Shown: in pieces, positions 1 through 64,000 of the stretch | How the letters are laid out: each line of letters begins with the position of its first letter | Position numbering within the stretch: position 1 is the first letter of the stretch | Assembly: GCA_009733575.1 (NCBI GenBank) | Contig: ML769447.1 | Location: 205,217 to 269,216, forward strand | DNA length: 64,000 nucleotides | Reading direction: 5' to 3' | Origin: Gymnopus androsaceus JB14 | Taxonomy: Eukaryota > Basidiomycota > Agaricomycetes > Agaricales > Omphalotaceae | The notes under the pieces: model-generated | What the model was told of the DNA's origin: nothing | The model's input: only the letters and a program-made list of their open reading frames with translations | Databases searched by the model: none | Made by a program: the position numbers and the translations under genes

Positions 1-1390
1 CGGTTTTACATCGTTTCGTATTGTAAACTAGTATACATTGAGCTAACAGGCTTTCGACATCTGAAATTCCTGAACGCGCCTCGGCGAACGTCGGTGAACA
101 TGCTTACATATTATACATTTTCAGAGATGCTAACATTGAGTCTTAAACGGGATATGTTCGGATTTCAAACCCAGAGCCGGGAAACAAGGAAGATAGACAC
201 TAACGGAAAGGATGGAGCTGTTATTTACAACTCAGCGTTAGAAATCCTCTAGAGCTGGGGTGTAATTTGAGGGAGATTAGTGCAAAGCAACTATCGGGGA
301 CTTGAAGCAGGATGCAAGGACGTTGGATGGATCGACTTGGACTCAAGATTCGGGGGAGGCTCCTAGAGTGCCGAGTACTAAGGATACGATACGCCAAGAC
401 ACCGCCAAAACTGCATTATGTTTGAACTTTGGAGGGCGTCCCGGTGTAAGCCTCCTCCCCTCCGTCCCGCCGTGTTGACTTCTACCTGCATTCCTAATTC
501 GTTTATGAAGCCAAAGATATTTTCACTCGCACTACTAACCGGACCTCCACCTCCTCCCATCGTAGGCGCTGCGGAACCAGATATTCCTCCTCATCCTTCT
601 CCTCCTGTAAGAGGGGGTTAGAAGAATGGAGGAAGCAAAGACGAGGTACATAAGAGGTCGGGTTGTAAAAGCAGAAAGAGACTGGAACGCAAAAAGAAAG
701 CAGAATAAAGAGAGAGAGAAAGAATGTTACACAAATGCCATGCGGCATGCTGCACGCAATGCGCAACGCGAGCACAATGAATAAAATGAAAGAATATGAG
801 AAAAAAAAACAAAGTGGATGGAGGTAACCAACGTAAACGTACCTCGGAACAGTAAACACGCCACTAGCTGGTACATAGACCACTGTCAACTTCTCAGGTT
901 AGCAGAGGAAATGGGGGAAAACGTGCTTGCCCCACCTGTACTTTCGGAGTTGAAGGAATGGATGTAGGGCAGCGTAGGAAGTAAAGAAACAAGCCAGTAG
1001 GTCTGAAGACACGAGTCGGCCAAGATTCAAATGAGAGAGCGGAGATTTCGAGCAGCAAGAGCAAGCGCCTATAAGCAGCGCGTGCTGAAGTCTAGTGCCT
1101 AAAGCTCGCTCTCTTCAGGGCCATTCCAGCTCCCTTGCAGAATTTTTCGCACTCGACACACACGGGATATCTCATGCCGCAATGCGCGCCCAACAAGATC
1201 GTGATTCATGACACAGACACAGACTCGGACCTTGTGAAAGAGACAGCACTGGAGGTTTACCGTTTACGGCCATCATGAAATGACTCGGATGCGTAGGTGC
1301 GTAGATAGCGTTGAGGTCATGACAAGCGTCCAGCGAGTGAAGGATATGCAATTTGCTACCAAGGGCGAACGAAAGAGACCTAAAGGGAAT
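1..1390 (-). repeat. Inverted copy of a ~1.3-kb dispersed segment
   Basis: This stretch is the reverse complement of 5035-6320 and of 8730-10120, with scattered substitutions and indels. Base 1 corresponds to about 6315, so the repeat probably continues beyond the left edge. The segment contains exon-like blocks with plausible splice signals and a Gly-rich reading frame (378-560 on the minus strand, containing GGGGGPVSS), but no recognisable domain. It could be a decayed gene. A block at about 180-290 is also present at 9850-9960 but missing from 5035-6320. Confidence 0.8.
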
Positions 1391-2471
1391 TATTTAGATA
1401 GACTCGGAAGCGGGCGCGGAAAAAGGGGTACCTGGTAAAACATCGAAACTTTAATACCGGTCGAACAACAGTTAAATTTGAGCCAGAACAAGAACATTTG
1501 GGCGGGACATTTAACGTTCTGGTATTAGTAAACACCACATTAGCAGTTACGCCGGCAAGATCTCCTTCGGATGCGATTGAACCTTCGCATCGACTGGCTT
1601 GGGGGTTGTCATCGTTAGTAACTTCGCCGACCGATAATAGACCCTCAGGAGTCAGGTAGCGAAGGTCAAGTAGCCTCTACCGACCTGGACCTGCAGGCGA
1701 CCCACTGATCGAAGGCAGAAAAAAACGGTGACGCGTGACTTTGTCGCACATCTCCTCGATCTTGCTAAGTTGCTTTTGCTCATCCAGCTCCGTTATCATT
1801 TTTAAGGAAAAAGATCAGTATATTACTGTTGGAATTCACGGGTTTGATATCAGGTTCTGGTGAGTAAATTATAATGTCTTTTAAAATCTGAATCTGACTT
1901 ACTTTGGCTCTAGAGGGATATTGGATACGAAAATATACTGCTAATTTCCTCTCACATGTACATTGATTCTATCATTGTCAAATCAAAGTTGGTTTCTCGG
2001 CAAATTCCCCAGAAATGGCCAGGATTCCCATCGAAACTACTAGACGTATGTATCTCCGACATCTGGAACTATCACGGTGCCACCATGCCCGCCCGCCACC
2101 TCACCAAAAGGCGAGAAACCTTAATCCGTTGCAAAGCCGCTTCAAAGTACGCTTCCGACGTCGAATTAAGCTGGACGCAATTTCGCAAAACATCGTATGA
2201 AAGGATACCATTCTGCGCCAAAGTTCTATTGAATACCTCCATGGACCGTGCCGAAAGGTTACCGTGGTACGATATAAGCCTATGGGCACATTGCGTGATA
2301 TCAATCATGAATAGATTGGATCTACCATTAGTATCGGCTCTCTTTAGTACTTCCAGCTCATTAGAAAGGCATAATTTAGGCTAGAGAACAGTAGGCTTGT
2401 TCCATTGATCGACTCAGGTGCGTGTTCAATCTTATCGCAAGCTAATCAGTTACTGAGGCAAATTTACTAGC
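1391..2471. other. Upstream region of the F-box gene
   Basis: The part from about 1700 to 2471 is shared with 18120-18775, upstream of the second F-box copy, so it belongs to the duplicated cassette and probably includes the promoter. A 142-codon frame at 1956-2384 is broken in the second copy and matches no family I know, so I do not call it a gene. Confidence 0.6.
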
Positions 2472-4076
2472 TTGATGAAGACCAATCTCCACCAATGGAC
2501 TGAGGAGCTCATCCTTGCTCGACTTCGAAATCAAGAACTTCCTGACGATCTGGAAACCCAGGAAATCGTCTTGGAAATTGAAGATCTGGAGCAGAGACTA
2601 TCGGAATCCGTCACTGGCTCCAGTCATGCTTCCAATAAATCCTTATCTAACAGCGAGCATGATGTTCTTGAGCAACGTCTAGCTTATTGCCGCGCATTCC
2701 TTGCTCCAGTCCGTCGATTGCCATTCGAACTACTCGCCGAAATATATCATCTCATCCTTTGTTCAGTCCGTGATAATTCACCCAGACCAAAAGAGCAACT
2801 GGCTCCGACACGAGCACTCGTGGTCTTATCTCACGTCTGCTCCTTCTGGCGCAAAGCCTGCTTCTCTACTACGACGCTCTGGAATGATATCCGTATCCCA
2901 TCCTTGTTTCGCAACGCCAAAGATGCTCGTTTGGTGGAAATGCAATTGCGATATTCTGGAAGCAGTCCTTTGGATATCCAGATACACAACTTTGGTGCTA
3001 GCCGTGAGGCGGATATGGACAGCGCCAGAGATATCTTGGAAGGTCTCATCTCCCATCGTGAGAGGTGGAGGAAAGTCTTGGTTATTGGAATCAATACCTG
3101 GGCGGAACTCAACTCTGCTTGCTCGACGGTACACACCCAAACGGGCGACCTACATTTCCCGTCATTGGAATCGCTACTCTTACGGGATGCCGATCATAGC
3201 TCTGTTAATGCCTTCTCTTCTGCGGACTTGCCTCGTTTACAGACTATGGAAGTGCATGGCTACAATCCAAGCTCATTTCCTTTCCATCAGCTCACCTCCC
3301 TTTCCCTGGTCCTAGATCGCAGAGAGACACGAGTGTTTCGACTTCCTCGAGACTTCACAGACCACTTGGCCAATCTAGAGCACCTGCATTTAGAGGGTGA
3401 ATTCAACTACCTTCCTAACGAAATTGGCTGCACGGACTTTGAGCACGCATTGCCTAAATTGAAGTCGTTGGTTATCGAAGTATACTCCAAACCGTTTTTA
3501 ACCTTGTTCTTGAACACATTCCGCCTGCCTGCTCTACTTTCCATAGAAATAATTACGCCCTTGCAAGATTGGCCTCAGGCAGATTTTATCTCCCTGCTCA
3601 CTCGTTCACAGCGTCTTTCTGCATTGACGAAACTGTCATTGAGATGGGCGCAGATTACAGATGAGCAGCTGTTGGAAATTCTTCACCTGACGGAGAGCTT
3701 GGAGGAGCTCAAGGTTCTCGAGGATCACACGAACACTCTATCGCCCTCCCTGTTTCGGGCAATGTCGATCAGTTCGACGCCCATAATTGTACCCAAGCTG
3801 CAGCATATATTTTTTTCCATGGCGATTTCCGAGAAAGAATGTCCTGTTGGCATCGAGATGGTGGCTTCTCGTTCAGCGAAATCACTCTCAAGTAACTTGG
3901 ATTCTCCGAGTTGCGTTCCGCTTAAATCTTTTATGCTGTTCTTGATCCTGGCTTACAAGCCCGTGGAGCCTCCTGCTTCGCTAGGAAAAGAGAGCTTAAG
4001 AGCGTTGCGGGAATCGATGGAGATCACAGTCAGACTGGCTGCTCGGGATGCTCCCGTGGAGGAGAATATTTTATAG
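2472..4076 (+). CDS. F-box-like protein (intact copy)
   Basis: Intronless 534-residue protein of the large agaricomycete F-box-like family. These are putative substrate adaptors of SCF ubiquitin ligases; the function is inferred from the family. Residues 1-50 are charged and probably coiled-coil (LETQEIVLEIEDLEQRL). The F-box-like core is at about residues 80-145: VRRLPFELLAEIYHLIL, then LSHVCSFWRKACFSTTTLW. The rest is a leucine-rich, repeat-like region, as is usual in this family. The start ATG lies just after the duplicated upstream block and is conserved in the copy at 18776. A decayed SET gene follows in the same orientation. The last 165 bases are repeated at 7602-7769. The copy at 18776-20383 has frameshifts; this one is open throughout. 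Confidence 0.85.
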   Translation: MMKTNLHQWTEELILARLRNQELPDDLETQEIVLEIEDLEQRLSESVTGSSHASNKSLSNSEHDVLEQRLAYCRAFLAPVRRLPFELLAEIYHLILCSVRDNSPRPKEQLAPTRALVVLSHVCSFWRKACFSTTTLWNDIRIPSLFRNAKDARLVEMQLRYSGSSPLDIQIHNFGASREADMDSARDILEGLISHRERWRKVLVIGINTWAELNSACSTVHTQTGDLHFPSLESLLLRDADHSSVNAFSSADLPRLQTMEVHGYNPSSFPFHQLTSLSLVLDRRETRVFRLPRDFTDHLANLEHLHLEGEFNYLPNEIGCTDFEHALPKLKSLVIEVYSKPFLTLFLNTFRLPALLSIEIITPLQDWPQADFISLLTRSQRLSALTKLSLRWAQITDEQLLEILHLTESLEELKVLEDHTNTLSPSLFRAMSISSTPIIVPKLQHIFFSMAISEKECPVGIEMVASRSAKSLSSNLDSPSCVPLKSFMLFLILAYKPVEPPASLGKESLRALRESMEITVRLAARDAPVEENIL

Positions 4077-4162
4077 TCGGGCGTAGTATCCTGATGATGG
4101 TGCTTGTAGTTTGTACTGGAAATTTACGAAAAGCTTTATTTATGGCTCGAAAGGATGAGGGT

Positions 4163-5010
4163 TTGGAACACGGCTTCCAAAGTCGAAAAACAACTCGATG
4201 AAACTGTTCCGTCTGAGCTTTCTAGCCAGAGCAAGCTCAAATCCGACCAGTCCATCATCCCGCATGACGACAGGTAAATCCATCGGCAAACTGACCAGCT
4301 GAGCCCAGGTACGTACTATCTTTTGTTCGAGCTTTTCCCTAAAATAATTCTACAAAGGTCTTATCTTTGAGCTCGAGCAATAATTTACCAAAATGAACCA
4401 CGGAGTCGTTCCAGAGGCAGGTACGTCTAGCGTTTCTTTTTGACATCGTTCACGCATAAATGTCAAGGGCTACTAAGACAAGCCTTACCTCGAACTAGAC
4501 GGCGACAAGAAGAAGTATCCCTGATACTATCATCCACACCGTCTTATCGGCTCCAGCTCGAAACACCAGCTCTCGACTACCAACATCATTCCCAGTGTTG
4601 AGTGTCTCTTTACTCGAAACACCTGGCTTCCCTAGTCTCCCTCTATCTCCGATCGATGAAGTAAAGCTCACAAAATCGCTGAAGCTGGTGGTGGAAAAAG
4701 CCGAGGGATGTTTGCGACGCGTTTTATACGTGCTGGGGAACTCGTATTGGACGAAAGGTCTATGATGCTCACTAACGGCGCGCGCAAATACATTTAGGGC
4801 AGCAAAAGCAATTATTATGAGCATGGAAAGGCCGTCAGAGCTGTTTTTAAACGAATACCCGTAGAGCACGAGGAAGCTTGTGTGAAGTTGCATAACGCTC
4901 ATAAGCACAATGGAGTGATGAACTTGTCGGGTACGTCCATCCCTTTTCAGTTATAGACTTTATTGCTCAAACTTCACTTCGATATAGTAGTCGCATTAGA
5001 TTCTTAGCTT
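4163..5010 (+). pseudogene. SET-domain gene, decayed copy A
   Basis: Homologous to the intact SET gene at 20642-22657. Exon 1 (4163 onward) runs into what should be the end of exon 3 because about 0.3 kb, including exon 2, is deleted. Exon 4, with the SHGVVPEAG-equivalent, follows at about 4393. The large exon 5 (about 4480-4940) has several indels and stop codons and has lost the SET core reading frame. Homology stops in the tiny exon 6 near 4995. The half that would carry the catalytic asparagine-histidine motif and the post-SET cysteines is absent, so no functional enzyme can be made. Confidence 0.8.
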
Positions 5011-5034
5011 CTACGGGAATCCTATCCTTTTCTC

Positions 5035-6320
5035 GGGAATTTTGTCGTTTCGTTCGCTCTTGGTAGCGACTCGCATACCCTTCACTCGCCGGACGCTTGT
5101 CACGATCTCAGCGCCACCTACGTACCTGCATCCTTTCATGATGGCCATAAACAGTTCAGTGGCCGCTGTCTCTTTCACAAGGTCCGACTCCCGAGTCTAT
5201 GTCGTGAATCGCGATCTTGTTGCGCGCATTGCGGCATGAAATATCCCGCGCGTGTCGAGGCCTAACAATTCTGAAAGGGAGCTTGAATGACCCTGAAGGT
5301 TGATTGAGAGAGGGTTAGGCGCTAAACTTCAACACTTCATTGTAGCGCTGCTTATAGGCGCCTGCTGCTCGAAATCTCCGCTCTCTCATTTGAATCTTGG
5401 CCGAGTCGTGTCGTCAGACCTACTTGCTTGTTTCTTTACTTCCTACGCTGCCCTACCTCCATTCCTTCAACTCCGAAAGTACAGGTGAGGCAAGCACATT
5501 TTTCCCCATTTCCTCTGCTAACCTGAGTTGACAGCGGTCTATGTACTAGCTAGTGGCGTGTTCACTATTCCAAGGTACGTTTACGTTCGTTACCTCCATC
5601 CGCATTGTTTTTCTTGTACTCCTGCATTGCATTCATTGTCCGCGTTCGCATTGCGTGCAGCATGCAGCATTGCATTTGCATAACATTACTCCTCTCTCAT
5701 ATGCCTTCTTTTTGCGTCCCATTCCTTTTCGGCTTTTACAATCCGACCTCTTATGTACCTCGTCTTTGCTTCCTCCATTCTTCTAACCCCCCTCCTACAG
5801 GATGAGGTGGAATATCTGGTTCTGCGGCGCCTACAATGGGAGGAGGTGGAGGTCCTAGTTAGCAGTGTGAGTGGAAATATCTTTGACTCCATAAACAAAT
5901 TACCGATGCAGGTGGAAGTAAAAACAGCGGGACTGGGAGGAGGCTTACACCGGGACGCCCTCCAAAATTCAAACACAATGCAGTTTTGGTGTGTCTTGAT
6001 GTATCGTATCCTTGGTACTTGGTACTCCCCCGACTCCTGTGTCCAAGTCGATCTCATCCGACGTCCTTGCGTCCTGTGATGAGTCCCCAAAGCTGACAAG
6101 CCTGCTTCAAGTCCCCGCCTCCCAGAGTCACCGACAGTTGCTTTCGGCTCTGGGTTTGAAGTTTGAACATATCCCGTTTAAGACTCGATTTTAGCAATCT
6201 ATAATATGTAAGCATGTTCACCGACGTTCGCCGAGGCGCGTTCAGGAAGTTCAGATGTCGAAAGCCTGTCAGCTCCATGTATACCAGTTTACAATATGAA
6301 AAGATGTAAAACCGACTAGA
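5035..6320 (+). repeat. ~1.3-kb dispersed segment, copy in unit A
   Basis: Direct copy of 8730-10120 and inverted copy of 1-1390. It lacks about 110 bases that both other copies have (9850-9960 in unit B). Blocks such as the one near 5535-5573, bounded by acag and gtacgt, look like old exons, but no protein family is recognisable. Confidence 0.8.
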
Positions 6321-7601
6321 CTCCTCAGCCTTAGATACTCTACGTTAGGGGTCAAATATTCGGTGTCGTGGAAGAATATTATTATCTGGTCTGATCCTCG
6401 CTGAGCGATGCTAAGTTGAGTACCAGACTTGAAGTAAGTTGCCCGGACCTTGAAATCCGATGATCATTGTACAGGGCGATCCGACCTGGAGGCTGGATCC
6501 GATACTTATATCTTAGCAGTCATTCCTAGACTGAAAAATACGTGAATAAATAGGTGCCTCGAGCAGGTATCTCGAGAAAGCTCCTCCATATAAACATAAA
6601 CAGTGCTTCCGAGCGCTCTCAGCCTACCAGGCGTCCCGCTGAATGTATGTGTGTGACAGCACCGTAAGTTGGCCCATGACTCTTCTACGCATACATACAG
6701 TATTTCCAGTGATTAGTAAGAGCTAAGACTCAGTAGTGTATTCCTAAAAATTGATCTTGATTCCTCTATTTTACTAGTATCATCGCACAACGCCGCTTCG
6801 AGGAATCTAATGGGGTATCAGAAGCGCTCTGGAAATACACTGCAAGTTTGTAATTCGCTGCCTTTAAATGAAGACTCAATCAGTATGACCGTTCGAGGCC
6901 GTCGGATCTCCCTTGTCCATCAATGATTGACATTCAATAATACATCACGCAGGTAAGCCTGTCTTCTGCGAGGCGCCAACGTCGGTCATAATTTCGATTT
7001 TTGCAGAAAGTATGGGCAGAGCATCTGAAATGTAGGTGCAACAGAGTTAAGAAACTGGAAGAACATTTTGAGCCTATCGTGCGTTATTCTAGTAATTTTC
7101 ATACAGATTTTTAATTGTAAAGACTATCGTCCTCAATCTTTTGTCCCCAAAATGGAAATTTCTTCTGGCCATGGTCGAATTGCGCTAGCACGTTTGTTTG
7201 TATTTGTATGGGATGAAAGATCCCCCCAGGGGAAATAATCTATCATGTCGACGTCCGTCCGTAGCGTGAGTCTGGGGTCTTCTAAAACCTTGGCAAGGGC
7301 CAGCCGGCAAATTGGCGAGCTGCTAACGTGTTAGTCTGGCTGTGGCAAAAATTTTCAGTGGCTTTTCCTTCTTTCTGCGGTCACTGTTTCTCCGAATCGA
7401 CATGAAAGAATTCATTGGCCATTCCTACTATCTCCGTTTGAGGTGAAAGGTTCCTTGGCAGGGTCTCCTTCCATTTGGCTCCAATAATTGGTAGTACATC
7501 TGACTCCTGACAGCACCAGTAGTGCGATACGAGTATAAATACTGGCCCACATTATTCTATCTAACAGCCAACCTACTCAGCAGCCATTTGCATCTAGTAC
7601 T
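6321..7601. other. Rest of unit A: duplicated upstream region of the secreted-protein gene
   Basis: Parallel to 10121-11399. I see no supportable gene. It ends with the duplicated promoter described separately. Confidence 0.5.
7534..7541 (+). promoter_or_regulatory. Orphan TATA box (duplicated promoter)
   Basis: A TATAAATA in the same sequence context as the TATA box of the secreted-protein gene at 11332. Here the duplication junction at 7601/7602 puts the F-box 3' fragment downstream instead of the secreted-protein gene. Confidence 0.5.
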
Positions 7602-7769
7602 AGTTGCGTTCCGCTTAAATCTTTTATGCTGTTCTTGATCCTGGCTTACAAGCCCGTGGAGCCTCCTGCTTCGCTAGGAAAAGAGAGCTTAAGAGCGTTG
7701 CGGGAATCGATGGAGATCACAGTCAGACTGGCTGCTCGGGATGCTCCCGTGGAGGAGAATATTTTATAG
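7602..7769 (+). pseudogene. F-box gene 3' fragment
   Basis: Nearly identical to 3909-4076: the last ~55 codons and the TAG stop of the F-box gene, with no 5' part. A by-product of the tandem duplication. Confidence 0.9.
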
Positions 7770-7856
7770 TCGGGCGTAGTATCCTGATGATGGTGCTTGT
7801 AGTTTGTACTGGAAATTTACGAAAAGCTTTATTTATGGCTCGAAAGGATGAGGGTT

Positions 7857-8705
7857 TGGAACACGGCTTCCAAAGTCGAAAAACAACTCGATGAAACTGT
7901 TCCGTCTGAGCTTTCTAGCCAGAGCAAGCTCAAATCCGACCAGTCCATCATCCCGCATGACGACAGGTAAATCCATCGGCAAACTGACCAGCTGAGCCCA
8001 GGTACGTACTATCTTTTGTTCGAGCTTTTCCCTAAAATAATTCTACAAAGGTCTTATCTTTGAGCTCGAGCAATAATTTACCAAAATGAGCCACGGAGTC
8101 GTTCCAGAGGCAGGTACGTCTAGTGTTTCTTTTTGACATCGTTCACGCATAAATGTTAAGGGCTACCAAGACAAGCCTTACCTCGAACTAGACGGCGACA
8201 AGAAGAAGTATCCCCTGATACTATCATCCACACCGTCTTATCGGCTCCAGCTCGAAACACCCAGCTCTCGACTACCAACATCGTTCCCAGTGTTGAGTGT
8301 CTCTTTACTCGAAACACCTGGCTTCCCCAGTCTCCCTTTATCTCCGATCGGATTGAAGTAAAGCCCACAAAATCGCTGAAGCTGGTGGTGGAAAAAGCCG
8401 GGGATCTTCGACGCGTCTTATACGTGCTGGGGAACTCGTATTGGACGAAAAGCCTATGATGCTCATTAACGGCCCGCGCAAATACATTTAGGGCAGCAAA
8501 AGCAAATTATTATGAGCATGGGAAGGCCGTCAGAGCGGTGTTTTAAACGGATACCCGTAGAGCATCAGGAAGCTTTTATGAAGTTGCATAGCGCTCATAA
8601 GCACAATGGGAAACTTGTCGGGTACGTCCATCCCTTTTCAGTTATCGACTTTATTGCTCAAAATTAACTTCGATATAGTAGTCGCATTAGATTCGTAGCT
8701 TCGAC
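7857..8705 (+). pseudogene. SET-domain gene, decayed copy B
   Basis: Duplicate of pseudogene A with the same exon 1-3 fusion and truncation in exon 6, so the decay began before the tandem duplication. It then gained its own indels (for example around 8400-8420 and 8560-8610). It has no open SET-domain frame. Confidence 0.8.
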
Positions 8706-8729
8706 GGGAATCTTATCCATTTTTCGGGA

Positions 8730-10120
8730 ATTTTGTCGTTTCGTTCGCCCTTGGTAGCGACTCGCATACCCTTCACTCGCTGGACGCTTGTCACGATCTC
8801 AACGCCACCTAACTGCATCCTTTCATGATGGCCATAAACAGTTCAGTGCAAGTTCAGTGCCGCCGCTCTTTCACAAGGTCCGACTCCCGAGTCTATGTCG
8901 TGAATCGCGAACTTGTTGCGCGCATTGCGGCATGAAATATCCCGCGCGTGTCGAGGCCTAACAATTCTGAAAGGGAGCGTGAATGGCCCTGAAGAAGGTT
9001 GATTGAGAGAGGGTTAGACGCTAAACTTCAACACTTCATTGTAGCGCTGCTTATAGGCGCCTGCTCTTGCTGCTCGAAATCTCCGCTCTCTCATTTGATC
9101 TTGGCCGAGTCGTGTCGTCAGACCTACTTGCTTGTTTCTTTACTTCCTGCGATGCCCTACCTCCATTCCTTCAACTCCAAAAATACAGGTGAGGCAAGCA
9201 CATTTTTCCCCATTTCCTCTGCTAACCTGAGTTGACAGTGGTCTATGTACTAGCTAGTGGCGTGTTCACTATTCCAAGGTACGTTTATGTTCGTTACCTC
9301 CATCCGCATTGTTTTTCTTGTACTCCTGCATTGCATTCATTGTGCTCGCGTTTCGCATTGCATTTGCATAACATTACTCCTCTCTCACTTTATTCTGCCT
9401 TCTTTTTGCGTCCCATTCCTTTTCGGCTTTTACAATCCGACCTCTTATGTACCTCGTCTTTGCTTCCTCCATTCTTCTAACCCCCTCCTACAGGATGAGG
9501 AGGAATATCTGGTTCTGCGGCGCCTACAATGGGAGGAGGTGGAGGTCCAGTTAGCAGTGTGAGTGGAAATATCTTTGACTCCATAAACAAATTACCAATG
9601 CAGGTGGAAGTAAAAACGGCGGGACTGGGAGGAGGCTTACACCGGGACGCCCTCCAAAATTCAAACGCAATGCAGTTTTGGTGTTGTCTTGATGTATCGT
9701 ATCCTTGGTACTTGGTACTTTAAGAGACTCCCCCGACTCCTGAGTCCAAGTCGATCTCATCCGACGTCCTTGCGTTCTGTGATAAGTCCCCAAAGCTGAC
9801 AAGCCTGCTTCAAGTCCCCGGCTCCCAGAGTCACCGACAGTTGCTTTGCACTAGTAATCTCCCTCAAATTACACCCAGCTAGGGTTTTTGACGCTGGGTT
9901 GTAAATCACAGCTACACCTCTCCGTTAGTGTCCATCTTCCTTGCTTCCCGGCTCTGGGTTTGAAGTTTGAACATATCCCGTTTAAGACTCGATTTTAGCG
10001 ATCTATAACATGTAAGCATGTTCACCGACGTTCGCCGAGGCGCGTTTAGGAAGTTCAGATGTCGAAAGCCTGTCAGCTCCATGTATACCAGTTTACAATA
10101 CGAAAAGATGTAAAACCGGC
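8730..10120 (+). repeat. ~1.3-kb dispersed segment, copy in unit B
   Basis: Third copy of the segment found at 1-1390 (inverted) and 5035-6320. It keeps the ~110-base block lost from unit A. Confidence 0.8.
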
Positions 10121-11331
10121 TAGGCCCCTCAGGCTCAGATACTACTACGTTAGGGGTCAAATATTCGGTGTCGTAGAAGAATATTATTATCTGCTCTGAT
10201 CCTTGCTGAGCGATGCTAACTTGAGTACCAGACTTGAAGTAAGTTGCCCGAAACTTGAAATCCGATGATGATTGTACAGGACGATCCGACCTGGAGGCTG
10301 GATCCGATACTTACATCTTCGCAGCTGTTCCTAGACTGAAAAATACGTGAATAAATAGGTGCCTTGAGCAGGTATCCAGAAAGCTCCTCCATATAAACAT
10401 AAACAGTGCTTCCGAGCGCTCTCAGCCTACCAGGCGTCCCGCTGAATGTATGTGTGTGACAGCACCGTAAATTGCCCATGACTCCTCTACGCATACATAC
10501 AGTATTTCCAGTGATTAGTAAGAGCCTAAAAATTAATCTTGATTCGTGAATTTCTCTATTTTACTAGTATCATTGCACAACGCCGCTTCGATGGGGTATC
10601 AGAAGCGCTCTGTAAATACACTGCCAGTTTGTAATCCGCTGCCTTTAAATGAAGACTCAATCAGTATGACCGTTCGAGGCCGTCGGATCTCCCTCTCCGA
10701 GATTGTCCATCAATGATTGACATTCAATAATACTTTTATTCATCACGCAGGTCGAAGCCTGTCTTCTGCGAGGCGCCAACGTCGGTCATAATTTCGATTT
10801 TTGCAGAAATGTGGGCGGAGCATCTGAAATGTAGGTGCAACAGAGTTAAGCAACTGGAAGAACATTTTGAGCCTATCGTGCGTTATTCTGGTAATTTTCA
10901 TACAGATTTTTAGCTGTAAAGACTGCTGTCCTGAATCTTTTGTCCCCAAAATGGAAATTTCTTCTGGCCATGGTCGGAATTGGTCTAGCACGTTTGTTTG
11001 TATTTGTATGGGGATGTAAGATCCCCCCCCCAGGGGAAATAATCTATCATGTCGACGTCCGTCCGTAGCGTGAGTCTGGGGTAAAACCTTGGCAAGGGCC
11101 AGCTGGAAAATAGGCGAGCTGCTAACGTGTTAGTCTGGCTGTGGCAAAAATTTTCAGTGGCTTTTCCTTCTTTCTGCGGTCACTGTTTCTCCGAATCGAC
11201 ATGAAAGAATTCATTGGCCATTCCTACTATCTCCGTTTGAGGTGAAAGGTTCCTTGGCAGGGTCTCCTCCATTTGGCTCCAATAATTGGTAGTACATCTG
11301 ACTCCTGACAGCACCAGTAGTGCGATACGAG

Positions 11332-11339
11332 TATAAATA
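11332..11339 (+). promoter_or_regulatory. TATA box of the secreted-protein gene
   Basis: TATAAATA, 85 bases before the ATG at 11417. That spacing allows a start site near 11365 and a leader of about 50 bases. Confidence 0.6.
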
Positions 11340-11416
11340 CTGGCCCACATTACTTTATCTAACAGCCAACCTACTCAGCAGCCATTTGCATCTAGTACTC
11401 AGCAAACAAAACCAAG

Positions 11417-11849
11417 ATGAAATTGTATGTCGGCTTCGTTGTTGTTTTACTTCTTGGACTTACTGTTGTTCTAGTACTGGCACATTTGTATCCATGGTAT
11501 CCATGCTCGTCATGGCGGGAAACGTCCAAGCTAAATCCGAAGCTATTGCATACTCCGATAACAGTTGCACGGGGCCAACTCCGGCACACTTGACTTCGGC
11601 GATGCATTCTGTACTTCGATTGGCGGCCCTTGGGACAGTATCCAGTTCTTCACCGGTATGCTGCTCGCTTTTGAGCTATGGTGATTACTCATAAGCCTCC
11701 TTATAGATAGCGCCACGGAATGCTTCAACGCGTTCAGCAGCTCTGACTGTTCGTCTGGATTCATCGAAGTATTTGAGGCCTCGGGAACTGGTTTCTGTTT
11801 TACGGGCCTTGGGGGAGGCGTCAATTCTTTCCAGAAATTTGATTGTTAA
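11417..11849 (+). CDS. Small secreted cysteine-containing protein, with an apparent 1-base frameshift
   Basis: Best model has three exons. Exon 1 is only 8 bases (11417-11424), followed by a 50-base intron (GTATGT to CTAG, 11425-11474). Exon 2 is 11475-11655, intron 2 is 11656-11706, and exon 3 is 11707-11849. Splicing exon 1 to exon 2 gives a textbook signal peptide (MKFTGTFVSMVSMLVMAGN, then VQA), then a Cys-containing mature chain of about 110 residues (YSDNSCTG; later GDAFCTSIGGPWDS, ATECFNAF, DCSSGF, FCFTGL, ending KFDC). The SDNSCTG frame and the GDAFCTS frame differ by one base at the GGGG run 11571-11574; a fifth G would join them. I do not recognise a named family. Extracellular location is inferred from the signal peptide. 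Confidence 0.65.
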
Positions 11850-12760
11850 GAATGAAGTGGGATGAATTTTGAAAGTTGGATCGTTTGTGGCTGTATTTTA
11901 GCCGAAGGGAGTTGTAAATAAAAGCAGAAAACCAAATGTACATACTTACCAGTGTTTGGAAACTTGTTTTATGGGTTTTTCATCGGCCAGCATCTAGGGA
12001 GCAGCCTCAGGAGCCAGTCACTAACAAAACGGCTTCATCATATATTTAGGATAGGTACGGTGAAGGATATTGATGCGATTATGGGATAATGGAATGTTGT
12101 ATTGGTATGAGTCACCGGGGTGGTAGAGTAGGAGCTTCTATCCCATATTGTCTTCGTGAAGTGACTTTCTATTAACTAACTCACACTGCCTGGATCACTC
12201 AGCCGTCCTGTTCCGGCAATATTTGGTTGTCAATGGGTGTTCTGTGACAACATGTGTCAACAGAATAATCCGAGCTTTGGAACAGTGTCATTTTGTAAGT
12301 ATATTTATTCCTTGACTATTTACTTAAGATCATGTGAATATTCATGAATACATTCAAATGTTGCAGCATATGCGGGAATATCTCACACATTCAACATTCG
12401 AGACATTTGCATGGAAAACACTCAAATGTGAATGTCCCAATTTAGGGCATGAATATTCGCATCACAAATGTCAGATGCATTCGAGTGTGCATTCGTGGCC
12501 CATATCTAAATACTTAGGAAAATTTGAGATAAAAGGAAAATTTGAGATAAGTATTGTCCATTTATCAGAAATGATATGAACATTGGGATCAGGTAGTTGG
12601 ATACAAGAATTTGAGGTGAAGAAACCCAGCATGAGACTATTGAACAAAAAGAAAAACATAGACCAATCAATCATAGTAAAAGAATATACTTAACCTTGGA
12701 TGCAATAATCAGAAAAAATCTCAAAACAGAACAAGAAATTGATAAAGAAACCATGCACCT
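11850..12760. other. AT-rich intergenic region
   Basis: No gene recognised. At 12340-12500 there are many scattered gaatattc/gcatgaatatt words resembling the interior of the hAT-type MITE at 31346-32034, so this may be a decayed relative. A short tandem duplication of gaaaatttgagataa lies at 12521-12552. Confidence 0.5.
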
Positions 12761-15700
12761 TTAAATTCCAAAATGGATAAAAGGTACCCATTTTGCAAAA
12801 TTGGTTTCACCAACTTGCTTGCGGAGATTTTTGGTGGCTTCATGGAGTGCATATGCTGGACTCATTTTTGATTTCTGTGCATCTGAATTGTCATGATGTC
12901 CTAGAAGATTTGCATAGACTTTATCAGCAATCAGAGGAGCTTCCCTATCCCCAATAGACCACAGTGTAGCAATAACACTTGGATACCCTACTGCAAGCAT
13001 ACCAGCTGCAAGATGGACAGCTTCTTCAGGGAGATTCTCATCTCCTGTGGCTGTCTGGCATGCAGAAAGGACTGCAAGCTGCACATTGTTTAAGGACAAG
13101 GACATCAATGATTTGAGCTTTAGTTTCTGATCATACAGGGCAAATGCACTGTCAAGTGGATCCCGTATATCCTGGATTCCATGACAAGCAAAATGGATGA
13201 TATCATATTTGCCCATTTCATGCATGACAGTGTCTGCAGTTGCTGCATCATGATTAAGGTGGTGAGAATGTGTATTTGAGGTGTATTTTTGAATGACCTT
13301 TGCCTCTTCCACAGTGCCAGGTAGAGGTGACAGTCCAGGTGTATTAGGTTGTGAGACAATGAGAACAGTAGGGATCTTGGCCTGATGTTGTTTGAGCTTG
13401 GGAACAGAGCTAAGCAAAGCACTCAAGGTTGTGGTATATGAGGAGACCACAAAATCAGAAATATTAATGTCTCTCTCTGTTGGTCCACCATATATTCCTG
13501 CTGCATGAAGTGGGAGAAGGGTAAGTGGACCTGTTGGGCACCATGTGACATGAGGAATGGTATCTGCAGCCAGTTTATATAACTAATGGAGAGCTATCAG
13601 AATATATTAAAATTAAAAATTAAAATAAAATAGTATTACCAGATCTTCAATATTTGATAGAATTGGATGCACAACATTCAACCATAAAAGCTTCAAAATT
13701 AATGCAAAATGGTCATGACTTTCTCCTGGTGCTGTTTGTGTAGCACGATCACCATTACGGTCAACTCGAACACCATTGATATGCAGTGATGAGAGTAGTT
13801 TTAAGTGCAATTGCTGTGCCAGTTTCAGGGAAAACATTGGGAGAGGAACATGAATGATAGCCTCAGATGAGCACAGAATGAGTGCATCACACCGATGTTC
13901 ATCCACATTCACAGTGATTAAAGGTCCTTGTGTGGCTGCAGAAGCAAGCTCAGAAACTATTTTTGGCTTCAAGAAGCTAGTGAAACCATCCATGCTCCTA
14001 ATGTTTTGCAGAAGCTCTTTATACCGAGCAGCCATCCGGCGATGCTTCTGGGCTTCCTCCTCAACATTTTCTGCCTTCATTCCTGACACTATATCTTCTG
14101 TTTCATGCTCAGTAGATGTCCCTGCATTTTGCAACACCTGAGCAACCATCTCCAACTCCTTTGCAATTTTTGGATGCTGATGATGAAGATCATCTAATGG
14201 TGAACGCAACTGAAGTATCTGTCCCCAGATGATACTGCGACCTTCATCCAGCCACTCAACTGCCAGTGGCACTTTTCCTGCAGAAATTGCAGTAGCAGCT
14301 GCTGCACCAATGATCCTTCCTATATAAGGCAATTCTTCATAGCGACGGCTGACTGTTTGCCCAAGCCAGACAACTTGAGGGATTAGCTCAAAAAATCTTG
14401 TATAAGCTTCTACAGCCAAGGCTGAAGTTGAACAGAGCCTGGACCACCTGATTGCAGCCTCTAGTTGAACATGAGCTATACCAGATGGGAGCAGACTAGC
14501 TCTTTGGAAAGCAGATAAAGCAGAATCAATGTCAATTTTATCCTGAGAATAAGCATATTTTGACTGGAAGGCAGCAGCAAGGTTATACAAGCAACCAGAT
14601 TTCCCAAGATGACCATCAGGTGAAAGTTCAACTGCCTGAATCAGTGCCACAATGGCATTCTCTATGTCAGTGAGCTCTCCCAGATAACTGAATCGTGACT
14701 GATAAGCCTTGCCAAGGTTATTCAACCGTGAAGACTTATGAGCATGACCATCAGGAGTGAGTTCAATTGCTTGCTTCAGGGCCATAATGGCACTGTCTAT
14801 GTCAGTAAGTTCTCCCAGATGACCAAATCGTGACTGATAAGCATTGCCAAGGTTGTTGAGTGGGCGGGATTTGTTAGCATGACTATCAGGAGTGAGTTCA
14901 ACAGCTTGCTTCAGGGCTACTATGGCACTATCTATGTCACTAAGCTCTCCCAGATGGCCAAATTGTGACCGATAGGCACTACCAAGATTATTGAGCAGGC
15001 GGGATGTGTTGGTGTGACCTTCAGGAATGATTTCAACTGCCTGCTTCAGGGCCACAATGGCACTTGCTATGTCACTGAGCTCTCCCAGATGGTCAAATCG
15101 TGACCGATAAGCACTACCAATGTTACTGAGCAGAGTAGAGTTGTTAGCATGACCATCAGGAGTGATCTCAACTGCCTGCTTCAGGCCACAATGGCATTGT
15201 CAATGTCATTAAGCTCTCCCAGATAACCAAATCGAGATTGATAAGCACTGCCAAGGTTGCTCAATCGGGAAGGCTTATCAGCATGACCATCAGGAGTAAG
15301 TTTAATTGCCTGCTCTAGGGCCATAATGGCACTGTCTATATCCCTCAACTCTCCTACATGGTTAAATCGTGACCAGTAAGCATTGCCAAGATTATTGAGT
15401 GTGCTGGATTTATTAGCATGATCATCAGGAGTGAGTTCAACTGCCTGCTTCAGTGTCATAATGGCACTGTCTATGTCACTAAGCTCCCCAAGATGGCCAA
15501 ATCGTGACCGATAAGCACTACCAAGGCTATTGAACAGGTGGGATTTATTGGCAAGACCATCAGGAGTGAGTTCAACTGCCTCTTGCAGGGCCACAATTGC
15601 ACTCTCTATGTCTTGAAGCTCTCCCATATGGGTAAATCGTGACTGATAAGCATTGCCAAGGTAGTTGAGTATGGTCAATTTGTTGACATGACCATTGGGA

Positions 15701-17536
15701 GTGAGTTCAAATGCCTGCTTGAAAGCAAGAATGGCACTCTCTATGTCACTAAGCTCTCCCAGATGGCCAAATCGTGACTGATAAGCACTACCAAGGTCAC
15801 TCAAGTGGGGAGGCTTGTTAGCATGACCATCAGGAGTGAGTGCAATTGATTGCTTCAGGGCCACAATAGCATTCTCTATGTCACTAAGCTCCCCCAGATG
15901 GTCAAATTGTGACCGATAAGCACTACCAAGGTTACTGAGCAGGCTGGAGTTGTTGACATGACCATCAGGATTGAGTTCAATTGCCTGCTTGAAGACAACA
16001 ATGGCACTCTCTATGTCACTAAGCTCCCCCAGATGGCCAAATCTTGACTGATAAGCAGTGCCAATGCTACTCAACCGCTGAGGTTTATCAGTGTGACCAT
16101 CAGGAGTGAGTTCAATTGCCTGCTTCAGGGCCACAATGGCACTCTGTATGTCACTAAGCTCCCCCATATGGTCAAATCGTGACCAATAAGCACTGCCAAG
16201 GTGATTGAGCAGGCCAGACATGTTGGTATGACCATCAGGAGTGAGTTCAAGTGCCTGCTTGAGCACAAAAATGACATTGTCTATATCACTCAGCTCTCCC
16301 AGGTGGCCAAATCGTGACTGATAAGCACTGCCAAGGTTAATCAACCGGGGAGGCTTATCAGCATGACCATTGGGAGTGAGTTCAATTGTCTGCTTCAGGG
16401 CCACCAGGGCACTCTCTATATCATTAAGCTCTCCCAGATGGCCAAATTGTGACTGGTAAGCCTTTCCCAGGTTATTGAGCAGAGCAGGTTTATTAGCATG
16501 GCCATCAGGAGTGAGTTCAATTGCCTGCTTCAGGACCATAATAGCACTCTTTATGTCACTAAGCTCCCCCAGATGACGAACTCGTGACTGATAAGCATTG
16601 CCAAGGTTATTGAGCAGAGCAGGTCTGTTGGCATGACCATCAGGAGTCACTTTGATTCCTTGCTTCAGGGCTACAATAGCACTTTCTATATCACTAAGTT
16701 CCCCTAGATGACTAAATCGTAACTGATAAGCACTGCCAAGGTTATTGAGTGGGCTGGATTTGTTCACATCACCATCAGGAGCAAGTTCAACTGCCTGCTT
16801 TAGAGCTACAATGGCATTGTCTATATCACTAAGCTCCCCCAGATGGCGGAATTGTGACTGATAGGCATTGCCAAGGTTATTGAGCAGAGCAGGTTTGTCA
16901 GCATGACCATCAGGAGTGAGCTCAATTGCCTGCTTCAGAGCCACAACGGCACTGTCTATATCACTAAGCTCCCCCAGATGGTGAAATTGTGACTGATAGG
17001 CATTGCCAAGGTTATTGAGTAGAGCAGGTTTGTCAGCATGACCATTAGGTATGAGGTCAACTGCCTGCTTCCAGAGTTGTACAGCATTCTCAATTTGGGA
17101 TATGTCTCCTGACTGTTGGAAAGACTGTGCTAACTGCAATGCTGCATTGTTTAACTCATCCACCTACTCAGATCCCATCAGTGATGTATACAAGGTCCCA
17201 CCATAAATTGAAACATACTTTCCTTGTCCTCTCTATTCTCTCCATTTGAGATATGAGTTCACTCAACTTACTGCGGTGCAGCTCAACAACTGCCTCATCA
17301 AACTCCTCCGATGACAAAGTTGACAGAATTAAAGCATTTTCAAGCTCTTCTTGATCCTCTGCATTGAGTGAGGTATCACTCATGGTCTGCAATGGTATAT
17401 TATTACATGTTAGACATTTAGCATGTACCCAAAGACATACTTGTGCTTCAAGTTGCTCCAATGACATGTTGATGGCCATTTGAAGTTCAGCATACTCATC
17501 ATCATCTTGCATAGAGTCGCTAGATGTTCTCTCCAT
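12761..17536 (-). CDS. UIM-TPR-CHAT protein: putative ubiquitin-binding caspase-fold protease
   Basis: Four exons: 17441-17536, 17219-17386, 13640-17163 and 12761-13582. Introns are 54, 55 and 57 nt (GTATGT or GTAATA donors). Adding one base at about 15183 gives 1536 residues. Residues ~12-30 (ELQMAINMSLE) and ~40-60 (ELENALILSTLSSE) fit the ubiquitin-interacting motif pattern of acidic residues, Leu, Ala and Ser. Next come 19 repeats of 45 residues (consensus LNNLGNAYQSRFGHLGELS), a helical linker, and a CHAT domain: CPTGPLTLLPLHAAG, HFACHG (His ~1397) and LSACQTATG (Cys ~1438), the expected His/Cys dyad. CHAT domains are clan CD proteases related to separase and caspases. TPR-CHAT proteins are common in agaricomycetes, with no settled function that I know of. 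One base is missing at 15182-15186 (AGGCC where other repeats have AGGGCC), creating a stop after repeat 14. It could be a sequencing error or an inactive allele. Confidence 0.85.
14560..17065 (-). repeat. 19 tandem 135-bp units coding TPR-type repeats
   Basis: Each unit encodes 45 residues with invariant positions (NLGxAYxSxFxHLGELxDI, then AIxxLKQAxELTPDGH) and variation concentrated in the xNKSxxLNN stretch. Fourteen units precede the frameshift near 15183 and five follow it; the last (LGKSGCLYNLAAAF) is degenerate. The units are collinear with the protein period, so this is not a CRISPR or a satellite. Confidence 0.9.
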
Positions 17537-18775
17537 ATCCTATCCCCTATCAGTATATTGCATGAGATAAATAGCTTGACTCACTGCCATTATCAAATCC
17601 CAGCAGAATTGGAGTTCAATGGGAATGAATGTACTCTGCACTTGATCAGGATGAGAAATACAAAATAGTAGAATAATAAGGGAAGAAGTGGGCTTTTCGG
17701 ACACAAGTGACAGAGTTTTTGGGCCTTTATATCAATTTTTGATCTAATGACAGCAAGAATGCGGAACAACTGACAGCTGTTCCAAAAATCTAGGCCAATA
17801 TCAAAAAATCGTGTAACAGCTCCCTATTCAGTAGCTACTCCGTTTGATTCATTCACAAGCCAGGAAGGAAGGAAGGAAGATTTATTACACGGCACGGTCC
17901 ACAATCTGAACAATCAGGATATATCGTAGTTAAACAGATTCGGTCCCGAATAGGATAGCACATCATAGTGTCGGTGCGAGAGAGAAGGAAGTAAGTGTAG
18001 ATCAAATGGAAGCAATGAGATGTATCCTTTCCGCTCCCTCTCTGCAATGTGCATCTTCATAATAGTGATACCCTTCCGTGTTTCAAGACGTTCAACGGTT
18101 CATCCTGCTACCAGGAATTTCGGCCGTTTTACGTGAAACCAGTGGAACGCGTGACCTTGTCGCACTTGTGACTTGTCCTCGATCTTGCTTCGTTCATGCA
18201 GCTCCGTTATTATATCCAGAGTCATTTCATAGGTTTACAGGCTGGTGTTAGGTTGGTGAGCAAATGATAACGTCTTTTAAAATCCAAGTCCGACTTACTT
18301 TGGCTTTAGATGGATATTGGATGCAACAACTATACTGCTAATTAGAAGGAATTTCTTGTTACATGTGCATTGATTTTATCATTGACGAAAAGTGGTCGGC
18401 CGACAACGGTACCATCATACTCGCCGCCGGAGCCTGAATCCGTTGGAAAGCCGCTTAAGTACGTGTTGACCTTGCCACCGTGTTGCCAGGCTTCCAGTCA
18501 CTTCTTGAGATGGGTCGTCCTATCTCTCGATTCAACCTTTCTGCGCGCAGGCTCTACTGAATGCCCCATGGACCGTGCCGAAAGTTCGTATAAGCCTGTC
18601 CATGGCACATTGCGTGATATCAATCATGAATAGATTGGATCTACCACTATCGCCTTGTTCTCTTTAGTACTTCCAGCTCAGCGGAAAGCACATACGTTAT
18701 GCTAGAGAACAGGTCTGTTCAGGTGCGTGCTCGATCTTATCGCAAGCTGATCATTTACTGAGCGAATTTACTAGC
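17537..18775. other. Divergent intergenic region between the CHAT gene and F-box copy II
   Basis: It should hold the CHAT promoter at its left end and, from about 18120, the same F-box upstream block as 1700-2471. A (GGAA)n run lies at 17861-17878. It is followed by a ~45-base block (to about 17910) whose reverse complement resembles 51265-51312. No gene is recognised. Confidence 0.5.
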
Positions 18776-20383
18776 TTGATGAAGACCAATCTCCACCAAT
18801 GGCCTACTGATGAGCTCCTTGTTCGCCTACGAAACCAAGAACTTCCTGACGCTCTGGAGACCCAGGAAATCCTCTTGGAAATTGAGTATTTGGAGAAGCG
18901 ATTTCATCATGGATCGGACTCCGTCACTGGTTCCAGTGATGCTGCCAATAATTCCTTATCTAACAACGAGCACGAGCAACGTCTAGCTTACTGTCGCGCA
19001 TTTCTTGCTCCAATCCGTCGCTTACCATCCGAACTACTCGCCGAGATACATCATCATATCCTTCGTTCAGTCCGTGATAATTCACCCAGACCAAAGGAGC
19101 AGTTGGCTCCAACACGAGCACTCGTGGTCCTATCTCACATCTGCTCCTTCTGGCGCAGATCCTGCTTCTCTACTACGACGCTCTGGAAGGATATTCGTAT
19201 CCCATCCTTGTTTCGCAGCGCCAAAGATGCTCGTTTGGTGGAAATGCACTTGCGATATTCTGGAAGCAGTCCTTTGGATATCCAGATACACAACTTTGGT
19301 GCTAGCCGTGAGGCGGATATGGACAGCGCCAGAGATATTTTGGAAGGACTCATCTCCCATCGTGAGAGGTGGAGGAAAGTCTTGGTTATTGGAATCAATA
19401 CCTGGGTGGAGCTCAACTCTGCTTGCTTGACGGTACACACCCAAACGGACGGCCTACATTTCCCATTATTGGAATCGCTACTCTTACAGGATGCCGATCA
19501 TAGCTCTGTTAATGCCTTCTCTTCTGCGGACTTGCCTCGTTTACAGACTATGGAAGTGCATGGCTACAATCCAAGCTCATTTCCTTTCCATCAGCTCACC
19601 TCCCTTTCGCTGGTCCTAGATCGCCGAGAGACAGTCTCAACTTCCTCGAGACTTTACAGACCACTTGACCAATCTAGAGCACCTGCGTTTAGAGGGTGAA
19701 TTCGCCTACCTTCCTAACGAAATTGACTGCACGGACTTTGAGTCCACATTGCCTAGATTGAAGTCGCTGGTTATCGAAATGTGCTCCGAACCCTTTTTAA
19801 CCTTGTTGAACACATTCCGCCTGCCTGCTCTACTTTCCATAGAAATAATTACGCGCTTGCAAGATTGGCCTCAGGCGGAGTTTATGTCCCTGCTCACTCG
19901 TTCACAGCGTCTTTCTGCATTGACGAAACTGTCATTAAGGTGGCGCATATTACAGATGAGCAGCTGTTGGAAATTCTTCGCCTGACGGAGAGCTTGGAGG
20001 AGCTCAAGGTCGTCGAGGGCAACATGAACACTCTATCGCTCTCCCTGTTTCGGGCAATGTCGATCAGTTCAACTGCGCCTAATACGCCCATAATTGTACC
20101 CAAGCTGCAGCATATTTTTCTCCACATGTGGATTTCCGAGAAAGACTGTCCTGTTGGCATCGAGATCGTGGCTTCTCGTTCAGCGAAATCACTCTCAAGT
20201 AACTTGGATTCTCCAAGTTGCGTTCCGCTTAAATCTTTTATGCTGTTCTTGGTCCTGGCTTACAAGCTCGTGGAGCCTCCTGCATCGCTCGGAAAAGAGA
20301 GCTTACGAGCGTTGCGGGAGTCGATGGAGATCACCGTCAGAGTGACTGCTCGGGATGCTCCCGTGGAGGAGAATTTTTTATAG
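18776..20383 (+). pseudogene. F-box-like gene, copy II, frameshifted
   Basis: Closely similar to the intact F-box gene from the first codon to the TAG stop. The first 300 codons are open, then two changes shift the frame: a net loss of 5 bases near 19633 (just after LVLDRRET) and a 1-base loss near 19940 (TKLSLRW-AQITDE in the intact copy). The C-terminal part is still well conserved (MSISSTAPNTPIIVPKLQ, ending DAPVEENFL), so the breaks are recent or are sequence errors. It lies about 260 bases upstream of the intact SET gene. Confidence 0.8.
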
Positions 20384-20641
20384 TAAGGTGTAGTATCCTG
20401 ATGATGGTGCAATATAGTAGTTGTGCTGGAAATGTACGAAAAGCTTTATTCTCGAAAGGTAGACTCGCGATATGTAATTTATTTGGCGTAAACAGCCAAA
20501 TCCGTTTATTTGTACAATACGCGGATGGTCACGACTTGTGAATTAGGAAACTTCGCTCGCTGATCGCCAGAATTCGAAGCCCAATTGAACCCATCAAAAG
20601 CAGCACACAAATGACTCTCTCGTTTTTCAACCATCATCAAC

Positions 20642-22657
20642 ATGAAGCGCGGTTTTCTGACCACTTCCAAAGCTAAAAAGCAACTCGATGAACCTAGCCA
20701 GAACAAACCCAAACCGGACCAGTCCATCGTCCCGCACGACAACAGTATGTATCTTTTTCGAGTTTATCACCCTCACAGCTAAAATCGACTTGATCAAGCT
20801 CTTGCCTCTCAGCAGAAAGAGCTATTTCTCTCTAACGCGACATCTGAAGCGATGAGACTATCTGAAAAATGGAGATCGAGGATGGTTCTGGGTGAGGATG
20901 GTAATCCCAAGCCTGACGATCCTGCCGTCCTCGGTGCGTATCTTTGCTTCTACTGTAACCAAGGCTAACAGATGAATTCGATAAAGGTTTGGAGGCAGAG
21001 CTGAAAAATATGATTACCAGATTGAAGCAAGGCGTCGTTCTCGATGAAGGAGGCAAAACCATAGCCAAATTGACTACCCCAGGTACGTACTATCTTTTCT
21101 TCGATTTTTTCTGTCCTTACCCTAAAAAGGTCTCACCTCTGAACTCGAGCAACAATTTAACAGATTGAGCCACGGAGTCGTTCCAGAAGCAGGTACGTCT
21201 TTTTATCTCTCTTTGGCATCGTTCACGCATAAATACTCCATTCTAGGCGTTCCCGAGGACTACCAAGACAAGCCGTATATCGTACTAGACGGCGACAAGA
21301 AGGAATATCCCCCAGATACTATCATCCACGCCGTCATACCCGCTCCAGCTCGAAACAACCAGCTCTCGGCTACCAACGTCGTCCCCAGTGTCGAATGTCT
21401 CTTTACTGGACACATCAAACGTGCGATCCTCGAAACTTCTGGCTTCCCTAGTCTTCCTCTATCTCCGATCGGAGGTAAAGCTCACAAAATCGCTGAAGCT
21501 GGTGATGGAAAAGGTCTAGGGATGTTCGCGACGCGTCTTATACGTGCTGGGGAACTCGTATTGGACGAAAGGCCAATGATGCTCACTCACGGGACTTACA
21601 AATACATTTTGGGTATCGGAAATTTCACGATCGAGCAGCAAAAGCAGATTATGTTGTATGAGCAAGGCAAGGCTGTTGAGGCTGTTTTCAAACGAATGCC
21701 CGTAGAGCATCAGGAAGCTTTTATGAAGTTGCATAACGCTCATAAGCACGATGGAAGTGGTGAGCTTGTCGGGTACGTCTATCCCTTTTTTTCGGTTATC
21801 TACTTGATTGCTCAAACTTCACATCGACAGTCGCATTAGAACCAATGGTATTTCGACTACTGGACCCGAAAACCGCGATGTGCTGAGGGATAAAGGCACG
21901 CCGCTCTAGTATTGACGCTGTTCCTCTCTAATCCTCTCCTTAGGCACGACCGGCCCTGTAGGTTTGCACTCTGCTCTGTGCAACGAAATATCTTATATAA
22001 ATCATTGGCAAGTACGACCATTGAATCGTCTTTTTCTGATTCTGATTCTGTATCAACAGCTGCAACCCAAACACCGTTTATCACTGGCACACCGACACCC
22101 TCTCCGTACGCGTGTACGCCGTGCGCGACATCCCTCCCGGTACCGAAATCACAATCTCATACGGAGACACCCTCGCTCCTGCCGCTGAACGTGCCAAATA
22201 TCTCGCGCCATATGGTATTCGCTCATGTGCGTGCGGTCCATCCTGCAGCGACCCAGCCCGAGCCAAGATCTCCGAAAAGCGCCGCGAAAGTCTCCGCAAA
22301 CCCCTCACGCTCTTTCCTCCCCCCGAGCCCACTACGCCCAGAGATAAATGGATCCAGCCTGCGGTAAAGCGGGTGCAGGAATTGGAAGAGGAGGGTCTTC
22401 AGGCTCCCGAGCTGTACAAGAGGACCTTGCATCTTTTGGTGAATGCGTATACGCATCTGCAAGATGTCGACAAGGCGTTGTTCTATGCTAAAAAGTTGAA
22501 GCCGGTGTACAAGGCGCGTGAAGGAGTGGATTTGCCTGCAATGTATCTGAGCAAGAGTGGTCTCAAAAGTAGTCCGGGGTATATGGCGGCGGCTATGCAG
22601 AAGAACTTCAAGTTGCCCCCAGGAGCACCACCTATGTTAATGACGGCGTTTTCTTGA
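20642..22657 (+). CDS. SMYD-like SET-domain protein (putative lysine methyltransferase)
   Basis: Eight exons fit one frame: 20642-20744, 20816-20933, 20972-21082, 21130-21192, 21247-21772, 21831-21847, 21944-22017 and 22060-22657. The order is a charged N-terminus, then the SET N-half (KGLGMFATRLIRAGELVLDERP), an insert, TTGPVGLHSALCNEISYINH, then CNPNTVYHWHTD and IPPGTEITISYGD. A post-SET-like cysteine cluster (RSCACGPSCSDP) and a TPR-like helical tail follow. This is the SMYD arrangement. Such enzymes use S-adenosylmethionine to methylate lysines; the target here is unknown. Exon 6 is only 17 bases. The last intron fits only with a GC donor (GCAAGT at 22018), giving asparagine-histidine-cysteine-cysteine where NHSC is usual. 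Intron 2 is only 38 nt. It is the sole intact SET copy among four in the window. Confidence 0.8.
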
Positions 22658-22815
22658 GAAGTTGGAGAGCTTTGTATAATCCACGTTACTCGTACACAAT
22701 TTCCGCTGATTCCAGGTAATAGTACAATATACACTGTTATCACAATCTATCTATTGAATTCATTCGTTCGTGCAAATAATCTATAATGCCATTTGAATCC
22801 AAGCCACGTATCTGT

Positions 22816-23290
22816 CTAGTAATCGCAGTGTCTCCACATTTTCACGTAGTCTCTGAGAAACGTTGAAAGGGCCAACATCAGCGATGAAGGCGTAGAAAGG
22901 ATGGAGGAAGGAAAGACTCACACAATCATACCCGTTCATAATCATCCTCTGGCCAAGTAGCGGACCACGTTGATTAAGCGTTGGTAAAATCGCGCATTGC
23001 AGCTATCGGATTGGCAATGAGACGGGCATGAGACGGGCATGATACCAAGGATCAGATGATTGTGATTGTGATAGGGACTCGACAAGTGCATGAACATCGA
23101 ATCAAAATGTGATTCATCATTTGTACACGTTGGAACTTGGAGGGAGGAGGTTTTCGGGATGTGTAAGTATTGAGAAGTTTGCAGCAGAATCAGATTGGAA
23201 AGATCCATGTACTAGAAATGATTCCTCTGACGAATGATCTATGGATGGGAATCGGGATTATGATTCGGAAGATGGGGCATGTAAGGATGC
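22816..23290 (-). pseudogene. GH16 glucanase 3' fragment
   Basis: On the minus strand this encodes the C-terminal end of a GH16 protein: WSATWPEDDYER near 22925-22970, and DYVKMWRHCDY with a TAG stop at 22816-22818. The rest of the gene is absent because similarity to the 35.4-38 kb locus stops at about 23290. It lies tail-to-tail with the SET gene, the same arrangement as at 35.2-35.4 kb. Confidence 0.7.
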
Positions 23291-23897
23291 CCACCGTTCC
23301 TGTGAGTACGGGTTACCGTTACGGATACGGACCCGTACCGTCGGCCAATTTGGAGCTCATGCTGGATACTCACCCGTACATTCCGTATTGAGATATCCGT
23401 TAGGCCGTGTACGGGAAGCTACGGTCTTCTCCAAATTAAGTTATGTTCAGCACGTCAATCTGTCAGTGATTTGCTTTTATTAGAGTCTGCAACTTTTAGG
23501 AGTTCAAAGACTAAGTAGGGAATATCAAAGAAGATGAATGATGCGTACTAGTACTACTTTGAAGCACTGCCCTTCATTCTCATATCTATGATCTGATTCT
23601 TGAGACTATTCATGTTTATTTCCGTTTGTCCCACATCCGGCTAAATGAATAGATGATCAATGGTTTCAATATTCCTAATCAGCAAAACATGTATTAGCTG
23701 GACGGCAGTTGACAGAACTGTACAGCAACTGATGTGCTATCCAGTTTCAGCTAGCGGCTCCAGAGCTCCCAGTCAATAATACATGGCACTGAAGCAATGA
23801 TATAAATTGAACACATGCAAAATAATAATAAATATCACTACCAGCTGCATTGATCCCATTGTACTCCTCATCGTTCAACTTAAGCACAATATCTACC
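23291..23897. other. Intergenic region, composition changes to AT-rich
   Basis: The duplicated block ends near 23290 (at aaggatgcc). Beyond it the DNA becomes AT-rich and CpG-poor. No gene is recognised. Confidence 0.5.
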
Positions 23898-25263
23898 ATG
23901 ACACCAGACGAGTCAGAAATGATTACACATGCTGGGACTGTATTAATTCAAAATATTTCTGCCCTAATATTTACATTTGGACTCTTTGGTAAGCAATGTA
24001 TATAAATGTGGTAGAGAGCGACACTTGTTTAATACGTTGCTACCAGGGGCCTACATACTGGCTTTCATCATTAGCATGCATATCATCTTGTGCGCTTATT
24101 GCTTTGTTCCATACTGTTATACTAACACTCACATATCCCAAACTTGAAACCACACTATAGGCAAAAGGAAAATAATGGATGGGCACGTAAAGCCATGATT
24201 GCACTCCTTCTGACAGGATTTGGCATGTTGGTGCTTAACACTTGTGCAACTATTGGATTCGATATGTTCCTTGTCAAGTTTGGCTTGGTGGTGTCACTTC
24301 CAGGGGGTCTTATTGCACAAGAAATGGCTTCAGATATGAAATCCATTGCAATTGGAATTGTAACAGGATGGTCTGAAAATTTCCTTGTGAATTCTGCATA
24401 AAAATCTTATTTCAGGCATAAATACTGATATTCTATCCCACATACAGTTTGTAATTGCTGATACAGCTATTGTTTGGAGAGCTTGGGTACTGTGGACAGA
24501 AAATAGGCTGATTAGATGGACACTGCCAATTATTTTACTGGCAGACATTGGTAGTCTATTTTGCAATATTTCCCTGGCATATATGCTGACATTATTTAGG
24601 TGTCAACATTGCTGATGCCATTATTGACACCAAATCAGCACTCAGCTCCGAAGACATTTCTGTTCCTGTAGCTTTTGATTGGCTCAGTACTGCTCTCAAT
24701 TTGACAGTAAATACTGTGGCAACACTTCTGATAGCTCATCGAGCATGGTGGGCATTGGGCACCTCATATACTTTCAAGACACTTATTACATGTGTTGGTT
24801 TAGGAAACATCATCAATCAATTCATACAATATCAGTCAACAAGAGAACTCCAATCGAAGCAATTCTTCTACTTATGGTTGAGTCTGGTGCAATTTTTGGC
24901 ATGGTACAGGTATGTGATCTTTCAAGTATCAGGAAATACTCAAAGTTATAACTTATGGTATGAAAAGATAATCAATATCATCCTCATTGCAGTGGACATT
25001 CACAAAGCCTACCTTTCCCCTGTTGATGATGCTCTTGGATTTCTTAGCGAGTTATATATATATAGTGCTGTAAGTCTGACTCTATTTTGGTATCAGGTTT
25101 CTGTATTTGACAAGGATTATTTGATTCATTTTTCTATGATTCACAGGCTCTGAATCCTGTTGCTCTTGTCATTTTAATCCAAACAGGAAACACCTATGAG
25201 TACAGTTTCCATTTGGAAGATGTCACCTCCCCAGAAAATGATTCAGTCCCAAATGTCAGCTAA
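23898..25263 (+). CDS. Multi-pass membrane protein of a fungal seven-helix-like family
   Basis: A multi-exon gene starting MTPDESEMITHAGTVLIQN and ending in TAA at 25261. Supported introns: after FTFGLFG (near 23990-24046), 24387-24447, 24550-24598, and one from about 24749 (GTGGGC to GTTTAG) that restores frame into NKRTPIEAILLLMVESGA. The exons give several hydrophobic helices: FIISMHIILCAY, MIALLLTGFGMLVL, VIADTAIVWRAWVLW and PIILLADIGVNIAD. The characteristic C-terminal block is ALNPVALVILIQTGNTYEYS, then FHLEDV. I recognise this as a common basidiomycete family of uncharacterised seven-helix-like proteins; the function is unknown. Two junctions, near 24110 and at 24910-24993, are uncertain: the obvious donor after MVQ does not keep frame with DIHKAYLSP, so a small indel or a later donor is possible. 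Confidence 0.6.
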
Positions 25264-25499
25264 AAATTCAAGATTATCAGGCCATGGTTTTCTGACTTTG
25301 CTTTTGACTTCCCTTGATTTTGTTCAATGTTTCTTCTAATTCTTTCTTGATGGATTATTCTATCCACTCCTGCTGTTGACCACCCTTACTATATATACTC
25401 AAACAAAGAAATAGCTTTTGTCAGTGCTCAAATTTTACTCCATGGTTTAAGAACTTCACTAGCCCATACAGAGGTTTGCACCATTAGTAGAACCTGGGT

Positions 25500-26035
25500 A
25501 CTGTACTCTTCCGACCAAGTGTTCAGTCCAAGGGGGTCCGAAAAAATTAATTTCGTACCAGGGGTCGGAAATTTATTTTTTTTCAGCCTCGGCGCTGGAC
25601 CCTCCCTCCCTTCACGTGATTTTTGGGTCATGTGATTGCCAAATAAGGTAACTATGAGACACTGATCACCATTTCACCTTACTGTGCTGGTCTTTTGCCC
25701 TTTGTACATGCTCTACATAACTAATTAGCCTTTGTAAACTCTTCACCTCACTCTGGATGCCATATATCTCAAATTATATTAGTCAAGGCCAAGAACTGTA
25801 AGCACTCATGAAATGACCTAAAAAGGCAATAAAAAGGTATATACTCACTCTACACAATGTAGCTGTTCTAAATATACTTTTCAGGCACTTCTTAGGCTTA
25901 TTTGACTCAATTGGACATCACAAAAATGCATTTTGAGGGTCAGTCAAAAAATAATTTTTGGGCCTCACGATGGACCCACCCTACCTACCCCCGGTACGGG
26001 ATCTCCCAGCCTGGACCCCCTTGCGGAAAACATAT
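25500..26035. mobile_element. Possible non-autonomous element with imperfect inverted ends
   Basis: The left part contains ccaaggggg-tcc, then cgtaccaggggtcgg. The right part, reverse complemented, reads caaggggg-tcc, then cgtaccgggggtagg. A similar end occurs at about 30690-30712. I cannot fix the termini or a target duplication. Confidence 0.35.
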
Positions 26036-26293
26036 CTACTCAACTATCTCATCCAACAACTAGTGAGCAGTGTTTTTTTATAAGAATGCTCGTGATATTG
26101 GTCCCAAGTATCTGCTCCGGTTCAGCCCATTCCCTGTTCAAGGCCTTGCATTGATTTTAACCACCATAAGTTGCACATTCTCTTGTAATTTTCTGGTCTC
26201 ATCATCTCCATAGATGGAGTGCAGCATTGATGGATGGACTAATAGTATCTACATCGATGTTCCCTTCTCTGCTGAACTTTACAAGGATATATA

Positions 26294-26536
26294 CAGTGGC
26301 GGCAACTACTGATGCACACCCCCAAATTGGGAAGATGGGCGCTTAAGCGTTGTTCCTCAGCGTAGTGCTCAAAAGAATCATGATTTTTGAGTATAGGAGT
26401 ACTACATGATGCTTGATAAGTGTCATTTTCATGCGAGGAAGTCCAATGGGCTTTTTTCGATGAGACATGGGGGTTCAAAGCGCTTAAGCACCTGTCGGCC
26501 CAATTTGGGGGTGTGCATCAATAGTTGCCGTCACTG
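26294..26536. mobile_element. Tc1/mariner-type MITE
   Basis: A 243-bp element with 38-bp terminal inverted repeats starting CAGTGNCGGCAACTAYTGAT (36 of 38 positions match), flanked by TA on both sides (26292-26293 and 26537-26538). CAGT ends and a TA duplication are typical of the Tc1/mariner group. It has no coding capacity and so would need a transposase from elsewhere. Confidence 0.85.
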
Positions 26537-26635
26537 TATCTGGACCAATTGCAAAGATCGAAGAGTTTGCCATTCAGTCGAGTCAGCCCAAAAATCCTCA
26601 TGTCTATTGACAATAATGGACGGTAAGGTCAATTA

Positions 26636-27494
26636 TGTTGGATAAGCACTTAGCCGTTGGTTGTCCGGCCGCTCCACACATCATATTACCCCTATCCGTT
26701 CCTGTATATAAAGTATGTAGGTACAATTTGCTAATCAATCATTCTTGTCCCCGTCCATCACGATGCTCGATTCCCTCCTCTGTCGAGGTTGTACCGACTG
26801 AGCCCGCTCGTTTCTCAACAGATTATGAGACTGGATGCTCGCTGATCCTGTTTGCCCTCATCACCATTGTTGCTGCTCGCTTGTCACCCCCATTGCTGTA
26901 CTCGTCGTGATCATTTCCATTGACACTCGTTGTACCCATTCGTCACTGTGTTTCTACGCCCGTTGTTTGTCTGCACGTTGTGTGCCCATTACTGCGTTTC
27001 TACGCCCATTATTTGTCTGCACTCAGTGTGCCTGTTGTCGCGTTTCTACACCCATTGTTTGTCTGCACTTGTTGTGCTCGTTGCCGCATTTCTATGCCCA
27101 TCGTTTATCACGGCACTCATTGTGCCTGTTACTGGTTCCAGTGGGAGCTCTGGATGTTGTTTACCCTGTTGCTGGCTCCAGTGGGAGCCCCGCGATGCTT
27201 TATCATTTCATTGTGCATATGCGCCCCGACTTCACCCAATCCATTCGAAACCCTCCATCCTGCTCCCAATATGTCTATTCTCTGTGCTACGCAACCGTAC
27301 AAGTGGGAGTGTTGGATAGGCACTTAGCCGTTGGTTGTCCAGCCGCTCTGCACATCATATTACCCCTATCTGTTCCTGTATATAAAGTATGTAGGTACAA
27401 TTTGCTAATCAATTGTTCTTGTCCCCGTCCGTCACGATGCTCAATTCCCTCCTCTGTTGAGGTTGTACCGACTGAGCCCGCTCGTTTCTCAACA
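26636..27494. mobile_element. TRIM (miniature LTR retrotransposon)
   Basis: Two direct repeats of 185 bp (26636-26820 and 27310-27494) start TGTTGG and end CTCAACA. The element is flanked by the 5-bp target duplication AATTA (26631-26635 and 27495-27499). The ~490-bp interior has no gag or pol. A purine-rich AAGTGGGAG lies directly before the right LTR, in the polypurine-tract position. The LTRs contain a TATATAAA. They differ at 10 positions, all transitions, at least four of them at CpG sites. Confidence 0.85.
26951..27134 (+). repeat. 46-bp minisatellite, 4 units, inside the TRIM
   Basis: Four consecutive 46-bp units begin tttctayrcccrt (26951, 26997, 27043, 27089), the last more diverged. 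They fill much of the TRIM interior. A shorter duplication of ctggytccagtgggagc follows at 27131-27188. Confidence 0.8.
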
Positions 27495-27770
27495 AATTAT
27501 CCTTCTCATATGCCTGCTGACCATGAATTCTTGCCCCACAGTGTCAATGCCAGGGTCACCAATGATGGACCTAATACAGAGCATTGTCTGTCTAACAACA
27601 TTTTTGCAGCTGCTATTGATGACTACCTTGCAGATGATGGTGGAGAGTCCGAGTCGGAAAAGGAAGAATCAGATGGTGGAGATATTGAGAATGAAGTTGG
27701 GGGACTGGCAGGAAAGCCAGATGGGAATGACAATGACAATGGCCAAGAAGAGATGGGAGAGCAATGAGCT

Positions 27771-28470
27771 TTGGCGTAGCTATGTCATACCATGCAATAC
27801 AATTTCGCTTTTCTTGTTCTTTTTTTGGTGGGCCTGCAAGCAATCACCTCCTTTGAGTGAAGCTATATTTCTCTAAGTACTACAACTTAGAGCTAGATAC
27901 CAGTTGTGAATATTTTTGAAGCAACTATGTACTGCTATATATAGCAATATGGCCTAATGAGCTATGCTGCTATGAAGGAAAGGCTACTATATACTGATAA
28001 ATAGATTTTGCCTGTGGCTAATTGGCACTAAACATCGGGGGGAAGCATAAGGTGCTAGGATTACTATGTATGGTACATAGCGCTACATATGGATTCCACT
28101 TTTCCTGATGCGGGCACAGCAAGCTGCCACTCACCAATAGATTAGTGCAATGTAGGTTGCAGAGAGGAGAGAGAGCTGAGAGAGCAGTAGACTCATCAGC
28201 CAAACCTGTACCATCACAATACATTTCTTTTGTCTCTCGAGCAAGGATAGTAATTTCAGAGATCTCCAGAGACCTCTGGAGATGTCTGGAGAAGTTTGAC
28301 AGCTTTTTGACAGCTGTCAGAGCTCTGGAGATCTATGGAGACCTCTGGAGACCAACCAGGTTTTGCTAATGGAAGATTAGTAGAATGCATTATTATTACA
28401 GGTGCCACAGTACTCCTAATATACTGTGCTACTGAATACATTACAACTGTAGTAATACTTATAGAAGCTA
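27771..28470. other. AT-rich region with a small repeat-rich patch
   Basis: No gene. The stretch 28256-28360 is built from scattered tctggaga/tctccaga words forming many short inverted repeats. It ends in accaggttttgctaatgg (28352-28370), resembling the end of the fold-back element at 32113-32427. A possible matching left end (catcagccaaacctgt) lies at about 28194. Confidence 0.4.
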
Positions 28471-29625
28471 CTAGAAGGTTGTAGAAGGAGGCATGACTAC
28501 ATGTGAGACATGTTGTGAACATCCCTGGACCTTTTCCATCACTGGCAGCTTCAGCAAATTTGTGAGCTTTACCTCCAATCGAAAATTGAGGAAGACTAGG
28601 GAAGCAAGGAATTTCGAGAATCGCATGTTTGATGTGTTCAGTAAAGAGACATTTGACACTGGGAATGACGTTGGTAGCCGCCAAGAGCTGTTTCTTTTGA
28701 GCTGGAGCTGGATAATAGTATATGGAGGATATTCGTTCTTGTCGCTGTCTAGTTCGAGGTATGGTTTGTCTTGGTAACCAGTGGGAACGCCTGCAATGTA
28801 GTATTTATGTGTGCACAATGCCAAAGAGAAACAAAAGACGTACATGGTACCTGCTTCTGGAAAAATTCCATGGCTCAATTTGGAAAATTGTTGCTCGATG
28901 GCTCGTAATACGTGAATGCTCATAGAGCATCAAGAGGCCTTTATGAAGTTTCATAACGCTCATAAGCACGATGGAAGTGGTGAACTTGTCGGGTACGTCC
29001 ATCCCTTTTGTTCGGTTATCTACTTGGTTGCTCAAACTTCACGTCGACAGTCGCATTAGAACCAATGGTATTTCGACTACTGGGCCTGAAAACCATGATG
29101 TGCTGAGAGATAAAGGCACGCTGCTCTAGTATTGACGCTGTTCCTCTCTAATCCTCTCCTTAGGCACGACCGGCCCTGTAGGTTTGCACTCTGCTCTTTG
29201 CAACAAAATATCTATAATAATAAAGGAACTGACTTGTCTCGAGACAACTCTGTAATCTGATTGGCTACCAAAGCACTTATGCTTCCCAAGCTCCCGAGCT
29301 GTCAGCATGACTCTACTCAACTCCGAGCGCTCACATCTTTCCATCCTTCTAGCGAGCCAGGCGGTCTTGGCTGCCTACCACAACATGAACACTAGATCCC
29401 AGTGAAAAGTCTGTCGGTCGGGAGCAATTCGGAATGATTGGTAGTGATTATGTAAATCACCACGAATCGCTATGAATTTTAAAAACAAGAATACATCAAT
29501 TTTTTTTTGATTGGATTGATTGAGAATGATTCAAGTCCGTTTTGCTTTGGATTGCTCTGAATTGTTGCCAATAGTATTCAAAAGATGTATAATGATATAT
29601 TGTGATTCATGCTATTTACGCTGCA

Positions 29626-30296
29626 TTACCTCGGAATCACTGTACAACAGTATACATCAATGCAATATAGCACTACTGAGCAGCCTGCAAATGACATCAA
29701 TAGATATACATAACAAGGAAAGACGAAACATACTTTTTGAAGGGCTTTTGCAGCATCGGAACAAGCCTCATATGCCTTCAATTGTGCATTAGCATGGGCA
29801 TTGATTAGAAAGACCAATCCACAAGTTTCCAGTCTCTCCTCCCTTCACACTATCCCAATGAGCAGCAAAATCTGCCACTGTCGCTTTAGGATGTTTGGCC
29901 ATCCAATTGATGGCGCAAAGACCGCTAGGTGATAAACAGATGCCAGATACAATCCATAATCATAAACAACTATATGGCTTACCGTGGGGTTTTTGAGGTC
30001 TTGGATGGCTGATAAGGACAAGCCGAGCCCTTTGCAACCTTGGTCTTGGAAGCAGCAGTAGCTGGAGGGGCTGTGATCGAGGAGGTAGAAGCAATAGAGG
30101 ATGATGGAGTCATGGAAGTTAAATCCATCATTTCCAAGGCGCTGTTGTTTATGGTATCGGAAGTAGCAGTTGTAGGATCTGGCAGTGTCACAACACTGGG
30201 GCTCGAGGAGGTAGAGGTTGCTGATGTGGTTGTCAAAGTGAAATCCAGCCTTGTTGCGGACAGGTTAAGGCTATCATAGATGATATTTACAGGCAA
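29626..30296 (-). other. Ser/Thr/Pro-rich reading frame in the Helitron 5' part
   Basis: A minus-strand frame from 30296 (MPVNIIYDSLNLSATRLD; then a long S/T/P-rich stretch) ends at a plausible GTAAGC donor near 29983. A coding-like piece further on reads MAKHPKATVADFAAHWDSV (about 29905-29845). I do not recognise it. It could be a host gene fragment captured by the Helitron or part of the element. Confidence 0.3.
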
Positions 30297-31345
30297 GATA
30301 TTTTTAGATGTGCTCTAGCTTATATCTACACTGTTGTTCCAGAAACATAGTCTTCCTCATATCCATCTTTTAGTGTTTACCGCCTACAGGTAAGTCATTC
30401 TGAATGTTAAATTTCAGGGATTCAATTGCTAATGCCTATTTCATAGGAGGGTTATAAGCTTCATTCATAGTGTTGGAAATGGGTATGGGTATAAGTGTAG
30501 GAAGGCTGTAATTTATACAATGGATGCTATTTACTTGCTATTTACTTACAGGTAGTGTAAGATATATACATTTTGAAGTTTCCAGACTGCCAAAAGTGGT
30601 CAAAATAGGCCAATCTTTAGGATGTCAAAAACTTTTTTGGGCTGGGGGGCTGGACTAACTAACCTAGGCCTGGTCGGGCGCTAAATTCTTTGAACCCCCT
30701 TGGTCCAGAGGGTATGGGTGTGGGTATGGGCCAGGATTCCGAGACCCATAGGTATACCCATGTCCAATCCTATTCATACACCTGAGGATGTTGATATACA
30801 GTGTATCCATGTATACTGGCCAGATCCTGATACTGAACCAGTCCTCTTCAATATCATCAAAAAAACATATGGCTCATGGTCCTTATGGGGGAGCTAATCC
30901 CAACTGTCCATGCATGCTTGATGGTCATTGTTTAAAGGCTTTCCCCAAGGAATTTCAGTCAAGAACTACTATGGACCAGGATGGATATCCCAAGTACTAG
31001 CATCCAAATGATGGTCAAGGCTATCAAGCTGGCTCACATTTGGTTGATAACCAGTGAATTTTTCTATACTCACCTTTTGTTTCAACCAAGTACAACTGCC
31101 ATATTAATGTAGAATGTGCTACTTCCATTGCTGCTGTGAAGTATACTGTCAAATACATTCACAGGGGTGGAGATAAGGGAAGTCTACAAGCTGGGGAGAG
31201 GGATGAAATCAAGGTGTATATTGAGGGTCATTATTTATCATATGCAGAGGCAGCCTGGTGAACACTTCATTTTGAAATCCACAAGCATATTCCCAGCATA
31301 CAGGTTCTACAAATCCATGCACCAAATATGCATCAGGTTACTTTT

Positions 31346-32034
31346 TAGAGGTGGGCACGAATACATACTTGAATATATTTGTTATTCGTGGTACAAATAT
31401 TTGTCACCTCAAATCCACTATTTGTATAGACATATATTCACGAATAGATATTCGTGAATAACGAGTATTTTAGGGTGAATACTCGAGTATACTTGTGATT
31501 AATTAACAACATTACAAATAAAGCAAATATAGGCTCGAACATGTAAGTAATAATGTTGAAGTACTTAATAATAATATAAATACAGTTTGTATACATTTCC
31601 GAGTACTATTACATGACACAAAATTGCGGCAGTACTGAGAATTGAACTCTGCTGGTCAGCTATCACGGGAAGGCCTGACCTTAATCCAGAGTCGGCGCCC
31701 ATAACCACTAAGCCACACAGATTTTATTACAGTTACATGTCAATAACATTATATACATATTCAAACATAGCCGAATTAAGTTATATATTGAATGTTTGCT
31801 TAAGTAATGAATACCTCACATGCTCGTGCTAACGAGCACATGATATCGGCGAATATTCGCGAATATTCATGAATAAAGTACCACGAATATTTGTGACATC
31901 AAATTGGCTATTTATACTCGAGTAAGTACTTGTGTAACGAATATATTCGTCACTCATGACTAATTATTTGCGAGTAATGAATGGCTAAATACTCATGAAT
32001 ACTCATGAATATTTGCTATTCATGCCCATCTCTA
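31346..32034. mobile_element. hAT-type MITE nested in the Helitron
   Basis: A 689-bp element with terminal inverted repeats TAGAGRTGGGCAYGAATA (16 of 18 match), flanked by the 8-bp target duplication TTACTTTT (31338-31345 and 32035-32042). The 8-bp duplication and the TAGAGRTGGGCA end fit the hAT superfamily. The interior is full of gaatattc-type words and has no transposase frame. Confidence 0.85.
31635..31725 (-). repeat. tRNA-like sequence inside the hAT-type MITE
   Basis: The minus strand contains an A-box-like GTGGCTTAGTGGTTATGGGC, an anticodon-arm-like GACTCTGGATTAAGGTC and a B-box-like AGTTCAATTCTC. The acceptor ends do not pair, so it is not a working tRNA. It resembles a tRNA-derived (SINE-like) insertion or tRNA pseudogene. 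Confidence 0.4.
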
Positions 32035-32112
32035 TTACTTTTAATCCTCAAAATGACCTGCAGGCAGTTTTCATCAATGCAGATTTCACAGAAACTACTC
32101 TTACTGCATTTT

Positions 32113-32427
32113 CATCAGCAAAACCTGGATAATTGCCATAGCTGTTATAGCAAACCATAGCAAGCCATAGCAGCCATAGAACTATGAACTGCTATGAATT
32201 GCTATGGGTAGCTATGAGTTACTATGGACTTCACAAATTATATTGCCCATTGACAGATGTCATACTCTATAGCAATCCATAGCAGCCCATAGTAGCTCAT
32301 AGCTCTGGATAGATGGGGACCTTGCTATGGGTGCTATGAGTGCTATGAGTGCTATGAGTGCTATGAGTGCTATGAGTGCTGGATAGCACTATCCAGTGCT
32401 ATCCAGTTCACCCAGGTTTTGCTGATG
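32113..32427. mobile_element. Fold-back element nested in the Helitron
   Basis: The ends are catcagcaaaacctgg (32113-32128) and ccaggttttgctgatg (32412-32427), perfect inverted repeats of 16 bases. The interior is almost wholly made of ctatg/catag words in both orientations, so it can fold on itself. It interrupts the Helitron coding remnant. I see no clear target duplication. Confidence 0.65.
32332..32385 (+). repeat. 9-bp tandem repeat
   Basis: GCTATGAGT repeated about five times in a row inside the fold-back element. Confidence 0.8.
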
Positions 32428-35417
32428 CTTTCAAGCTGAATAGTTTGAAAAATGCTGAAGGATCTTGGAAGGAGCTTGGGCATGCACTCATCTCTATCAT
32501 GATCTTCTAAATCACTTTGTCTTTGAAAAGGTCAATAAGAGGAATAATAAACCAGTGCAGTGGAAGGCTAGACAAAGGCAGTTGCAATTGGGAGAATGTA
32601 CTATGTACCACCAACTGGTGGTGAGTGCTTCTATATCTGGAAGCTTTTGACTGTAGTTTGGGGCCCAACTTCCTTTGAAAATATTTAAACTATCAATGGT
32701 TTCCTCTTTCCTACCTTTCATGATGCCTGCCTTGCTAGAGATCTACTTACAGATGATAGAGATTGGGAAAAGTGTTTAGACCAATTAAAAGTGTTGGGCA
32801 GTTGCATCAATTATTCTCTACCCTTCTTCCATTTTTCCAGGTCTTAAAACTGGAGGACTTTTGGTTAGCATTCTGTCAAGATCTTTGTGATGATGTCCAT
32901 TACAAATTACAGCTGTGTGGGCTGGAGGAAGTGGGCAAAGAAGACATTGATGATTATTTGGATGAAATTTTGCAAGAATTGGAAAGGGATCTTACCAACT
33001 ATGAGGAGATGCCAACACCAAGAAGGGACTGGGGGAAGCTGAATTGTAGTAGACCAACTCAATTACAACTGTGATGATGAGTGTACTATGGCAGAAATCC
33101 ATATTGCACAGCTCAACAAGGAGCAGCTCAATGCATATTCTACTATATTGCACAGAGTCAAGAACAAAGAAGCTCTTATTTTTTTTGGATGGTCCAGGTG
33201 GCACAGGTAAAACATTTGTCTATATTCCTCTGTGTTGTGTACTATGGGGTGAAGGCTCTGCTATCTTGTGTGTTGCATCTACTACTGGAATTGCTACTCT
33301 TATTCTACCTGGAGGAAGAACAGCCCATTCTATGCTTAAGATACCAATTGATGGTCTAAATAATGTGTTATTTTTTGTTTACTAATTATATTAAATCATG
33401 TTGACTTACATTCCTTCAGTGTCAGGACAGTCTACCTGTGATATTTCAAAAAGCTCTTATTGAGGTGAGCTATTGTGCATGGCAAAGCTCATTGTTTGGG
33501 GACAATACAGCTAGATCTTTCACTCTTACTGCCTCACCATATACCAAGCTCACAAAAGACAACAAACTTTCATCTGCATTCTCATCCACATTCACCATTC
33601 CTGAAATGCCAAGGTGGTCCAAATTGTCCACTATTATGCAAGGTAGAAATGTTACTGCAGAAGGCTTCAGCATCTCCATAACTACTGTAGAGACAGTAAT
33701 GGGTTTGTCCAGACCATTATTGTTGAGGCAGAGAACCAGTGAGAGAAGGCTACCCTTCAGAAGTCCTTGCTCTTAATTTATCATAGTCAAAGTACTCACT
33801 GAATATCTTAGCTTTATCCTCAACTGCAGGATTTAAAAGGCAAAACAAATTTAGTTATGCAGATAGCATCAAAAAGGCTTGCACTAGCTGAATGGATTAT
33901 TGCTTTTTGCTTCTTCTACTCATGCTACCTACTGAAAGCCCTTAACATTGAGCCTTGCCTTCTGAATATATTGATCATTGCAAAATTACTGAATTGGACT
34001 ACTTAGAACTACCAATCACTTGAGTCAATGGGTTATATAATCTGTAAACTTCAAAAATTGTCAACAAACATTTCCCTTGACTCTCTGTACTTTTTACATA
34101 TGAACTTCAATTTTCCTCCCCCTCTTGTGGATTTGTCTCCTGTACAAATGGGTCATGGCCTCTTGGTAAGCATAATAGTTGCTCTATATGGAGAACTGGT
34201 TTTTATCTATCTATCATATCCTGCCTCACTTGATTATGGTACTGGTCCTTTTGCTTAACTAAAACAGCTTTATATATACTACAATTCAGAACAGAGTAAA
34301 TACATGGGGAAGAAGATACAAAAGTTTTCTTCAGTGGCAACTTGAATGCCATACTTGGAAAGTTCTTCAAGTTATGGTATGTACATGGATAGGTTTATTT
34401 ATGTCTTTTGCTCCCTCTGCCACCTTAAAGTCTCTACTCCATTGGTGACACACCTTATTAGAAAGCAAAGAAGCCCTTACACTCAAAGTGATCAAAAAGA
34501 GCATTATATACTTCATAATGAAGATTTGAATAATAAGAATGTGGCTATGCCCGGGTTTTCACGGGCTATCTTGCTAGTCGTATATAAATTATTGGCAAGT
34601 ACGAGCATTGAATCGTCTTTTTCTGATTCTGATTCTGTATCAACAGCTGCAACCCAAACACCGTCCACCACTGGCACACCGATACCCTCTCCGTACGCGT
34701 GTAGTACGCCGTGCGCGACATCCCTCCCGGTACCGAAATCACAATCTCATACGGAGACACCCTCGCTTCTGCCGCTGAACGTGCCAAATATCTCGCGCCC
34801 TATGGTATTCGCTCGTGTGCGTGCGGCCCATCCTGCAGCGACCCAGCCCGAGCCAAGATCTCCGAAAAGCGCCGCGAAAGTCTCCGAAAACCCCTCACGC
34901 TTTTTCCTCCTCCCGAGCCCACTACGCCCAGAGATAAATGGATCCAGCCTGCGGTGAAGCGGGTGCAGGAATTGGAAGAGGAGGGTCTTCAGGCTCCCGA
35001 GCTATACAAGAGGACCTTGCATCTTTTGGTGAATGCGTATACGCACCTGCAAGATGTCGACAAGGCGTTGTTCTATGCTAAAAAGTTGAAGTCGGTGTAC
35101 AAGGCGCGTGAAGGAGTGGATTTGCCTGCAATGTATCTGAGCAAGAGTGGTCTCAAAAGTAGTCCGGGGTATATGGCGGCGGCTATGCAGAAGAACTTCA
35201 AGTTGCCCCCAGGAGCACCACCTATGTTAATGACGGCGTTTTCTTGAGAAGTTGGAGAGTTTTGTACAATCCAAGTTATTCGTATACAATTGGTGCAGAT
35301 TCCAAGTAAGTAATAGTAGTACAATATACGCTATTATCACAATCTATCTATTCTATTGAATTCATTCATTCGTGCAAATAATCTATAATGCCATTTCGAT
35401 CCAAGCCACGTATCTGT

Positions 35418-37897
35418 CTAGTAATCGCAATGTCTCCACATCTTCACATAGACTCTATGAAATCGAAACGTCGAAAGGATCAACATCAGCGATGAAGGCG
35501 TAGAAAAGATGGAGGGAGGAAAGACTCACACAATCATACCCGTTCATAATCATCCTCTGGCCAAGTAGCGGACCACGTCGATTAAGCGTTGGTAAAATCG
35601 CGCATTGCAGCTATCGGATTGGCAATGAGACGGGCATGAGACGGGCATGATACCCAAGGATCAGATGATTGTGATTGTGATAGGGACTCGACAAGTGCAT
35701 GAACATCGAATCAAAATGTGATTCATCATTTGTACACGTTGGAACTTGGAGGGAGGAGGTTTTCGGGATGTGTAAGTATTGAGAAGTTTGCAGCAGAATC
35801 AGATTGGAAAGATCCATGTACTAGAAATGATTCCTCTGACGAATGATCTATGGATGGGAATCGGGATTATGATTCGGAAGATGGGCATGTAAGGATGCCT
35901 GGAAATCGCGCATTGCAGCTATCGGATTGGCAATGAGACGGGTGTGAGGATGGAATAAGCGCGGTATGATTATCAATGAGAACAAACCCCAAAGAGCAAC
36001 GGAAAAAGGCTTACTATCAGAAGCATCAATCCAAGGCTTGTTTCCCTGTCCGTCTGGGAACCATCCGTTTGTACCACCGACAGCGACGTTGAGAATGAGG
36101 TAAAACTCTAACAACAAAAGCTATTAGCACCAAAGCAGGCAGAAACCCTCGGACCGTACCTTGATCAAAAGGTGTCGCATTAGTTCCATTGACCCATGGG
36201 TTTTGCAACATTTCCGACTGAGACCCATTCTGTACCACGCTCGGGAAGTCGCCGCGTTCAAAAAATGGCTTGTTGAGCCTATCAAAGGTAAAAACACGTT
36301 TAGTCGACGACAAACATTAAAAAGGTCGACCAACTTACTTGAGAAAGAGAAGCGATTTCAACCTGGAATCAACGTACATTCTCATAAATGTCGGTGTCTA
36401 TTCCAAAACGTAGGTGTGAAAATCTTGCTCGGAAGGGTTCGGAGGATCAGCGGCCGAGTTGAAGACTTTGCGTCTCTGAGTAAAGTAGGAATAGGTTTTC
36501 TTGACACCATTGAGGAACGTAGTAGGTCACCAGTTGAGAGATCCTTGAACGTAGTTGGACCCACGGAAAGTATAGAGAGATCCGTTGCTCGGATTCGACG
36601 ATATCGATCTCACCTAGTTGAGATAGTTAGCAAACGTGAAATAAGTAGCGCGAGGAAACGTACCACTCATTGCCATGTTCCGTATGTATTATTGACTGGT
36701 AGCATCCATATTGCCGCCAAAGCTGCAAATCCAGGTTAGGAGACATAGAGTGAGAATCGGAAGAGCATATCTCACCCAGTCGCCTTTCGGCATTTTCGCC
36801 TTGACTTCCACGCGTCCGTATCGAATTGAGCTGCTTCCCATAGTGGTAAGCCTTGCACTCTGTACCGGGTTGATCACAGTTCCAGCAGTAGCGTTAGAGA
36901 CCGCTGAACAGGCTTCGAGGTATGCTTTTTGGTCAAAGGTCGTTCCTAGAGAACGCGAATACGGGTAAGAATAATGAAAGTCGATTGAGATAATGGAAAG
37001 ACTGTACCCGAATCGGCATCAGTAGTTGCCTGAGTGTACGACGTAGATATATTGTAGGTGCAGCCAGTGATATTGTAGACCGTGTTGTTGAGGATCGAGC
37101 TCAAAGGCAAAACGTTGGACGTAAGTGTTGGAACAATGTAGAGGTAGCCGTCTTTGACGTAGGAGTTGTTGGATGAATCAGTTGCCATTTCGAATTCCCC
37201 GTTACTAGAAAGAGTTGAGAGAGAGAAAGTGACAGTAAGCTGATAAAAGCACATACCCGAACCCGCTCATATCGACTTCCCTAATAAACGTTCCAGTGCC
37301 ATCTCCGCCATTTCCATTGATCCCTGTACCAAATACCGTATCCGGATTGTTGAATTCCTCGTCCAAGACGATACAAAGAGGGCTTGTATCCATGTCGATA
37401 CGTTACGCCAGTTGAGATAACACTGCAGCGCGCCTGCGACCAGACCGAGAGACATGACTCCGTACGTGAGCCAATACGACAAACTTTCACGCGTAGATTT
37501 GGCAGAAAGCCAGGGTTTTTGCGGCGGATCTTCTGCAGAAATCATCGTGCTCCGCATGCGGGTATTCAACCAGGATTTTTGGCTTCCAAACTGAGAAGAA
37601 GAAGAGCGAACCAAAGGAGAAGAGGCAGACGCTGTTACTGTACGACGAACCGGCGGGCGAGGAGCAGCAAGACGTAATGCGCTGGGCGATTTTGGAATTG
37701 CAACTTCTGCAGCATTGCTTGGACCATAATAAGACGGAGAACGGATCGAAGCGGCTGGACGAGCAGGAGAAGACGGCGAGATTCATTTTCAGTATCCGAA
37801 GAGTAAATTGAAGGCGTGAAGAGCTAGAAACGAGATCGCTATCCTTTTCGTTGAAAGGTTCATGGTTGAGTGAAGGATGGTAGTGGTACTGAACCAA
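35418..37897 (-). pseudogene. Membrane-anchored GH16 beta-glucanase gene, decayed
   Basis: The order matches fungal GH16 proteins with an N-terminal membrane anchor: a Ser-rich cytosolic tail, then SYWLTYGVMSLGLVAGALQC (membrane helix), DTSPLCIVLDEEF, NGEFEMATDSSNNSYVKDGYLYI, QSARLTTMGSSSIRYGRVEV, the GH16 catalytic motif GEIDIVES (ExDxxE, about 36600), QNPWVNGTNATPFDQ, FYLILNVAVGGTNGWFPDG, and a C-terminal end with stop at 35418. Introns are still visible, for example GTATGTGC to TTCTAG near 37205-37255. It is broken by frameshifts near 37393, 36718 and 36680, by TGA in place of a Gly codon after GSLNW, and by TAG for Trp after TYVLE. Bases ~35592-35645 are repeated at ~35895-35945, an internal duplication splitting the C-terminal exons. 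The family acts on cell-wall beta-glucan. Confidence 0.8.
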
Positions 37898-38364
37898 GAT
37901 TCAAGATGCATAAGCGCCAAATTTAGACAAGCGCGTGACCGTGATTTTTCTCCAATAGCCAAAACATACAGTATCAATAAATTTATACAAAGGCTATGTA
38001 CTATGTACTAGATAATAATCCATTCCGTCGAAGTAAGACGTGCGGGTATCGTCGACTTTGGGCTGTCCCAAAGAGATCTACAACCAAGCCATTAGCAGCA
38101 GTACGCGATAACGAGAAGGGAAGAACTTTACGAATCGATTTAAAGAGAACCTATTTTTATCACCCCAGGTCGTTAGCATACCTGGTAGAGATGATTAGAA
38201 GGGAGGAACGAACGTTGTCGAGCTTTTTTCGAGACAACGTCATCAGCTAACGAGGACCAGCCGAAGCGAAGTAACTGCTGGTCTGTTCTTGGGAACGTAT
38301 GATCCTTAAAAAATACTTCATCAAGTCGTCAGCTTCTCCTTGATCCTGGATATTCTCTACAGCC

Positions 38365-39074
38365 TCATCCATCGATTGCCTCGTCAGATGCTTGTAGATC
38401 CTGGAATGAGAACCTTGTTATTAGGCGAGATGAAAATGAAGTAAAGTTCAAGAACACACCGACGCCATGCCCCCATTACCTGGTCCATCACGATATCTTC
38501 TCCCTCGCTATAATCCTCTTCTCGCTCTTGGAATTCGTCGTTATAGATTACAATTTGCCCCGCAAGTTCCTTGAGGCGCGCTACTGAGGCCTGCATGAGA
38601 AATCAGTAAAATTGAACTGGCGAGCTGGAAACGTTACTCACTCCAAAAGTGGCATTAGCGACGGCCTCCTTGCGAGCCTCGACAGAGAGGTAGGACTGGG
38701 AGAGTAGGAAGATGAGGAGGAGGAGCGAAAGGACAGCGAATGAGCCGTAGAGCCAAGCAAACGAGAATAAAGTTATCAAGGCAACAACCTCGGTTGACGA
38801 GGAGTCAGTTCCCCAGGAAAGCGTTCGATGCATGTAAATACTCACCATCCTGGCAGATTGTACTTTCGTGATGGACCAAATCTGAGAATATTATCAGTGA
38901 AGAACAACGCTAATTGCAAAAAGCGATTACGTTGGTACCAATACCTGGCGACGTAGAAGCAGCGGAGGGCTGAGGAGCGGAAGGCAAACTTTGAGAAATG
39001 GCTGGGCGAGTTGACGAATAAGACGCTGATTGGGAACGTAGCAGTAGAGAGTCGGATGCAGAGGTAGAAATCAT
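38365..39074 (-). CDS. Small membrane/coiled-coil protein, unknown function
   Basis: Five exons fit one frame: 38941-39074, 38882-38846 (short), 38642-38888, 38480-38590 and 38365-38400, with introns of 45-79 nt. The predicted protein is about 180 residues. It has a Ser-rich start (MISTSASDSLLLRSQSAS), two adjoining hydrophobic stretches (VVALITLFSFAWLYGSF and AVLSLLLLIFLLSQSY), then a charged helical tail (ARLKELAGQIVIYNDEFQE; REEDYSEGEDIVMDQ) ending DEAIDG. It is probably a membrane protein with a cytosolic coiled coil. I recognise no family. The consistent splice phases support it as a real gene. Confidence 0.6.
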
Positions 39075-39399
39075 CGCTAGTAATGTATAGTGGTAGGTGG
39101 TAGTTTGGGTAAGAGTTGGGCTGAGCTTTGTTGAGCCTTATATACAGACAGTACGATCGGGCGATCGCATTCCAGATTCAAGATCCTCAAGTCAGAAAAT
39201 CAGCATGAGATTACATAAATTTTTGAAGCAAACTTTCTCTTGGCTTGCCAGGGAGCCATGAAGCGACTAGATTTCCGTTTGAAGTTGGTTTCAAGAGAGA
39301 GAAAATCTACGCTTTGGCCAGTGTGGCTGTGCAAATTCGTGTGATTAAGGGCCGCAGCCGAGTCGCTCTTATCCTCATTCATCACGTTGGAGCCTCGAA

Positions 39400-40311
39400 A
39401 TGTCTGCTAATCAGCTTGCGGCAGAGATTGTCGAGGAAATCTTGCAGCAGCTTTGGTCCTCGGACTTGTCTCCAGCAGAGCGAATTCTCTTTATGAAAAC
39501 TTGCTCTCGTCTCAACAGCACCTGGAAGTCTCAATTTGCTCGTATCGCTTCCGTCACCATCCACATTCCCTGCATAAGCTATCTTCTTTATCTGGCTGAA
39601 ATCATCCGCACCGGAAAATCACTTTTATACAATAGACAGTACCTCAGAACGGCGGCGCGCACCATGATTTGTTCTCTTGACTTGCGAGAGCCGGGAGTCG
39701 GAGTTGATAGCAACTCTTACAGGGTCTGGTGTATGTTTTTCCGTATGAGAAACTTCATTGGTCTTCGAACATGCTTTCCGAGCGTTCAGAGGCTCTCTTT
39801 CCAAGCCGTCTTCCTCCCTCACCTCGGGTACTGTCTTGGAAGGCGACCACAAGTGGCTCATACCGACCTATCTATTTTATTTGACACTGCACAAAATCCT
39901 TCCCTTCAGCAACACAAGGTGCTCATCAATTTCGTGATCCATGACCCCGAAACAACCCAACCCTTCTCAGTTGTACACACTGAACACAGCAGTGCGACGA
40001 CGCTGGAATCTCTCTCCAATTTCCGGGCTACGGTCCGCAGATGGGGGAGACTCGGAGCCATAGGCTCATTGTACTTCTTATTGTATGCAAAGCTGGGGCA
40101 CCTACCAGGCCGTTCCTGGGAAGAGTCGCATCCAATTGATCCTTACGCCATCAGGGAGAAAATTGTAGATGGATTGCACCTCCATGGCCGTGAAATCCGC
40201 GTTAGCTGTAATACGGAGTTCTATGAGCATGATTTATCCGACTCGGACGATTTTTGGGGTATCAGTCGACGTCTATATATAGCAGGAACTTCAGCTTCAA
40301 CCCCTAGTTAG
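39400..40311 (+). CDS. F-box-like protein, second family
   Basis: A 303-residue open frame starting MSANQLAAEIVEEILQQLW. The N-terminal ~50 residues (LAAEIVEEILQQLWSSDL, then MKTCSRLNSTWKSQFARIA) fit the degenerate F-box of another agaricomycete family, distinct from the protein at 2472. The remainder has no recognised domain. It may continue past the TAG at 40309: a 37-nt intron (GTATGC to CTGAAG) would join to a frame open to a TAA near 40527 (GWGLFAIHLYHRVNEVWLRY). In that frame the next acceptor (GCAG) gives a stop, so the exact 3' end is uncertain. Confidence 0.6.
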   Translation: MSANQLAAEIVEEILQQLWSSDLSPAERILFMKTCSRLNSTWKSQFARIASVTIHIPCISYLLYLAEIIRTGKSLLYNRQYLRTAARTMICSLDLREPGVGVDSNSYRVWCMFFRMRNFIGLRTCFPSVQRLSFQAVFLPHLGYCLGRRPQVAHTDLSILFDTAQNPSLQQHKVLINFVIHDPETTQPFSVVHTEHSSATTLESLSNFRATVRRWGRLGAIGSLYFLLYAKLGHLPGRSWEESHPIDPYAIREKIVDGLHLHGREIRVSCNTEFYEHDLSDSDDFWGISRRLYIAGTSASTPS

Positions 40312-40810
40312 TATGCTTTCTTCTCTCTCTGAGTCCATCGACTGAAGCATTTTTGTCTTGAATGCAGGCTGGGGTCTCTTTGCCATTCATCTGTACCACC
40401 GAGTCAATGAAGTCTGGCTACGCTACAAAGTTCCAGATATTCTGGGAAGATATGTGAACCCCGACAGCCCTTTGAGGTCATTAATGTTAATGCGGTCCCT
40501 ACGTACAGGCGCTCTGCATTACTACTAATTAGCTTCGACTCTCGAGTCATAGTCAAGAACTTTGCGCTTTTTACAGATACATTTTATCAAATTTCCATTG
40601 CAACGAGCTGTGCATTTGTCAACTTCGCCAAGATCTCCAGTGCCATCGACGGCCTAGATGGCATGAAGAACAAGCCTGAATGTGCTGCTTCTGTAAGACG
40701 TCTTCGTTCCAACCCATTTCATGAGCAAATGAGCAGATGAAAGTTCGAGTTGAGAGGCAAAAATTTGAGTAAGAAAATACAATATCCAGCGAACTCTACT
40801 TAGAAAACTA
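40312..40810. other. Possible 3' exon of the preceding gene, then intergenic
   Basis: 40347-40529 may be a last exon of the F-box-like gene (see that entry). The rest, to the stop of the MFS gene at 40811, shows nothing recognisable. Confidence 0.4.
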
Positions 40811-43800
40811 TCATTTAATGAAAAACGTCGCAACTGCAGCAAACCCGCACACTATAGCACACACGACAAATCCATAAGGATAGCCTGACGGATGCCCCTC
40901 TACGCTTATGGACCACAGCTATGAAAAATACATCAGCTTCGAGTGAATAGAGATTGGGGGGGGAACGTACCCATCCACCCAACACAGGTCCAAGACATCG
41001 AGCAAGGCTCACTATGGTCTGTGCTAGACCGTTAGCGTATCCGACTGATTCTGGTGGGGTCACTGTAGACGGTATGCATGAGAATGTGAGTAGCGAAAAA
41101 CCCGTAACACGCACTGTAATTTAGAAGCACAGAAATCGAAGTGAACGCAAAGGTCATTGCACAATATCGAACGGCTCTGTATAACCACAATTCGAATTAG
41201 AGCCAGCAGAGGAGCAGGGATTCCTAAATGAGCTTACGTGCTTATCGCGATAGCTGTAGAAATTCACTAAGTAAAACATCTCTACAACAGCATGTGTGAC
41301 ACTCACCCGTCATCAGAGCCAACTTGCCCAACCCATCCGGATGCCCAAACGGAATTCGGTACAGGACAACAGTCAAATACGCTGGTATGAATAGAAATGT
41401 ACCTAGTCGGTACATAGTCAAATGGGAAAGATGACCTCTCGGAGGGCTAGCATAGAGAAGATATAAGTGGGACGAAGAGAGAGAGAGAGAGGATTTACAT
41501 ACCCCACATTCCTAGTTGATTGGTTAGTACAAGCTTTGAAAGCAAAACGAAAAAGACCTACGGGTATAGATAAAACTGGTAGAATATTTGAGCGATTCCC
41601 ATCAGCGCAACTAGATATAGCAGTCAGTACATCTCCTAGATCCTTTGGAAAAAATATCAACGCACTCAATTGCGCGAAATCACTAGCAGTGAGACCAAGA
41701 CCACCTGCATCATACGCACTGGCAACATCATTTCATACAATTTCAGCACTACGTTTAGGATATACATACCTAACCAAATACGACATGAAAACCTGATCAT
41801 GCGTCGTCGTATGAAGCGCCAAAAGCCCAAACTGAACAATAACAAGACCTGGTAGCTGCGCCAATGGCGAAGACGACACCGCTGGTGCCGCCGAGTCCAA
41901 ATCCAAAAGCGGAGTAGTCTCCGACACTGTTAACTCATCCAGGCGCATAACCGAAGGCTGTCTAGATTCCAGAATCGGTGGTAAATCTCTTTCAGGGGGT
42001 GAGACAATCAGATCCACTTCAGAGGATTGAGATTGGTAGGATAGATTGAATTCGAGGGCTGTTACAGCGGGCGGCGTGTTGACTCCAGAGTTGGCGAAGA
42101 TTGATGGGAGGTGCTGTCGAGAGGCAAAGACGTTGTCGAGAGAATGGGAGATCAAGGACTCGGAAGAAGTGCCTACTAGAGGAGAAGGAGCCATAGCAGT
42201 CGCGGCGGAAGGTCGACGGGAAGATCTACGCTGTGGGACGGGGAATCCCTGATTTGAGGCTACTGAGGCCAGACGAGTACGAGGACGATTAATACTTTTT
42301 CTTGAATCCCGACGTCCTCTGGGCTCGTTTTCATCCACATCAAAAGTATCAACATCATCATCACCTCGCTCAGTGCCCTCATCATCCTCGAATGGATTTT
42401 CATCAACGTTGAGAGCAGAAGCCACCCAAAGATCTGCAATACTATTGACAGCATTTTCATTTGCCATAAAAATCATCTCGGCAATGCTGCGAGTATCCGA
42501 TACGTCGAGGTCTTCACGAGAAATATGGTGTGAACTCCCACTATGGTTTGTTTGAAAAGGTGGTCTGGCAGGGGAGGAGTTCGCCAACATCTGCCGATAG
42601 ACGGATCCGGAGGTACGACCAAGTGAGAGTTTACTTCCTCGTCTTCTACTATACCCTTCGAGGTTGGACCTCGAACTGGACATCGTACGTGTTCGATGGC
42701 CAATTGGGATACCCGAACCTGTTGACACTCGTGATGCCTGTTCGTCGATATTCGGAGTTGGGTATTCAATCTCGATCTTTTCGGGATGAGAGGGAATTAT
42801 ACCTCCTCGAGGGCCACCGTCGTGTCCGAGGAAACAAGCCAAGATAGAGCCTATTGATATGCGGAGATGAAGGGGCTGGTTAAGCAGTGGGAAAGTGCTA
42901 GTACATACCAGCAAGAAGGATCAGTCCAGCCACTATCGAGGGAAGAAGGTAGGGGAAATCAGTCAAGAATCTCCACTGATGGAATATCGGCCATCTTTCA
43001 GCAGGACGTTCGACTATTGCGGTAGGAAATTTCAGCTCCTACAAACAGTACGAATGTTGCAACTTACATAAACCGCCAATGACTGGACCTAGGAGGCCAC
43101 CAAAGCCCCAGAAGAACCTGCATATGGATAAGAAACCATGAGTCTTACCGTGGACGTCATACAACTTGGTAAACGTACCCCAGGATAGCGTAAGCGCGGC
43201 CTTCGTTTGAACCATCTGTGATAAATACGACAGAACCTCTAGCCACACCGACTGCTCCTGCGAATACGCCTTGGACCAGCCGAATGCATATAGCCTGCGT
43301 GATAGTTTTTGATAACCCAAAAGCAGCCACAGATACTGCGCTTCCAAAGAGCGTCAGGACAAGCACGAATCGGCGTCCGTATCTCTCTGCGACCGTTGCC
43401 TGAAAGATGAGCGGATCATGAATCTGATGCGGAGAAAGATAAAGAAACCGACTAACCCAAAGTAAGGATGTCAGGAACTGACTGAGGAAGAACATCGCCA
43501 CTGTGAACAAAGTGCTTGACGTTAGAAATGACACAAAAAATGACGATATTGATGGACTTACCCAAAATGCCAGTCCAGAACGCTGCATCTGCTTCGTCTG
43601 AGAACCCAAAACCTAGAGGAGAGAAAAGGATTGGCAATGGAAATCGAGATTTTTTGTAGAAAATAGCGAACCTTTCACCATGAAGAGCATAAACGGCACT
43701 GAGACGTTCGAAGAGAGAAACTCTCCAAGCATTGTCTAGAATGGATTCGAAGTGAAAAATAGATCAACAGGAGTTGAATCCGTAAACCTACAATTGAAAG

Positions 43801-43974
43801 AACCGACATTGGCAAAGCCGGCAGAGGCGTGATTGGCATTTCAGTCGACGAAGGCAACATGGTGGGTATGGGAGGCGGTGGAATTGACGCGTCAGTTTCG
43901 ATATTGATGTCACCTATATCAACCACTGCTTGTTGAGCAGGTTGAATTGTGGAGTGAGAAGAGCTGCGCGGCAT
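40811..43974 (-). CDS. MFS transporter with a long central loop
   Basis: A multi-exon major facilitator gene. Exon pieces in order: MPRSSSHSTIQPAQQAVVD, TMLGEFLSSNVSVPFMLFMV, GFGFSDEADAAFWTGIL, VAMFFLSQFLTSLLW, the MFS signature loop AERYGRRFVLVLTLFG, RLVQGVFAGAVGVARGSVVF, and FFWGFGGLLGPVIGG. A very long acidic and Ser-rich cytoplasmic loop follows (about 42910-41850, with SRRRGSKLSLGRTSG and ETTPLLDLD), then the C-half ending PPESVGYANGLAQTIVSL, RCLGPVLGGW and AAVATFFIK with TGA at 40811. Introns are about 45-60 nt. It is a plasma-membrane or vacuolar proton-coupled transporter; the substrate cannot be read from sequence. It belongs to the same broad MFS group as the gene at 48141. Confidence 0.8.
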
Positions 43975-44668
43975 TGCGAGCAGTACAATGCTGCTTTTTG
44001 AAGGAGGACGCGTGAAAGAAAATAGGAAGAAAGAACGGGACGAAAGCGAAGGCTTTTATTCCCGTCAGTGATGACGATTTTTTTTGATAAGGTCTTCCCC
44101 TTGATGAGCGGTGCTAGCGGTTCCACTCAACATTCCCGCGACAGTTGTCAAGATTTGGCAAGTAGAAGAGTTGAAGCAGATTTCTAGAATTTCGAAATAC
44201 GGAGGAAAGACGTGCGCTCAGAGGAGCTCAAACTCCGGATTTAAGCAGGGTCCGACCTAATATCAAGCGAGAGATTTCTGCCACGAGCACGAGAGAGGCG
44301 GGTTGTTCAGAATCATTGTTTGTTATCACGGAACCGAGGCCCGACTGCTATGTAGCGTGAATTCTGCTACAAGACAGAGGCCCGATACAGGTTGAATGTC
44401 GATAGCTGTAGCCTCCGATTCCAGCTCTTCATGGTCTGGAAGCCCTAGATAACGGACAGGTCTGACGAGTACAGCCGCTGCACTTCGCAAAAGTTCAGCG
44501 GGATCGTTTGGAGAAGCTTGTGCTCCTTGATCGTCGCAGCGCTTTCAGATGTTGAATCTGGATCTATACATAAAACACAGGGTCATGCGTAGGGTGTCAT
44601 GCGTAGGTGGAAGTTACAGTCAAAAAAGAGCTAGATACTCAGTATAGTATTTAGCTCACATAATTATG
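43975..44668. other. Intergenic region upstream of the MFS gene
   Basis: Probable promoter and leader of the MFS gene. A short duplicated word (gtcatgcgtaggg) lies at 44583-44606. Nothing else is recognised. Confidence 0.4.
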
Positions 44669-44751
44669 TCCTTCTTAGCTCAGTTGGTAGAGCGCGTCAC
44701 TAGTATTTACGATTGATGACGAGGTCAGTCGTTCAAGTCGGCTAGAAGGAA
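44669..44751 (+). tRNA. tRNA-Thr (anticodon AGT) with a 10-nt intron
   Basis: A full cloverleaf can be drawn: acceptor TCCTTCT/AGAAGGA (7 pairs) with discriminator A, D arm GCTC..GAGC, anticodon stem CGTCA/TGACG, and T arm AGTCG-TTCAAGT-CGGCT. The anticodon loop is 17 nt, that is 7 plus a 10-nt intron (TTTACGATTG) in the canonical place one base 3' of the anticodon. Reading CT-AGT-A gives anticodon AGT, threonine. A T-run (attttt, about 44771) could end Pol III transcription. Confidence 0.88.
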
Positions 44752-45313
44752 TTTCAACTTTCACTGTGTAATTTTTGACTACAGATAAGTCTTTGAGAGT
44801 CATGCATTTCATTTTTTGCGTGATACATACATTATCATAGATACTGATATTCGTCGATACAACAATCACGTTTTCTTTCTGCATTCTTAATTCACGAAAC
44901 AATCACCGATCACAAACAAAGTCGGAAGTCTTATTGCTGGTTTCATATAAAGTAGTTATTTTGTTCTGGGCTGTTCGGGATTTTGATGATTGTCGCAATC
45001 TTCGTACATCACTTGCACGAAGTAGAACGCTACGCATACGAGATGCATCCTTCAGCGTCTACAAACTCATGGGCAGCAAGCACTCAAGAAATAGGCAGCG
45101 TTTGTGTAATTTTTGTTCACTAACAGCAAACGTTCAAAACGTTCAAATGCAATAGAAGATATATTACATGGCGCGATCTGGCTCCATCGGCTCCTACAAC
45201 ATAATTTGACTGTAGGACCCTGTAGGACCTCTCCCCAAGTCAAATATCCCCATGCACGCTACTTTTCATCCCCACAATGCGACAGGGCCTCAAGCACCTT
45301 GCCACCCACCCTT
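44752..45313. other. Intergenic region
   Basis: No gene or repeat recognised; short open frames only. Confidence 0.4.
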
Positions 45314-45722
45314 TTAACCTCTCCTCGAGTATATACTCAGTAGTTGTTTGTAGAGAACGAAAGGGAACTTGGTATAAGGGGAAAGGTATGAGAGGTCATT
45401 CTGCAAGATACTGGAAGCGAGTCTGTCAATAATTCCCCAGCCGACTCTCGCCTTGATCCCTAATTTCAGCAACTTGGAAACGCAGCCATACGTGTCCAAT
45501 GCCTGCAGTGAACAGATAAGTGGACAGTTTAAAAGAGAGATACCTCAAGAGTAGCGTGTATGGCTAGAGCCCTCAAAGTATTTGTGCCTTTTCTGTAGCA
45601 TCTACCATAAGAAGCTTGGAAGGCTCTACCTTGTTACAGATGAGAGAGATGGCAGCAGCAAGTCCGCAAGGTCCGACACCTACAATAAGTACTTGAGTTT
45701 CTGCTGGGAGTAAAGCTGGCAT
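45314..45722 (-). pseudogene. FAD-dependent monooxygenase 5' fragment
   Basis: Starts MPALLPAETQVLIVGVGPCG with an FAD-binding Rossmann motif (GxGxxG as GVGPCG), then AAAISLICNK. A second piece, KGTNTLRALAIHATLE, is one base out of frame with the first (1-base loss at acagaaaaggc near 45645). An intron (GTATCTC to CTGCAG) leads to ALDTYGCVSKLLKLGIKA. Homology ends about 130 codons in, so only the first quarter of a phenol-hydroxylase-type flavin monooxygenase remains. Confidence 0.65.
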
Positions 45723-45916
45723 GTTTGGGTGAAAGAGCCAACGCCGCAAATCATACTCGTTTTATAGACCTTGAAGCACTGAACGGCATGGTCAGCAGCC
45801 AATTAAAGAGTTGATAATTTGTAGGGTTCACTCGAACGGTGAATAGACCAACGCGCAAGCTGTCGCAGGTGAATCGGAAGTGAAATAAAAACTGGGAAGA
45901 GGCGGTAAAATTTCAC

Positions 45917-46143
45917 TGCATCTGTACTTACGCGCCCTTCATTTCGGTGAATGAGTAATATGTATTCGAACGAATTGTTCATTTTCTCCGTCTTGAAGTT
46001 GAGCTGAAGAATGTGCATCACTTTCACTCGAATCTGTACTTACGAGCACTTCATTTCGGGAGGATGAGTAATCTGTATTCGTTGAACGAATTGCTTCTTT
46101 TCTCCGTCGTCAAGTTGAGCTAATGAGTGCATCACTTTCACTC
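45917..46143. repeat. ~110-bp direct tandem duplication
   Basis: Two adjoining copies (about 45917-46028 and 46029-46143) share tctgtacttacg, cttcatttcgg, gaatgagtaat, gaacgaattg and tgcatcactttcactc, with about 10% differences. They lie between the monooxygenase fragment and the alcohol dehydrogenase gene. Confidence 0.7.
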
Positions 46144-46410
46144 AAGTCATTTGTACTGCGGCCGTATTTGTATAGAGGAATACTATGTGGATGGAGTGAG
46201 ATCCACGAAGGAAACGCACTCCTTGAAACGTAGAACGCACCCGACACTTCGAAGTGATTGATATTCGATGATTCGAGTTGCATTCTGCGAGTCACACACA
46301 TGCCTATACGTATGAGTCAAAACCGTCCAATATTAAAATTTACATCGAAAGCACGAGCATGTAAGACAATACTGAGATGTTGAAGAGATGTGTCGGACCC
46401 CTTGGAAGTA

Positions 46411-47692
46411 TCAATGCTCTGGAACAAGCGCCACTCGACCTTTCAGCCTCGCATTCCTCAAGTCCTCAAACGCCTCCACAGCCTGCGATAACGGCCGCGT
46501 TTCTACAATAGGTGTAACCTTCCCAGCCTTTACAGCTGCCAATACCTCTGCTAGTTCCTTTTTTGTTCCCCATATGTTTCCTTTAATCGTAACCTCCTTG
46601 GTAGCTGCAAGAATCAGCGGAATCGCAATAGACGGCGAACCAAGACCAATAAGGAGAATTGTCCCTCTGGAGTCGGACATTCTCGAAGGCTGAATTAAAT
46701 GTCGCTTGGAGACCAACAAAATCGCATGCAGTGTCGATGATAAGGTTGTTGGAGGAGAGTAGCGAGGGGAGGTCTTCAGGCTTCACAGCGTAGTCTGCAC
46801 CAACCTCAAGAGCTGCCTGCAAAGTCACATCGCGTGTATCTGATGCGATAACGGTCTTGGCTCCCTTCAAATGCTACAAATGACATCCAGCAAAATGAAC
46901 TTCACATGGGTAATATCATGAGTTACGAACCTTGGCAATCTGTATCGCATTGATACCCACTCCACCAATGCCAATGATCAAAACTGTTTCTCCTTCTTTC
47001 AAATCCCTCAAAGCATGATAACTCGTCAACACTGCGTCTGTAGATACAGCCGCTACAGCTGGAGGGATCTCCTCCTTTGTAGCATTGACCGGCACAATTA
47101 CTCTGGCCGGTACAGCGACAAAGGGAGCGTATGAACCATCAATGCCAAGTCCCACGGGAGAATGTTGGGAGCAAGCATTGTCGCTATCGATAGAACATTT
47201 TGGACAGGTAGGATGAAGACATGGATTCCGGCCATCGATAGCGACGTATTGGTTTAGATGCAAGTCAGGAAACAGTGAAGGCACGGAATTTCCAAGAGCG
47301 ATGATTTCGCCTGAACCTGAAAGCAATATGTCAGCTTAATGCATATTTCAAGATCAACATATACCTTCGTGACCCATCGTGAATCTGATTGAACGAGAGA
47401 ATCCGCAGGTAATTCGAAAATCAAATAGATGGGAACGTACGGTTCGGTCCTTGTAACCCTATCCTCGTAGTACATTATATCCGAATGGCACATCCCCGCA
47501 GCAAGGACCTTGACCAGTACTAGACCAGACAGACCAGATGTTAGACTGTCCTCGATAAATACAGTGATTGGGCCAACCTTCGTCGTCTGCAGGTTTCGGG
47601 ACTGGAACTGTAGCCTTTGTCAAGGTCTTTGCGTCAGGAAACCATCTATAAGCAACCATTTCTTCCGTTAACAGCGTCGAGTTAAGTGCCAT
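46411..47692 (-). CDS. Zinc-dependent alcohol dehydrogenase (MDR family), possibly frameshifted
   Basis: Exons give MALNSTLLTEEMVAYRWFPD, then VLVKVLAAGMCHSDIMYYED, PFTMGHEG, GSGEIIALGNSVPSLFPDLH, the structural-zinc cysteines CLHPTCPKCSIDSDNAC, the Rossmann motif IGIGGVGINAIQ, HLKGAKTVIASDTRDV and a C-terminal domain to a stop at 46411. The catalytic zinc ligands Cys (MCHSD) and the His-Glu of GHEG are present. The family oxidises alcohols or reduces aldehydes with NAD(P). Five exons with 50-60-nt introns splice in phase, except near 46680: AFENVR and RGTILLIGLG are in different frames with no room for an intron. This is therefore either a 1-base sequence error or an inactivating indel. Neighbours are an FAD monooxygenase fragment and two transporters. 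Confidence 0.75.
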
Positions 47693-48140
47693 CGTTAGTT
47701 TCGCAGTGACTAGTGACTGATGGTAGATGGGAAGAGTGCGAGAATAATGGGAAAGTTACGGATTTCGGCGGCCCCTGGCGATTTCGCTCCAATTCGGGAG
47801 GGAAAAAGGAGCCGACTTGGTCCCATGAATAATCTAGTCGCGCCTTTACACTCTGTGAGAGACTGCGTCCATCTTGTATTCTATACGCGTTCTCATCTGT
47901 CAGACGCGATAGGAGGAACTTTGGAGACACGGACTTCTTGAAGATGCTCTGTTTAACGCTGATTCGATACAGAAAATTTGGGCGAAATGTGGGCGACTAG
48001 TCCGACCGCAGTCCGAGTACCAAGATCCAGAAAGAGATGGCTATCTCGGTCCGACAGGACGCTTCATGATCTGTGCGCCGACTCGTGCATCTGCAGGCGC
48101 TTGGAAAAAGATGCATGTCTGTCTATCTATCAACCTCTCT
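47693..48140. other. Intergenic region between the alcohol dehydrogenase and MFS genes
   Basis: Should hold the alcohol dehydrogenase promoter and the MFS terminator. Nothing specific is recognisable. Confidence 0.4.
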
Positions 48141-50048
48141 CTAACGAGGTAGTCGGGATATATAGTATATGCCTACAAGTGTGATACCCATGAGTACGAT
48201 CTCAACCAGATGTCCTCCTGCAATACGAGACTCCAACGAGATCGAAAACAACGAAGATGAGAAAACGGGCGCTATGCCTCTCGTACCAGATGAAGCCACC
48301 TGCGCCAACCCATTCACCGAGCCTAGAGCGTTTGGCGGGGCATTCTTTACAACTAGCAAGAATATTGCGTCTGAAAAAACTCATTTGCATAAGAAAGTTT
48401 TAAGAAAAAGAGATACTTACTGAAAGCTGCGATAATCACCGTCGAAACAAACAGCTGAAAGATGAGGACTGTCCAGACCAGAGGGGTAACCATTCCAGCT
48501 CGCGCCGCAACGTCGCGTAAAATCCAAAGCAGTGCGAAATGCACTAGGAAAAAAGAATACGAGACAATGAGCGTCTTTCTTGGTCCCAACTTTTTCAGTA
48601 TCGGAGTCAACACTGCCCAGTTCCAGATGCCGTTCGCGAACATGAATATGCCCAGAGTCAGGCCAACTTGGTACGGAGAGAGACCCAGCCCGCCAGTGGG
48701 GATTGAAGTAGAATATATCAGTGGTATGAGAACTTCGTATGTCATGTCGGTGAAAGCAAGAAAGGCCATGCTGATGAGAGTAATCCTTAGTTTCGAATCC
48801 CCAAGCAGGGATCGAGCAGAAGGGGTAGCCTCAGGTGGGGACGAAAGCGGAATGTCAGATTCCGTTGAACCTTGAAGCAAGCCATAAGGATGGGGAGCTT
48901 CCGAGTCGTCCAGAAGCAGTGGCGTAGACTCTGAGGCATTCTTCTGCTTCACTTTGCTCGCTAGGGTCTTGTAATGGTGAGCTGGGGAAACAGAAAATAG
49001 CGATGACCTACCTCTTTTAGGCCCCAGAACGATAACACAAACGCTATGAAGGCGATAAGGCCCGCAGCTGAACACGAGAGGAACCAAGGGTACTCTTTGA
49101 AGAACGCGACTTTGCCGAACACATCTGGCCACCTTGTAGCAGGGTCCGCAAGAATGCCTCCAAGGGTAGGACTAAAGATTGTCATTATAAGACAGACAGT
49201 CCTCTAGATGAATTCGTCACTCACCCCATAGTAGCTCCAATCGTCCATGCCAATGGCCCCAACGTGAAAGCATCGGCTCTGTTTGTTTCATCCGTAAACT
49301 GAAAAGCAGGATTGTTTAGGTCATTTTTCAAATGCCACAAATAATTAAGCCTACTTCAGCCATTACAGTTTTCGAAACACCTACAAACAGTTTACTTAAC
49401 TGTCCATAAAAGAAGCGACCGAGATACACACCGATGTTGCCATTGAATACACCATTGCAGCCCTGGAGATTACCATGCCCCAGAAAGATTGTGAAAGTCC
49501 AAAGCTCAGCATTGCTAACGATAGCCCGAGAGGACCGATTAAAAGAATAGGCCTGCGACCGTAAAAGTCGGAGGCGCGCCCCCAATAATAGACTGAAAGG
49601 GATTCGGAGATGAAAAAAACCGATTCCTAGAACAAAACCGTTAATATTGGCTCGGGCGCGGGCATCTTGGATAACAAAGCAGCGTTTTAATGGGAAAACA
49701 TACTATGACCCCTGCATAATACCCGGTCTTCCTTTCATCTCCATAGGTGATCCCAGTGTTTCGGACGGCTCTAGTAATGAAGGGGTAAATGACCTACGCG
49801 TGCATCGTCAGTATGTTAATCGAGTCTGCCTAGGGAGATTGCAAATGACCGTTCCCGTTATCGGTTCCGCTAGCTGGATTAGCAGCGTCAGGAAAAGCTG
49901 GAACTTTGGTAGAGGCGTGGTCTGCATCTATGGTTTGAGCGAAATCCACAATCTTGGTAGTCTTTCGGACTCCTTGACGTCTAGAGTAGAGATTTATATT
50001 GACATACGGCGAAATCATCTCAAAACCAGCCATCATGAGCAAGATCAT
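48141..50048 (-). CDS. MFS transporter, ZIFL-like group
   Basis: A multi-exon gene ending in TAG at 48141. Blocks in order: PLPKFQLFLTLLIQLAEPIT (helix 1, near 49900), FITRAVRNTGITYGDERKTG, ESVFFISESLSVYYWGRASD with the MFS signature DFYGRRPILLIGPLG, then ADPATRWPDVFGKVAFFKEY, FLSCSAAGLIAFIAFVLSFW, a central loop with ASESTPLLLDDSE, LRITLISMAFLAFTDMTYEV, YQVGLTLGIFMFANGIWNW, NALGSVNGLAQVASSGTRG and GITLVGIYYISRLPR. This fits the ZIFL1-like transporter group; the substrate is unknown. The 5' end is uncertain: the helix-1 frame is entered through an acceptor (ATGCAG near 49926) from a very short first exon, so the start at 50048 is a guess. Confidence 0.7.
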
Positions 50049-52268
50049 GAGTCAGTGCTTTGGTCACGTTAGAACTTTATATACCGGCGCGTTCTCCCAG
50101 ATACAGGAAGATGGGTTAATGGTTAATCTTGCTGATTTCACTCGAGTACTTGAATTTCGTCGTGTGGATCTTCAAAACAAACCTTTCCTCTGCTTCTATT
50201 GTGAGGAACCTCCACTCTACCAGAGGCATTTTTGCCAGGGCTACGGTCAAGATTGGTGAACCTAAGGATTGTGCGTTGTATCTACTAGATCGTAGAAGGA
50301 ACGACTCTCCGTGTACCAATATATATCTGCCATTGTCATTTTCACTACTTGTATAAGTCCCAAAGGAGGCGAACTCTACAGCTTGGCATTGCTTAAAACT
50401 TTGGGGTGCCATTCTCCAAAGGTCATCCGAGTTTTGTTGAGGAATCCAACCCTATCCTACTATCTTCGTACAACTTCGGAAAGAAGTTCTTAAGGTTACT
50501 GTCTCCTCGAATTCTAAGTTCGGAAACGTTTTGTGTTGGATTTGTCTTGCTGGCGTCGTTTTCAACGATGAGTTCGATGATTTTTCCAAAAATTTCACCT
50601 CAGTATTAGTCTCCCGTAGGCAGAGTAATACGACGATCATAAATGATGTGTATAACCTCGGTATGAATGGCCCGCCTGACTCCGATTTCTGCATTGAAGA
50701 CGTGCTCGGAAGAGCCAAGTCACAATGGTGCATGGTCGATAATCGGACTCCAGCTTTTTCCTTCTTTTTCTTTGGACTAAATGGCCCACTGGCCCGCTTG
50801 GCTCCGATTTCTGCATTGCAGACATGCTCGGAAGAGCCAAATCAAACGTTCGCCGTTGATTATGTTCTTTGAAGAATCGATAGCAGAATTCTGGAACCAG
50901 TCGCCGAGTTTACACTTTCATATGGCTTTCATTAAATTCATATGGTGTGCGGCGGCGAGTCACAAGTGCATACTATAGGGCACTTGAACTACAATACACT
51001 TGAGCACATTTGTTTGAACACATTTGAGCTTGGCGCGTTGTTGTGGGCATCGAGACTTTTGATACTGATTACAATCCCAGGTATATAGTATGTATGTAGA
51101 GCTTATGTATGTTTCAAGTAGTTTGGCACCTGTGGTGGGGCAACGATCTACAGCAGCGTCTCCATATTGAGGCGGCTGTGAGCTCGTCGTTGTCTTGCCC
51201 CAGGTGTCCCGGAGACGAAAGTGCTAATGCCGCACTGGGATAATCTTCGGACCGATCCGGCGTTCAGCACTTGGACCATGCCGTGTAATAAAACCTTCCT
51301 TCCTTCCTCCGCTCATCCGCTCATCTGTTTGCTCTGTGCCTTGTAGTGACGGCTGGTATTTTACGAATAAATGTAATGCTGGCTTATATCCTTGCCATAC
51401 GACACCAGTTTAACTCCTGAGGCGTCGGCACATGTACCGACGGCGAAGGTGTGTATTAATACCGCCATTGCCACCAACCCGGGACAGTGCACGACTTGGA
51501 ATATAGGTTGAAGCTCTTACTATCCTTTCTTTATACAGTGCGACTTCCCGTCTCACAATACAGCCTTCACAATGTCAACCGGAATGGTCCGATGCAATGC
51601 AGCACATGCAGGGAGGCGGGATACCGATCAAAGCCGACTGGTGGAAAAAGATACTTGGAGCATTTTCGCTTGGCCTGGGTTTCCTTTTCCGCTCACGAAA
51701 ACTAAAAGTTAAAAACGGAGTTTCAAGGTTAAGCAAAACCTCAAAGGCTGAAGTTAAAACTCTACCTGAATCTTCGCATCTCAGCTCACAATCCAATCGT
51801 TCAACAAACAAATGTTCGCGTCAAATACAACCTTTTCTCATACTCAACTCCCCATGGCCAACTCCCCAATATTCAATACCGTGTCTACTTTCGAAGCGGA
51901 GATCATCTGAGATCATCCGTGAAAAGTCGCTGTATTCTGATTTTGTATTGAACTCAGCTTTTGTTAGCTACTTTCTTTGCCCTGAGTCTTTTTGACCCCT
52001 TATAGGCTCACATGAAGCCCTGACGCCAAGTTTAGCCAAAAGAGACTCAGACACTGGTAAAGCTGACCTCCGAATTCCGGAATTCTGCAGATCGCATGTA
52101 CGACTGCATTGGTCGCGAAGGTGATTTGAAATCTCGATTGTCTGCAGCAGCGCGTACGCAACAAGTTATCAGAAAAATAACAGGAAATAATCCATCATTC
52201 AAGTTCACAGATGCCGCAAATACCTCCTTTAAACAGATACGACAGCCTCAAAATTTCTTACAGTTACC
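50049..52268. other. 2.2-kb region without a recognisable gene
   Basis: Only short, unsupported frames. It contains a ~60-base direct repeat (50664-50718 and 50779-50840, sharing ctccgatttctgcattg and gctcggaagagccaa). At 51265-51312 is a block (gaccatgccgtgtaataaaa, then ccttccttcct) whose reverse complement resembles 17864-17910. Confidence 0.45.
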
Positions 52269-53965
52269 ATGCCTAAAGCCCTTCGCGCTGCTCGCCTGCT
52301 TATCTCGAGTGATTCCGAAATCATTCAAGATGGTGTTGTGGTCGCTCAAGACGAAGTTATCATTGCATCTGGGCCCTGGTCCACTATCCAGCCTACCTTG
52401 ACCTCAGAGACAGAGATTTTGGACCTCGGAGACGTAACAATCATGCCTGGTCTTTTCGACTGCCATGTCCATCTCGCCATGGATCCGTCCTCGTTCGCCA
52501 CCACGACAGCCATACCGCCCGAAGATAAAGAGGTATCTGCACTCATGGAACAGAATTGTTTCAGAGTACTCGATGCTGGCGTCACTACCGGTAATTGTTT
52601 TTTCAAACAGCATTTTCTTTGGCACGCTCGCTAATAGAACATAGTTCGAGATCTTGGGTGCGCGGGCACGCTCTCAACGGAATTGAGAGACCGCATTAAA
52701 GCGGGAATGGTTCAAGGACCGCGGTACTTACCCTATTGTATCTTTTTTTTTCAGCTCCTAGCTCACTATGATTAGTATTCTATCGGCGAACGCACCCATC
52801 ACTGTACCAGGAGGCCACGCCCATACTTGGGGTGGCATAGCCTCGGGGATTGAGGGCTGCCGCGAGGAAGCTAAGAAAAGAGTGAAGGAGGTAGGTAGTG
52901 CTTATTTTTCAAGTCCCCGGATGGCCATTGATGAGGGTTCGGAGCTAGGGAGTTGACGTGGTCAAGGTCATGACCACGGGTCAGTATTTTGAGCCACATC
53001 CTCGTATGTCCGCCTAGCTAGCATCTCACATATGTGCGTATTTTAGGAGGTTTCCTCACGCCCGGTAGCTCCCCCGAAAAAGCGCGCTATTCTGTTGAAG
53101 AGTTGCGTGCTATTGTGGATGTGGCTCATACCCATGGGATCCCCGTCACTACTCACGCCACTGGTGCGGAAGGTATTGAACGAGCTGTGGAGGCGGGGGT
53201 TGATTGTTTGGAGCATTGTGCTTGGAGTATAAGTAATCATCTTTTTTAAGCCCCTTGACACTCCCGTTCCTCACCAATTTTTTAGAGGGCGGAACAAAAT
53301 TCAACGACAGCATTGCCCAGAAGATTGTCGCCCAAGATATCGCTGTATGTCCGACTATGAATACCGCCTGCATGGAGAAAGATTATTTCTGTCCTTGGGA
53401 CGCTAGGGAGCACGTTTTGCAAAACCTGTCCCGATTGCGGGAATATGGGGTTCGAATGGTAGTTGGCACAGACAATGGTATTGGTAAGTGTTTTTTCTTC
53501 TGCGTCGTTTGAAGCACGTTTTTTCATTTAGGCTGCGGTTTTCTTATCAGGGTTGTGCCCATTTGAAAGATACGCTGATGGTCTCTTTGTTCTCCTCGAA
53601 GCCGGGTACACTTTGAGGGAAATTATTGCTTCTGCTACTGACAGGGCCAGCCAAGTCTGCGGCCTGTCTTCTGTGACAGGAAAACTTCTCCCCGGTATGT
53701 GCGCAGACATTGTCGCTTTTGCGGGGAATCCGTTAGAAAGTGTTGAAGCCTTTTTAAACCCCCGTTTTGTAATGGTGATGGGCCATGGCCAAAGCTTTTT
53801 TTCATTTCCGTCATTTGCTGATCATGACCATCTACATTCTAGGCTCGTGGACGAGAACACGAACTTACTCCTATTCCTCCACCTGCGGACAACTCGGAAA
53901 TGGCTGGGTTTATTTCGAGTCTGTTGAGGAAGGGAGCAGGGCTTCCTGCGAGCGTTGATCATTGA
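52269..53965 (+). CDS. Metal-dependent amidohydrolase
   Basis: Exons splice to a full amidohydrolase: [39 protein letters not shown] (first metal-binding HxH), [49 protein letters not shown] (Lys in the position of the bridging carboxylated lysine), [28 protein letters not shown] (metal His), VVGTDNGIG (catalytic Asp), and [20 protein letters not shown]. Introns are about 50-60 nt, for example 52720-52772. The last intron is uncertain (donor GTAATG at about 53770, acceptor CTAG). The last exon ends [14 protein letters not shown] with TGA at 53963. It resembles the imidazolonepropionase/prolidase-like branch; the substrate is unknown. It looks intact and complete. Confidence 0.8.
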
Positions 53966-54719
53966 GGCAATTGCCGTTGATAAATTCAACTCAGGACCAG
54001 CTCGGTGGCTATTCGCGGTTTAAAATTTATATAGAGGGAATCAAAAACGATGTTGCCCCCACAATTACAATACACTTCTATCCATCCTCTCTACATCCAC
54101 GGGATTGATCTCGAAAACGGTCTTACCGGGCCCTTGCGCATTCAAATGTACTAGATCTTTCAAGTCGTAAGTAAAATAGTCAATGTAAATACACGATCTC
54201 CCAAATCTCTACCGAATTCCACGGCGGTTTTTAACCATCAGCAGTAGAAGGAAAGACCGAATAGAATGTCATTGATCAGTTCCCTGTGTAGTTCCCTGTG
54301 TAGTACGCTGCCTCTTCGAGCACTTCCACGCCTCTTTGAAGTAATGAATTCCTCAGACCCATCCTCGGAGTCTTTATCCTCACTCTCAACATCTTCATTA
54401 TCACAGTACGGTCCACAACAGTTTCGTGGGGTCCAATCCAAATTTCTCCCTCACCGAACCAAAGTTCTCGTGGTTCGCGCATTGAACAAAAGGCTGAATA
54501 AAAGGCTGGCGATCGTCTCTGCGAATGTCGTCAAAGTCACCATCGTGCAAACTGTTTTTGCGCTGTGAGTGATGGCGTCCAAGACGTAGGCTATAGTGCA
54601 AGTAGAACAAAGCTCCGTTGATCCATATGCTGGCTTGGACAAACGCAACGATCTTGTCTAGACACTGACTAGAAGACAGCGTTTAGTTAAGTAGACGCTA
54701 TTTTTCCGGCGAGAAGCTT
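53966..54719. other. Intergenic region
   Basis: No supportable gene. A short duplication (cagttccctgtgtagtt) lies at about 54279-54304. Confidence 0.4.
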
Positions 54720-55340
54720 CTATGAAGGTGCTTATGGTGCCGAATCTAAGGTAGAAAATCTTATGCATTGGAAAAAGTTGAGGAGCAATGTGATCCAAGA
54801 AAGGAGCACCGCGTCCTCACGGTTCTTACGCTTGAACCGCGCAAATTCATGAGAGACCACATCTTCAATCATACCACCATCAGCATCTGCTGCGACTAAG
54901 GGAATTTTTTAAGAGATATATGGCAGATAAGCCTACATTTCAATTGAAACTGCATGCTGAGAGCCAACCTTCTTCGCAGAGGTCGTACGTACAACTATTT
55001 TCGGGTCATCGATGTCAACCAGTCCTTGTTTGAGCAGGTATTCCGCCGTTAGGGATTCGGTGGAACGCATGCGAGCTTCTGCATAATCATCTGAGCATCG
55101 CGTTCGTTACTTCCTGGCATCCTTCCAGTGGAGATCTAGTTACTGTCAAGGTCACACACCTTGGCAGCCGCATGAAAGATAGGCGAGAAACACGGACGTG
55201 GTAATTTCTGCGATATTCTTTTCTTGCGTTAAAGATTGACGAAAGTGAATAGGATATCTGATGGCATATTCCTCTGGAGACATGAGCATGGCTGTCGAAA
55301 GGAAACATTTCTGTAATGGATTCGGCATCGGCATCCTGAG
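54720..55340 (-). pseudogene. Unrecognised coding remnant
   Basis: Three coding-like pieces on the minus strand: MLMSPEEYAIRYPIHFRQSL (about 55290-55230), then, after a plausible intron (GTGTGTG to ATGCAG), EARMRSTESLTAEYLLKQGL with VDIDDPKIVVRTTSAKKVG, and VAADADGGMIEDVVSHEFAR with FKRKNREDAVLLSW (about 54895-54800). The last two pieces do not splice in phase (donor GTAGGC, acceptor CTTAG), suggesting decay or a missed exon. No family is recognised. Confidence 0.35.
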
Positions 55341-55752
55341 AGATGAGATGCGATACGTGACTTCAACTCAGGAGACTCCAAGTGTAAAACAAGCTACTCA
55401 CGTGATCGATGCTAATCCGATTGCGCGACGCGAACTTCAAGCAACGTTTTCAAACGGAAGATGAGGAATATACACAATTTACTTTGAGCACTTCGAGCCC
55501 TACCTGCGACGTCGACAAGGAGCTACAAGAAGCTAAGTTACTAAACGACTACAAATTACAGTATCCGGACAATGAATCGGAGAATCAATGGAGGTATACA
55601 GTATGCGCTGGGAGACTAGCAAGATGTGCATACTTACAATATATGCAGAACAAAAAAAAGACCTAGAAAGATTATATGCAAGATGTCACAGAAGATGTTA
55701 AGTACAGGACATGGAGATCGTAATGCATTATGTATAGCAGAAACAGTGTGCA

Positions 55753-57606
55753 TCAAAACTCCCGACGTTTTCCTTTCGAATCTTTTGGAGCGTCTTTTGG
55801 ACTGCTATCAGTCGAAGATGATTGACGAGAACCCTCTCCCATCATCATCATGACAGGATTCACAATAGCCCGGGGCGAGCGTGGACTGCTAGTACTCGAA
55901 GACATGGAAGAGTAATTGTACATTGGAGCAGCCGCGGGAACACGGCCAGTCCTTGAGGACATGAAGGGGTAGCTGTATGATGGTTCAGGCGCGGAAATAT
56001 CGCGCATTCCGGCAAGGGGAGCAGGAATGGGCGGATATTGAGTTGCTGGCAAAGGGAACGAAGGCCCGCGCGGAACAGAATCATTACTGGCATTGGCATT
56101 GTTGGTATCACTGTGACTTGAAAATCCGCTCTGTCGCTGCGAATAACCGTGATAGCCTGGATAATGTCCCCGATAAGGAGTCTGAGCTGGAGGAGGATCA
56201 ATATAATGCGAATGCATGCCACTGCTGCGAGTCGAGTAGGGATTTCCAGTGGTGATGTTCAGCGATTCGAGCTCTGCGTTTGGTAGATTACCGTCCGACT
56301 CACTCCGACGAATATTTCGGCGAGTAGTGGGAGTGGGAAGCTGACGACTAGGAGCATGGTAAGGTGAATGCCGAACCGTACTGCTCGAGGCTGCATGAGA
56401 GCTAATATTGCTGCCTTGGGAGCCAGTCGGTGATACCGGAGCTTCATCGTTGTCGTTGTCGTCATTGTTGTCCCCACCTTGCGAGTCTGTGCTCGTACCT
56501 CGGCGGGATCTGGATCCACGGGGACGTCGCTTTCGAGTACGTTTGTCTTGGCCCACAAAAGACATGTCGAGCGTCCAATAGTCTCCGCTGCCTGGATGGC
56601 TCATGGGGCGCTTTACCTGAATGAACTCCCCTTTCAATGATAGCATATGTCGAATGGAGCCCTAAAGACACACTATCAGTAAATAGTTCGTCAAAAAAAT
56701 AAAAGAGAGCCTGCATACCTGCCATTTCGTCTCACCAGTTCTGAAGAATAGAAATCGTTCTTCAATTGCTTTGTAGATGTCTCGCAGAGAGAGTCGGTGA
56801 TCTGGAGCTCCGACAATAGCAAGCTGAACAAGCGTTGCTAGCTTCTGGATAGGCCTCTCACCATGAGGAGGATCGGGTAACGCGTTCAGATTGACGGGAA
56901 CGCCGTCAGGAATGCTATTTAGTTCACGAATTCGCCTTACTGTCTCCTCTCGCCGGTTCCGTCGCTCATCGACATAACGCGTGTCTGGAAGAGAATCGTA
57001 CGAATTTCGCCCGGAAGACGAAGACGATGCCGAGGAGAAGTTTCCTTGTGAATACACGCCAGCACTCTGGCGGTAAGGATAACTCTGATCGAGTTCGTAT
57101 TCGTGATTGGAAAGTTGGTACGATGAAGACCGAGAGTCATCCCAGGAATGGCTTTGTCCCCCCACGTATGCTTGAGTCGGATAGCTGAAATCGTCTTGTG
57201 GCGGGGAGAAATATTGAGAGGAGTAGCTCATTTCGCCTTCGTATATCGTCGGAGAGGTCGTTTGCGGCATCGGAAGCTGGTGAAATAAAAAAAGAATAGG
57301 AAAAAAAACAAGTCAGAAACACGAATGTGTGGCGCGCGCAAGTCCGTTGTGTGACACTTACCTGATCCGCACTCCCAAACATACTATTTCCTGAGCCCAT
57401 ACTAGGGAAAGGAAACGGATGTTGTGGCGCTTCGTCAATAGGTCAGTATGGCCAAGTTAATCGGATGTACTGGACCCACCTCCATGTCCTCGAAACCCGT
57501 TGTCGTCTTCGTCGTCTCGTCGAGCATAAAGTCGGAAGTTTGGAAATATATTATCGTCCTCGGACTTGAATAAAAGGTGAGAATTACCGGCCCCGAGCAT
57601 TGACAT
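55753..57606 (-). CDS. Forkhead (winged-helix) transcription factor
   Basis: Exons: 57480-57606 (start at MSMLGAGNSH; an in-frame ATG at 57642 is an alternative), 57362-57429, 56718-57276 and 55753-56661, with introns of 50, 85 and 56 nt, all in phase. The N-terminus is Gln/Ser/Tyr-rich and disordered. The forkhead domain spans exons 3-4: PIQKLATLVQLAIVGAPDHR, LSLRDIYKAIEERFLFFRTG, ETKWQ|GSIRHMLSLKGEFIQ and HPGSGDYWTLD. The recognition-helix hallmark WQxSIRHxLSL is present, with Met where many have Asn. A basic stretch (KRTRKRRPRGSRSRRG) follows, probably a nuclear localisation signal, then a Ser/Pro-rich tail ending DSKGKRREF. It is a nuclear DNA-binding regulator; targets are unknown. The splice site in the middle of WQ|GSIRH is typical of the family. 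Confidence 0.85.
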
Positions 57607-57642
57607 AGGTCTGAGTGAACCAATACGGACCCACAGAACCAT

Positions 57643-59732
57643 TCAAATGAAAGGAATGAATTGAAGGACGGGGAGGAGTTTCAAACGGAGCAGCACGTGG
57701 CGAAGAAACCTATTGTCAGTGACGGAAAATACACGAAAATTAAACATGGACCCACAGGAATGACATGCGTTAGTCGGATAAGGGTTGCGACGGCAAGAAA
57801 AAAAGTTTTTCGAAGAGTTGAAGGTGGTACAAGGAGGAGGTATGCGTTTAGAGACGTTTCTGTGGGGCTACATGTCGAAGAAACTGCGAGCTTTTAAAGG
57901 ATTTTGTGCTTTGACAAGCGAGAAAAAAGTCCCAGGAGCGAAATCTCCTTTCAAGGTAATAAAATACGATTGCTTTTGCACTGCTTTCCTCGGGATTGAG
58001 CCCGACCCACTTTTTCTCGTGTACGTGACCTTTTGAAGCACGGGCCATTGCCTAGAAGGGAAATAATCTCCAGCCATGGTTCGATTGGTAGGATGAAGTC
58101 TGGATTTGGAAACGTGGCGGAATTGGCTCGGACCAAGGTTTGGAGAATAACCATGAAAGGAAACTGGAGACGCGCACTAGCGCCCTGTCGGCGTTTAGAG
58201 CGCTTTGGCCGGCGCGATCCCGCCCTTCGAAAACGCGTCGGGTTTGCTTTGCGATGGATAGAAAGAAAAAAGGGAAAGATTCTTGAGAGTAATCCACGAG
58301 AGGGGAAACATATAGTGCACCGGGATATCGCATGGACCCACTGAGGGCCAGTTGGTAGTTTAGGACGCAGAATGAATAAGTAGTTACCGAAAATGTGTTC
58401 CAGTTGAAGAAACCATTCGGAAATTGCCGTAGAGACGGTAAACTTTGTATTTCTATTTGGCATGGCAGCTTTCACTGACATCGTTCTATTTTACGTTGCT
58501 TCTGCTTTGCGACGTTCTCGAGATACAACGTTAAGTAGTTCATTCATTGCTCGAACTCCCTGAGTCTCAATGCTGAATCCCCCTTGTTTCTGACAGTAGT
58601 TCGACCAAGGCTCCTGTGGGTCCTCCATCTTAGATATCTACATTGAGCGACCTCTCTGGATCTCCGAATCCCCATGGGTCAACCGGGCCATCGCTCGCTC
58701 GGAGCTGCCCAAGGGGGATGAACTCCATAGGCCTCTCCATTCTTTCGTTCTGTCAGAATGATTCCATGTAAGGCTTCTTAGCTTGAAATCGGAAGATACG
58801 AGAGACCGTACGACGTTGTACACAACAGTATGTTCGCTATTCCCGAATCCCTGAAGGTTGAATTCTCCACAGGTCTCTGCCATTCTCTTGTTTACTCATA
58901 AAGGCCCAGGGATCCTATGATAAGCCTTGAGCTCGTGATGCGCTCTGAAATACGACTTTGCGCATGCGGTACTCATCGCTAGTGACCTAAAGTCGTGGTG
59001 CATTGTCTCTGCCGAGTCAGCTACTAATAAGTACTATCCAGGCTACTAACCTATATTCGCGTGTCGGATATGTTGCTCAGTAAGTCTTGTATTCCTTCTC
59101 TATCGTTTCACTTGACACATAGATGCGCAAGAAGTGCATTGTCTCCTCGAGTTAACTACTAATATAGTAGAAAGCTTGCTACTACCTACATTCGCGTGTC
59201 AGATCTGTTGCTCAGTAAGTCTCATATTCCTTCTGAAACTCCTCTATCGTTTTCACTTGACATATGAAGCGCAAGGACTTTCCGACGTCGAATCAATCGC
59301 CTTGATCATCTATCTCATCTTATTCGTTGGAGTCGAAGACATGAATCGGGTGACTGCTCTCTACATACATGCTGGAGTAAAATTTCCAGCCAGAACTTCA
59401 AGACGTTCTCTAGCTCATTCTGCTTATTATCATCCAAGGGCCAGTATATATTGTCAAGCGGTAAACACGGTCGTCGTCATCAAATCTACGCGTAAAGAGG
59501 TGTTCAGCGCGTCATCATGAAATTCCACCTTCCCTTTTGTTCGTCGTGTGCGAACAGAATGGCGTCGCTCCAGATTGTCATTACTTAGGAGCCGGGTAAT
59601 TGGTTGAATGGTACAGTTTATTTTATGACTAGAGAATAACAGAGAAAGAAGTATATATACACAAGAAAAGCTCGAAATGAAGAGAAATGGAATGTAACTG
59701 TGATTTGTACTTCGTGAAAAGCTTGGAATGAT
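57643..59732. other. 2.1-kb region upstream of the forkhead gene, no gene recognised
   Basis: The left part should be the forkhead promoter and leader. Overlapping open frames on both strands at 57.95-58.5 kb lack any family resemblance or splice support. A partial tandem duplication lies at 59030-59275. Confidence 0.4.
59030..59275. repeat. ~115-bp tandem duplication
   Basis: Two adjoining copies share attcgcgtgtcrgat, ttgctcagtaagtct, tattccttct, tatcgttttcacttgacata and gcgcaag, with some indels. Confidence 0.6.
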
Positions 59733-60522
59733 TTAAGAAATAATGTAATCTAAGTCACCCTCCTGCACCCTAATCTCGACTACTTCGACCTCGTAATCGT
59801 TCAAAGTGGAATTGGTAGAAGATGCGGAGGTTGATATGAACCCGGAAGAATTTGGCGGCGAGGTCGAAGCAACGTCTGATTGCAGACAACAAGGGTTAGT
59901 TCATTCAATAAATGGGAACAGGAAGAAAGCAAAGCGACGAACATCGATCTTTTATGTAGGGAGGGATGAATAAATCCTACGTATTCAAGACAAAAACTTT
60001 GGTGAGAAAACAATCATCAATCAAGACTATCGCTGCGAAGCTCACTTGATTCCAAACGAATCCTTGGCTTCGCTGAATCGTCAAAATAGGGCGAAGAGTA
60101 AAGGTATTATGGCGTTGCTTCCTTCGATGATGTCTCTTTGGGGGCTCCGGTTCCTGCTCCGAATCTGCCTCTATAGCTCTTTGTTTTCCTTTAACATCCT
60201 GCTTTGACTCTAGAGATTTCTTCTCTCCGACACCTTCTTCATCGATGTCCATATTCAGATCGTTCGAGTCATCCGCCGACCGACCAACATTGTCGTCACG
60301 TTGCTCTGAATCATCCTGCGAGTCACTATGCTCATTGTCAGCAGCAGCAGCACTGCGATATTCCTCATCGTCTTCAGAACAAGATTCTGAACCGCTTTCG
60401 CTGTAGTCGTCATCGTCGTCGTACGGAATCTGCTCGTAGCAAGCCCATGTAGGCGGCGAGGCAGCTCTACGGCCAATAGTGCGACAGCGAAAGTAGTCGC
60501 TGTAAGGAGGTGATGCACTCAT
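59733..60522 (-). CDS. Acidic conserved hypothetical protein
   Basis: Exons splice in phase: MSASPPYSDYFRCRTIGRRA at 60522, an acidic disordered region (PYDDDDDYSESGSESCSEDD), a basic cluster (PPKRHHRRKQRHNTFTLRP), SQGFVWNQ|DLFIPPYIKDRYV|ASTSPPNSSGF, and ending EVEVVEIRVQEGDLDYIIS with TAA at 59733. Introns start GTGAGC (near 60046) and GTTCGT (near 59942). The conserved tail block (NQDLFxPxYIKDR, then NDYEVEVVEIRV) is one I associate with a basidiomycete-conserved protein of unknown function. The acidic and basic stretches suggest a nuclear or chromatin role, but that is a guess. Confidence 0.7.
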
Positions 60523-63479
60523 GATAGCCTTCTGTGAGCTTGGAGGTAGAGGTAAGAAGCTAAGAGACAAAGCAATGAGGAGCACTCGTGGATGTGAAAT
60601 GAAAGAATCGGCTCCGAGGGCCCGACTCCACGGATTTTGATAAGATAAGATGAAATTAGCGCCGAGTTTTCCAAACTTACCGGAATTAATCTTCCACTCA
60701 CTCTGGTCACTTTTCCTCGACAGTTAGACACGACTTTCAGGAATTTCCCTTTTTAGGTGCTATCTTTACATTCAGGCCATTGACAAGGTTTCTGTCGATT
60801 GGTTATTACTCTAAAATTTCAGCGACCTCGCTGTAGAACACCAGGAAAATCTGGGTGAACTGTGAATTGCTGTAGATCACTGTGGGAGCTGGACAGTCCT
60901 GTACAGAAGCCCAATATAATCCACAGCAGCCACGGAACTGTCCAGTTCTGTACAGAGGGTACCCTTCCTGTGCGAAAGCGGCGGAGATTCTACTTGCTCA
61001 GGCTAAGTATAAAGCTTCGACTTTACCTATTATTTTCTACACGGACATAGTACTACTACTAGCGGCCAGCAGGAAGTCATCCTCCGCTTGCTTTCCTCTC
61101 GCTAGCCGACTAAGCCTACTTGGAATTAAATGGTTCTCGCTCATTGTCCGCGGTTTTTGATGTTTAGTACGCATTTATTTCTAGATTCTCTCTTGCTTCA
61201 ACGTCCTTGAGGTTCGTGCTTGAGGTTAATAGAACCCCTATGACCTGGAGGAAACAGCTTAGTACTACTAGTCACTTAACCCGGTTTTAATCTGTTCTTG
61301 TCCTCATTTTCCCGCAGTTTGTTCAGCCAACTTTCAGTCCTTGTCCTATTCTTCTCACAAGCGCATTCAACGAGAACTTTATCTCTTTATCTTGTTGTTT
61401 GGTAACTCTGCGGTGAGCACATTGTCGAAGCTGCAATACTATCTTACTTATACTATCCTAGTACTTGTAGCGATCACGCAATTCATACCTCTGACGGCTT
61501 GTGTCGAACCTGGTCGAATATATTTCCGTAAAGTTCCGTAACGTTCCGCCTGTAGACTTTGGGGAACTCCAATCTGTGCAAACCTTAGGGTGGCTGAGAT
61601 TTATTTCCGTTTCAAAGACGTTGGTGTTGCTGTAAGTCTTTGTTCTTATTTTATATTATGGTTCGATGTATGCTAAATATTGCTCAGGAGATTATGTGGG
61701 CGATAGACGTCGGTGAGGAGTAGAACCGTTACTTGGAAAGCCGATAATCCCGTTGGAGTCTTCCTACTTCTCAAAATCTGCCGTTAATCTTATAGATGAG
61801 CTCTATTTATGCTTATCTCTCCTTTTCTGCAGTTCCGTAAAGTTCCGTTTCTCAAATATTATTTGAATGAGTGAGGAGGACTTTGGAATCGGACAAGATG
61901 CCAGAGCTTACCTCGATTTCGAGATATACAATCGTTCTTTCTTATTCTCGTATCATTCATGATAATGTTGCGAGCTCTCTTCTCTGCATATGTAGTATCT
62001 GGTCAAGCAGATATTGAAGGAGTGCTATAGAATATGGATTTGAAGTTTAACCTACTGGATTTGAACCGGGTGACTTCAGGAACAACCAGCTTAACCGAGT
62101 TCGATTCAACCTGTGACGATGACTTCGATCTATCTTGAGAGCTATATATTTAAAGTCTTCCTGAATGAGCCCCAGAAATAATTATGTTAGAAGCTCGGAA
62201 GCGTCCCTCAGAAACAATATCACGAAAGATCGCAAGGAATATTTTTGGAACTTGTGTCCTTCTACTAATGGCATCATTTCTTCCAATGGGATGCTGTTCA
62301 GACAGCGTCATCGGCGTGCAATAGCTGGAAATATACAAGGTTGGAAACTCGATCTTGAGTCCAAGTCTCCGAGAATTTGCGTAAGTAGCAACAGGATGTA
62401 TACGACACCAGCGAGGACCAGAAAGTTCTTTCGTCACGCTTGCAGGTCTGACTCGTCATTAACAATGCGGTAGAAGGTAAATATGGATGGATATTAATGT
62501 AGACTCGATTTAAAAACAACTTCACCTCCTTGAAGCCGCCGATATTCATCCTACAGCATGTTCTGCCAGCGCATCAAAGAAAGATGACTAAGTTCAGCTT
62601 CAAAGGCAAAAATAGCTGTCGAATCGCATTTGACTGAGCTCTCGGACAATCTAGGAGATGAATGCAGAAGTTTGAATCTACTCGAAAGTTCAACTTCAAA
62701 TAGACTAAATATAGTTACCGACTATACATACCTCGGGTGCAATTCTTTTTGTACTCCAGCCATCCTACGCAAGGCATATGCATATAGCAATATCGGGTCT
62801 AAGGTATCCCGTCTCGTCACAAGCAAAAGCAAAAAAGATGACAATGGCGTCTATCCGGAGGAACCACTATGTTAAATATAAAACATGTTTATTCCTGGCT
62901 GACCTACGAAGTTCGTGAGCTAGTTCGGGGCCGAAGCCCCGGTTCTTGCTGGAGAAGTTGATCTTGTTCCTCTTGATCTGACTCCTGAGTGCCCAACTCA
63001 CGATACGTGGACGAAATTGCTGGCAGCAAGTGCTCCAAAATAGAAAGTCGTTATCTGTGGTTGTACAGTAACATGAGCAGGACAGGCTGAAGGAGAAGGC
63101 CCTACGTTTAGGAAGGGCATAAACCGCGATTGCACTCAGCTCGAGGACAATTGAAGGATCCGCGTAGTGGCTGTGTCGATCACACATCAATTTCGCGCAT
63201 CTAGCGCCCAATGTTCCGCTTTGACCGCTTTGACCGCTTTGACCTCCATCACTAGTTTCTACTGGACAACAAAATTGTGGGTTCTTTGAATGACGTCTGC
63301 AGGAGGCTTCTTCAATAGATATTCTAATCCGGCTCTCAGGATGAAAACTTCATAGAAAGAAGAGGTCCATGGACCGTGGCACTTTCGTGGTGCGGCTGTT
63401 GTGGGGTATGAGGAAGTGAGCGTCATCTGTTTAACTCGAACTCTGCTGTCGCTAATTCTATCATGTCCGTTGGACCGCT
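60523..63479. other. 3-kb region without a recognisable gene
   Basis: Short frames only. 60850-60980 contains inverted words (ggacagtcctgtacag, ctgtccagttctgtacag) like those at 23700-23750. A tRNA-like T arm (minus strand, CACCCGGTTCAAATCC near 62060) has no matching acceptor. A (tttgaccgc)3 run lies at 63217-63242. Confidence 0.45.
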
Positions 63480-63780
63480 CCTTGAAATATCTTCATATCC
63501 CTCCTTTCAATCCGATATGGCCTTTTGTTTGTATTCACAAGCCTTGCCGTCTAATAACTTCCCGGAAATGGCCAATGGTCGTAAAGGATTCAGCTGATTT
63601 TATATTAGGAATGTACATACCTATTATAAGAAGGCTGCGCTATCTGTGTCTGCCCAAGTTAGGACGCGTGCTCGCGGCTTTCATGGGTAGGTTTTCATTC
63701 AACAGATCAAACTCAGCAGCCATGTGTTGCAAATGGTCAAGTATTACAAGACACTCTTCAGAGAAGGCCTGAATACATAC
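63480..63780 (-). pseudogene. Unrecognised coding remnant with in-frame stops
   Basis: The minus strand reads QAFSEECLVILDHLQHMAAE, FDLLNENLPMKAASTRPNLG, a stop, RSLLIIGMYIPNIKSAESFT, TIGHFREVIRRQGL, a stop, then IQTKGHIGLKGG. The amino-acid run looks protein-coding but has three stops in one frame. No family is recognised. Confidence 0.3.
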
Positions 63781-63924
63781 CAGCAAAATCACGGAACAAA
63801 ATCAAAGCGTATAGGGAAGCTACGTACGTATCAAAAATAGCATCTCTTTACGAACCGTATCATACACGGACGAACCAATAGGTCAGTCAAAAAACGAACA
63901 CCGTGATATCACTCCCCAGAGACA

Positions 63925-63932
63925 TATATAAA
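63925..63932 (+). promoter_or_regulatory. TATA box of a gene at the right edge
   Basis: TATATAAA, 52 bases before an ATG at 63977. Confidence 0.45.
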
Positions 63933-63976
63933 GACTGTTTTTTTGCTACTGCTCTACAGGCCACTGACCAGCAAAG

Positions 63977-64000
63977 ATGATTCAGATACGATTCTCTCTC
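63977..64000 (+). CDS. Possible start of a gene cut by the window edge
   Basis: ATG followed by seven open codons (MIQIRFSL), with a TATA box 52 bases upstream and a CT-rich, AG-containing leader. The hydrophobic start could be a signal peptide. Too short to identify. Confidence 0.35.

Follow-up and report, generated by a model that had tools for sequence, protein, structure and literature searches.

A Gymnopus androsaceus gene family with UIM-like N-terminal motifs, TPR-type repeats and a CHAT domain

We analysed a stretch of 64,000 nucleotides of Gymnopus androsaceus JB14 DNA (hereafter, the window) and read in it a gene that joins two UIM-like motifs, one in each of two small exons, to TPR-type repeats and a CHAT domain, which confirms the architecture proposed in a first-pass annotation. 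The gene is best explained as one copy of what would be an expanded UIM-UIM-TPR-CHAT family of marasmioid mushrooms. We give this explanation as a whole, a family of ubiquitin-directed TPR-CHAT proteases, an even chance of being correct.

The window gene and its CHAT domain

The gene, modelled from sequence alone, lies on the minus strand (17536–12761) and has four exons, all coordinates below being on that strand. Exon 1 (17441–17536), conserved in paralogues, encodes 32 amino acids and provides the start codon and UIM-like motif 1 (residues 11–28, DDDEYAELQMAINMSLEQ). Exon 2 (17219–17386), indicated by the sequence and by the paralogues, encodes 56 amino acids and contains UIM-like motif 2 (residues 42–56, EDQEELENALILSTL; given in the gene model as EDQEELENALILSTLS) and the beginning of the next helix. 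Each of these small exons holds one acidic Leu-x-x-Ala-x-x-x-Ser motif. The two phase-0 exons are separated by intron 1 (17387–17440; 54 nt, GTATGT...CAG); intron 2 (17164–17218; 55 nt, GTATGT...TAG) and intron 3 (13583–13639; 57 nt, GTAATA...TAG) follow, all three read from the DNA letters only. The acceptor of intron 3 was chosen from three possible ones and preserves the frame.

Exon 3 encodes TPR-type repeats of 45 amino acids, about 15 of which, detected by TRF, regular expression and Pfam TPR_11, fill its first part (15202–17163). Within the 15th repeat the sequence contains a one-base frameshift (15181–15201), with an immediate stop in the old frame; there are relatives that are intact. 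The remainder of the exon (13640–15180; sequence and Pfam) continues in the other frame with about five more repeats and then a linker of ~300 amino acids. TRF reported 18.3 copies of 135 nt at 14609–17071, a regular expression counted 17 and inspection by eye about 20, the first and last copies being divergent; the earlier annotation gave 19. The repeats match TPR_11 with an E-value of 1.8e-42. A repeat scan found pN above the pS of the array at four repeat positions (13, 40, 44 and 45), an informal comparison that we do not read as diversifying selection.

The CHAT exon (12761–13582; coding part 13582–12764, stop codon at 12761) carries the His motif HFACHG and the Cys motif LSACQTATG. Both motifs, as annotated earlier, are read in the frame of the window gene, and the PF12770 match is well over its cut-off (152.8 bits against 24), spanning profile positions 21–288 of 289. 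By regular expression, the two motifs occur together in 103 of the 120 relatives listed out of 1086. The TPR-CHAT structure 7zoq in the PDB matches the CHAT exon (E 0.0065) in an alignment that spans both catalytic motifs. The predicted fold of a paralogue resembles Csx29 and separase, and places a TPR superhelix and a CHAT domain within one predicted fold, as in Csx29-like TPR-CHAT proteins. The CHAT exon of the window is under purifying selection, its pairwise dN/dS against 12 paralogues being 0.18–0.29 with a median of 0.22, the same median as for the 66 pairs among the remaining paralogues; this set comprised the usable CHAT exons from 13 of 18 loci, window included (L011, L016, L019, L021 and L024 gave none). 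We regard it as likely that the CHAT domain has the predicted protease activity.

The first-pass annotation described a full UIM-UIM-TPR-CHAT gene. Its parts are there; the single open frame is not, since the frameshift, which had been overlooked, lies inside the 15th repeat. The frameshift, if real, leads to a product of 748 residues (88 + 660) without the protease. When proteins of about 845–2688 amino acids were searched with the window's own head, that head was absent and three relatives, 70–72% identical, were recovered; this absence fits a gene model broken at the frameshift. Given that the downstream CHAT exon is still constrained, the window copy is either mis-assembled or recently broken. 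There is somewhat less than an even chance that it is a pseudogene whose short product, with both UIM-like motifs and ~15 repeats and no CHAT domain, would be inert or a decoy. The one-base frameshift itself, the missing head and the existence of a further broken copy in the genome (L037, with a stop in exon 1) speak for a pseudogene, whereas the CHAT dN/dS, at the level of the other pairs, means that any break must be recent, and an assembly error within the 18-copy repeat array is equally likely. The pseudogene reading touches this copy, not the family, and is compatible with the best explanation.

Paralogues and relatives in other fungi

The window gene belongs to a large paralogous family, which the first-pass annotation overlooked. 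The 83.3-Mb genome of G. androsaceus JB14 has 62 CHAT matches, some of them pieces of one gene, and 45 matches to the 88-residue head at E up to 10. After omission of three head matches (E 0.31, 2.8 and 5.9), the remaining 42 represent 24 loci, window included. At 21 of the 24 the head and a CHAT match share a strand, the head being 2.2–5.0 kb to the 5′ side; the heads outside this arrangement are C21:80584 (stop in exon 1), C23 and C282:34068. Among 20 CHAT loci taken with long flanks (shortened by the contig end for L025), three have a head remnant minus one or both motifs (L011, L018 and L019) and one a degraded remnant (L013). Another paralogue, L027, has lost motif 1. Some deposited models, assigned to their contigs by length, have no head despite a head in the DNA, namely P0005 (C116), P0006 (C53), P0013 (C160) and P0024 (C12).

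The head also occurs in proteins deposited for Dendrothele, Tetrapyrgos and Stygiomarasmius, and deposited models of four genera have the head and the CHAT domain joined. We judged it unlikely that the first two exons come from another transcript, in view of these joined models and of the position of the head ahead of CHAT in the genome.

With the C-terminal half of P0003 as query, 1086 of 7992 scored candidates were relatives at an E-value of 1e-10 or below, and 120 of these were listed. A loose regular expression matched within the first 250 residues of 22 of the 120, the matches in P0109 and P0110 looking like chance. We built a FastTree phylogeny, with local support only, from 119 rows (the window and 118 of the 120 listed relatives, P0007 and P0060 being dropped). 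One 71-row branch with support 100 unites the window with Gymnopus, Tetrapyrgos, Stygiomarasmius, Rhodocollybia and Dendrothele except P0077 and P0097, and includes blocks of 37 Dendrothele rows and 15–16 Gymnopus rows. Within this branch, heads read from gene models occur in Gymnopus, Tetrapyrgos, Stygiomarasmius and Dendrothele, so the head seems to predate the split of these genera. Three Rhodocollybia models have no head; gene models may miss small exons. In Sphaerobolus, a motif-2-like stretch of P0073 and a loose regular-expression match of P0072 are too weak to count. Two protein searches with head regions recovered the query's own species only (3 Gymnopus and 12 Dendrothele proteins).

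Relation of the head motifs to ubiquitin-interacting motifs

We scanned the heads against Pfam (cut-off for UIM, PF02809, 21 bits), using for most comparisons an alignment of 20 of the 24 heads (L009, L035, L036 and L037 were omitted as incomplete or broken). UIM was the most frequent Pfam family, matching 8 of the 20 heads at E up to 1, below the cut-off; UIM_2 came second with 4, and 13 further families appeared once each. UIM matched none of 20 shuffled heads, one shuffle per head. In a set of 19 heads from five genera, picked for their head-like look, UIM_2 matched 13 and UIM 10, all below the cut-off. The best E-values among scanned heads under the cut-off were 0.0025 and 0.0038, and two short heads had UIM scores of 16.5 and 18.0 bits. 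The sole scanned head to pass the cut-off was that of P0041, a related G. androsaceus protein, with 42.3 bits over three stretches; its DNA (C40) carries three exons in tandem, nearly identical, each encoding one motif. Blind to CHAT, a six-frame UIM scan of the whole genome produced 17 matches (E up to 10); two of them fall in exon 1 of a head that precedes CHAT (E 0.135 and 4.0). The three C40 exons are absent from these matches, and we therefore consider the scan not sensitive.

The motifs themselves are rarely produced by shuffling. When the window head was shuffled 200,000 times, two strict motifs arose in 0.06% of cases. Across the 20 heads, the strict regular expression found both motifs in 9 and at least one in 17, as against 0.07% and 3.75% of shuffles. 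The key residues are kept in most paralogue heads (of 20, E17 in 20, L18 in 15, A21 in 15 and S25 in 18; for motif 2, E46 in 19, L47 in 17, A50 in 19 and S54 in 16), and the eight key positions are modestly better conserved (0.869) than the other positions between residues 2 and 69 (0.763; permutation p 0.028). When heads of four genera were compared (11 Dendrothele, 3 Tetrapyrgos, 1 Stygiomarasmius and 3 Gymnopus rows, the Sphaerobolus row being omitted), 17 columns besides Met1 had a common consensus letter, and 14 of the 17 lay within the two motifs, a result that leans towards the motifs because the rows were picked for having heads. The key residues are kept to a similar degree in the four genera, Ala21 less so; it is outside these columns, being Gly in the single Stygiomarasmius head. 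A chance origin of the motifs was judged unlikely from the shuffles, the Pfam shuffle control and the cross-genus columns.

Selection on the head is less informative. Motif 1 had a pN/pS of 0.47 (0.26–0.80) and motif 2 one of 0.35, with 0.51 over the full head; at a dN/dS of 0.42 the head is less constrained than CHAT (about 0.22). Since the head value of 0.51 is close to that of the 17 repeats (0.50), selection alone proves little for the head. In the paralogue P0003, helices are predicted at residues 17–28 over motif 1, with low confidence, and at 44–58 at motif 2; the predicted motif-1 helices have pLDDT values of about 44–48 and 32–34. Searched against the PDB, the head profile retrieved TrwC alone (E 1.1) and no UIM.

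The earlier assignment of both motifs as UIMs, checked by profile and by Leu/Ala/Ser conservation, is thus not refuted for the family, with 8 of 20 heads against no shuffle and these residues in 15–19 of 20; for the window's own head Pfam reported no UIM match up to an E-value of 1. In P0043, P0033 and P0062, scanned at full length, UIM was likewise absent up to an E-value of 10. The helices may instead be acidic amphipathic look-alikes that serve folding or dimer contacts and have no part in ubiquitin biology, as the unreported window head and the two short heads below the cut-off would allow. We hold this to be rather unlikely against the profile signal in 8 heads and in none of the shuffles, the score of P0041 and the position of both motifs outside the predicted fold, in a head that is modelled with low confidence and is probably disordered. 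Ubiquitin binding by the head is, in our estimate, moderately probable.

Sequence alone does not separate ubiquitin from Atg8 as the ligand of such helices. UIM-like sequences have been reported as Atg8 binders, and the motifs might bind Atg8 at its UIM-docking site, leading to recruitment to, or degradation by, autophagy; the same review, in the part consulted, denies structural support for UIM-UDS binding (PMC7615515). Two or three tandem copies would, moreover, suit ubiquitin avidity, and the Atg8 reading appears improbable to us. We nevertheless graded Atg8 as a serious alternative ligand in the light of what that part of the review presents (PMC7615515).

Proposed function and known systems

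In the best explanation, each of the two N-terminal helices would add a weak affinity for ubiquitin or short ubiquitin chains, and together they would draw the protease to proteins or membranes tagged with ubiquitin. Linker position 29 is Pro in 17 of 20 heads (Leu in the window), from which loosely coupled UIMs without strict chain choice are expected. The TPR superhelix, variable in length, would act as a sensor, recognising a partner protein while keeping hold of the CHAT domain, and binding to both ubiquitin and partner would free or concentrate the separase/caspase-like CHAT protease. The freed protease may then cut a downstream target, for which, by analogy, a gasdermin-like pore-forming executioner is the likeliest class. 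The gasdermin profile PF04598 had no match in the genome, a weak test whose sole named control genome was bacterial; the model misses fungal gasdermin forms.

UIMs promote ubiquitination of the protein that carries them. The motifs might accordingly bind ubiquitin for self-control only, coupled mono-ubiquitination or turnover restraining the protease and no ubiquitinated target being read. L018, minus a motif and yet with a usable, constrained CHAT exon, would agree with this, whereas the C40 gene, in which the UIM exon has been amplified to three tandem copies, hints at a gain in avidity beyond self-tagging; we think self-control alone unlikely.

The ubiquitin-directed protease of the best explanation differs from each of its known counterparts. 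Csx29, the bacterial TPR-CHAT protease of the type III-E CRISPR Craspase, shows 11–13% identity among the alignments listed; the Gymnopus protein is eukaryotic, with more repeats and a UIM-like head. Separase, the cohesin protease, is usually single-copy; the Gymnopus genes are many, their repeats are near-identical, and they encode a UIM-like head. UIM proteins such as Rpn10, Vps27, ataxin-3 and RAP80 have a helix with an acidic run, Leu, Ala and Ser, often in tandem; the motifs of the Gymnopus family are mostly below the Pfam cut-off, and to our knowledge none of these four is a TPR-CHAT protein. Unlike fungal NLR-like receptors, the window gene has no NB-ARC or NACHT domain among the Pfam families listed for its four pieces (25 of 29 families for the repeat piece).

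Fungal cell-death loci encode CHAT domains fused to TPR or other repeats (PMC12881547, PMC10197012), and 19% of fungal gasdermins lie within 10 kb of CHAT protease genes (PMC10197012). These two papers, on gasdermin-activating TPR-CHAT proteases and NLR-like CHAT receptors, make no mention of ubiquitin (PMC12881547, PMC10197012). A CHAT gene has been mapped to an Aspergillus fumigatus het locus and termed the first proof for CHAT, in a paper that, as far as consulted, describes the Neurospora and Podospora work as concerning a serine protease (PMC11138114); from these two statements the published reports do not seem wholly in step. TPR-CHAT proteins are already known; in our searches of the open PubMed Central literature we found neither a UIM head described on one nor anything joining the CHAT domain with Agaricomycetes.

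The interpretation given in the first-pass annotation was partly supported, by the UIM profile signal, the linkage of head and CHAT and the Csx29/separase-like predicted fold of a paralogue. The cell-death or non-self role that it proposed draws on what has been published about TPR-CHAT proteins of other fungi, and by that analogy such a role is about as probable as its absence. More speculatively, and with the odds against it, the family may be ubiquitin-gated executioner proteases whose tandem UIMs and TPR sensor make a death or non-self reaction depend on both a mark and a partner, the number of UIMs being tuned by exon duplication.

The nature of the stimuli for repeat-bearing fungal cell-death proteins is described as a major open question in the part of PMC12881547 consulted. 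A conserved ubiquitin-type head at 21 CHAT loci of one genome, and in three more genera, offers a concrete candidate input, ubiquitin. If the head binds it, a single polypeptide would directly connect the ubiquitin system with a caspase-like protease.

Other open frames in the window

Two F-box-like open frames were found on the forward strand, at positions 2457-4073 and 18668-19696 of the window, each scoring 23.4 bits, slightly below the cut-off of 24.3; the latter adjoins the CHAT gene. A forkhead domain extends across two open frames on the reverse strand (55756-57312; 33.0 and 24.9 bits, cut-off 27).

Catalytic cysteine of a Dendrothele bispora relative

The CHAT protein P0068 from Dendrothele bispora, which bears the name 'NACHT domain-containing', appears from its sequence to have lost the catalytic cysteine, because its Cys motif reads LSTGETAIG.

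Variation of the head with UIM-like motifs

In the CHAT paralogues at loci L011, L018 and L019, one or both UIM motifs are apparently gone from the head, the remainder of which is still recognisable. The head at L035 (contig C23 of the G. androsaceus genome G000, about 264,900-265,200) carries motif 1 in apparent tandem duplicate, and none of the 62 CHAT matches in this genome lies on that contig. The 5′ end of the CHAT gene encoding P0041, a related G. androsaceus protein, features three near-identical exons in tandem, each with one UIM (L038, about 1180-1620, corresponding to about 64,250-64,690 of G000 contig C40). Exon duplication thus raises the number of UIMs in this gene.
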